Source of the DNA: a virus
Length of the DNA: 36,598 nt
Strand: one strand, 5' to 3'
Virus record (IMG/VR): IMGVR_UViG_3300017991_000234
Location: 1-36,598 of that record
The position numbers and the translations under genes were made by a program. Positions 1-36,598 of this stretch are shown here, piece by piece. Under the pieces are notes generated by a model, which ran no database searches, had not been told where the DNA came from, and was given only the letters and a program-made list of their open reading frames with translations. The number at the start of each line of letters is the position of its first letter. Position 1 is the first letter of the stretch.

Positions 1-192
1 ATTGTTGGTAAAGAAGCTTATGCGGTAGTTCATCTTAAATCAGAAACTGGTGATTTCTATGTAGAGCCACTAGGTTCTGGTGGATCGGCTGACCCTCTTC
101 ATCAAAGAGGATCAGTGGGTTGGCAGCATCCCTTCGTAGCTAGAATTTTAAACGATGCGTTTATGCTAAACTTAACGGCTACCCATAGTTAA
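1..192 (+). CDS. Major capsid protein, N4-gp56/P22-coat type (3' end only)
   Basis: The open frame runs in from the left edge and stops at TAA 190-192, giving the last 63 residues of a longer protein. The stretch GSGGSADPLHQRGSVGW followed by a hydrophobic tail with ARILND is the usual end of N4-gp56 family major capsid proteins of P22-like phages, which form the icosahedral shell. The family is normally 300-400 residues, so most of the gene lies outside the window. The scaffolding-like gene at the right edge is the expected upstream neighbour, which suggests the window ends are adjacent in a circular or redundant genome. The HNH gene follows after about 60 bp. Confidence 0.82.
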   Translation: MVGKEAYAVVHLKSETGDFYVEPLGSGGSADPLHQRGSVGWQHPFVARILNDAFMLNLTATHS

Positions 193-255
193 GATTGTAT
201 TTAATGTATATCTGTAGTATGGTATTATCGTTTTTAGTGAAAAATGAGGTACTAT

Positions 256-726
256 ATGAAAAGATGTTCAAAATGCAAAAAAGGAAGAAGTTATGATGAA
301 TTCTATAAAGACAAGACAGCAAAAGATGGATACAACAGTATTTGCAAACTTTGTCGTCTTGAGATGGATAGAAAACGTCGTAAAACTGATCCTGATTGGG
401 TTAAAAGACGTAAAGAACAGAATAAAAAATTTCATGAGGAAAATAAGGAAAAAATTGCAGAACGGAAAAAGAGATGGTTAGCTTCCGAGAAAGGGAAAGA
501 AAGCCATAGAAAATCTAATAAAAAATATAAAGAAAAATTTCCAGAAAAAAAGAAAGCTCATGATGCCATATATCGCGCTGTTAAAAAAGGTGAACTTTTT
601 AAACCTTCTCATTGTCAAATTTGTGGCGAAGAGGGGAATACAGAAGCTCATCATGCAAGATATGGAAGAGAACAAAGAACTTCTGTTATTTGGGTCTGCA
701 AAATTTGCCATTCAAAGTTAACATAA
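256..726 (+). CDS. Free-standing HNH endonuclease (homing type)
   Basis: A very basic, Lys-rich 156-residue protein. An N-terminal zinc-ribbon-like half has C4-x2-C7 and C30-x2-C33. The C-terminal HNH fold has C120-x2-C123, H132-H133, and C148-x2-C151-H152, with the TEAHHARYG and IWVCKICH boxes typical of phage HNH homing nucleases. Start 256 is preferred over the upstream in-frame ATG at 244 because GAGG (246-249) sits six bases before it and the protein then begins directly at the zinc ribbon. It separates the capsid gene from the next virion gene, a classic site for a selfish endonuclease. Expected role: DNA cleavage and self-spread between related phages. Its real target is unknown. Confidence 0.85.
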   Translation: MKRCSKCKKGRSYDEFYKDKTAKDGYNSICKLCRLEMDRKRRKTDPDWVKRRKEQNKKFHEENKEKIAERKKRWLASEKGKESHRKSNKKYKEKFPEKKKAHDAIYRAVKKGELFKPSHCQICGEEGNTEAHHARYGREQRTSVIWVCKICHSKLT

Positions 727-742
727 ATAGGAGGTTAAAATT

Positions 743-1336
743 ATGGCTCAGATGAAAGTATTTGGATGGACCAATCCAGCAGCAGCAGTTGCTAGAAATG
801 AGTCTATCGGTTTCACAGTAGGTGAAATAACAGTAACAGATGTAACAAACGGTAATCAATGGTATTGGAATTCATCAATGGCTGATGCCTATTATGTACT
901 AGTATCAACAGGTGCTGTTACTACATCTAACGGATTTACACCATTATCTCAATCAACAGCAGTAGCAGCTACAATCAGTGGCTTTACTAATGCTGCTCCT
1001 GGGGTAATTACTGTAAATGATACAGCTACATTTGGTTTTGCAGCTGGCGATACTATTAAAGTATCAGAACTTGCAGATGATGATACAGCAACAAGCCTTA
1101 ATGGCACATTTACTGTTGCTTCTGTAACTGCTACTACTATTACTTTAGTTGAAGATACAAGCTTATATAGCGTTTATGTATCTGGTGGTAAAGTATCAAG
1201 AGTATCTGATACAGACGGTAAAGCTATACCAGTAGAAAACCAAGCTATCCAAGGTATTACTTTAGGCACAGGTGTTGTTGGTGGAAACAATGCTGTAATG
1301 GTTGCTGTAGTACATGGAGAAAATGTAGTAGTATAA
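743..1336 (+). CDS. Virion structural protein with a FCCH-like beta module
   Basis: 197 residues, acidic and rich in Thr/Ala/Val/Gly as in beta-sheet virion proteins. Residues about 77-153 form a module beginning ISGFTNAAPGVITV and ending in YVSGGKV. Related modules occur twice in the 3228-5390 protein and once in the 16239-16790 protein. This module is often labelled E1-FCCH-like in phage annotation. AGGAGG lies just before the ATG. Lying right after the capsid gene (HNH aside), it could be a head decoration protein or head-closure component. No exact function can be assigned. A strong terminator-like hairpin follows the stop. Confidence 0.72.
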   Translation: MAQMKVFGWTNPAAAVARNESIGFTVGEITVTDVTNGNQWYWNSSMADAYYVLVSTGAVTTSNGFTPLSQSTAVAATISGFTNAAPGVITVNDTATFGFAAGDTIKVSELADDDTATSLNGTFTVASVTATTITLVEDTSLYSVYVSGGKVSRVSDTDGKAIPVENQAIQGITLGTGVVGGNNAVMVAVVHGENVVV

Positions 1337-1360
1337 TCTAATACTATTAAATAGAAATAT

Positions 1361-1395
1361 AAAGGGTTGAGAGACTTAGTTTCTCTCTCCCTTTT
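1361..1395 (+). terminator. Rho-independent terminator after the capsid-proximal genes
   Basis: GGG (1364-1366) and GAGAGA (1369-1374) pair with TCTCTC (1382-1387) and CCC (1389-1391) around a seven-base loop. A-rich sequence precedes the stem and TTTT follows it. It lies in the 76-bp gap between two + strand genes, so it probably attenuates or separates head from tail transcription. Confidence 0.75.
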
Positions 1396-1412
1396 AAATA
1401 ACGAGGAAAAAT

Positions 1413-1772
1413 ATGAGTCAAGAAAAACATCAAAAAGTAAAACTAGATGAGCTTCAAAAGCTGCCTATTATAGGTAAGCAGCCTGTGAATGAAAAGGAAG
1501 AAAAATTCCTTCGCGAAATCTGTGAATTTGAGTTTATGAACATAGAAGAACCTGGTCTTTCCCACCGTTTCCCTTATGGAAATGCAAAGAAAAACCATAA
1601 TTTTACTCTTTTCCATGGAGGTAAATATAAACTACCAAGGTTTATAGCTCAGTGGATTGAGTCAAGAACTACTCCAATTTGGGATTGGCGTCCTAATGGA
1701 CAGGGTGGACTAGAGAAAAAATTAATAGGAAATAATCCTAGATTTCAGATGAGACAGGTATACGGAGGATAA
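1413..1772 (+). CDS. Conserved-looking phage protein of the head-tail block
   Basis: 119 residues, soluble, with no membrane segment. The N-terminal third is Lys/Glu-rich (residues 1-45). The rest is aromatic and basic, with HRFPYGNAKKNHNF and WIESRTTPIWDWRP. I do not recognise a named family. It is preceded by a GAGG ribosome-binding site (ATAACGAGGAAAAATATG) and ends one base before the next ATG (TAAGATG), so it is translationally linked to the connector candidate. Position between capsid and head-tail genes suggests a small virion or assembly protein. This is inference only. Confidence 0.65.
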   Translation: MSQEKHQKVKLDELQKLPIIGKQPVNEKEEKFLREICEFEFMNIEEPGLSHRFPYGNAKKNHNFTLFHGGKYKLPRFIAQWIESRTTPIWDWRPNGQGGLEKKLIGNNPRFQMRQVYGG

Positions 1773-1773
1773 G

Positions 1774-2670
1774 ATGGCTAATACTTGGAACCTTTCAGCA
1801 ATACGAGATAAAGTTAGACAAGTGACTGGCAGATTTAGCCAAGAAGATTTATCTAATGCTCAATTAGATGAGTATATCAATAGATATTATTTATATACTT
1901 TTCCAGCAGAAGTTAAATTAGAAGAAAAACATACTTATTATGAGTTTAAGACAAGTGAAAATCAACCAACTTATAATGCTCCTGATATAACTTATACTAA
2001 TTATGAACCGCCAGCTACAGTAAATAATTTATCAATGCTATGGTACCAAGATAGTGCTAAATTTGAAAATGAAAATCCTCTTCAGTATACTTTTACAACA
2101 CCGTGGACGGGAGATGGGGCTACTATTACATTTACAACAACAGTCCAAAGCTTTCCAATATACCCGTCTACATTGACAATTACCGATAATACTGAGACTT
2201 TTGAAGATACAACAACTACATGGACTGATTCAGATATAGTTATAGCTGGTTCTTTGGGTGGATCTGCAACAATAAATTTAAGTACTGGAGTGGTTAGTGT
2301 TACTTTTAACGTAGCTCCTGCAGATGGTCAAAATATATATTTAAATTATGTTCAATTCAGAGCAAATAGACCTCAATCAATTTTATATTTCAATAATCAG
2401 TTTCAATTATTTCCTGTTCCTGACCAAGTTTATATAATTAAAATGAGAGCTTATCAGGTGGTAACAGCTTTAACAGAAGCTACAGATACACCTGATTTAA
2501 ACGAATGGGGTCCTTGCATAGCATATGGTGCAGCAAGAGATATTTTTTCAGATTATGGAGAAAATGATGCTTATTCAGAGACTACAATTTTATATAAAGA
2601 GCAAGTTAATTATATATTAACAAGAACAGAACAAGACTTATTAAATACAAGGGCAATGCCTAACTTTTAA
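1774..2670 (+). CDS. Putative head-tail adaptor (P22 gp4-like) with inserted beta domain
   Basis: 298 residues. The first 60 residues are helical and match the general style of podoviral connector/adaptor proteins (IRDKVRQVTGRFSQEDLSNA, then a Tyr-rich helix). Residues about 108-190 look like an inserted beta domain: a GDGATITFTTTV opening, a LTITDNTETF strand, and a GGSATINLSTGVVSVTF hairpin, as seen in several phage tail and baseplate proteins. The C-terminal 100 residues return to helices. A P22 gp4-type adaptor would join the portal to the tail nozzle. The assignment rests on position and fold style, not on a catalytic motif. It could be another head-closure protein. Confidence 0.6.
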   Translation: MANTWNLSAIRDKVRQVTGRFSQEDLSNAQLDEYINRYYLYTFPAEVKLEEKHTYYEFKTSENQPTYNAPDITYTNYEPPATVNNLSMLWYQDSAKFENENPLQYTFTTPWTGDGATITFTTTVQSFPIYPSTLTITDNTETFEDTTTTWTDSDIVIAGSLGGSATINLSTGVVSVTFNVAPADGQNIYLNYVQFRANRPQSILYFNNQFQLFPVPDQVYIIKMRAYQVVTALTEATDTPDLNEWGPCIAYGAARDIFSDYGENDAYSETTILYKEQVNYILTRTEQDLLNTRAMPNF

Positions 2671-2687
2671 CAAACAAAGAGGGAATT

Positions 2688-3218
2688 ATGGCTTGGAATA
2701 AGGCAAAACCAACTAATTCAGAGAAGATAAGAGAGCTTGGAGAAGTAATTAGACCGAACTGGGATGCTATTGAATCTGCAGATTCTTCATTTAAGCCTGA
2801 AGCTTTAAATTTAGCTGATAGGACAGCTTTAGGAATAGCAAACAACCCAACTGCACTAGCAGATTCAGTAATAATGTATTCTAAACAGGACGCAAGTGGA
2901 AATCCACAAGCCTATGTAATAGATCCATCTTCTACAATTACAAAATTAACAGGTGGTAGTTCTACTCAAGCTGCAAATGGAAGACTTATACTGCCAAATG
3001 GATTAATTTTTATTTGGGGTGGACTATCTATAACAAGCTCTTGGGCTACATATGCCTTTCCTGGGGGATTTACATTTTCAACTGCTGGTTTTTCAATTAC
3101 AGGGAACCCTAATGGATCTACAACTTCTATAGGATTTCAAAACTTAACTACAACTGGTTTTGATGCAAAAGCGAGTTCAGGCAGTCCTAATATTAAATTT
3201 ATTGCAATAGGAAAATAA
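2688..3218 (+). CDS. Short tail-fibre-like protein with gp53-type C-terminal domain
   Basis: 176 residues. The N-terminal 50 residues are helical, with NWDAIESADSSFKP, a typical virion-anchor stretch. The C-terminal 75 residues (GRLILPNGLIFIWGGLS onward, ending KFIAIGK) resemble the putative tail-fibre gp53-like C-terminal domain, a small beta domain used for receptor contact. It starts 17 bases after the connector gene behind GAGGGAATTATG. It may be a trimeric appendage. The receptor cannot be told from sequence. Confidence 0.66.
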   Translation: MAWNKAKPTNSEKIRELGEVIRPNWDAIESADSSFKPEALNLADRTALGIANNPTALADSVIMYSKQDASGNPQAYVIDPSSTITKLTGGSSTQAANGRLILPNGLIFIWGGLSITSSWATYAFPGGFTFSTAGFSITGNPNGSTTSIGFQNLTTTGFDAKASSGSPNIKFIAIGK

Positions 3219-3227
3219 GGAGATAAG

Positions 3228-5390
3228 ATGCCAGATTCTCTACTTATAGCACCCTTTCGTACAGGGTTAGATACTGATCAGGAACCTTGGAACGCTCCAA
3301 TTGATTCTTTTAGTACTTTAGACAACATTCATATTAAACATGGTTATTTACAAAAAAGAGAAGGATATAAGAAGTTTGCTGATTTAGAATCTATGAGTGG
3401 GACTGTTGCTATTACTGGTGTATCTCAAGCGAATCCTGGGGTTGTGACAACAGGCATAGCACATGGATATTCTACAGGAGATAAAATATATATAGCTTCC
3501 GTTGGGGGCATGACCGAGATTAATAATAAAATATTTGAAATAACTGTATTGTCTCCAACGACTTTTTCTATCGGAATAGATACTACTAGTCTTAGCGCTT
3601 ATACTGTTGGTGGTACTTGTGCTCTAACAGATCCTACTACAGATAGAGTAATGGGTTTATCTAGGTATATTGATGGAAGTGGAGCTAAAGTTACATTGGC
3701 TTATAACGCAAGAAGAGCTTATAGATATAGCACGGTTACCAATACTTTTGTCCAATTAGATGTAGCTGATATTTTCAGCTCTGGAGAGAATGATTTTATA
3801 TGGGATGCTAATTGGCAGGCGGAGGATTTAGCTAATAGACTTTATTTTACAAATGGAATAGCTGGGACCCCTAGTGGAGCTGCAACATTGGACGGAATTA
3901 GATATTTTGACGATGCAACACCTGCAATAACTACCCCTTTTAATCCAGTTTTAAGTCCACCAGCACCTGCTACGCAAAGAATATTAGATGGAGCTAAATT
4001 TATATTTTCACTGGGACAAAGACTAATAGTCTTATTTACATATGAATATGATGCTGGAACAGCGTCTACATCAACATTTCCTCAGAGAGCTCGTTGGTGT
4101 TCTAAGCAAAATCCCAGTAATTGGGATGATGTAACTGCAGGCGGTGGAGGTTATACAGACGCCGCAACTGGAGATCATATTATATCAGCAAGAGCAATCC
4201 AAAATCAAATTATAGTTTTCTTTACAAATTCAGTTTGGACATTGATCCCAACTTCTGATCCAAATAGGGCGTTTAAATGGCAAAAGATAAATAATTTTAG
4301 AGCTTGCGAAGGCAAAATGGCTACAGTTGGATATGATAGATATGCAACAGCATTAGGAGTTCGTGGAATAACAGCAACGGATGGAGTAGAGACTAGAAGA
4401 GTAGATGAAAGAATAAGTGATTTTACTACAGATATGATCAATATAAATCAATTTAAAAAAGTGTTTTGTGAAAGAAGCTATAATGAAAAAAGATGGTGGA
4501 CGCTATTCAATAAAAAAGAAACCATTGGAGACGAAAACGAAGCAGCTTTGATCTATGACGATGATTCTGGAGCTTATTCAACATATACTATTGATATGAA
4601 CTGTTTAGGGTATGGTAATTTGTCAATTGATTATGCTCTTGATGATTTTACTATTGAGAATAATTTAAATGAATCTTTAGATGAATATAGTGATGAGAGC
4701 TTACTCTCTTATTTTTTCTTAGATAACCAAGAAGTCTTTTTAGGGGGAGACATATATGGGTCGATTTATGAATTGGAACGTGGTGCAGATGATAATGGAG
4801 AATCTATTGAGTCTGTTTTTTTAACAGCTGCTTGGAATCCTTATAAAGAACAAAATAGAGAAGCTCGCCTTCTATATATCGATATTTTTTTAGATACAGA
4901 TGTTAAAACAAAAGGTGAAGTTGAATTCTATAAAGATACTGACGAGACTCCATATAAAATACAAGAAATGGACTTTTTACCTAATTTAAGATTTATTACA
5001 AGTATTAATAGCGCTACTCAAACTAATCCTGTTAGCGTAGAAGCGCCTGATCATGGTTTATCGACAGGAGATGAAGTCTATATCTACGGTGTAGAAGGAA
5101 TGGAAGACATTAATAGTGGAGAAGCCTCTGAAGCTTATATAGTAACTATTGTTGATTCTAATAATTTTACATTAGATGGCATAGACGGAACTTCATATGA
5201 TGCTTTTACAACAGGTGGTGGAATATATAGAAAGATATTTTATAAAACTAAAACTTGGAAAAGATTTTTTTCTGGAGCAATTGGATTTCAACATAAAATT
5301 AAATTTAGCTCAAATGGTGCAAATACTCCTTTTAGAATACATGGTATTCAACCATCGTTCAGACCACTTGGAAAAAGAGAGGCCAACTAA
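3228..5390 (+). CDS. Large tail hub/nozzle protein, P22 gp10-like candidate, with two FCCH-like modules
   Basis: 720 residues, no signal peptide. The N-terminus APFRTGLDTDQEPWNAP and the early phrase LQKREGYKKFADL are typical of the long virion protein following the connector in P22-like phages, usually equated with the tail nozzle/packaged-DNA stabilisation protein gp10. Two related beta modules are inserted, at about residues 59-128 (ITGVSQANPGVVT) and 589-664 (ITSINSATQTNPVSV, ending TTGGGIYRK). The region between is likely the beta-propeller-like core. The stop TAA shares its last A with the next ATG, giving tight coupling. Predicted role: closing the portal channel and carrying fibres. 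Confidence 0.66.
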   Translation: MPDSLLIAPFRTGLDTDQEPWNAPIDSFSTLDNIHIKHGYLQKREGYKKFADLESMSGTVAITGVSQANPGVVTTGIAHGYSTGDKIYIASVGGMTEINNKIFEITVLSPTTFSIGIDTTSLSAYTVGGTCALTDPTTDRVMGLSRYIDGSGAKVTLAYNARRAYRYSTVTNTFVQLDVADIFSSGENDFIWDANWQAEDLANRLYFTNGIAGTPSGAATLDGIRYFDDATPAITTPFNPVLSPPAPATQRILDGAKFIFSLGQRLIVLFTYEYDAGTASTSTFPQRARWCSKQNPSNWDDVTAGGGGYTDAATGDHIISARAIQNQIIVFFTNSVWTLIPTSDPNRAFKWQKINNFRACEGKMATVGYDRYATALGVRGITATDGVETRRVDERISDFTTDMININQFKKVFCERSYNEKRWWTLFNKKETIGDENEAALIYDDDSGAYSTYTIDMNCLGYGNLSIDYALDDFTIENNLNESLDEYSDESLLSYFFLDNQEVFLGGDIYGSIYELERGADDNGESIESVFLTAAWNPYKEQNREARLLYIDIFLDTDVKTKGEVEFYKDTDETPYKIQEMDFLPNLRFITSINSATQTNPVSVEAPDHGLSTGDEVYIYGVEGMEDINSGEASEAYIVTIVDSNNFTLDGIDGTSYDAFTTGGGIYRKIFYKTKTWKRFFSGAIGFQHKIKFSSNGANTPFRIHGIQPSFRPLGKREAN

Positions 5391-5932
5391 TGAGTTTACC
5401 TACGACAATAACGCTTCCTTTAAGAGCAGATTATGGAGATAAAGAGGATTTAGATCGTTATATTCGTGATTTAGTATTTGAACTTCAATCTATGTATGAA
5501 AACTTAACTGAAAATATCAATGGATACATAAGAAACAGCGGTGATATTGATCAGTCACAATGGCTACCAACATTAAATGGATCAGTTGCAGGAACATTTA
5601 CATATACTCAACAAGTAGGATGGTCTATTAGACAAGGAATCTATACAGAGGTTTTTGCAGACATTATTTGGAGTGCTACAACAGCTACAGGAAATATTTA
5701 TTTAGAATTGCCATATAAGGTAGCAAATAGCGATGGTATGCCATTTGTAGGAACAGTACAGCCATCAAATATAGCTTTTGCAGGCAGTAATTTAGTTATA
5801 AACGCAATACCTAATACATACAGAGGTGAGATTTGGTCTATAGGATCAGGATTAGCTACAACAAATTTAGCAGTTCCTGCATCTGGTCGCTTAATTATCC
5901 ATCTCCGATATATTGGGTTAGATGGAGAATAA
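5390..5932 (+). CDS. Appendage protein with C-terminal beta domain
   Basis: 180 residues. Residues 1-50 are helical (RYIRDLVFELQSMYENL), the likely trimerising or anchoring part. From about residue 55 a beta domain begins: TFTYTQQVGWSIRQGIYTEV, then GNIYLELPYKV, ending LIIHLRYIGLDGE. This C-terminal domain type recurs in phage fibre and collagen-like virion proteins. The ATG overlaps the stop of the nozzle-type gene by one base. It is likely a structural appendage mounted on the tail. No enzymatic motif is visible. Confidence 0.65.
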   Translation: MSLPTTITLPLRADYGDKEDLDRYIRDLVFELQSMYENLTENINGYIRNSGDIDQSQWLPTLNGSVAGTFTYTQQVGWSIRQGIYTEVFADIIWSATTATGNIYLELPYKVANSDGMPFVGTVQPSNIAFAGSNLVINAIPNTYRGEIWSIGSGLATTNLAVPASGRLIIHLRYIGLDGE

Positions 5933-5933
5933 A

Positions 5934-6557
5934 ATGAAAAAAATAGATGAATTGAGATTTGTGCGGGTCTTTACACCTGACCACGTTCCTCATTATCTTA
6001 TAGAACAAGTTAGAGATAGAGATTACTCCGTAGAAGAGTTTTTCAAATATCAACAACTGAATTGCATGATACAGGGAGAAAATGGAGTTGTTTTAAATCC
6101 ATTTAATCACTTGTATGTTTTAGCAGACAAAGAAAACCAAGTGAAAGGAGTTTTGTGGTTTGGAGTAGATCCACTATCAAAAGATATATTAATCCAAACG
6201 TTTAGTATGGATAAAGAATACTGGGGAAAAGGCCAAGCTGTAAAAATGCTAGCAGACCACATAAAAAAGATAAGAATAAAAGGAAAACTTAATAAGATTT
6301 ATTGGATCACAAATTATCCTCGCCATTCTGAACGGCATGGATTTGTTAGGTCTAAGTCTATATTAATGGAATACGATCCAAAAAAGGAGGTAAAAGATGG
6401 GAAAAACAGCAATGATGGGAGGATACTCACAGGGGCCGTCAATGTTGACACCAGAGCAACAAAGTTACCTGAGCAGTGCGATGGGGGGACTGGGACAGTT
6501 GGGACAACCAATGGATCCGAGTCAGTTTCAACAGATGTTTCAGCAGTCGTTTGTTGA
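5934..6557 (+). CDS. GNAT-like acyltransferase-family phage protein with an unusual 3' overlap
   Basis: 207 residues from ATG 5934, chosen over ATG 5922 because GGAG (5924-5927) is six bases upstream. The core (residues about 15-150) has a GNAT-like order: beta strands around HLYVLADKENQVKGVLWFGV, then TFSMDKEYWGKGQAVKMLADH (acetyl-CoA loop-like) and HGFVRSKSILMEYD at the end. Similar proteins occur in the tail region of P22-like phages. The last about 54 codons overlap the start of the next gene and look like out-of-frame translation of it, so an ancestral stop near the MEYD motif may have been lost. Substrate unknown; it may be structural rather than enzymatic. Confidence 0.68.
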   Translation: MKKIDELRFVRVFTPDHVPHYLIEQVRDRDYSVEEFFKYQQLNCMIQGENGVVLNPFNHLYVLADKENQVKGVLWFGVDPLSKDILIQTFSMDKEYWGKGQAVKMLADHIKKIRIKGKLNKIYWITNYPRHSERHGFVRSKSILMEYDPKKEVKDGKNSNDGRILTGAVNVDTRATKLPEQCDGGTGTVGTTNGSESVSTDVSAVVC

Positions 6558-6888
6558 TCCAGCAACACAGATGCTTCAAAGACAGATAGTACCAGGGATA
6601 AAAGAAGCTTATTTAGGAGATGAAAAAGGATCTTCGGCATTAAACCAAGCCTTAGCGCAGAGTGCTACAGATTTAAGCACAGCCTTAGGTTCTCAGTTAA
6701 TGAATCAATATAATATAGGACAAAATAGGCAAATAGGTGCTTTAGGAAATCTAGGACAACTATCAGGACAACAGACATTTCCACTTCTTCAACAACAAGG
6801 ATTATTAGGTCCTTTGCTTGGAGCAGCTGGAAATTTAGGTGGAGCAGCTTTAAGTGGACCATTAGGAAGTTTATTCAGAGGAGGATAA
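6397..6888 (+). CDS. Ejection (internal virion) protein, small, Gln/Gly-rich
   Basis: 163 residues. Residues 1-60 are low-complexity Gly/Gln/Met. The central motif FVDPATQMLQRQIVPGIKE, then SSALNQALAQSATDLS, is characteristic of small internal or DNA-ejection proteins of P22-like phages. The C-terminus is Gly/Leu-rich and amphipathic. A strong ribosome-binding site (AAGGAGG, 6384-6390) fixes the start, although it lies inside the 3' part of the GNAT-like frame. Expected role: packaged in the head and ejected with the DNA to help it cross the envelope. Confidence 0.75.
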   Translation: MGKTAMMGGYSQGPSMLTPEQQSYLSSAMGGLGQLGQPMDPSQFQQMFQQSFVDPATQMLQRQIVPGIKEAYLGDEKGSSALNQALAQSATDLSTALGSQLMNQYNIGQNRQIGALGNLGQLSGQQTFPLLQQQGLLGPLLGAAGNLGGAALSGPLGSLFRGG

Positions 6889-6889
6889 A

Positions 6890-7675
6890 ATGAGTATATT
6901 ACCAGACACAAGTGGGTTAGCCCAAGGAATACAGCAAGCTGGAGCAGGCTTAACTACAGCATTAGGACCGACAGGAGCATTAGCTCAAGCATTACAACAA
7001 AAAAGAGAAAGAGGTTACGGCACAGTCTTACAAGAAGCTTTTAATCAATTAGGAGAAAGCCCTTCACCTCAAGAATATCAAGGAGCTTTAACACAAGCTA
7101 TAGCTAGTGGCGTACCTTTTAAACAAGCAGTAGAATATGGAAATATGTATGCAAATTTAACAAAAGCACAACCAAACGCCGAAAAAGAATTAATTCCAAC
7201 TGATACAAAAAACAGATTAAGGAGTGTATTTGGAAGATATGATGAATTGCTAAAAACAGGCAGTGGATTAGGGTATTTAGGGGCTAATCCTGCTAGGTTA
7301 TTCAATAAAGGAAGAGAAGATGTGGCTGAATTTAATACCTTAGGTGCTTCTATTGAATCAGCTTTAATGCCACTTGTTAACAAAGGTAATTTAGCTAAAC
7401 CACGTTTTGACTATATAATGTCATTAGTACCAAAATCAAGTGACACAAAAGGAACTGTTATAGGTAAAATTAAAGGGCTTAAAAGAGAATTTGGTATGGT
7501 AGATCAAGGAACGGATTTACCAAAACAGGCTGAACAGGCTGAACCTAACCAGTCTTTCCGAAAACCAACGTTAGAAATGGCAAAAGCAAATCCAGGTAAA
7601 ATAATTGAAAATAAAGTTACTGGAGAAGAACTTATATCAGTTAATGGAAAATGGATAAAAAACAAAGGTAAATAA
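6890..7675 (+). CDS. Ejection (internal virion) protein, middle
   Basis: 261 residues. The N-terminus (SGLAQGIQQAGAGLTTALGP) is a Gly/Ala amphipathic segment. Residues about 80-200 are helical, and the C-terminus is Lys-rich with KPTLEMAKANPGKIIE. One base separates it from the upstream ejection gene (TAAAATG), and it is followed at the same spacing by the 774-residue protein. The three sit in the order typical of P22 gp7/gp20/gp16-like ejection proteins. No catalytic motif is seen. Assignment is by context and composition. Confidence 0.62.
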   Translation: MSILPDTSGLAQGIQQAGAGLTTALGPTGALAQALQQKRERGYGTVLQEAFNQLGESPSPQEYQGALTQAIASGVPFKQAVEYGNMYANLTKAQPNAEKELIPTDTKNRLRSVFGRYDELLKTGSGLGYLGANPARLFNKGREDVAEFNTLGASIESALMPLVNKGNLAKPRFDYIMSLVPKSSDTKGTVIGKIKGLKREFGMVDQGTDLPKQAEQAEPNQSFRKPTLEMAKANPGKIIENKVTGEELISVNGKWIKNKGK

Positions 7676-7676
7676 A

Positions 7677-10001
7677 ATGACTTGGCAATTTAAAGAAGAG
7701 AGCGGGCAAACTTCTCAATCAAACGGAGATTGGCAGTTTAAACCAGAGGCGGAACCCTCATTTAGCCCTAAAAGAGCATTTGGCGGAGGTTTAAAAGAAG
7801 CAATTGTAGGAGGTTTAAGCTCTATTGAAAGTGCACTTGGTGGAGGAGAAGGAAGTATAATGGGAGCTAAAAAACAAGCTCAAAATTTAATTGATAAAGC
7901 TAAATATGAATCTAAAGATCAAGAATTAAGTGAACAAGGTCTTTCGGAAGAAGAAAGGCAACAACAAATGGGAAGATCACCTGAAGTTGCTCCTGAGGCA
8001 TCGGAATTCTTAAGCAAATCAATGCCTCAATTAGAGCCACAAACGCCAGCTGAAAGAATAATTCAAAAAGGATTTAAAACTGCTGGAGAGTTTGGTACAC
8101 TTGAAACTTTATTTCCAGGCGGTAGTTCTTTAATGAAGTTTCTAAAAACTCTAGGAACAGGAACTTTATTTGGAACAGGAGAACAAATAGCAGCAGAACA
8201 AGGCGAGGGTGCTGCTGGTCAAATAGCAACTGGAACATTATTTGCTTTATCACCATTTTTATTAAGAAAAGGTAAGGCTGGTGTTGAAAAAGCTATAAAA
8301 TATGGTAAAACGTTTTTAAAATCTGACAAAATTCCAGAAGGAATGCCAAAGTTTCTTACAGAATCAAAAACACCACAAGCTCTTGCTGATTTAGAATTAT
8401 CACAAAAAGATTTATTAAACAGAACAGCTAAAGTATCAGAAGAAAATCTGAGTAAATTTGAAGATATTGCTAATAAAGTATCTGAATCTAAATATGAAGG
8501 TGTTAAAGATTTTAATGCCTCAGAAATTGAAAATGAAATTGTGAAAAGTAATAAAAATGCGCTATTAGATACCATTAGCCCAGCAGCAGAAACTCAAAAA
8601 GAAAATTGGGAATCATTACAAAAATATGTGGAATCAAATTTTGATGCAGCCAAAGAGACTTATGGTAAATTATATGATATAGTAGAAACAGAAGCAAAAA
8701 ATATTCCAGTTCAACCAAAAAATACATTTGAAGTAGCTTCAAGTATATATGAAGATTTGTCTCAAAGTTTAATCAATGCTTCAGGAGAAAGTGGTGTTAA
8801 ATCAGCACTTACAGAAGTTGTTAGCTTGCTTAAGCCCATGGCAAGAGGAGAATTAGTAGAAATTCCAACAAGTAGACTCTTAGCTACTAAACGAAGCATA
8901 AATAGATTGTTAAAAAAATCTGATATTATTCCTGCTCCAGTAGATTTACTTAAACCAGTAGGTAAAGCTATTAAAAAAGACATAAGCGCAGCATTATCAG
9001 AAAAAACGAATTTAGGAACTGTATTTAACGCTGCCGAGAATCAATTTGCAGAAACACAGAATATTTTTAATAATGACGCAGTGAAAAAGCTAAGAAAAAC
9101 ACAGAGTGCAGAAGACATGATGAATGTATTTTCTAAACCAAGTAATTTAGAGAAGTTACAAGCAGCTATTGGGGAAGATAAAAAGGTTCAATCATTCTTA
9201 GATAGACTTGTAGTAGATAACATATCTTCAAAAGGTAAAGATTTAGCAAGAGAAATGAAAAACGAAACACAACAATTTTTAAATGCAGATTCGCGCAAAG
9301 TATTAGATAAAATATTAGACTATGGTGATTCATTAACAAGTAAAGGACAACAATCTGTAGCTAGAAGCAATATTCTAAAAGACATACAACAGTCTTTTGA
9401 TACAGGATCAAGGCCTGACTATACCTTAAAATTAATGAATAATAAAATTGGTCATAATCTTGTAAAAGATGTGCTTGGAAGATCTCCAAAAGGGAAAAAA
9501 ATGCTATCTAGTTTAAAAAGAATGGCATTAGAAGATATTATTAGTTCTACAATTGGTAAAAACAAACAAATAGATTTTGAAAAAGCTAAAGATATATTTA
9601 AAAATCCAGAAGTTGAAACATTAATAAAAGATACAGTAGGGGAAGAAGGTCTTAAATTTTTTAAAAATTTAGAGAATTACGGAAGTAACATGTCTAATAA
9701 TCTAATGAAGTTATCTGTAAAAAATCAATCTATGTTTAGTAAAATTCTAGAAAAGTATATGAATAGTAAAATGAAATATTTGTTCTATGTCGTTGCTCCT
9801 AAAACAGCAGTCGGTGCTGTAGTTGGTGAATTTGCATTAAAGAGAGCAAAAAGAGTTAATTTATATAAAATTCTAGAAAATAAACAAGCTAGATCAACTA
9901 TTAAGGAATTAGGTCAAAAAAACTTGACTCCAGAAAAAACTTCAAAATTATTTAAAGATTTATCTAAAATAGTGGGTTCAGTAGATATGAATGAAGAATA
10001 A
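7677..10001 (+). CDS. Large ejection / internal virion protein
   Basis: 774 residues, mostly helical, Lys/Glu/Ser-rich. The N-terminus repeats WQFK at about residues 3 and 18 and is polar to residue 130. A Gly-rich hydrophobic stretch around residues 155-195 (GTGTLFGTGEQIAAEQGEG, then GTLFALSPFLL) could insert in a membrane, and a second hydrophobic patch lies near 695-720 (KYLFYVVAPKTAVGAVVG). The rest is long coiled-coil-like sequence. No transglycosylase motif was found, so the usual P22 gp16 role (forming part of the trans-envelope conduit) is inferred from position. The stop abuts the - strand miniature gene with no gap. Confidence 0.64.
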   Translation: MTWQFKEESGQTSQSNGDWQFKPEAEPSFSPKRAFGGGLKEAIVGGLSSIESALGGGEGSIMGAKKQAQNLIDKAKYESKDQELSEQGLSEEERQQQMGRSPEVAPEASEFLSKSMPQLEPQTPAERIIQKGFKTAGEFGTLETLFPGGSSLMKFLKTLGTGTLFGTGEQIAAEQGEGAAGQIATGTLFALSPFLLRKGKAGVEKAIKYGKTFLKSDKIPEGMPKFLTESKTPQALADLELSQKDLLNRTAKVSEENLSKFEDIANKVSESKYEGVKDFNASEIENEIVKSNKNALLDTISPAAETQKENWESLQKYVESNFDAAKETYGKLYDIVETEAKNIPVQPKNTFEVASSIYEDLSQSLINASGESGVKSALTEVVSLLKPMARGELVEIPTSRLLATKRSINRLLKKSDIIPAPVDLLKPVGKAIKKDISAALSEKTNLGTVFNAAENQFAETQNIFNNDAVKKLRKTQSAEDMMNVFSKPSNLEKLQAAIGEDKKVQSFLDRLVVDNISSKGKDLAREMKNETQQFLNADSRKVLDKILDYGDSLTSKGQQSVARSNILKDIQQSFDTGSRPDYTLKLMNNKIGHNLVKDVLGRSPKGKKMLSSLKRMALEDIISSTIGKNKQIDFEKAKDIFKNPEVETLIKDTVGEEGLKFFKNLENYGSNMSNNLMKLSVKNQSMFSKILEKYMNSKMKYLFYVVAPKTAVGAVVGEFALKRAKRVNLYKILENKQARSTIKELGQKNLTPEKTSKLFKDLSKIVGSVDMNEE

Positions 10002-10058
10002 TTATTTCTCAAAATCAATCAATACTGCAAATAATAGACTAGCTATAAAATACCACAT
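10002..10058 (-). CDS. 18-residue hydrophobic peptide with a strong ribosome-binding site
   Basis: On the - strand, AAGGAGG is followed seven bases later by ATG, encoding MWYFIASLLFAVLIDFEK and TAA. It starts one base after the stop of the membrane coiled-coil gene and ends directly against the convergent ejection gene. Residues 2-15 form one short hydrophobic helix with a charged end. The Shine-Dalgarno match and tight packing argue that it is translated. A lysis-accessory or holin-modulating peptide is possible, but only the shape supports this. It could also be a coincidental reading frame. Confidence 0.5.
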   Translation of the reverse strand: MWYFIASLLFAVLIDFEK

Positions 10059-10059
10059 C

Positions 10060-10332
10060 CTACTTCCTCCTTTCTTCAATAATGCATAAACGAGAATGGA
10101 AGTCCTTAGTTTCCTGCATGTATTTTATATGGAAATCTTTCATTTCTTTATCAATTGATTTAACAGCTTCTATTAATTCTTTGCGTATTTCTTTAGTTTC
10201 TTCATTAAAGCTTCTGCGTAGTTCATTAGTTTCTGCATTAAGGCCTCTTCTATCTGCATTTGATTCAGATCTATTCCAAAAAAATAACCCTGCTAGTGTT
10301 GCTATTAAAATTAAAAATTGTGCCCATTCCAT
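10060..10332 (-). CDS. Small membrane protein with coiled-coil tail
   Basis: 90 residues. A single transmembrane helix spans residues 4-19 (AQFLILIATLAGLFFW), followed by a charged helix (SNADRRGLNAETNELRRS ... EERRK) with heptad spacing, so the tail would be cytoplasmic or periplasmic. Many P22-like phages carry such a protein near the ejection genes. It is sometimes placed in the lysis module as a holin- or spanin-like partner, but no diagnostic motif is present. AAGGG lies seven bases before the ATG. It is last but one in the - strand operon with the recombinase and the alphaCTD protein. Confidence 0.68.
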   Translation of the reverse strand: MEWAQFLILIATLAGLFFWNRSESNADRRGLNAETNELRRSFNEETKEIRKELIEAVKSIDKEMKDFHIKYMQETKDFHSRLCIIEERRK

Positions 10333-10359
10333 CTTATTACCCTTTCTTTTAATTATACT

Positions 10360-10407
10360 GTAACATTATTTACAATTAATTACACTATTTAAAATAATTA
10401 ATGTTAC
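10360..10407 (-). repeat. 9-bp inverted repeat between two - strand genes
   Basis: GTAACATTA (10360-10368) is perfectly repeated in inverse as TAATGTTAC (10399-10407), separated by 30 bp of almost pure A/T. It begins in the stop codon of the alphaCTD gene and ends about 28 bp before the membrane-protein start. There is no clear T-run for a terminator. It could be an operator half-site pair or an RNA structure controlling the downstream genes. Confidence 0.5.
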
Positions 10408-10826
10408 TATTCTTTTAGCAAAAAACCAAGTGATGCTAATTTATCTTTTATTTCATTTATTGATCTGATTCCCATATTTTTAATAGATCTAAGTTCATTT
10501 TCAGTTGTTTCTGTTAGACTTTTAAGATATTTAATACCAAACGCTTTTAAACAATTAGTAGTTCTTGAAGAAAGATTTAGCTCATCAATGGAAATTGTAC
10601 AATCTTCTATATTTTTAGGTTCATGTTTATGATCTTCTAATTCAGTATGTGACTCAATCCATTCATCAAACAAATCTTCTCTAATATAAATTTTTTTTCC
10701 AATTTTTCTAACGCATTTATAAAGGCCATTTTTTCTTCTTTTAGTTAAAAGAGATCTTATTTGTCCTAAACTAAATGGATATTTTTCATTATTAACAATA
10801 TCTTTTACATCTACATATTTTTTCAT
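10407..10826 (-). CDS. HTH protein fused to an RNA polymerase alpha C-terminal domain
   Basis: 139 residues. Residues 1-60 look like an excisionase/MerR-type winged helix (SLGQIRSLLTKRRKNGLYK, then KIGKKIYIREDLFDEWI). Residues 62-78 are a charged linker. Residues 79-139 are an alphaCTD: IDELNLSSRTTNCLKAFGI and LRSIKNMGIRSINEIKDKL. The Escherichia coli alphaCTD residues that touch UP-element DNA map with one constant offset: R265 to R88, N268 to N91, G296 to G119, K298 to R121, S299 to S122, E302 to E125. So the DNA-contact surface is kept. Likely a transcription regulator that mimics or supplements host alpha at phage promoters. Eight bases lie between it and the upstream HNH gene. Confidence 0.82.
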   Translation of the reverse strand: MKKYVDVKDIVNNEKYPFSLGQIRSLLTKRRKNGLYKCVRKIGKKIYIREDLFDEWIESHTELEDHKHEPKNIEDCTISIDELNLSSRTTNCLKAFGIKYLKSLTETTENELRSIKNMGIRSINEIKDKLASLGFLLKE

Positions 10827-10833
10827 GTTTTAC

Positions 10834-11070
10834 CTAATTAAAATTAAAAGTTAACTGATAAGGATTTGTATAAAAATAATGTCTAAATTTAGGAATATTT
10901 GCAATTCTATGATGTATTATAGCGTGACAAGAGGAGCATACGACTTCAAAGTTGCTAAATTGATTATTACTTCTATCTTGATCTATATGATGGACTAACA
11001 AACCATTTTGAGATCCACATCTTTCACATTTATGATGACATTGTCTATATATTTTTTGATTTTTATTCAT
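10834..11070 (-). CDS. Small HNH endonuclease-like protein
   Basis: 78 residues. C15-x2-C18, then LLVHHIDQDRSNNQFSNFEV and C45-x2-C48-H form the zinc-bound HNH/beta-beta-alpha metal core (HH at about 27-28, N36). The C-terminal 25 residues are aromatic. It overlaps the end of the serine recombinase gene by eight bases, so the two are co-translated. Such short HNH proteins act as homing nucleases, packaging nucleases or nickases. Which of these applies cannot be told. It shows no close similarity to the HNH protein at 256-726. Confidence 0.8.
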   Translation of the reverse strand: MNKNQKIYRQCHHKCERCGSQNGLLVHHIDQDRSNNQFSNFEVVCSSCHAIIHHRIANIPKFRHYFYTNPYQLTFNFN

Positions 11071-11629
11071 TTTCCTTTCTCTTTAGGTAATTATATATAG
11101 GTGTTCTAGATTTTATGTTTATAAGTCGTGATATAGCCACTATCGACATTCCCCTTGATAGATAGTCGTCTATAGCTCGTTTTTGCTCAGAATTCAAAAT
11201 AAATGGTCTTCCTAGCGATTTACCGTTTTTCTTCAATATAGTTAGCGCATCTTTAGTCCTTTCTGAGATTAAATCACGCTCAAACTCGGCAAATGATGAA
11301 ATCATGTGAAATATCATCTTACCAACAGCAGTTTGAGTATCAATCTGTTCGCTTAAAGAAACAAAACTTATTTCACGCTCCTTAAATTCTTCCATTAGTT
11401 CTTTTAAATGTTTTATCGATCTTCCAAGCCTATCTAATTTACAGACAACCAACGTATCGCCTTTTGTTAAAAACTTCAATAATTTAGCAAGTTTAGGTCT
11501 AACTTTTACACGAGTTGATATTTGTTCCTTATAAATATTACGTTCATCAATTCCATATTTAAGAAGAGCGTCTACTTGTTGATCTAACTTTTGTTCATCA
11601 GTTGAGACTCTTGCATATCCTATTATCAC
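11063..11629 (-). CDS. Serine recombinase, resolvase/invertase family
   Basis: 188 residues from a GTG start; the protein begins MIIGYARVSTDEQ. Ser9 is the predicted nucleophile next to Arg7. KLDRLGRS (64-71) and FAEFERDLISERT (113-125) are the other active-site arginine boxes of the small serine recombinases (Hin/Gin/Tn3-resolvase class). GRPFILNSEQKRAI and IVAISRLINIKSRTPIYNYL make the C-terminal helix-turn-helix. Length matches the family (180-200). It may resolve genome multimers or invert or exchange fibre segments. It is first in the - strand operon. No credible crossover pair was found near it. Confidence 0.9.
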   Translation of the reverse strand: MIIGYARVSTDEQKLDQQVDALLKYGIDERNIYKEQISTRVKVRPKLAKLLKFLTKGDTLVVCKLDRLGRSIKHLKELMEEFKEREISFVSLSEQIDTQTAVGKMIFHMISSFAEFERDLISERTKDALTILKKNGKSLGRPFILNSEQKRAIDDYLSRGMSIVAISRLINIKSRTPIYNYLKRKENE

Positions 11630-11874
11630 TGTTTTTTAACCTATTTATTGTAAATTAAAAGCATTTTATTAAAAACACCCTTTAAAAGCAAATTCTTTCC
11701 TTAATTAAAATAATTTATAGATATATCTGTTTTCAATGTCTTACAACGTCCGTTTAAAATCAGGGTGGGGTTAGGTCTTAATTTTATTAAAATTTTTTTT
11801 CGTATTTTATAAAAAAAGATTTTATGTTAAGTTCTTTTAAATTTTTTTTAAAACTTTACAAAGGAGATATTTTT
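11630..11874. promoter_or_regulatory. Divergent intergenic region, 245 bp
   Basis: Very A/T-rich except for a GGGTGGGG island at 11762-11769. It must hold the - strand promoter for the recombinase operon and the + strand promoter for the secreted miniprotein, but no clear -35/-10 pair could be fixed. A 10-bp palindrome (AGATATATCT, 11719-11728) is the only symmetric site noted and might be a recombinase or repressor site. No further gene seen. Confidence 0.45.
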
Positions 11875-12198
11875 ATGAGTAGTTTAACGCCTGTAGGGAA
11901 CCCCAATAATAATGTTGGTTTACAGAATTTAAATAATTTTGCACATAATTGGAGTCCTACTCTTAAAAGCATAGCTAAAAGAGCTATTATTGTTAGTATA
12001 CCTATTATTGCTACAGCAGTAGCTATTAATAATATTCCTACAGCTCAAGCAGCTGTCGCTGGAAATGATCAGTTGGTTGACTACGGAACTGCTACTTATG
12101 CATCTTGTGTAGCTGGTTGTATGGGAATGCCTATAGGTCCTTTTAGAGCAGCTTGTTTATTCGCTTGCTTACCTTTCCTAGCCCCTCATCTTCCTTAA
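11875..12198 (+). CDS. Predicted secreted miniprotein with twin CX3C motif
   Basis: 107 residues from ATG 11875, chosen because AAGGAG precedes it; the longer in-frame start at 11824 has no such site. Residues 1-30 are polar, residues 31-56 are basic then hydrophobic (KRAIIVSIPIIATAVAINNI), and an AQA signal-peptidase-like site ends at residue 59. The mature part would be about 48 residues with C78-x3-C82 and C94-x3-C98, 11 residues apart, the pattern of disulfide-linked helical hairpins. It ends hydrophobic, Pro-rich. No named family is recognised. It is a free-standing cargo gene in its own + strand unit between two - strand blocks. Export and effects on the host or on co-infecting phages are possible but unproven. 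Confidence 0.72.
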   Translation: MSSLTPVGNPNNNVGLQNLNNFAHNWSPTLKSIAKRAIIVSIPIIATAVAINNIPTAQAAVAGNDQLVDYGTATYASCVAGCMGMPIGPFRAACLFACLPFLAPHLP

Positions 12199-12222
12199 TT
12201 CACTATTTTCTTAACTTAAAAT

Positions 12223-12257
12223 CTTCCTTGGGATAACATATTGGTAACTCAAGGAAG
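12223..12257 (+). other. Hairpin overlapping the ribosome-binding site of the DUF2059-like gene
   Basis: CTTCCTTG (12223-12230) pairs perfectly with CAAGGAAG (12250-12257), extendable by a G-U and two A-U pairs. The right arm contains the GGAAGG used by the ATG at 12268. The structure may terminate the upstream transcript, or it may hide the start site of the next gene and so control it. Confidence 0.5.
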
Positions 12258-12267
12258 GTTAAATTTT

Positions 12268-12669
12268 ATGATAGACAAAAATAAAGAAAACGATATTAGA
12301 GAATTTATTAACGTATATGCTTTAGATAAAGATCAACTTGAAGAAGTAATTACACCTTTTGTAAATGCGGCTTTAGAAGGTAGAAAAAGCAATGATTCTC
12401 TTAATGAAATAAAAGATATTACTATTCAGCAAATATTAAAAAATGATTTTGTTACAAAATATATTCAGTCTTTTGACGATGAGTTTACTCATACTGAGAT
12501 TAAGTTTCTTCTTGATTTTTATAAATCAGATACAATGAAAAAATTCTTAAAAACTAAAAATCTTTTTATGCCTATGTTTCAAGAATTTAATTCGATCATA
12601 ATGGAAATTATAGATAAAAGAGAGAAGTCAAAAAAAATTATTAAAAACGCAGCAGATTTGCTAGTTTAG
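12268..12669 (+). CDS. DUF2059-like protein without signal peptide
   Basis: 133 residues from ATG 12268, nine bases after AAGGAAGG. An upstream in-frame TTG at 12241 is less likely. The half from about residue 70 (FDDEFTHTEIKFLLDFYKSD, then MKKFLKTKNLFMPMFQEF) matches the DUF2059 pattern, usually found in secreted proteins of Gram-negative bacteria. Here the N-terminus is charged with no export signal. It lies 69 bp after the twin-CX3C gene in the same direction, so the two may form one cargo unit of host-like origin. Biochemical role unknown. Confidence 0.6.
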   Translation: MIDKNKENDIREFINVYALDKDQLEEVITPFVNAALEGRKSNDSLNEIKDITIQQILKNDFVTKYIQSFDDEFTHTEIKFLLDFYKSDTMKKFLKTKNLFMPMFQEFNSIIMEIIDKREKSKKIIKNAADLLV

Positions 12670-12685
12670 ATATATTAAAAAGTAT

Positions 12686-12907
12686 TTAAAAATTCTTCAA
12701 ACATAAGGATGCTAGCTTTTTTTGAGTATTTAAATAGTTTTGTAAAAAACTGTTAAATACAAACTTGGCTACATCCTTTCCATCTTCTTTTATTATTTGT
12801 TCAAAATGTTCTTCCATAGAATCATGACAAGAACAAACAAATGTAAATGAACTTTCTTGTTTCTTCTTCTCATCATTTTTTTCATATTTGCTAAATTTTA
12901 TATCCAT
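12686..12907 (-). CDS. Small conserved-style phage protein
   Basis: 73 residues. The N-terminus is highly charged (KYEKNDEKKKQE), followed by FVCSCHDSMEEHFEQII and DVAKFVFNSFLQNYL. No transmembrane helix. The HDSMEEHFE segment looks like short phage proteins of unknown function. Its leader (GGGGGACAGTTT-ATG on the - strand) is part of a duplicated segment also found before the 13446-13802 gene. It is last in the small-gene cluster. Function unknown. Confidence 0.62.
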   Translation of the reverse strand: MDIKFSKYEKNDEKKKQESSFTFVCSCHDSMEEHFEQIIKEDGKDVAKFVFNSFLQNYLNTQKKLASLCLKNF

Positions 12908-12954
12908 AAACTGTCCCCCGTAACACTCATACTTTTATTCATCTTTCTTTAGAT
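12906..12954 (-). repeat. Copy 1 of a 49-bp duplicated translation-start segment
   Basis: Aligned without gaps to 13801-13849, 43 of 49 bases agree. It spans the 3' end of a small membrane gene (codons for KKDE and the stop), the gap, and the ribosome-binding site of the next gene. It shows that part of this - strand cluster arose by duplication. Confidence 0.8.
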
Positions 12955-13142
12955 TGCTTAATCTATCAGCTATTGATTCGAGCTGTTGGACAATATCCAT
13001 TAGATTAGCACTTAAAACATCTTCAATCTTATGTCCTACTAAAAGTACAGCCAATAAAGCAAGCGCGAGACTTCTTCAAATCTTGCATTGCTGCAACGAA
13101 GTCTATCTGAGTAGACGAATTCTGTTTAAGTAATGACTTCAT
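12935..13142 (-). pseudogene. Small membrane protein gene broken by a one-base frameshift
   Basis: From ATG 13142 (AAAGGA six bases upstream) the frame reads to TAA at 13029, giving 37 residues ending ACFIGCTFSRT. Shifting by one base near AAGTCTCGCGCT (about 13062-13073) opens a frame to TAA at 12935, with a hydrophobic helix LALLAVLLVG and an acidic coiled-coil-like tail IVQQLESIADRLSNLKKDE. The two parts together make a plausible protein of about 68 residues: soluble head, one membrane helix, helical tail. Ending KKDE-TAA is shared with the 13830-13919 peptide (KKEE-TAA). A true mutation, a sequencing error and recoding are all possible. Confidence 0.6.
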
Positions 13143-13446
13143 GTTTAGTCCTTTCATATAAAAGATTATACATATCTTCTTTAGTTAAATATTCATTTGT
13201 TATGTGTACGTTGTCTATCATTTGTTCTATTATCTCATAAACCCAGTCTTCATCTAAAACGTATCCAAATAAAATGTCCTCTTCGTTGACCTCAAGATAT
13301 ATTGCATAACATTCGTCGTAGTCTTCATCTTTCTCAGTTTCAAAAAATATGCGCGTAACATATTTTAAATTTATGTATTCATAGTATGCTGTTCTAACAA
13401 ATTTCATATTCTGAGTAGACTCCTTTTGTTTTACTGATATACTCAT
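13126..13446 (-). CDS. Small acidic protein, paralogous start with its upstream neighbour
   Basis: 106 residues, strongly acidic (FFETEKDEDYDECYAIYLE). It begins MSISVKQKESTQ, nearly the same as MSITVKQKASRW of the gene before it, so the first nine residues are a duplicated segment. The rest differs. The ATG overlaps the upstream stop (TAATG), and 17 bases overlap the next gene. No membrane helix and no recognised domain. An acidic DNA-mimic or inhibitor role would fit its composition but is not shown. Confidence 0.66.
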   Translation of the reverse strand: MSISVKQKESTQNMKFVRTAYYEYINLKYVTRIFFETEKDEDYDECYAIYLEVNEEDILFGYVLDEDWVYEIIEQMIDNVHITNEYLTKEDMYNLLYERTKHEVIT

Positions 13447-13802
13447 TATCCTTCCTTATTAGGTTTGTCAGGCAGTGACATCCAATGGGTAATAGTTCCG
13501 AGATTGCTAAAATGTATGTTGTCTTCCATTATATTAATTTCATCTTTAGTTATTGGATAATAGTTCCCATCTAACTTGTATGAAATAAATTCTATTGAGC
13601 AGATGTATTTTTTATCATACTCCTCTTCAAGCTGACTTATTTCTTCTGGCATATGTCTATAAAACAAACCAAAGCCAACCCCATGTATTGTATGATAAAC
13701 AAGAGCGGCTTTTAAACCATTTCTTTCTTTATCATCAATTATTGGCTGTTCTTCTAATATATTTATCCATCTAGATGCTTTCTGTTTTACTGTTATACTC
13801 AT
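13446..13802 (-). CDS. Small phage protein of unknown function
   Basis: 118 residues from ATG 13802. The longer in-frame start at 13823 lies in the duplicated leader and is less likely because GGTGGACAG precedes 13802 as in the sister copy. The sequence has GLKAALVYHTIHGVGFGLFY, a partly hydrophobic helix, and an Asp/Glu-rich second half (EEISQLEEEYDKKY). It ends TAATG into the next gene. Family not recognised. Its start MSITVKQKAS is shared with the downstream neighbour. Confidence 0.64.
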   Translation of the reverse strand: MSITVKQKASRWINILEEQPIIDDKERNGLKAALVYHTIHGVGFGLFYRHMPEEISQLEEEYDKKYICSIEFISYKLDGNYYPITKDEINIMEDNIHFSNLGTITHWMSLPDKPNKEG

Positions 13803-13849
13803 AAACTGTCCACCATAGCACACATACTTTTATTCTTCTTTTTTTAGAT
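13801..13849 (-). repeat. Copy 2 of a 49-bp duplicated translation-start segment
   Basis: Matches 12906-12954 at 43 of 49 positions, including the identical 13-base core CATACTTTTATTC. Here it joins the end of the 29-residue membrane peptide to the ribosome-binding site of the 13446-13802 gene. Confidence 0.8.
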
Positions 13850-13919
13850 GTATTGTTGTTCCAATACAAATAATGAATATCGTTATTACTATGATAATGA
13901 ATGCAATTATAATTATCAT
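13830..13919 (-). CDS. 29-residue single-span membrane peptide
   Basis: The ATG overlaps the stop of the ribbon-helix-helix gene (TAATG). The peptide is an Ile-rich helix (IIIIAFIIIVITIFIICIG) followed by TTIHLKKEE and TAA. It is certainly membrane-inserting if made. Its 3' end and downstream segment are duplicated at the end of the frameshifted membrane gene at 12935-13142, which supports it as a real gene family within the cluster. Possible lysis, superinfection-exclusion or toxin roles cannot be separated. Confidence 0.58.
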   Translation of the reverse strand: MIIIIAFIIIVITIFIICIGTTIHLKKEE

Positions 13920-14134
13920 TATATTTCACACTCACATGTTTTTTGATCACCATCACAATAATTACATTTGTCTGTAATAGTGTTATCCCATTCGACTCCA
14001 CGTTTGAGCATAAATTCTCGTAAAGCTTGATTAACTATGAAACCCATTGTTTTTCCATCTTCAATAGCAATAATTTTAAGAATTTGATGTTTTCTTGGAT
14101 TAAGTGTAAAAATAAATCTTTTATCTTTTGTCAT
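13919..14134 (-). CDS. Ribbon-helix-helix DNA-binding protein with a Cys-rich tail
   Basis: 71 residues. Residues 5-47 have the Arc/CopG/MetJ layout: a beta strand RFIFTLN, helix KHQILKIIAIEDG, turn, helix FIVNQALREFMLKRG. The tail has C57-x2-C60, C67 and C69 (CNYCDGDQKTCEC), possibly a metal site. Such dimeric proteins repress promoters and often control small accessory operons or toxin pairs. As first gene of the - strand cluster facing the fibre operon, it is placed to autoregulate through the 142-bp gap at 14135-14276. Confidence 0.74.
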   Translation of the reverse strand: MTKDKRFIFTLNPRKHQILKIIAIEDGKTMGFIVNQALREFMLKRGVEWDNTITDKCNYCDGDQKTCECEI

Positions 14135-14233
14135 AACTTTCTTTGTTTTTGATATCAGTATATCAAAATATCTTATTTTATGTAAACATTAGTTGAAAAA
14201 AATGATTAAATTTATTATTATATATTTAAAGCC

Positions 14234-14272
14234 CAGAACCACATAAATAGGGGCATTTCTAACACGTGAGGA
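14234..14272 (+). promoter_or_regulatory. Bipartite repeat, copy A, in the leader of the first fibre gene
   Basis: CAGAACCACA (14234-14243) and ACACGTGAGGA (14262-14272) lie 28 bases apart, start to start, just before ATG 14277. The GAGG of the second half is also the ribosome-binding site. Very similar pairs stand before the portal gene and inside 25165-25437. An A/T-rich TATATT (about 14221) upstream could be a -10 element, which would put the repeat in the transcribed leader. Confidence 0.62.
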
Positions 14273-14276
14273 TACA

Positions 14277-16172
14277 ATGGTAAAAAAAATTTATAAAGCC
14301 TATTGTAAGGAACTACCTTTTATAGATGTTCCTCACATAGCAAAAAAAGCTTCCAGAGCTCCTACAACTAGCGATACTGATTTCGCAATAGGAGATACTT
14401 GGATTTACAAACCTACAGTCGATACAGCTACTTCATATCAATTCGGTGGAGTCAATTCATCTGGTGGAGCAATTTGGATTTTAAATGGTCCTGGAGCTTC
14501 AGACGTAGATCAGTTAACTGGAGATGGTGGAACAGCTACTCCTGTTGGAGGAAGTATACAAATAGCTGGTGGTACAAATATCACTACAGCTGCAGTTGGA
14601 GCAGTTGTAACTGTAAATTTAGATGCAGCAGTTACATTAGCTACGTCTTTAACTACACCTATAATTACAGCAGCTGCAGGTTTAGATATTAATGCAGCAG
14701 CAGGTGCTGATGTTACAATTCAAATGGGAGACGATTTAGGGGCAAATGTTATTGATTTTGAAAATGCATCAAGTGTATCTGTAGCTAGTCTAAATTCGCT
14801 TGGAACTCTTACAGTAGCAAATATGGATGGCATTATTGGTGCTACAACGCCAGCAGCTGCTACTTTTACAACTGCTACAGCTAATACGTCTGTAACTTCT
14901 CCTTTATATACTGCAGCATCTGATGTAGCTATTACAGCTCCATTAGGACAAGATATAATATTGAAGGTTGGTGATGCAGCAGGCTTGAATAAATTAAGTC
15001 TTTTAGATTCAGCTGACTTGGAAGTATTTGCTGTAGATTCAAATGGTGGATTAACATTTAGTTCATTAACAGTTGCAGGAAATTTTGCTCAAACAGGTGG
15101 AACATTCAATGTTGGTCAGGATGATGCAGCTAATGCAATTAATATTGGTGGAGGAACAGTAGCAAGAGCGATTGGTATTGCGAATTCAGCAGCAGCACAT
15201 ACATTAACAATTGGTAATGCAGCTTGCGGAGCTTTTGCAATAGATACAGGAGCGGGAATTTCTATTGATGGTGCTACAGCTTCTAACTTTACAGTAACAG
15301 GACTTTCAGAAGATTTAACATTATCTTCTTCAGGCGGATCAGTAAATATAGTTGGTGATGAAGCCGCTGCAGATTCAATTTATCTACACGCTTCTAACGT
15401 TGCTGGTGGTATTGATATTGATTATGGAAGCGGTGGTTTAACTATCGACGGAGTCGGAGGAGCTTATGCAGTTACTTCAAATACAGCTTCAAGTGTTGGA
15501 GTAACAGGAGCTGGTATTGATTTAACTTTATCAAGCTCAGCAGGTAGAGTTGTAGTAACTGCTGAAGAAGCTGCAGATAATGCTATTTCAATGACTTCTT
15601 TAGTAGGTGGTCTTGATGTTGATGTAGCTTTACAATTAAATTTAACTTCATCTGAAGTAGCAGCAGACGCTGTTGTAATAAATGCTTCAGCGGGTGGCAT
15701 TGATATATCAGCCGCAGGTCTAGCAAATGATATTGATATTGTTTCATCAGCTGGATCAGTAAATATTGAAGGTGCTGAAGCTGCAGGTGATGCAGTAGTA
15801 ATTAAAGCTACTAATGCAGCAGGTGGTGTTGATCTAGAAGCTGGAACAGGAAAAGTATCTTGTAATACTAATTTTGTATTAGGTTCAGTAGCAACACAAT
15901 TTGAAATGAACGGGGGTGCTGCAACAGATTTCATAGGAACAGCAACATTAGTTAATGGTCAAGTTACTATTGCAAACACAAATATAGCAGTAAATGATAG
16001 AATTTTTATTCAAAGATCTGCTGTTAATGCTTCAACTGCATTAGGACATATTATCTATACAATTACAGCTGGAGTAAATTTTGTAGTTGAATCTAAGGAT
16101 CCAACTTCACCAGCAGCTGATGAAACTGGAGATCAATCTAGTTTTGTTTATTTCATTGTAAGACAAAATTAA
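14277..16172 (+). CDS. Tail fibre with internal beta-repeat region
   Basis: 631 residues, Ala/Gly/Thr/Ser-rich. Residues 28-100 form an anchor module: RAPTTSDTDFAIGDTWI, then VDQLTGDGGTATPVGGSI, which recurs in the 20332 and 16798 fibres. From about residue 335 to 525 there are three or four diverged repeats of the type DLTLSSSGGSVNIVG-EAAADS-AGGIDID, which should build a long beta fibre. The C-terminus (NDRIFIQRS ... SSFVYFIVRQN) is a compact tip domain. First gene of the host-recognition locus, with its own leader element. Confidence 0.82.
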   Translation: MVKKIYKAYCKELPFIDVPHIAKKASRAPTTSDTDFAIGDTWIYKPTVDTATSYQFGGVNSSGGAIWILNGPGASDVDQLTGDGGTATPVGGSIQIAGGTNITTAAVGAVVTVNLDAAVTLATSLTTPIITAAAGLDINAAAGADVTIQMGDDLGANVIDFENASSVSVASLNSLGTLTVANMDGIIGATTPAAATFTTATANTSVTSPLYTAASDVAITAPLGQDIILKVGDAAGLNKLSLLDSADLEVFAVDSNGGLTFSSLTVAGNFAQTGGTFNVGQDDAANAINIGGGTVARAIGIANSAAAHTLTIGNAACGAFAIDTGAGISIDGATASNFTVTGLSEDLTLSSSGGSVNIVGDEAAADSIYLHASNVAGGIDIDYGSGGLTIDGVGGAYAVTSNTASSVGVTGAGIDLTLSSSAGRVVVTAEEAADNAISMTSLVGGLDVDVALQLNLTSSEVAADAVVINASAGGIDISAAGLANDIDIVSSAGSVNIEGAEAAGDAVVIKATNAAGGVDLEAGTGKVSCNTNFVLGSVATQFEMNGGAATDFIGTATLVNGQVTIANTNIAVNDRIFIQRSAVNASTALGHIIYTITAGVNFVVESKDPTSPAADETGDQSSFVYFIVRQN

Positions 16173-16185
16173 AATTTTAAAAAAA

Positions 16186-16215
16186 GCTAAGTCATTCTTA
16201 ATTGAGTGGCTTAGC
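16186..16215 (+). terminator. Stem-loop after the first fibre gene
   Basis: Twelve-base arms (GCTAAGTCATTC, 16186-16197; GAGTGGCTTAGC, 16204-16215) pair with two G-U wobbles around a TTAATT loop. An A-run precedes it, but no T-run follows on +. It may be a partial terminator or an mRNA-stabilising end; on the - strand the A-run would give a T-tail. Confidence 0.6.
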
Positions 16216-16238
16216 CCATACAAATAAAAGAGGTTAAT

Positions 16239-16790
16239 ATGTCAAGTGGAATAAACAGACCATTTAAATATGGAGCTAATGATAGAAGAGAGTTTATTGT
16301 ACAAGATTCTGAAGTAACTATTAGATCAATAAATGATACTAATGGAGATCCTATTTTTTTAGGTAGAGCTAAGGCAGGAACATTAGAAAGTGATCAAAAA
16401 TGGCAAATAAGAAAAGTTCAATATGATTCTAATAAAGGAATAACAAGTGTTACATGGCCTTTAAACGCTGATAGTTTAGCTACAACTGATTATGAATTTA
16501 TTTGGAATACTGAGACTGATTTAACAATAACTGGAATATCAAACGCAAATCCAGGTGTTGTTACAGTAGCAGCACTTGGTGATCTTACTAATGGAGATAA
16601 GATAGTAATTGAAAATGTATCAGGAATGACACAAGTTAATTTTACAGGAAGTAATATTTATACTGTAGCTAATATAAATATTGGAGCTGGTACTTTTGAA
16701 TTATTCGGAATTAATACAACTGCATATGGTGTTTACACGTCTGGTGGAACAGTTACATATGGTGAAGTAGTCAACTACACATACTCATGA
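16239..16790 (+). CDS. Fibre-locus virion protein with a FCCH-like module
   Basis: 183 residues. Residues 1-90 are a soluble alpha/beta region with QDSEVTIRSI and GRAKAGTLESDQKWQIRKV. Residues 94-175 are the beta module, opening ITGISNANPGVVTV and closing YTSGGTVTYGEV, as in the 743 and 3228 proteins. AGAGG precedes the start. Seven bases separate its stop from the next fibre start. It probably adapts fibres to the tail or forms a small spike. No enzyme motif. Confidence 0.7.
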   Translation: MSSGINRPFKYGANDRREFIVQDSEVTIRSINDTNGDPIFLGRAKAGTLESDQKWQIRKVQYDSNKGITSVTWPLNADSLATTDYEFIWNTETDLTITGISNANPGVVTVAALGDLTNGDKIVIENVSGMTQVNFTGSNIYTVANINIGAGTFELFGINTTAYGVYTSGGTVTYGEVVNYTYS

Positions 16791-16797
16791 GGAAAAA

Positions 16798-19700
16798 ATG
16801 GGATATAGATACAATATAATTACTGGTGAATTAGATTATTATGATTCATCTAGTGACGTCGGAATTGATATTACTCAAATTGATACTGATTCAGGAAGCG
16901 CGCTACCTGTTGCTGGTATAATAAATTTATTGGGTGATAATAGTATCGAAACTGCTGCATCTGGCAATACTATAACGATTAAAAACCTTGCAGATATTAC
17001 TAGATATGTAGTAGATCCCACAGCAGGAGAAACTGCTTATCAGACAATTCAAAGCGCTTTAGATGCAGCTAATGCTGCTGGTATAGCTGCTGCAGTTTTT
17101 ATAAGACCTGGTATTTATGCAGAAAACTTAACATTATACGATGGAATTGACTTATGTGGTGCTGTCGGAATTGCTGATACTGAAACATGTAAGATAATTG
17201 GTATACACACCCCTCCAGCAAGTGGAACATTAACTATTAGAAATATATTTTTACAAAGTGCTACACATATTCTTAGTAGTGCAGTAGCAGGAACTTGTGA
17301 ATTAATATTAATAGATTGTGCTGTAAATGTAACTAATGGATATACATTTAATTTACCTAATTGGACTGGTAGTTTATCTGCATTTGATATTGGAGAAATA
17401 GGATCAACTAATGATGGATGGATAAACAATATTGGTGGATCTTTTGTTTTTATGACTAATATTACAGCTGGAAAAGGATCATTAAATACATGCACTATCT
17501 CTGGAGACTCAGAATTTTATAATGCTCATATTCAATGTCCAATTACTTTTCAAAGCACAGGAACTAGCAATATTGGTGGTGGATGTTTGTTTGATAATAC
17601 ATTAACAACATCTGATACTTCTTTAGTTACTATAAATAATTCAACATTTAATACTGGCTCTAACCAAGCTATTACTCATAACTCTTTAAATAATTTAAGT
17701 ATATCTACAGTAACAATAGATTCTTCTAATTCACCAGCAGTGGGTGGTACAGGAACCATAGATATAACTGGTGTTGATTTCATTGATGATACAACGTTTG
17801 CAGGAACACTAACTTTAATTGGCGGCAAATCAATATCTGGTAGTGCAAGACTAATAGATAGAACTGCTAATGCAGTAGCGGTGTATGATACAGGAGGAGA
17901 ATTAAGTGAAACAACATTACTAACAGATGGAGAACTAATAATTGGATCTACTGGAGCATCTCCAGTTGTAGCTAATTTGTTATCTTCTGGTGGAACAGTT
18001 GCGATCACAAATGGACCTGGTTCTATAAACTTAGAAGCTGGTGCTGTAGTACCAACTTCATTTGTTACTGATTCAGGGATAGCCATTCCAGCACTTAATG
18101 TTTTAAATATTATCGGTGGAGAGGGAATTGATACATTAGGAGCTGGAAACTTCATAACAATAGCTGGAGAAGATGCGACTGAAACAAATAAAGGTATACT
18201 AGAACTATCTACAGATACAGAAACAAAAGCTGGAACTGATGATGCTACAGCCGTCACACCATTAAAGTTAGTATCATATAATAACGACAAGAAATTTACT
18301 GGTTTCTTAGAATGGGACGGAGCGGGAGCTTATTATAGTACACTTGGTACTGACTTAACAATTTTAAGGGCTGGATCTGGTTATATTAAGGGTCAGAAAA
18401 TATCATGGACAGCGCCACAATCAACTGGAGCACTTGTTAAAGGAAATACATATCTTGTTTACATTGACGACACTGGAACAATAGGTACTACTACATCTTT
18501 TACTCAAGCTATGTATGAAGATAATATACCACTATTTGAGATACTATGCGATAATGATACACCATCAAATACACAAGTTGTTAAAGAAAATCATCCTTAT
18601 AGCGCTCCAACTGACTTATCTATTTATTTACATAATTCCGTTGGAACAGTTATTTCTAATAGGAATAATGGTGCTAATATAACTCTTATTGGAGTTGATG
18701 GAATAGAGATATCTGGAACTGATTATTTAGAAGATCATGGTCTTGAAACTACTTTACTTGATTCAGGAGGAGTTCCAGAAACTTGGGATTTTTATTATAC
18801 AGATGCTACTGGAAAATGGGTTTTAAATTCTTCTTCTGCTGTTTTCCCAAGTGTTTATAATAATGCAGGTGTAGTGACTGCTTTAGGAATAAGTAAATAT
18901 GGAATTTTTAGGTTATATTGTAGTAAAGAAGATTTAAACTCTACAACTCCGCATTATATAGCAGTAATTGATGATGCTCAATATAATAATTTAGCTGCTG
19001 CGGATGTTGCAATATCTAATGGTAGTGTGGCATTAGCGACTAATGAATTATTTGATTTAGAAGTATGTCAATTAGGTTATGTCATATATGAAGAATCTTC
19101 ATCATCAATAGTTGATGTTATGATTGAGAAGGCTACTCTTAGAGGAAGTTTTGTATCAACAAGTAGTTCTACAGCTAATTTAATAACTACTGATACAACA
19201 AATTTTAATGGTTGGCTTTCTGCTTCTGACACAACTGTACAAACGGCATTAGAAACATTAGATGATGTAGGTCTTGGAGTAACTCCGCAACATGCAGTTT
19301 TATTAGCAGATGCTTCTTTTGGTATTACATCAGAAGGGCCTGGGTCAACAGGAGAACTTTTAGTTTCAACTACTGGAGGAGCACCATCTTGGTCTTCTAC
19401 ATCATATGGAGATTTTTCTTTTAACAATGTAACATCACCTGCTACTCCTAGACAATTATCTATTGTAAATACAGACGTAAACGCAGCTTCTACAGCAGAT
19501 TTGCGACTTTCTATACCTCCTTTAGGTGGAGATTGTATGGTTAGCTTTGAAATACAAGCATCATCCTTTTATTCTTTTGGTATAGATAATTCAGATTCAG
19601 ATACATTAAAAATAACTACATCTTCAGATCCAAGCTCTGGAACAGAAGCTTTTGCAGTTGATAATACTACTGCAGCTATTACATTTGCAAACGCTTATGA

Positions 19701-20322
19701 GTTTCCAATAGCTGATGGAACTGCTAGTTATCCATTAGTAACAGATGGAGCTGGTAATCTTGATTTTTCATCATTAAGTGTTGCTGGAGGTGGAACAGGG
19801 CTAACAACCATAACTGACCATGCATTAGTAGTAGGATCAGGAACTTCTGCATTAACAGAAATAGGACCTTTAACGGATGGTCAAATAGTAGTTGGTTCTA
19901 CTGGTTTAGATCCAGTCGCTACAACATTGACTGCTGGAACAGGAATTTCTATCACTAATGGAGCTGGTTCTATCACTGTTAATGCAACTGGTGGTGGTGT
20001 TACCTGGACAAATATTTCAGCCAATCAGGCTTTAGTTCCAAATAATGGTGTAAATTGTACAGGGGGAGCTGCTCTTAGTTTATCTTTGCCAGCTACATCT
20101 TCAGTTGGAGATGTAATAGAAATAGCTTTAGACGGCTCAACTTCATGGACAATTACTCAAGCAGCAAACCAACAAATAAGAATAGGGAATCAAACAACTA
20201 CATTAGGAGCTGGTGGATCCTTAGCATCAACAGCACAAGGAGATTGGATTAGATTGGTATGTAAAACATCTAATTTAATTTGGACATGCGTTGGCGTTAT
20301 AGGAAACATAACAGTGACATAA
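16798..20322 (+). CDS. Large tail fibre / tailspike with right-handed beta-helix
   Basis: 1174 residues, the longest gene. N-terminal anchor MGYRYNIITGELDYYD, then the shared TDSGSALPVAGIINLLGD module (about 28-47). Residues about 71-330 look like a pectin-lyase-type beta-helix: AYQTIQSALDAANAAG, AAVFIRPGIYAENLTLYDG, then stacked strands. A second TDSG module follows near 420, then several beta domains. The last about 75 residues match the C-terminus of the 20332 fibre (QQIRIGNQTTT ... GVIGNITVT against QDIRIGNQITT ... SIGNITVA). A polysaccharide-degrading spike is possible, but no catalytic pair is identified. Confidence 0.8.
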   Translation: MGYRYNIITGELDYYDSSSDVGIDITQIDTDSGSALPVAGIINLLGDNSIETAASGNTITIKNLADITRYVVDPTAGETAYQTIQSALDAANAAGIAAAVFIRPGIYAENLTLYDGIDLCGAVGIADTETCKIIGIHTPPASGTLTIRNIFLQSATHILSSAVAGTCELILIDCAVNVTNGYTFNLPNWTGSLSAFDIGEIGSTNDGWINNIGGSFVFMTNITAGKGSLNTCTISGDSEFYNAHIQCPITFQSTGTSNIGGGCLFDNTLTTSDTSLVTINNSTFNTGSNQAITHNSLNNLSISTVTIDSSNSPAVGGTGTIDITGVDFIDDTTFAGTLTLIGGKSISGSARLIDRTANAVAVYDTGGELSETTLLTDGELIIGSTGASPVVANLLSSGGTVAITNGPGSINLEAGAVVPTSFVTDSGIAIPALNVLNIIGGEGIDTLGAGNFITIAGEDATETNKGILELSTDTETKAGTDDATAVTPLKLVSYNNDKKFTGFLEWDGAGAYYSTLGTDLTILRAGSGYIKGQKISWTAPQSTGALVKGNTYLVYIDDTGTIGTTTSFTQAMYEDNIPLFEILCDNDTPSNTQVVKENHPYSAPTDLSIYLHNSVGTVISNRNNGANITLIGVDGIEISGTDYLEDHGLETTLLDSGGVPETWDFYYTDATGKWVLNSSSAVFPSVYNNAGVVTALGISKYGIFRLYCSKEDLNSTTPHYIAVIDDAQYNNLAAADVAISNGSVALATNELFDLEVCQLGYVIYEESSSSIVDVMIEKATLRGSFVSTSSSTANLITTDTTNFNGWLSASDTTVQTALETLDDVGLGVTPQHAVLLADASFGITSEGPGSTGELLVSTTGGAPSWSSTSYGDFSFNNVTSPATPRQLSIVNTDVNAASTADLRLSIPPLGGDCMVSFEIQASSFYSFGIDNSDSDTLKITTSSDPSSGTEAFAVDNTTAAITFANAYEFPIADGTASYPLVTDGAGNLDFSSLSVAGGGTGLTTITDHALVVGSGTSALTEIGPLTDGQIVVGSTGLDPVATTLTAGTGISITNGAGSITVNATGGGVTWTNISANQALVPNNGVNCTGGAALSLSLPATSSVGDVIEIALDGSTSWTITQAANQQIRIGNQTTTLGAGGSLASTAQGDWIRLVCKTSNLIWTCVGVIGNITVT

Positions 20323-20331
20323 GGAGATAAA

Positions 20332-21051
20332 ATGGAAATAGCAGGCGTACCTTATCAGAATCCTTTGAGTTATACAGGGCCAACAATGAATCTTGTCCCG
20401 ATCAAAGTATTTAAAAGAGAACCCACAACAACTGATGTAAAATTTAGAATAGGGTCTCTCGCCATAATTGGAAAAGACCCAACTACAGGAACAGAAGGTG
20501 AATTATGGTATTTATCAGATTTTAATGCTTCTGGAGAAGCTGTATGGTTGCAATTACTTACTGGGGCAGGAAGTCCTGGAGTTGATAGCATAACTACAGA
20601 TTCTGGAGCTCCTGCAGTTGAACCAGATGGAGTTGGTAATATTAATCTTATAGGAGGAACTGGAGTTACTGTAACAGGAACTGGCCCAGGAAATACAGCT
20701 ACTATAGATTTTACTGGTTCATCATTAACATGGGAAGTTGTAAGTGCTGCTACAAAAGCAATGGCTATTAATTATGGATACTTTGCTAACAGAGCTGGAC
20801 TAGTGACTTTTACTCTACCAGCAGTAGCGGCATTGGGATCTAGGTTTATAGTTAATTCTTTAACAGTTCAAGGATGGAGAATAAATCAAAACGCTGGTCA
20901 GGATATAAGAATTGGGAATCAGATTACTACAAATGGAATAGCTGGTTATTTAGAATCTACAGCAATAGGTGATTCAATAGAAATTGTATGTTCCGTAGCA
21001 AATACAGCTTTTAACGTGATCTCATCAATAGGTAATATTACGGTAGCTTAA
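20332..21051 (+). CDS. Short tail fibre, paralogue of its neighbours
   Basis: 239 residues. The N-terminal module KREPTTTDVKFRIGSLAII parallels the 14277 fibre. VDSITTDSGAPAVEPDG then GNINLIGG (about 84-109) is the shared linker module. The C-terminal domain ends IRIGNQITT and ISSIGNITVA, as in the 1174-residue fibre. AAGGAGATAAAATG is the same ribosome-binding context as in the next gene. It looks assembled from the same parts as both larger fibres, so it may be a second receptor-binding option or a cap. Confidence 0.78.
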   Translation: MEIAGVPYQNPLSYTGPTMNLVPIKVFKREPTTTDVKFRIGSLAIIGKDPTTGTEGELWYLSDFNASGEAVWLQLLTGAGSPGVDSITTDSGAPAVEPDGVGNINLIGGTGVTVTGTGPGNTATIDFTGSSLTWEVVSAATKAMAINYGYFANRAGLVTFTLPAVAALGSRFIVNSLTVQGWRINQNAGQDIRIGNQITTNGIAGYLESTAIGDSIEIVCSVANTAFNVISSIGNITVA

Positions 21052-21072
21052 AATTATATTTAAGGAGATAAA

Positions 21073-21819
21073 ATGGCAACAAACAACGCAACAAATAAAT
21101 CAGCTGATACATTTACAGCAACAACCTCATTAGCTACGACATTCGATACTAATGTTGCAGCTGCAGGAGTGACTGTCTCAGGAACTACTATAGCTGCTGA
21201 TGGTACAGATGCAAATATAGATATAACTATGACACCTAAAGGAACAGGAACAGTTAATCCTAGTGCTTTGAGTGTAAATAGCGCATATACTTTTCCAACA
21301 TCAGATGGAACATTAAATCAAGTGTTAACTACAGACGGGTCAGGCGCGGTAACCTGGGAAGATAATTCTTCTACAGGAGTTTTAGTTCAAGAAGTTGCTG
21401 CAAATACTACATCACGAGTTACTGTATCAAGTGGTATACCAAGGGACGATACAATCCCGCAAAACACGGAAGGTGTAGAAGTTTTAACTCTTGCAATAAC
21501 ACCAACAAGCGCAACTAATAAATTAATAATTATGTTTAATACATTTGGTTCTCAAACAGGAGTGGGTACTCCTACATCAGCATTATTTCAAGATGCTACC
21601 GCTAACGCATTAGCAGCAAATACATTTAACACAGTTCCTTCAGCTAATTATTTTGTTAATGGTTCTCTTATACACGTAATGACAGCGGGTACTACCTCTT
21701 CAACAACTTTTAAAGTTCGTTGTGGTGGAGGAACATTATATTTAAATGGAAATTCAACAACTAGATATTATAATGGTACAGCTTCAACAACTTTAACAAT
21801 TAGAGAATATAAACCTTAG
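21073..21819 (+). CDS. Receptor-binding fibre with exchangeable C-terminal tip
   Basis: 248 residues. N-terminal half: low-complexity Thr/Ala, then TMTPKGTGTVNPSALSVN and YTFPTSDGTLNQVLTTDG, a common fibre shaft. C-terminal half: a beta tip beginning GVLVQEVAANTTSRVTVS with DDTIPQNTEGVEVLTLAITP, and ending GGGTLYLNGNSTTRYYNGTA then TLTIREYKP. A second, different copy of this last part lies downstream as an orphan (22233-22337), which makes this end a likely site of tip swapping. The gene directly precedes the fibre-assembly gene. Confidence 0.78.
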   Translation: MATNNATNKSADTFTATTSLATTFDTNVAAAGVTVSGTTIAADGTDANIDITMTPKGTGTVNPSALSVNSAYTFPTSDGTLNQVLTTDGSGAVTWEDNSSTGVLVQEVAANTTSRVTVSSGIPRDDTIPQNTEGVEVLTLAITPTSATNKLIIMFNTFGSQTGVGTPTSALFQDATANALAANTFNTVPSANYFVNGSLIHVMTAGTTSSTTFKVRCGGGTLYLNGNSTTRYYNGTASTTLTIREYKP

Positions 21820-21827
21820 GATAAATT

Positions 21828-22187
21828 ATGATCAAACATTTTATGAGACCCGACAGTAACACACCGCCAGCATATACTTATGTTGAAGGAGAAGATACAG
21901 ACAGCCTATGGGACCCTAATACTTGTATTGAAGTGCCAAAACAGCCGTCTATGAACCATGTATATAATATGACAACTGAAGAATGGGAGTTGTTAGAAGA
22001 GTATTATATGACCGATCTAAGAGCAAAGAGAGACGCTCTATTAATTGAATCTGACAAGTATATGCTCTCAGACTACCCTATTTCAGCAGAAGATAAAGTA
22101 TTAATAGAAACATACAGGCAAACATTGAGAGATGCACCAGACCATCCGTTATTGAAAGATAGAGTATTACCAAAGTTTCCACTCTAG
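21828..22187 (+). CDS. Tail fibre assembly protein/chaperone
   Basis: 119 residues. LRAKRDALLIESDKYMLSDY, then PISAEDKVLIETYRQTLRDA, is the signature of phage tail-fibre assembly proteins (XkdW/DUF4376-like), which help trimerise or attach the preceding fibre. Residues 1-60 are an acidic recognition part with WDPNTCIEVP and NMTTEEWELL. It starts nine bases after the receptor-binding fibre, its likely client. No membrane segment. Confidence 0.8.
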   Translation: MIKHFMRPDSNTPPAYTYVEGEDTDSLWDPNTCIEVPKQPSMNHVYNMTTEEWELLEEYYMTDLRAKRDALLIESDKYMLSDYPISAEDKVLIETYRQTLRDAPDHPLLKDRVLPKFPL

Positions 22188-22195
22188 ATATAAAA

Positions 22196-22235
22196 CATCC
22201 CTCAAAGTTAGAATAGGAAAAAACTAAGAGGGATG
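22196..22235. repeat. 8-bp perfect inverted repeat at the edge of the orphan fibre cassette
   Basis: CATCCCTC (22196-22203) and GAGGGATG (22228-22235), with inner TTAG/CTAA also able to pair. The right arm ends on the first ATG of the orphan cassette. There is no T-run, so it is not a standard terminator. It may be a recombination boundary or an mRNA end structure. Confidence 0.6.
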
Positions 22236-22337
22236 ATAAATTCAGGGCCGACCCTGTATTTGAATGGGTACGCTGGTTCTCGTTTATTTGGAGGAGTAGC
22301 TTCTACTGTATTAACTGTAAAAGAATATAAACCATAG
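22233..22337 (+). pseudogene. Orphan C-terminal tip of a tail fibre (silent cassette)
   Basis: An open frame of 34 codons whose residues 7-34 align with the end of the 21073-21819 fibre: TLYLNGYAGSRLFGGVAS then TVLTVKEYKP, against TLYLNGNSTTRYYNGTAS then TLTIREYKP. It has no shaft or anchor and no properly spaced ribosome-binding site (GAGGG touches the ATG). It is thus a remnant or a donor of an alternative tip, left between the fibre-assembly gene and the next small gene. Confidence 0.75.
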
Positions 22338-22344
22338 GAATTAC

Positions 22345-22554
22345 ATGAATATTAAAAAATATAAGAAAGTTTTAAAAGAAGTTTGGGAAAGTTTACCTGA
22401 AAAATCAAGATATATAATGTTTTATATTCTTGGATTTATCTCATGTTTGTTCATTTGGTTAATGTCTTCTTCTAGTCTAAAAGAATTAACTCAGAATTAC
22501 CCTAAAGATAACATAGTAGAGCAAGCTTTAGAATATTATAAGGACACAATCTAA
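22345..22554 (+). CDS. Small membrane protein, probably frameshifted; tail continues to 22615
   Basis: 69 residues in frame, with a membrane helix at about 25-42 (MFYILGFISCLFIWLMSSSS) and then NYPKDNIVEQALEYYKDTI. In the +1 frame the sequence goes on to 22615 with IDEFIEDCTGAKIDLSPDS, which resembles the 32949-33146 lipoprotein (VFEDLIKEKTGKNIDLTP). So the complete protein probably had about 89 residues and lost its end by one base. Such TG-x-x-IDL(S/T)P tails occur in small phage membrane proteins of unknown function, often near lysis genes. Confidence 0.6.
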   Translation: MNIKKYKKVLKEVWESLPEKSRYIMFYILGFISCLFIWLMSSSSLKELTQNYPKDNIVEQALEYYKDTI

Positions 22555-22621
22555 AATTGATGAATTTATCGAGGATTGTACTGGTGCTAAAATAGACTTG
22601 AGTCCAGATTCTTAATAAAAA

Positions 22622-22647
22622 AGCCCTTCAAAATAAATCAAAGGGCT
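22622..22647 (-). terminator. Terminator for the - strand recombination operon
   Basis: AGCCCTT (22622-22628) pairs with AAGGGCT (22641-22647) around a 12-base loop. On the - strand it is followed directly by a T-rich tail (TTTTTATTAAG). It lies 100 bp past the end of the YqaJ-type gene. It may also slow + strand transcription. Confidence 0.75.
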
Positions 22648-22672
22648 GCTTACTTTAGGTTGCTAGAAGAGA

Positions 22673-22701
22673 CGCTCCAGGAGGAGCGATTTTGTTCTTT
22701 T
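22673..22701 (+). terminator. Terminator for the + strand fibre operon
   Basis: CGCTCC (22673-22678), loop AGGA, GGAGCG (22683-22688), then ATTTTGTTCTTTT. A compact GC stem with a T-rich tail on +. Together with the - strand terminator just before it, it closes two convergent operons. Confidence 0.78.
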
Positions 22702-22749
22702 AGTTTTCTAAATACTATCTTATTTACAAAAAAAAAATTATAGGTTTAA

Positions 22750-23634
22750 CTACTTACAACTGTCTTTTTTTAAAGACCATTTTATTATAGATCCGTTCCT
22801 ATATTTATTCAAGTTTATTTTATGTAACTCAGGAATTAATTTATAATTTATTGAACCTCTACAAGATGTAAAACTATATCTATAGCTGCCAGATCTTGAA
22901 TTTTTTCCTTCAGACATATTTTTAAGAAGCTCTTCAGTTTTCTTGACCTCTTTTTCAAGAAATTTAACATCTTCTTTTAAAGTAAAAAGTTTTTCAGCTG
23001 TCTCCTCCCAGATGTTATCTCTTTCAATAAAATCATCATCCGTTAATGGGGGCTCTTTGAGCGTTTCAACACATTTCCAGAACGCGTCGAGTTTTTTAGA
23101 CAAATCCAATATATATTCCTCATCTCTCTCTACCTTAACAATTACACCATCTCCCTTATGAAAAGAAAAATAGTCAATAAAAGGAAGCCCTGTTACCATA
23201 ATTTGTAATTGTACTTGGGGATAATATTTAGACGGTATTTTTCCTTCCTTAGCTAGCTTATGGTCTTCAAAGTTACAATTCTTTATCTCTACTGCTCTGT
23301 CTTCTGTGATATTTAGACCATCTAAAGAAGCAAGCAGATAGGGATGTTGTGTATTTTTAACACAAACAGGCTCTACAATATCTCCCACCATTTCTTGATA
23401 GGCCTGTCTTGCAGGCTCTTCCATAACTTTACCATAACGGGTGGCTGCATTATCACAACTCAAATCCTCAAGTCCTAATTTTTCTTTCCACAAAAGATAG
23501 GGTGTCTTAATCCTGCCGTCAGAAATCTTCCATTTAGATGCTCCCATAATGATAGAAGCATCACTACTTCCTAAGTGATTTTTTCTAAGAGCTAACCACT
23601 CAGGAGTTCCTTGTTCTATATTAAGCTTTTCCAT
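22750..23634 (-). CDS. YqaJ/lambda-exonuclease family recombination nuclease
   Basis: 294 residues from ATG 23634, set by GAGGGGG just upstream. IEQGTPEWLALRKNHLGSSD (6-25) is the YqaJ signature. The active site is formed by the E72 area, D105 (LLASLDGLN) and E116-x-K118 (AVEIKNC), a PD-(D/E)xK centre. YYPQVQLQIMVTG (about 147-159) is the usual helix near the site. It chews DNA 5' to 3' to give single strands for the partner annealase. The gene overlaps the RecT-like gene by 14 bases, so they are made together. Confidence 0.92.
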   Translation of the reverse strand: MEKLNIEQGTPEWLALRKNHLGSSDASIIMGASKWKISDGRIKTPYLLWKEKLGLEDLSCDNAATRYGKVMEEPARQAYQEMVGDIVEPVCVKNTQHPYLLASLDGLNITEDRAVEIKNCNFEDHKLAKEGKIPSKYYPQVQLQIMVTGLPFIDYFSFHKGDGVIVKVERDEEYILDLSKKLDAFWKCVETLKEPPLTDDDFIERDNIWEETAEKLFTLKEDVKFLEKEVKKTEELLKNMSEGKNSRSGSYRYSFTSCRGSINYKLIPELHKINLNKYRNGSIIKWSLKKDSCK

Positions 23635-24436
23635 TAATTGCCCCCTCTTCAATAAATTCATCAACTTTAGATTGTGTCATTTTTAATACTTTATCGTACA
23701 ATTCTTTAGGCATGTCTGCAAAACTATTGATATTTTGTTTTTGCAAAAAATCTTCGAGCTCTTGTCTATAATCAGGAATCTCCTTTAAAAGATTTACTAA
23801 TGTATTCACTTCTTTATCGCTTCTTTTAGCCCCGACCATGATAGTAGGAGTTTCCTTTGATTTTTTACTTTTAATGTCTGATTGAACATAGCTTTGTTCG
23901 TTTATATTAGGATCTTCTATATTAGGATCTTCTCCTATTTCTCCTTTAATGTAAGTATTTCCAATTACATCTGGAAATAATTGTCTTGCTAACCTTGATA
24001 AGGCTCTAGCATATAGCATATCTCTTGGATATGTAGTCCACGGTCCACCATGTTTAATAATGCCAGCCTTTTTAGCCTCTTCTATCGAAAAACTTTCAGT
24101 CCAACAATCCTTTGTGTCAGCCCTTCTTCCATGCAAGATGCATATCTTATCGTCGCTTTTAGAGTCTCTTGTAATAGAATGCTTTTTTGCTCTAATTAAG
24201 GAAGCCATCATTCTAGACGACATTTCCACCCTTCCTTTAGCAAAGTAAAGACCGCCACTTAAAGCTTGACGTGGATCTATATTTAAAGACTTTGCAGTTT
24301 CAACGATAGCAAATATACCCTCGAGACCCATCTTTGAATAATGTGGTATCTTCATTAGTAAACCACACAATTCTTGTGTATTTCTCAATTCATTTAAATA
24401 ATCATTTTGTTTAACTATAATTTCATTTTTATTCAT
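23621..24436 (-). CDS. RecT-like single-strand annealing protein
   Basis: 271 residues from the third of three adjacent ATGs (24442, 24439, 24436); GGAG is seven bases before the last. Residues about 25-165 match the RecT/RedB core: GLEGIFAIVETAKSLNIDPR, FAKGRVEMSSRMMASLIR, and PRDMLYARALSRLARQLFPD. The rest is a charged tail with a repeat EDPNIEDPNI. It anneals complementary single strands, working with the exonuclease downstream, for recombination and possibly for genome circularisation. The host of such phages often uses it for replication restart. Confidence 0.88.
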   Translation of the reverse strand: MNKNEIIVKQNDYLNELRNTQELCGLLMKIPHYSKMGLEGIFAIVETAKSLNIDPRQALSGGLYFAKGRVEMSSRMMASLIRAKKHSITRDSKSDDKICILHGRRADTKDCWTESFSIEEAKKAGIIKHGGPWTTYPRDMLYARALSRLARQLFPDVIGNTYIKGEIGEDPNIEDPNINEQSYVQSDIKSKKSKETPTIMVGAKRSDKEVNTLVNLLKEIPDYRQELEDFLQKQNINSFADMPKELYDKVLKMTQSKVDEFIEEGAINGKA

Positions 24437-24438
24437 CA

Positions 24439-24741
24439 TCATACTCCTATAATTTTAGATAAATTAACTGTATTAGTAATAAATCGTACGTTTAATCCGT
24501 ACAATTCATCTTTATTAGTTAACTTAGGTTCTTTGTTTGGTAATTTTAGATTAAATACACCAGCAAGCTCATCAAGTGAGTTTTCTAACTCATTGGTGTT
24601 GCCAGTGTTATAAATGTGATTGATTACCTCTTTGAGGAATTGTTCAGCATCATCATATTTATCAAGTTCATCAACATGCACCCACTCTTCATACGGATCG
24701 AAATCGCAGCATGGTTCCAAGGGTGGCTCATATGTATTCAT
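24439..24741 (-). CDS. Acidic protein of the recombination operon
   Basis: 100 residues, rich in Asp/Glu (FDPYEEWVHVDELDKYDDAE), with Cys-Cys at about 11-12 and a C-terminal basic part ending NLSKIIGV. Not recognised. ATG 24741 is favoured over 24744 by AAGGA upstream. Its stop overlaps the first ATGs of the RecT-like gene, so it is first in a three-gene - strand operon. Possible accessory of the annealase or exonuclease. Confidence 0.62.
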   Translation of the reverse strand: MNTYEPPLEPCCDFDPYEEWVHVDELDKYDDAEQFLKEVINHIYNTGNTNELENSLDELAGVFNLKLPNKEPKLTNKDELYGLNVRFITNTVNLSKIIGV

Positions 24742-24798
24742 CATATCATATCCTTGGTTATATAAACCTTCCGGTCTATACTTTTTATTTAACTTATC

Positions 24799-24827
24799 TT
24801 GTTTTTAATTCATAGTTTAAATATACT
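24799..24827 (+). promoter_or_regulatory. Sigma70-type promoter for the early + strand genes
   Basis: TTGTTT (24799-24804), 17 bases, TATACT (24822-24827). It lies in the divergent gap between the recombination operon and the HTH gene, about 45 bp before ATG 24871. A good -10/-35 match. Confidence 0.65.
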
Positions 24828-24870
24828 CCAACAATACAAATTAATCAACATAAATGTTGCGAGGATTAAC

Positions 24871-25116
24871 ATGGACTTACGTAAATACTTGGAAACCAGA
24901 GGAATAAAGACAACTTTTTTTGCTAGTGAATTAGGCTTAAATCGCTGTACTTTGTATAGATATATGAACGGAAAGCAAGCAACTCCAAAATATTTACTTT
25001 TAGCAGTACAACAATTATCAAAAGGTAAAATAACAGCAGTTTGCGATAAAAGTAAAAGAAAACCAAACAAAGAAAACAACAAGCAAGAAGATATCAAAAA
25101 AGACGATCACTCTTAA
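24871..25116 (+). CDS. Cro/CI-like helix-turn-helix regulator
   Basis: 81 residues from ATG 24871 (GCGAGGATTAACATG). Residues 1-55 are an XRE/Cro-type HTH: LRKYLETRG, TTFFASELGLNRCTLYRYMN, KYLLLAVQQLS. The C-terminal 28 residues are Lys-rich and disordered. It is a small DNA-binding protein without a dimerisation or cleavage domain, so closer to Cro than to a full CI. It stands alone, divergent from the recombination operon, and is placed to control both directions. A longer frame from 24799 would start inside the promoter and is rejected. Confidence 0.82.
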   Translation: MDLRKYLETRGIKTTFFASELGLNRCTLYRYMNGKQATPKYLLLAVQQLSKGKITAVCDKSKRKPNKENNKQEDIKKDDHS

Positions 25117-25164
25117 AAAGAAAAAAGTGTATACTTAATATTTTAAAAACATTAAAAGAATATT

Positions 25165-25437
25165 ATGGTTGGAATTGTTTTTATAAAAAGAAGAGATGGC
25201 GACTTAACTGGTGGTTTTATTAAATATAAAGAATTTATGGAAAAAAATAGGGAGAAACAGAACCACCCATTTCCCCCAAACGAGCTACACGTGAGTGTAG
25301 ATACTGGCCGCATACACGACCGAGTAAATCTTATAGACTATGAATCTAAAAACTTGCTTACAAACATGGACTTCAAAAAGCTACTAAGGAAATCCAAAAC
25401 AATACCCCCCACTAAATCAAAGGAGATTATATCATGA
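25165..25437 (+). CDS. Uncertain 90-residue open frame before the initiator
   Basis: The frame runs from ATG 25165 to TGA 25435-25437. It has no clear ribosome-binding site (AAAAGAATATTATG) and no known domain. The product would be basic with FIKRRDGDLTGGFIKYKEF and RIHDRVNLIDYESK. The stop overlaps the ATG of the leader peptide. It contains copy C of the bipartite repeat and a perfect hairpin (25285-25300), so the region may be regulatory rather than coding. Confidence 0.4.
   Translation: MVGIVFIKRRDGDLTGGFIKYKEFMEKNREKQNHPFPPNELHVSVDTGRIHDRVNLIDYESKNLLTNMDFKKLLRKSKTIPPTKSKEIIS
25258..25300 (+). promoter_or_regulatory. Bipartite repeat, copy C, with a hairpin
   Basis: CAGAACCACC (25258-25267) and ACACGTGAG (25287-25295), 29 bases apart as in the other copies. 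Here the second half is in a perfect stem, CTACAC-GTGA-GTGTAG (25285-25300). It lies about 180 bp before the replication initiator gene. Confidence 0.55.
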
Positions 25438-25473
25438 AAATAACCCCACCAATCCAAAGGAGATTATATCATG
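25418..25473 (+). repeat. Tandem duplication of a ribosome-binding site with start codon
   Basis: CAAAGGAGATTATATCATG occurs at 25418-25436 and 25455-25473, period 37. The upstream ACCCC-rich parts are also similar, so the unit is about 36 bp. The first copy starts a 16-residue leader frame, the second starts the O-like initiator. Confidence 0.88.
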
Positions 25474-25484
25474 GATTCCAATAA
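25434..25484 (+). CDS. 16-residue leader peptide overlapping the initiator start
   Basis: ATG 25434 with a perfect AAGGAG ahead encodes MKITPPIQRRLYHGFQ and ends at TAA 25482-25484, 14 bases inside the initiator gene in another frame. Ribosomes reading it would cover the second start signal, so it could set initiator level by translational coupling or competition. It could also be a simple by-product of the duplication. Confidence 0.48.
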   Translation: MKITPPIQRRLYHGFQ

Positions 25485-26430
25485 TAATGATGCGCCAGCA
25501 TTAAATCAAGAAAAAGCTGAAAAAAAGATATCTTTAAGAGCAGACACTCACTCTTTTGATACAGATATAGCTAAAGATTACGGAATAGACGTAGCTTTAA
25601 TGTATAAGCACGTGACTCATTGGGTCAATTATAATAAAGCTCGTAAGACAAATTTTAATGAAGGGCGATATTGGTTTTATAATACTATAGATGAAATAGC
25701 TGCTCATTTTCCTTATTGGTCTGCGAAACAAGTAGAGCGAATTCTTAAAAAAATGTTTGATCTAAAATTAATCCTTAAAGGTAATTTCAACAAAACCCCG
25801 ATGGATAGAACTGGCTGGTATACAGTCAATTATGAAAAGGAAATGCATATCCCGAAATCGGGAAATGGAAATCCCGAAATCGGGGCAGCTATACCTAATA
25901 CTAATACTAATACTAAAAAAACATTATCTAAAGATAATGTAAAACAAGATGCTATCGCATCTACTCCCATTTCAATTTCAAAAGATAAATTAATAGAAAG
26001 AGCTCCTTTTGTAAGCACAACAGAGAAACAACATGAAAAACTATTAGCAGACTTCGGGGAGGAAGCAACCCTAGGCAGTTATCTTGAGTTAAGCGATTGG
26101 AAAGAATTTAAAACCCCAAAAGAACGAAAGGGAAGTGATTATAAGAGAATTCAAAGCTGGGGAATTGATCGGTATTATCAAAAAAAGCAGCGACTAGAAA
26201 AAAGAAAGAACTATGTTGGAGGAGAGACCAACAAAGAATTGGCTCTCAAGATAGCTAAAGAATTTAACCCAAAGATAGCCAAAGAAAAAGGAATTAGAAT
26301 AGATGTTACGTCAACAGCAATGCTATTTATCTTCACTCAATCAGCCATGGAATCACAGTCAGTCCTGTTTAAAGAAAACGGCTTTAGAGAACAAGTAAAT
26401 AGTTTAATGAGAAAATATAAATTAATATAA
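25471..26430 (+). CDS. Phage replication initiator, lambda O-like
   Basis: 319 residues. Residues about 30-125 form the winged-helix O/DnaD-like N-domain: SFDTDIAKDYGIDVALMYKH, WFYNTIDEIAAHFPYWSAKQ, VERILKKMFDLKLI, then DRTGWYTVNYE. Residues 126-190 are a low-complexity linker (NTNTNTKK), and the C-terminal part (ADFGEEATLGSYLELSDWKE onward) would recruit the replisome. As in lambda, symmetric repeats lie within the gene itself (25851-25940). No helicase loader or helicase gene follows, so host DnaB loading must be direct. Confidence 0.82.
   Translation: MDSNNNDAPALNQEKAEKKISLRADTHSFDTDIAKDYGIDVALMYKHVTHWVNYNKARKTNFNEGRYWFYNTIDEIAAHFPYWSAKQVERILKKMFDLKLILKGNFNKTPMDRTGWYTVNYEKEMHIPKSGNGNPEIGAAIPNTNTNTKKTLSKDNVKQDAIASTPISISKDKLIERAPFVSTTEKQHEKLLADFGEEATLGSYLELSDWKEFKTPKERKGSDYKRIQSWGIDRYYQKKQRLEKRKNYVGGETNKELALKIAKEFNPKIAKEKGIRIDVTSTAMLFIFTQSAMESQSVLFKENGFREQVNSLMRKYKLI
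25851..25940. other. Candidate replication origin inside the initiator gene
   Basis: Two identical palindromes CCCGAAATCGGG (25851-25862 and 25873-25884) are spaced 22 bp, two helical turns. Next comes a run of ACTAAT repeats (about 25896-25915), then A/T-rich sequence with a 20-bp perfect palindrome ACATTATCTAAAGATAATGT (25921-25940). Order, iterons plus A/T-rich unwinding region, resembles lambda ori in O. The C/G-rich iterons stand out in this A/T-rich genome. Confidence 0.68.
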
Positions 26431-26450
26431 GAAATTAATAGGAGTAAATT

Positions 26451-26708
26451 ATGTTGTTATTTTTAGAAACAATAGAAGAATTAAACAAACACACTCTATT
26501 GAGATGTATAAACACAGATTTCATAAGAGATTTTGAAATAACAAAACACGCTAAAGATTGTTATGCTTTAAGAGTTTTATATTCATTTAGACCACAAGAA
26601 GAGAAATGTCAATATGAAGAAGAAGACGGATATACTGAATATCTTATTAATGAGCTTAAAATTAATGATATTTTAGAACAGTTAAAGAAAGCTGGGTTAA
26701 GACGATAG
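26451..26708 (+). CDS. Small protein of the early operon
   Basis: 85 residues with AGGAG seven bases before the ATG. Acidic second half (EEKCQYEEEDGYTEYLINEL). The N-terminus LFLETIEELNKHTLLRCIN may be a helix. No membrane span, no known domain. It begins 20 bases after the initiator gene and is likely in the same transcript. Function unknown. Confidence 0.64.
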   Translation: MLLFLETIEELNKHTLLRCINTDFIRDFEITKHAKDCYALRVLYSFRPQEEKCQYEEEDGYTEYLINELKINDILEQLKKAGLRR

Positions 26709-26726
26709 AAAATAATTTAAAAATGG

Positions 26727-26755
26727 TTGAAATAATTTTTAACATACAGTATTAC
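26727..26755 (+). promoter_or_regulatory. Sigma70-type promoter before the RusA gene
   Basis: TTGAAA (26727-26732), 17 bases, TATTAC (26750-26755), about 28 bp before ATG 26784. This is a close match to consensus in the 75-bp gap after the 85-residue gene, so the resolvase and following small genes may have their own promoter. Confidence 0.62.
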
Positions 26756-26783
26756 TGAAAGTAGCTATGAAGGAACAAGATAG

Positions 26784-27389
26784 ATGAGATTTTATCACCA
26801 AGGAAAACCAATTGCTAAGCAAAGACATAGAATGGCAAACGGTATAGCCTACGACCCACAGTCTAATGAGAAGCGTGGAATGAAGTTTGAGTTTGCTAAC
26901 CAATTTCGACAACAAGGCTATTTAAACACGCTAGAAGGGCCTATTGAGGCTGCTTTAGACATAAGGGTCCAGATTCCAAAATCATGGTCTAAAAAGCGTA
27001 AAGAATCGTGTTTAATAAAAAATGAGTTCGTTGTTGCTAGACCAGACCTTGATAATTATGAAAAATTTGTTCTCGATGTTTTAAATGGAATTGCTTATCA
27101 CGATGATTCTCAAATAGCAAAGCTATCATCCCAAAAAAGATATTCTAATAATCCAGGAATAGAAATCAATCTATTCCAAATAGAGGCGAATGATATGATT
27201 AATGAACATGCTGTTACGTATAAGCAATCTCTAGATATCGAAGATTTAGATTACATAATAAAAAAAGCAAATCGCCTGGGATTAAGAAACCGACAGTTAG
27301 TTAGAGTTTACCAAGAAAAAGACTCAGATGGTACACATCTGTATTTTAGCGTACAAGGACTTAAGGAGAATTGCCGTGGAGATCAATAA
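26784..27389 (+). CDS. RusA-family Holliday junction resolvase with a C-terminal extension
   Basis: 201 residues. RusA core (residues 1-125): GKPIAKQRHRM (7-17), IPKSWSKKRKES (64-75), RPDLDNYEKFVLDVLNGIAY (86-105), then HDDSQIAKL. D88, D90 and D107/D108 are the metal-binding acids. Usual RusA proteins have about 120-140 residues, so the last 60-70 residues (LDIEDLDYIIKKANRLGL, then RQLVRVYQEKDSDG) are an extra part of unknown role. It cleaves four-way junctions made by the annealase pathway, preparing DNA for packaging. Confidence 0.88.
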   Translation: MRFYHQGKPIAKQRHRMANGIAYDPQSNEKRGMKFEFANQFRQQGYLNTLEGPIEAALDIRVQIPKSWSKKRKESCLIKNEFVVARPDLDNYEKFVLDVLNGIAYHDDSQIAKLSSQKRYSNNPGIEINLFQIEANDMINEHAVTYKQSLDIEDLDYIIKKANRLGLRNRQLVRVYQEKDSDGTHLYFSVQGLKENCRGDQ

Positions 27390-27612
27390 TAATAAGCAAT
27401 CAGAAGTTACATACAAGTTCTTCTTGCCAGACAATAAAGACGAGCTATTTATATTCCAAAATGCTAGTAAATTTTTTATAGCACTTCATGACATACATGA
27501 TAGATGTAAAGATGTTTGGAAGTACAAAGCAGATCCTACAATGGAAGAGTTTGAACTAGCCGAAAGAATAGGCGAGGTAGTCTCAGAATCTGGAATATTT
27601 GATATTGAATAA
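27376..27612 (+). CDS. Small acidic protein, GTG start
   Basis: 78 residues from GTG 27376, seven bases after AAGGAG; the longer frame from 27328 lacks a site. Overlaps the end of the RusA gene by 14 bases. Sequence FLPDNKDELFIFQNASKFFI then AERIGEVVSESGIFDIE is acidic and helical. Unknown family. Its place after the resolvase suggests an accessory recombination or anti-host protein, which is a guess. Confidence 0.68.
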   Translation: MEINNNKQSEVTYKFFLPDNKDELFIFQNASKFFIALHDIHDRCKDVWKYKADPTMEEFELAERIGEVVSESGIFDIE

Positions 27613-27628
27613 GAGAAGGGGGTAAAAG

Positions 27629-27775
27629 ATGCCATTAAAAAAAGGAAAGAGTAAAAAAGCAATTTCTCAAAACATAAAAACAGAGATAGCGGCTGGAAAA
27701 GCGCCTAAACAAGCAGTGGCTATTGCGCTTAATGTTGCTGGGAAAAGTAAGAAAAAAAAAGAAGTAAAGAAATGA
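27629..27775 (+). CDS. DUF6496-like small basic protein
   Basis: 48 residues: [15 protein letters not shown], then [19 protein letters not shown] and a Lys-rich end. This is the pattern of the short phage protein DUF6496 (MPL-K-SKKA ... EM-AG-P-KQA-AIA), very common in P22-like and related phages. AAGGGGG is seven bases upstream. Strongly basic, probably nucleic-acid-bound. Function of the family is not known. Confidence 0.8.
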
Positions 27776-27915
27776 TTAATAAAAAAGAAAGTTTATCTCA
27801 TGGTTGTTTGCTTAATAATAAAAAGCAGAAAGTAATTAATGTAAAAGATAAAAAGGATTATATGTCTATTATAAGAAGAAACTTTTTGTTATTTAAAAAA
27901 AGATTATTTGGTTAA
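27772..27915 (+). CDS. Small basic protein coupled to the DUF6496-like gene
   Basis: The ATG overlaps the stop of the upstream gene (ATGA). 47 residues, Lys/Asn-rich ([20 protein letters not shown]), ending [15 protein letters not shown], an amphipathic basic helix. No match recognised. Translational coupling is the main argument that it is real. Confidence 0.5.
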
Positions 27916-27920
27916 AAGTA

Positions 27921-28202
27921 ATGTTAGAATGCGTTAGCTATACGTCAGTTAATAAAAGCACATGTCAGGGTGTAGCTACAATTAGAGTTCCTAAGTGGGG
28001 TATTAAAATATCTGGCATATCTCTCCATGTTAAAGATGATAAAAGATGGATTAATTTTCCTTCTAGAATTAAAAAAAATGGAAAAGAAACTGAATATTAT
28101 TCTTACATTTCTTTTGATAAAAAAGATCATAAAATAAAGTTTTGTGAAATGGTAAAACAAGCAATAGATGCTTATAATTCTATCCCAAAAAACAAAACTT
28201 AA
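27921..28202 (+). CDS. Early protein, possibly single-strand-binding or SpoVG-like fold
   Basis: 93 residues with a compact beta-rich core: CQGVATIRVPKWGIKISGIS, SLHVKDDKRWINFPSRIKK, YYSYISFDKKDHKIKFCEM. The phrase KDGKRW-NFPSR is typical of a short phage protein frequent next to recombination genes and loosely similar to SpoVG-type small DNA-binding folds. No zinc site or membrane part. No strong ribosome-binding site. I would regard it as a DNA-metabolism accessory with low certainty. Confidence 0.62.
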   Translation: MLECVSYTSVNKSTCQGVATIRVPKWGIKISGISLHVKDDKRWINFPSRIKKNGKETEYYSYISFDKKDHKIKFCEMVKQAIDAYNSIPKNKT

Positions 28203-28240
28203 TTTAAGAACGTACATAATTTTAAATTAGAGGTTTGAAA

Positions 28241-28510
28241 ATGAACTATATTATTAGATTAACATATATGGATGAAAAACAAATAAACGTAGTTCTTCCA
28301 GAAGAAGAGACAACAAAGTTTTTCGAAAAACTGCAAAAAAATGAACCATATTGGGCCCCCAATAAAGAGACGGCTTTTTGGACTTGTAATAATCAAGTTA
28401 GATTTATAAGTCTTGTTAGGGAATCAGAACTTAAAAAAGCTGAAGAGATAGCTAAAGCTAAAGAAGAAGAGATTAAAAAGAAGAAAAAAAATAATGTTGC
28501 AATAAATTAG
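28241..28510 (+). CDS. Small protein with a charged coiled-coil end
   Basis: 89 residues from ATG 28241, seven bases after GAGG; a TTG six bases upstream is rejected. The first 60 residues are a beta-rich unit with YIIRLTYMDEKQINVVLPEE and AFWTCNNQVRFISLVRES. The last 30 residues are a Lys/Glu helix (KKAEEIAKAKEEEIKKKKK). Similar short proteins occur in phage early regions. Function unknown. Confidence 0.62.
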   Translation: MNYIIRLTYMDEKQINVVLPEEETTKFFEKLQKNEPYWAPNKETAFWTCNNQVRFISLVRESELKKAEEIAKAKEEEIKKKKKNNVAIN

Positions 28511-28546
28511 TGAATTAGTGTATTTATAAGTTAAATATTAAAAAAT

Positions 28547-28565
28547 TATTGAGGGTATCTCAATA
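28547..28565. promoter_or_regulatory. 7-bp inverted repeat upstream of the recombinase gene
   Basis: TATTGAG (28547-28553), GGTAT, CTCAATA (28559-28565). A perfect dyad 13 bp before ATG 28578, overlapping the ribosome-binding region, suited to be an operator or a hairpin in the mRNA leader. Confidence 0.5.
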
Positions 28566-28577
28566 GGAAAATTTAAA

Positions 28578-29396
28578 ATGGTTAAAGATGAATTAGAACT
28601 CTTAAATGATACAAGGAAAGAAAAAAACAAGAGTATTCGTGCTTACGAGGAAGTTCTTTTTAATGTTAAGTTATCAACAGTTATAGATCAATGTTTTGGT
28701 GATTGGAGTAGCTTATCATATAATACTGAAACTACACAGAATTATAAAAGATATATTAAAGAGCTTAATGATAACGGAATTTTATTTTTAGATAAAAATG
28801 TAAATGACACAGAGAATAAACCAATAATTATTACTCAAAAACTGTTAAATTGCAATAAACTATCTAATATGCAAAAAAAAATTAGAATGCATGCTCTGAT
28901 TCATGTATTTAGGCATATAGAAAAAGAGTCTCTAGGTAAATTTAAACCGTTAAAAATGCCTTTAGAATTATCTAAAATTGGTCCAATTAAAGACTCAAAT
29001 AGAAAAGCCGCTACATATGATGAAGTTATTAAAATTATTAATGCGTCACGTTCATTGTCATTAAGAGATAGTTTAGTTTTTGAGTTAATATACTATACTC
29101 AGAGACCACTACTTGAAGTTCTAAAGTTGAAGGTTGAACAAATTAATTTTGAAGATAAAATTATATTAAAAACTATTGTCGACGAAGGTATTATTGAGAG
29201 ATTAAAAAATTACTTTGAATCTACTATGCTTTTAAGAGGAAATTCTTCTAATTTTTTCATTTCGAATAATGGAAAACTTCTATGTAGAACAATAGTTCAA
29301 AAAACATTAACAAAGGCTAATAAAGCGACTCAATCGCCATTTACAATTACAACAAAAATGATACAAAGGTCGCAGCAAAGTAAAATATTTACATAA
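28578..29396 (+). CDS. Tyrosine recombinase, pGP7/pGP8-like, cut short by a frameshift
   Basis: 272 residues in frame, AGGA eight bases upstream. Residues about 30-130 are a core-binding domain (WSSLSYNTETTQNYKRYIKE, then RMHALIHVFRHIEKESLGKF). The catalytic domain starts near 145, with box I arginine R176 in YYTQRPLLEVLKLKVEQINF. NFFISNNGKLLCRTIVQKTL leads to ITTKMIQRSQ where the box II HxxR should be, then the frame ends. The layout resembles, from memory, chlamydial plasmid integrases (about 305-330 residues). Those last about 50 residues exist in the +1 frame (see next entry). As it stands it lacks the tyrosine and is probably inactive. Confidence 0.72.
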   Translation: MVKDELELLNDTRKEKNKSIRAYEEVLFNVKLSTVIDQCFGDWSSLSYNTETTQNYKRYIKELNDNGILFLDKNVNDTENKPIIITQKLLNCNKLSNMQKKIRMHALIHVFRHIEKESLGKFKPLKMPLELSKIGPIKDSNRKAATYDEVIKIINASRSLSLRDSLVFELIYYTQRPLLEVLKLKVEQINFEDKIILKTIVDEGIIERLKNYFESTMLLRGNSSNFFISNNGKLLCRTIVQKTLTKANKATQSPFTITTKMIQRSQQSKIFT

Positions 29397-29523
29397 ACAA
29401 TTAGAAATTAGAAAAGAAAGAAGAAAAGAAATAACAAAAAAGAAAAGCCTAGAGGAAAACCTCTCAGAACCACAGGTTTTATATGAAAGAAATTTCATGG
29501 AAATATTCAAAGAGGAATATTGA
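29365..29523 (+). pseudogene. Out-of-frame C-terminus of the tyrosine recombinase
   Basis: Removing one A from AAA 29365-29367 joins the recombinase to a +1 frame that continues to TGA 29521-29523: GRSKVKYLHKQLEIRKER, then KKKSLEENLSEPQVLYERN. The Tyr in PQVLYERN falls where the catalytic tyrosine of pGP8-type enzymes is expected, and the joined length, about 314 residues, equals the family length. It overlaps the ParB-like gene by 41 bases. Confidence 0.55.
29465..29474 (+). promoter_or_regulatory. Half-copy D of the leader repeat before the ParB-terminase block
   Basis: CAGAACCACA, identical to copies A and B, 18 bases before ATG 29483. The ACACGTGAG half is missing. A small hairpin (AGAGG-AAAA-CCTCT, 29451-29464) abuts it. 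It marks the start of the packaging block. Confidence 0.5.
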
Positions 29524-30007
29524 TGAGCTCATTGAAAACAAAGACAACCCGCGTAGGCTCTCTAAGAAAAGAGGGGAAGAGCTTAAAAACTCGCTTGGAA
29601 AGTTCGGTTTATGTCAACCAGTCGTTATCCAGCCAGATGGCAGTGTCATCGGAGGACATCAACGTCTCAAGACGCTCAGATCTCTCGGTTATGATCAAGT
29701 TTTTGTCGCGATACCTTCCAGAACTCTTTCAGAAAGAGAGTTCAGAGAGTTAACAATTACTCTTAATAAGGTTAGCGGGGAGTTCGATTTTGATATGCTC
29801 GCTAACCGTTGGGAACCTGACGTTCTAATGAGTTCAGGTTTCACAGAAGAAGAGCTTCACACAGAGATCATACCAAAAGAAAAACCAAAGATATTTTCTA
29901 TCAATATAAAGTTTGACAATGAGGATGATTTGCGTCATGTCGAAAAAAATCTTCAACCTGTGATAGACCTTTTCCCAGCGGCTACTATGAAAGTGAGGTG
30001 TAGTTAA
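29483..30007 (+). CDS. ParB/Srx-like N-terminal domain protein
   Basis: 174 residues. ELIENKDNPRRLSKKRGEEL, QPVVIQPDGSVIGGHQRLKT and LRSLGYDQVFVAIP (12-80) are the ParB/sulfiredoxin-like fold, with GGHQR at 57-61, the nucleotide-binding loop. RELTITLNKVSGEFDFDML is the segment common to phage versions. The DNA-binding part of true ParB is absent. In phages such a gene is usually next to the small terminase, as here, where the ATG of TerS overlaps its stop. It may be a CTP/ATP-dependent switch, a nuclease or a modification-linked protein. Confidence 0.85.
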   Translation: MKEISWKYSKRNIDELIENKDNPRRLSKKRGEELKNSLGKFGLCQPVVIQPDGSVIGGHQRLKTLRSLGYDQVFVAIPSRTLSEREFRELTITLNKVSGEFDFDMLANRWEPDVLMSSGFTEEELHTEIIPKEKPKIFSINIKFDNEDDLRHVEKNLQPVIDLFPAATMKVRCS

Positions 30008-30453
30008 TGACGAAGAAAGCGATGGGAAGAAAGAAAATAGAGTTTGATTGGGATAGGCTAGATAAATTCTTAATGTCTGGTTGTTCTGGAGCTCAATCAG
30101 CAGCAGCGGTAGGTATTAGTTTCGATACTTTGAATAGAAGGTGTCAATCAGAAAAAAAGACAACTTTTGCCACTTATGCCGCTAAGTTGAGACAAAAAGG
30201 AGATTCGATGCTCCATGCTAAGCAATATCAGGTGGCAATGGATGGTAATACCACTCTATTAGTCTGGCTTGGTAAACAAAGACTCGGACAGTCTGATCAG
30301 CCTAGAGAAAAACAAGAGTTTAATGGAACTTTATCAAATCTTTTGTCTGTAATGCATTTAATTAAGAGCTCAGAGGATTTTGAATCTTTAGTTGAGCTAT
30401 CTAAGAAAGAGGAGATAAAAAAACCGAAAATAGAAGAAGGCATCAAATGTTGA
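30007..30453 (+). CDS. Terminase small subunit
   Basis: 148 residues. RLDKFLMSGCSGAQSAAAVG then ISFDTLNRRCQSEKKT (18-54) is a helix-turn-helix for recognition of the packaging site. KQYQVAMDGNTTLLVWLGKQ and RLGQSDQPREKQEFNGTL are found in many P22-type small terminases. It starts within the stop of the ParB-like gene (TAATG). It would form a ring on the pac site and pass DNA to the large subunit 1.2 kb downstream. The four small genes between the two subunits are an insertion relative to the usual adjacency. Confidence 0.84.
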   Translation: MTKKAMGRKKIEFDWDRLDKFLMSGCSGAQSAAAVGISFDTLNRRCQSEKKTTFATYAAKLRQKGDSMLHAKQYQVAMDGNTTLLVWLGKQRLGQSDQPREKQEFNGTLSNLLSVMHLIKSSEDFESLVELSKKEEIKKPKIEEGIKC

Positions 30454-30716
30454 TTTTATATATTTACTCCTTTTTTTTATTAATAATAGGTCTCGTTGCC
30501 ATTAAACTTGTTTATGATGAAACCGCTTGGTTAACAAATAGTTCGATAGATTTTCTTAGATTAGAAAGGAATTTATATAAAGAATGGAAGCTTCATCGTG
30601 AAGTTAAAAAAATGGAAAAATTGATTGAAAAAGAGCTAAAAAAAATAGAAAAGGAAGAGAAAAAGTTTAAAAAGGAGAAAAGTTGTGGAAAAGAACGAAT
30701 CTTTGATCACTGTTAA
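30447..30716 (+). CDS. Membrane protein with Lys/Glu coiled coil
   Basis: 89 residues. Residues 2-23 (LILYIYSFFLLIIGLVAIKL) form a transmembrane helix. From about 40 the sequence is a long charged helix (KKMEKLIEKELKKIEKEEKK). This is the shape of an inner-membrane spanin (Rz-like) or a holin partner, but no partner lipoprotein frame is nested in it. Overlaps TerS by seven bases (AAGG before the start) and the next gene by 32. Confidence 0.6.
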   Translation: MLILYIYSFFLLIIGLVAIKLVYDETAWLTNSSIDFLRLERNLYKEWKLHREVKKMEKLIEKELKKIEKEEKKFKKEKSCGKERIFDHC

Positions 30717-31134
30717 AAACCTAGAAGATTGCCTATCTAATATTTTTATGAAATCAATTAGAAAGATCAATGCATGTGAAAAAAGGATTAACAAAGCTGT
30801 TAACGAAATGAAATCTAAATCACTAGAATTTGGCAAAATGAGAAAAACGCTGAATGACGGTTTAAAAAAATATTCAGATAAATTAGATGGAATAGAAGAA
30901 ACCTTCTTTATACTTTATCATAACATCAAAAAGAACCAATTTCTATTTGTTACCGAACCAGAGAGTTGGTATCAAAATTATTTAGATCTTAAGGAACATT
31001 ATAAAGAAGAAAATGAGGATGATTTCGAAAAACCAGCCAATATACTTGAAGACCTTGTTAGTAAGATAATGAGTGAAGACTCTCAAGCTATAAACAAATG
31101 GATGTTGGATTTTTTGTTAAATGATAAACTTTAA
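30685..31134 (+). CDS. Helical acidic/basic phage protein, GTG start
   Basis: 149 residues from GTG 30685, eight bases after AAGGAG. Long predicted helices (KSIRKINACEKRINKAVNEM, GLKKYSDKLDGIEETFF), acidic end (KEENEDDFEKPANILEDL). No known domain. It overlaps both neighbours, so it belongs to a tightly coupled set between the terminase genes. Function unknown. Confidence 0.64.
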   Translation: MEKNESLITVKNLEDCLSNIFMKSIRKINACEKRINKAVNEMKSKSLEFGKMRKTLNDGLKKYSDKLDGIEETFFILYHNIKKNQFLFVTEPESWYQNYLDLKEHYKEENEDDFEKPANILEDLVSKIMSEDSQAINKWMLDFLLNDKL

Positions 31135-31286
31135 TGAAAACACTAATAAAATTCATGTGGAACTGTTTACTAGGATTGAATGTATATGTAACATTTAAAG
31201 ATAATATTCTTTTTAAGAAATGTTTATTAATTATCCTAAAAAAATCGGAAAAAGTTCTTCAATTTCTAATAGATAATTTTAAATGA
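31134..31286 (+). CDS. 50-residue hydrophobic/basic small protein
   Basis: The ATG overlaps the previous stop (TAATG). Sequence MKTLIKFMWNCLLGLNVYV, then LFKKCLLIILKKSEKVLQFL: two hydrophobic stretches with Lys between them, perhaps membrane-associated. No match. Translational coupling supports it. Confidence 0.48.
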   Translation: MKTLIKFMWNCLLGLNVYVTFKDNILFKKCLLIILKKSEKVLQFLIDNFK

Positions 31287-31327
31287 TAAAGGTAAAATAG
31301 GAGATTCTAAAATTATAGGAATCAAAA

Positions 31328-31633
31328 ATGTACGTCTACGATAAGAATTTTATAAACAAAATTCTAGAAATAAGCGATTTAGTAAAAATAATAAATACTT
31401 TTTTAGAAGAAGATCAGGTTTCTGTGTCAGAAACTTTTACCTGTCCTTTTTGTCAAGAAAAGGGTTTTGTAATCAGTTCTTTTCATCAAAGATTTTTTTG
31501 TTTTAATTGCGATAAAACTGGTAATATTATCGATTTTATAAAAATTTTTCATAAATTTTCATTTGAAGAGGCTATTATTTGTCTTGCTTTAGAACATGGT
31601 ATCCCAATAATAAAATATGAAACAAATATATAA
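31328..31633 (+). CDS. Stand-alone DnaG-type (CHC2) zinc-binding domain
   Basis: 101 residues. FINKILEISDLVKIINTFLE matches the start of bacterial primase DnaG. The zinc ribbon is C39-x2-C42 and C58-x2-C61 (TCPFCQEKGF, FFCFNCDKTGNIIDFI), followed by FSFEEAIICLALEHGIPI as in CHC2 domains. The first pair is CxxC where DnaG has CxxH. There is no TOPRIM catalytic domain, so it cannot make primers alone. It may contact host primase, helicase or DNA. AGGA is seven bases before the ATG. Its place directly before the large terminase gene is unexpected. Confidence 0.8.
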   Translation: MYVYDKNFINKILEISDLVKIINTFLEEDQVSVSETFTCPFCQEKGFVISSFHQRFFCFNCDKTGNIIDFIKIFHKFSFEEAIICLALEHGIPIIKYETNI

Positions 31634-31639
31634 TATTTT

Positions 31640-32899
31640 ATGGAATTAACGAGCTTAAGCGATAAACAACTTGCCTCTTATCAAAGGTCTGACTCTCGTA
31701 TCAACATATTTGAAGGGCCTGTAAGGGCTGGTAAATCTTTTATAGCTCTCTTGAGATGGTTAGATTTTTGTAGAACTGGCCCAAAGGGTCCGTTAATCAT
31801 ATGTGGAAGAACAGACAAGACAATTAAAAGAAACATTATTTCTCCTCTTCAAGATTTAGTTGGTAGCGCCGTTCAGTATTCAATTGGGAAGGGAGAAGTA
31901 AACCTTTATAATAGAACTATGTATGTAGTAGGAGCTAACGACGACCGTGCTGAAGCTAAAATCAGGGGGTCTGAATTCGCTGGTGCTTTAATCGATGAAG
32001 CTACTCTTATTCCTGAGAATTTTTTTAAAATGCTTTTATCAAGACTTTCTATACCAGAATCAAAGTTATTTTGTTCTACTAACCCCGATTCTCCCTATCA
32101 TTGGCTAAAAACTGATTTTATGGATCGAAGAAATGAATTAGACCTGAAGGTGTTTTCTTATAGTATACACGATAATCCTACTTTAACAGATAAATATATA
32201 TCAGACTTATCTGCAGAATATCAAGGACTTTGGTATAAGAGATATATCGAAGGTAAATGGGTACAAGCAGATGGAGCTGTTTATGACTTTTTCGACGAAG
32301 ACATTCATACTATTCAAATGCCTCCTGCCCCCGCTAATTATTATATCGTTGGTGTTGATTACGGCACTACTAATCCATGTGTTTTTACGCTTATTGGCTA
32401 TAATCCTGGTGTATATCCAAATATGTGGTTAGAAAAAGAATATTATTTTGATTCTAAAAAGGAATTAAGACAAAAATCTGATTATGATTATGCACTTGAT
32501 ATGATTGAATTTATTAAGGGTTATAATGTAAAGAAAATCTATATTGATCCATCTGCTGCTTCATTTAAACAAGAACTACGTAGAAATAGCATTTATAATG
32601 TTGTCGATGCTGTTAATGACGTTGTTCCTGGTATAAGATTTGTTAGTCAATTACTTACTAACGGAACATTGAAGATATGTTCTAATTGTAATGAAACAAT
32701 AAAAGAATTTAGTAATTATCTTTGGGATTCTAAGGCGTCTGAAAAGGGGTTTGACAAGCCGCTTAAGAAATTCGACCATTGCCTCGACTCAATTCGTTAT
32801 GCCTTAGTAACTTGCTTCTTTAATAAAAATCTAAGACCAGAATTTACAGCAGATGATGCAGAAAAACTAGAACGTTTATATTCTAAAAATATTTATTGA
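31640..32899 (+). CDS. Terminase large subunit
   Basis: 419 residues. ATPase: Walker A GPVRAGKS (26-33), Walker B LIDEA (117-121), coupling motif CSTNP (about 145-149). RNase-H-like nuclease: D240 (VGVDYGTTNP), D303 (IYIDPSAA), D379/D383 (FDHCLDSIRYAL). The arrangement is PBSX/P22-like headful type. It pumps DNA into the procapsid and cuts it. The ribosome-binding site is weak, so it may rely on coupling to the CHC2 gene, whose stop is six bases upstream. Confidence 0.95.
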   Translation: MELTSLSDKQLASYQRSDSRINIFEGPVRAGKSFIALLRWLDFCRTGPKGPLIICGRTDKTIKRNIISPLQDLVGSAVQYSIGKGEVNLYNRTMYVVGANDDRAEAKIRGSEFAGALIDEATLIPENFFKMLLSRLSIPESKLFCSTNPDSPYHWLKTDFMDRRNELDLKVFSYSIHDNPTLTDKYISDLSAEYQGLWYKRYIEGKWVQADGAVYDFFDEDIHTIQMPPAPANYYIVGVDYGTTNPCVFTLIGYNPGVYPNMWLEKEYYFDSKKELRQKSDYDYALDMIEFIKGYNVKKIYIDPSAASFKQELRRNSIYNVVDAVNDVVPGIRFVSQLLTNGTLKICSNCNETIKEFSNYLWDSKASEKGFDKPLKKFDHCLDSIRYALVTCFFNKNLRPEFTADDAEKLERLYSKNIY

Positions 32900-32948
32900 T
32901 AATAACTAATATTTTAATTATAATAAAGTAAAGAGGTAGGAAGGAAAT

Positions 32949-33146
32949 ATGAATAAATTTTTTATACCGCTACTAATATTACTTTATAGCTGTTCTCATG
33001 TTTCTAAATGGCAAGAAGAGTTTCCAGATAATTATGCAGAAGAAGTCTTTGAAGATTTAATAAAAGAAAAGACTGGTAAAAATATTGATCTTACTCCATT
33101 GACTGGGGAAGAGAGACAATCTTATATTAATCAGGGAACGGAATAA
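32949..33146 (+). CDS. Small lipoprotein
   Basis: 65 residues. MNKFFIPLLILLYSC is a signal with a lipobox-like LYSC (Cys15), so the mature protein would be a lipid-anchored peptide of 51 residues. VFEDLIKEKTGKNIDLTPLT is like the end of the 22345-22615 protein. GGAAGG is five bases before the ATG. An outer-membrane spanin (Rz1-like) is possible by size and lipobox, but it is not Pro-rich. Lies between terminase and portal. Confidence 0.66.
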   Translation: MNKFFIPLLILLYSCSHVSKWQEEFPDNYAEEVFEDLIKEKTGKNIDLTPLTGEERQSYINQGTE

Positions 33147-33225
33147 TCTTATAAAAAACTAAAGTGAATCTATAGTTGCCATTACGGAGATTTATAGATC
33201 TCTAATACTTTCTACTTGAAAGACT

Positions 33226-33267
33226 CAGAACCACACTCGAAAGAGTTGAGTCATCTACACGTGAGGA
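33226..33267 (+). promoter_or_regulatory. Bipartite repeat, copy B, in the portal leader
   Basis: CAGAACCACA (33226-33235) and ACACGTGAGGA (33257-33267), 31 bases apart, then ATG 33272. The first half equals copy A over ten bases, the second over eleven. A hairpin GAGAT-TTATAG-ATCTC (33187-33202) and a TAATACT -10-like box (about 33203) lie upstream. Confidence 0.62.
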
Positions 33268-33271
33268 ATAC

Positions 33272-35344
33272 ATGACAAAGAGTACAGATAATGCTATTGT
33301 TCGTGAATATAATGATAATTACGAATCTGCATATTTAGCATGGAATCCATATTATCCTATGGCTAATAGGGATTTGAGATTCTTTTTAGGCGATCAATGG
33401 GATAACCAAGAGAAACAAAAGTTATATGAAGAGGGAAGAAACGCTTATTCATTTAACCTAATCAGAAGAAACATTAATTTACTTACAGGATATCAAAGAA
33501 AACACAGGCTTAGCTCTGTTGTGGTTCCTCAAGAAACATCTGATCAAGCGTCCGCTGATCAATTATCACAATTATTACTTTATGCACTTAATTATGGCGA
33601 AGGATATAAATTCATATCTGAAGCTTTTGGTGGTGCTTTAAAAACAGGTTTTAATTTATTAGACATTTGGATGGATTATAGAGATGATCCAATAAATGGA
33701 GATATTAAATTTGGTAGGGAGCCATACAATGGCTTTATCGTCGATCCTTATTTCACCCAGCTAGATTTCTCAGATTGTTCATATGTAATTAAACGTAAGT
33801 ACCTTTCTCCAGCACAAGCTGCTTCCTTATTGCCAGGCCAAGAAAAAGACGTATATATGCTAGCAAAGCAAGGATGGTCTAGAGACGATAAATTTACATG
33901 GCTTCCTTACCAAACTCAACCAAACGGACAAGATTTCATCGCTTATAATGAATATTATAAACAGGGATGGGAGAATGTCGATGTAATAGTAGACCAAGAA
34001 ACTGGTGAATATACGGAATGGAAGGGAGATAAAGAAGGGTTAAGATTCTTTTTACAAAATTATCCTCAATTAGAAGTTGTAAAGCGCCCTAAGAAATTTG
34101 TTGAATGTAATATTATTCTAAATGATCACTTAATGAGAACTGAAAAGAATCAATATGGTCTAAATGAGTATCCATTTGTTCCCTTAGTTGGTCTTTTTGA
34201 GCCTGAATCTGAGCATTGGGAACTTAAAATGCAGTCTCTTGTAAGGTGTCAAATAGATCCTCAAAGAGAGGCTAATAGAAGGCGCTCTCAGATGATAGAT
34301 ATCTTAGATTCTAGTATTAATTCTGGATGGATTGCTAAAAAATCTTCCGTTGTTAATCCACGTTCTTTGTTTCAGTCTTCACAAGGAAAAGTTATTTGGA
34401 AAGAAGAAGATACACAACCAGGTGATATAGAAAAAATTCAACCATCTCAAATACCACAAGGAATGTTCGAGCTTCAAAAACAATTTGATCAAGATATAAT
34501 GACAATTACAGGTGTTAATGATGCAGCTTTTGGAATGACAGAAAATGCTCAAGAATCTGGTATTATGATGATGCTTAGACAAGGAGCATCTATAGTTAAT
34601 CTACAGGATATTTTTGATAACCTCCGCTTTTCGCAAAAATTAATATCTAAAAAAGCATTAAAGTTAATACAAACATGGAAGCCAGAAAAAATAGAGAGAA
34701 TTATTAATCAAAAGCCGACTCAGCAGTTTTATGACCAGGACTTCATCAAATATGATATTACAGTTCAAGAAGGTGTATTAACAGATACTCAACGTCAAAT
34801 ATATTTTAGACAGCTAGTTGATTTGAAACAACTTGGCGTTCCAGTAACAGGAGAGATGCTTGCAGATGCAGCTCCACTCCAAGGAAAAACAGAGTTTAAT
34901 CAACAAATTGCTCAAATGGAACAGCAACAATCGCAAATAATGCAAAAGCAACAGCAAGTAGAACAAGAAGTATTAAATTCACAGCTTGAACTAAATAAAT
35001 CAAACTCAATCAAAAATATTGCAAGCGCTAAAGAAGATTTCACTAGATCTGTAGCTAATATGGGCCTTCAAGAAGAAAGAAACTCAGAAGCTATACAAAA
35101 CCGCGCTCAGGCATCATTGGACAGAGCTAAAACAATGAAAGAACTAGAGTCAATGAATGATGATAGATTAATGAAATATATGCAAATAGTTCAAATGATG
35201 GACTCAATTAATAAAGTTAAAGAGGAAGAGAATAAAGCAGAAGATATAGCTATAACAGCTTCATCAGAACAAATGAACTCGGCTTTTCCTCAAAATCAAA
35301 CTACTCAGGTGCCAGCAGCTGCACCCAGTGGATTCCAACAGTAA
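33272..35344 (+). CDS. Portal protein, P22 gp1-like
   Basis: 690 residues, about the size of P22 portal (725). DLRFFLGDQWDNQEKQKLYE then FNLIRRNINLLTGYQRKHR is the start seen in this family. AFGGALKTGFNLLDIWMDYR and GFIVDPYFTQLDFSDCSYV are conserved wing/stem parts. NRRRSQMIDILDSSINSGW precedes the tunnel. The last 150 residues are a Gln-rich coiled coil (QMEQQQSQIMQKQQQVEQEV), like the P22 barrel. Twelve copies form the DNA gate. The start follows the GAGG of repeat copy B. Confidence 0.92.
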   Translation: MTKSTDNAIVREYNDNYESAYLAWNPYYPMANRDLRFFLGDQWDNQEKQKLYEEGRNAYSFNLIRRNINLLTGYQRKHRLSSVVVPQETSDQASADQLSQLLLYALNYGEGYKFISEAFGGALKTGFNLLDIWMDYRDDPINGDIKFGREPYNGFIVDPYFTQLDFSDCSYVIKRKYLSPAQAASLLPGQEKDVYMLAKQGWSRDDKFTWLPYQTQPNGQDFIAYNEYYKQGWENVDVIVDQETGEYTEWKGDKEGLRFFLQNYPQLEVVKRPKKFVECNIILNDHLMRTEKNQYGLNEYPFVPLVGLFEPESEHWELKMQSLVRCQIDPQREANRRRSQMIDILDSSINSGWIAKKSSVVNPRSLFQSSQGKVIWKEEDTQPGDIEKIQPSQIPQGMFELQKQFDQDIMTITGVNDAAFGMTENAQESGIMMMLRQGASIVNLQDIFDNLRFSQKLISKKALKLIQTWKPEKIERIINQKPTQQFYDQDFIKYDITVQEGVLTDTQRQIYFRQLVDLKQLGVPVTGEMLADAAPLQGKTEFNQQIAQMEQQQSQIMQKQQQVEQEVLNSQLELNKSNSIKNIASAKEDFTRSVANMGLQEERNSEAIQNRAQASLDRAKTMKELESMNDDRLMKYMQIVQMMDSINKVKEEENKAEDIAITASSEQMNSAFPQNQTTQVPAAAPSGFQQ

Positions 35345-35359
35345 CCTTCGGAGGTTTAA

Positions 35360-35569
35360 ATGAAAGATATAGATAAAATGCAAGAGAAGATGGGATCCAA
35401 GCCTAATTATGGCAAAGGATTTAATCTTAAAGACAATACTCAAGCAAGCCCAGTTAAAGGCATTAATACAATGTCTCAAAAATATGATATGGGAAAATGC
35501 AAATATTACACTGACGGCACAAAAGGCTATCCAGCTGAAGCTGTTCAGGGTGATAAATACGGATATTAA
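35360..35569 (+). CDS. Small protein between portal and scaffold
   Basis: 69 residues, polar and without membrane segment; KPNYGKGFNLKDNTQASPVK and CKYYTDGTKGYPAEAVQ. GGAGG is five bases before the ATG. No named family. Position within the head block suggests a minor head or assembly protein. Confidence 0.64.
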   Translation: MKDIDKMQEKMGSKPNYGKGFNLKDNTQASPVKGINTMSQKYDMGKCKYYTDGTKGYPAEAVQGDKYGY

Positions 35570-35580
35570 GGAGATAATTT

Positions 35581-35952
35581 ATGGTTCAAGAGACTGGGGA
35601 GACCCGCGACGCAATCATTGAAGACGACAACAAAGAAATACAAGCAATCGTAGCTGCAAATAGCGACAAAATTGATCCTTATTGGATTGTAGTATTTGCT
35701 AAACCGTCCAAGACTGCCGTAGATGGTTATCCCACTTTAGTGAAACATATTAAAGCATACAATGTTAAACCACCTCCTAGCGTAGGAATGATTTGTGGTG
35801 AAGTAAATAATCCTAAAGGAACAATTACTTGGGATGTAAATATGCCACAAAAACCGTTTGACTTTGATGCCCTACAATTAGTAGGAGCTAAGCCATGTAA
35901 TGAAGTAGTCGTAGAAACTACATCTATTCCAGGAGCTTATATAACAAAATAG
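35581..35952 (+). CDS. Head-block protein of unknown function
   Basis: 123 residues. IQAIVAANSDKIDPYWIVVF, KPSKTAVDGYPTLVKHIKAY and GMICGEVNNPKGTITWDVNM look like a small globular alpha/beta protein. It is found next to the portal gene in similar phages, as far as I recall. AAGGAG is seven bases upstream. Possibly a head decoration, completion or assembly factor. No catalytic motif. Confidence 0.66.
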   Translation: MVQETGETRDAIIEDDNKEIQAIVAANSDKIDPYWIVVFAKPSKTAVDGYPTLVKHIKAYNVKPPPSVGMICGEVNNPKGTITWDVNMPQKPFDFDALQLVGAKPCNEVVVETTSIPGAYITK

Positions 35953-35962
35953 TGCCGCCGAC

Positions 35963-35994
35963 TCTGACACAAAAACTAAACCACTAGGGTCAGA
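35963..35994 (+). terminator. Weak hairpin before the scaffold gene
   Basis: TCTGAC (35963-35968) pairs with GTCAGA (35989-35994) around 20 bases. No T-run follows, so it is an mRNA structure rather than a certain terminator. It lies in the 65-bp gap before ATG 36018. Confidence 0.35.
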
Positions 35995-36017
35995 TAGGGC
36001 GAAAAAGGAGCTACATA

Positions 36018-36598
36018 ATGATAGAAGAAAATACCGTTTCGGGCGATCAAAATTTGGAAGCCGCCGTTCCACCATCTAATGAAACTAATCAAGCTCAAGA
36101 AGAGCAGCTGCAAGAAACACAAGCTACATCAGAAGAGCAAAATGTTCCACTTACAGCATTGCAATCTGAAAGAGCGAAAAGACAGCAGATGGAAGATGAA
36201 CTCAAAATGATAAAGGACCACTTAGCCCTTTCTCAAGTAAAACAATCGCAGACCATTCAAAAACAAAAAGATGAATTTGAGGGGTTAGAAGATGGAGATG
36301 TCATGACAGTAGGAGAGTTTAAAAAGCTTTCTTCAGGAATGGCTAACAAATTCCAAATGACGATTGAAGAACTTAAAATGGCTCAGAAGCATCCAGATTA
36401 TCAAGATGTCATCACAAAATATTTACCCGATGTATTGAAAAAAAACCCAGGGTTACAAAACACACTGCAAAAAACACAGGATTATGAACTTGCTTATTAT
36501 TTGGCTAAAAATTCTGACGAATATAGAGGAGCAAATAAGAGAATTAAGAAGTCCGCTGATGCACAACGCATAGTTGAGAATGCCAATAAGGCAGGAAG
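36018..36598 (+). CDS. Scaffolding protein candidate (3' end missing)
   Basis: The first 193 residues are in the window. Residues 1-50 are Glu/Gln/Thr-rich and disordered (NLEAAVPPSNETNQAQEEQL). Then a long helix (ALQSERAKRQQMEDELKMIK) and KHPDYQDVITKYLPDVLKKN, as in scaffolding proteins of N4-gp56/P22-like phages that guide capsid assembly. AAGGAG lies seven bases before ATG 36018. The capsid gene expected next is what begins the window, so the genome likely closes here. Confidence 0.75.
   Translation, partial: MIEENTVSGDQNLEAAVPPSNETNQAQEEQLQETQATSEEQNVPLTALQSERAKRQQMEDELKMIKDHLALSQVKQSQTIQKQKDEFEGLEDGDVMTVGEFKKLSSGMANKFQMTIEELKMAQKHPDYQDVITKYLPDVLKKNPGLQNTLQKTQDYELAYYLAKNSDEYRGANKRIKKSADAQRIVENANKAG

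Follow-up and report, generated by a model that had tools for sequence, protein, structure and literature searches.

The protein encoded on the minus strand at positions 10407–10826 of the window (by which is meant throughout the whole stretch of DNA analysed, a 36,598-base viral contig from IMG/VR) joins an N-terminal half that modelling supports as a winged helix (wHTH) of the excisionase/AlpA type to a C-terminal domain that is, by both profile and fold, a true C-terminal domain of the RNA polymerase alpha subunit (alphaCTD). What is new here is the presence of an alphaCTD on a putative phage regulator of excisionase/AlpA type; the excisionase/AlpA/Cox class of regulator is itself already known. 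The interpretation that we favour, giving it about an even chance of being right, is that this is an AlpA/Cox-like phage regulator whose wHTH would fix the promoters to be acted upon and whose tethered alphaCTD would help to recruit the host polymerase to them.

A sequence-only reading had placed a phage HTH-alphaCTD fusion at these positions without stating the strand. The fusion stands, and it lies on the minus strand, where translation yields 139 residues, the plus strand having no open reading frame there and being interrupted by stops throughout; the gene is also conserved in five other phage contigs. Its parts are the wHTH (residues 1–60, positions 10647–10826), a flexible linker (residues 61–79, positions 10590–10646) and the alphaCTD, which when delimited by structure comprises residues 73–139 (positions 10410–10610), so that it begins inside the linker as delimited here. 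Summed over 15 pairs from the six phages, differences at codon positions 1, 2 and 3 number 204, 113 and 421 for the wHTH, and 336, 241 and 424 for the alphaCTD; given the excess at third positions in each, both domains appear to be under selection at the protein level. No counterpart of the N-terminal dimerisation and assembly domain of RpoA is found in the fusion protein, residues 1–60 being the wHTH, while NCBIfam rpoA models match only its C-terminal part and do so below their cut-offs; the gene is thus a conserved one, and not that of a full polymerase subunit.

Assignment of the C-terminal half to the alphaCTD family, which had been proposed from inspection, is borne out by a profile search and by structure prediction alike. 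Using hmmscan, PF03118 (RNA_pol_A_CTD) matches residues 70–131 with E=2.6e-20 and 72.4 bits, the curated cut-off being 23.8 bits, and when the whole 36.6-kb record was searched with the profile the fusion reading frame was its single match (E=4.5e-22). All matches in the PDB having E<0.1 are RNA polymerase alpha subunits. In an AlphaFold2 model of the fusion protein (calculated from the alignment of five phage homologues; mean pLDDT 80), residues 73–139 superpose on the E. coli alphaCTD with Z 13.8 and an rmsd of 1.1 Å over 65 aligned residues, at 43% identity. Comparison with the published E. coli sequence, the numbering of which is used here, shows that R265, N268, C269, N294, G296, S299 and E302 are all kept in the window and that K298 has become Arg, in agreement with the earlier count of five out of six DNA-contact residues retained (R265, N268, G296, S299 and E302) with Arg in place of K298. 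Among the six phage copies R265, G296, S299 and E302 are invariant, position 298 is always Lys or Arg, and five of them retain N268; the seven-residue DNA-contact set holds four of the ten invariant columns (hypergeometric P=0.009, a figure that serves as a guide only, the six copies being related). As for the patch that contacts sigma, position 259 is acidic in 5/6 copies and position 261 in 4/6, the gaps being Asn in place of E261 in the window, His at 259 in the contig L008 and Gly at 261 in L009. The 287 and 273 determinants, which are activator-contact positions, are poorly conserved across the six. Judged from these aligned residues, the DNA-contact surface is the best-kept part of the phage alphaCTDs and the sigma-contact patch is only partly kept.

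For the N-terminal half, the earlier view of a separate winged-helix unit holds, since a linker of low predicted confidence sets it apart, but the generic label of HTH protein that went with it is better replaced by one specifying the excisionase/AlpA type. PF12728 (HTH_17) matches residues 32–60 at 18.9 bits, under its cut-off of 27, and this weak match recurs in all five members tested. When the domain was modelled alone (pLDDT 85), the best matches among solved structures were the GIsul2 excisionase (Z 6.6), BldC (6.3) and Tn916 Xis (6.0), followed by Xis of phage Pukovnik (6.0), the MerR-type NmlR (5.9), RdfS (5.7) and a DNA-binding protein of phage P2 (4lhf; 5.6), all of these lying under Z 8 and having Foldseek E values above 0.001, so that they give support at the level of family only. 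Together with the Chlamydiota homologues described below, these matches support a separate winged-helix domain of excisionase/AlpA type. The linker falls below pLDDT 50 at residues 62–75 of the full-length model and ranges in length from 9 to 37 residues across the six phages; being both disordered and variable, it fits what would be expected of a tether.

Full-length homologues of the fusion are present in five more phage contigs (L002, L007, L008, L009 and L011), with 51–55% identity to the window protein over the whole length in the four of these for which it was measured. The wHTH is the most conserved part (51–63% identical to that of the window), the corresponding range for the alphaCTD being 42–53%. 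Among annotated phages and plasmids no full-length relative covering 80% of the query was found. In all five further contigs the fusion gene occupies the same genomic slot, the cassette to which it belongs sitting between structural genes, and this cassette is missing from two related records that have those flanking genes (G255, a 36-kb contig, and a phage-like contig of a Chlamydiae MAG); it is accordingly an accessory element.

Within the window the cassette runs, on the minus strand, from a serine recombinase of the resolvase/invertase kind (11063–11629; PF00239, E=2.8e-43; phrog_125 DNA invertase, E=5.4e-62), through a small HNH protein of 78 aa (10834–11070; homologues in L002, L007 and L009), to the fusion gene, the three being tightly packed: the HNH gene overlaps that of the recombinase by 8 bp and is separated from the fusion gene by a gap of 7 bp, and probably belongs to the same operon. 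The same gene order is seen in L002 and also in L007 and L009, both of which have additional small genes. In L008 a tyrosine integrase occupies the position of the serine recombinase; L011 does not extend far enough to include genes upstream of the fusion gene, and in every phage contig that does include upstream DNA a recombinase precedes it. That the N-terminal half appears to be of excisionase/AlpA type and is encoded beside a site-specific recombinase was overlooked in the sequence-only reading, and it ties the fusion protein to the excisionase/AlpA/Cox group of dual recombination and transcription factors.

Upstream of the cassette lies an intergenic region (11630–11823) carrying two TTGNTTTTAAANGG repeats on the minus strand, at 11763 and 11691 and thus 72 bp apart. 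Such repeats also occur upstream of the serine recombinase in L002 (4953–5198, spacing 70 bp) and L007 (4502–4668, spacing 68 bp), and one copy in L007 is an inverted repeat with 12-bp arms on either side of a TG core (12-2-12), resembling a serine recombinase crossover site. The repeats are probably to be regarded as candidate recombinase sites, and on account of this 12-2-12 layout they were set aside as a possible operator for the wHTH after being weighed as such, leaving no site assignable as that operator. Across the window as a whole the motif occurs no more often than chance would predict (10 observed, 11.9 expected), a promoter scan of the cassette gave no more matches than did shuffled sequences, and a search for a tRNA attachment site found no tRNA genes. 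Divergent from the recombinase in both the window (11824–12198) and L002 (4629–4952) is a small conserved protein without a Pfam match, which ends in a hydrophobic stretch containing Cys (GCMGMPIGPFRA...). Elsewhere in the window a second recombinase candidate, of the tyrosine type, is found at 28578–29396 (PF00589, E=8.9e-5, below the cut-off).

When the alignment of fusion proteins was searched against 234 Chlamydiota genomes, stand-alone wHTH proteins proved to be numerous (E down to 8e-28): they are mostly 45–58% identical to window residues 3–62, are about 66–87 aa in length and have no alphaCTD. No wHTH-alphaCTD fusion was among the matches listed for these genomes, nor was one found in host genome contigs in a profile search using a two-member alignment. 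The second PF03118 matches in Chlamydiota genomes, five of which were read, are frames of another kind, of 365–686 aa; part of the phylum has a protein some 400 aa long in which an alphaCTD-like domain is weakly matched (L086, L087, L091, L092 and L093), the match in L091 covering residues 134–189 with E=2.5e-9. The chlamydial wHTH, used alone as a query, matched nothing in the collections of phages and plasmids. In 19 of the 20 best-scoring stand-alone loci (L133–L152, which are not a random sample) a tyrosine integrase lies 0.6–2.6 kb upstream on the same strand, and downstream are found a DUF927 gene (L147), an AAA/primase-like gene (L146) or, with one small open reading frame intervening, a DUF3987 gene (L135). 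By eye, one of these islands has a Fic-like gene and one a gene resembling type I restriction-modification. In phage-inducible islands an AlpA protein encoded downstream of the integrase acts as master regulator, and some AlpA proteins are excisionases (PMC11773190); the layout of the Chlamydiota wHTH islands resembles that of such phage satellites or phage-inducible islands.

These loci, together with the phage-like contig of the Chlamydiae MAG, the terminase of which is 68% identical to that of the window, suggest that the hosts of the phages are Chlamydiota, this being the one phylum searched. A contig with a 74%-identical terminase has been placed in a Bathyarchaeota MAG, probably through a binning error, and the existence of such a relative means that the Chlamydiae MAG is no proof of host; similarity of terminase and portal to those of isolated phages gave no information on this point.

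As to where the alphaCTD came from, a tree of 63 columns, and therefore of low resolution, places the six phage domains in one clade (95/89) outside chlamydial RpoA (99/96), which is consistent with one old capture in these phages; recent capture from a chlamydial rpoA was rejected as a simple account because of this separate clade. Other phage proteins with an alphaCTD were recovered by scanning IMG/VR. One of them, of 304 aa on a 70-kb contig (L105:2314-3228, IMGVR_UViG_3300037454_000194), has sigma-70 region 4 (E=2e-16) followed by an alphaCTD (4.9e-22), which amounts to two promoter-recognition modules of the polymerase in one chain. In another (L106:1739-2605) the alphaCTD is joined to DUF3310, a third (L108:2926-3600) has two matched stretches, and in others no partner was recognised (L097:2944-3393, L122:1719-2192, L126:1740-2183, and also L107, L124 and L125). 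Proteins with an alphaCTD-like C-terminus are also encoded by the cultured phages Goe8, Mazun (gp26) and Mithril (gp57); many of the alphaCTD matches in INPHARED have the appearance of host rpoA contamination, as seen in MT836419. These other phage alphaCTDs fall in more than one position in the tree, and their scatter suggests that phages have captured the domain more than once. Whether host alphaCTDs have repeatedly been taken up and fused to DNA-binding or sigma-region-4 domains, so as to make portable polymerase-recruiting activators carrying their own polymerase tail, is a broader idea that we advance tentatively and with some doubt. In a search of the open literature, no description of an alphaCTD fusion in a phage came to light.

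AlpA, P4 Vis and P2 Cox control transcription, and some of them also excision; P2 Cox and P4 Vis are precedents for a wHTH protein that both regulates transcription and directs excision. By the mechanism that we favour, the winged helix, with the fold and family support described above, would bind a specific site in the phage DNA; the flexible linker would tether the alphaCTD to it; the alphaCTD may then grip the AT-rich minor groove near a promoter through its preserved 265 determinant, and would probably touch sigma region 4 as well, the patch for this being incomplete in the window, L008 and L009. Host RNA polymerase would thereby be kept at the phage promoters that serve the recombinase cassette and the genes around it, so that the protein would act in the manner of AlpA, P4 Vis and P2 Cox but with a polymerase domain of its own, rather than only by contacting that of the host. 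Redirection of host polymerase to phage promoters, which had been one of two outcomes envisaged in the sequence-only reading, is thus a plausible and leading interpretation of the domain content. It is favoured by the identity of the alphaCTD and the invariance of most of its DNA-contact residues, by a linker of the kind a tether would need, by the wHTH being the most conserved part, by its excisionase-type matches, by the integrase-linked homologues and by the linkage of the phage genes to recombinases; it is weakened by the incomplete sigma patch, by the lack of an assignable operator, by the accessory nature of the gene and by the wHTH matches lying under Z 8.

The main rival, which we consider rather unlikely, is that polymerase is uninvolved, the alphaCTD being only a second, non-specific minor-groove binder within a recombination directionality or architectural factor. 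Such a role would sit well with a DNA-contact surface that is better kept than the protein-contact patches, with a wHTH resembling Xis, with stand-alone homologues linked to integrases, and with the proximity of a recombinase to the fusion gene wherever a contig includes upstream DNA. However, stand-alone wHTH proteins manage without an alphaCTD, and the fusion is retained whether the recombinase is of the serine type, as in four phages, or a tyrosine integrase, as in L008; its persistence beside either type favours a regulator over a dedicated partner of one recombinase. It is also conceivable, though quite improbable, that the protein is a repressor, its two domains jointly blocking a phage promoter and so silencing the cassette. 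Blocking of this simple sort would not call for a complete alphaCTD, but excisionase-type wHTH proteins often repress, the fusion gene and the recombinase gene apparently share an operon, and Euo of chlamydiae, an excisionase-like wHTH protein (PMC4989314), is reported to repress late genes (PMC10653925). Least probable of all, in our estimation, is a decoy that depresses host transcription by sequestering host activators or AT-rich UP elements: an alphaCTD that is complete and has its DNA surface intact could in principle compete, but for this purpose a site-specific wHTH would be superfluous, and conservation of the 287 and 273 determinants is poor. The other outcome originally envisaged, competition with host alpha, found no specific support.

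Well-studied activators such as lambda CII and phi29 p4 recruit RNA polymerase through contact with its alphaCTD or its sigma factor. If the favoured mechanism is true, a phage activator bringing an alphaCTD of its own represents a different solution from touching that of the host, and the recurrence of the domain among phage proteins unrelated to one another suggests that the strategy is a general one; the fusion protein would also provide one of few openings for studying transcription in the tailed phages of Chlamydiota, about which, to our knowledge, very little is known.

Comparison with known systems brings out what is shared and what is not. With RNA polymerase alpha the fusion protein has in common the profile, the fold and the residues of the 265 determinant, but it lacks the alpha N-terminal domain and has a wHTH of probable excisionase type instead. 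With AlpA, Xis, Cox and Vis it shares a place downstream of a recombinase or integrase, stand-alone homologues in satellite-like islands and, probably, the wHTH fold; the known members of that group have a wHTH only, and none is known to us to carry an alphaCTD. The stand-alone Chlamydiota proteins (for example L034, L035 and L147) are direct homologues of its N-terminal half, but differ in having no alphaCTD and in their linkage to a tyrosine integrase and to DUF927, DUF3987 or primase-like genes. A protein of Bacillus phage Goe8 (QDP42789, annotated as ‘RNA polymerase subunit alpha’) likewise ends in an alphaCTD (E=4.4e-22), whereas its N-terminal half has no confident Pfam match, and neither a wHTH nor a sigma domain was found in it. 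Mycobacterium phage Mithril gp57 and Microbacterium phage Mazun gp26 share the alphaCTD-like C-terminus but show no detected N-terminal similarity to the fusion protein; by eye, equivalents of K298, S299 and E302 are missing from Mithril gp57, the N-terminal half of which may be winged-helix-like. Finally, chlamydial Euo is an excisionase-like wHTH regulator of Chlamydiota (PMC4989314), the likeness to the fusion protein lying in the type of wHTH; it differs in being a chromosomal developmental regulator.
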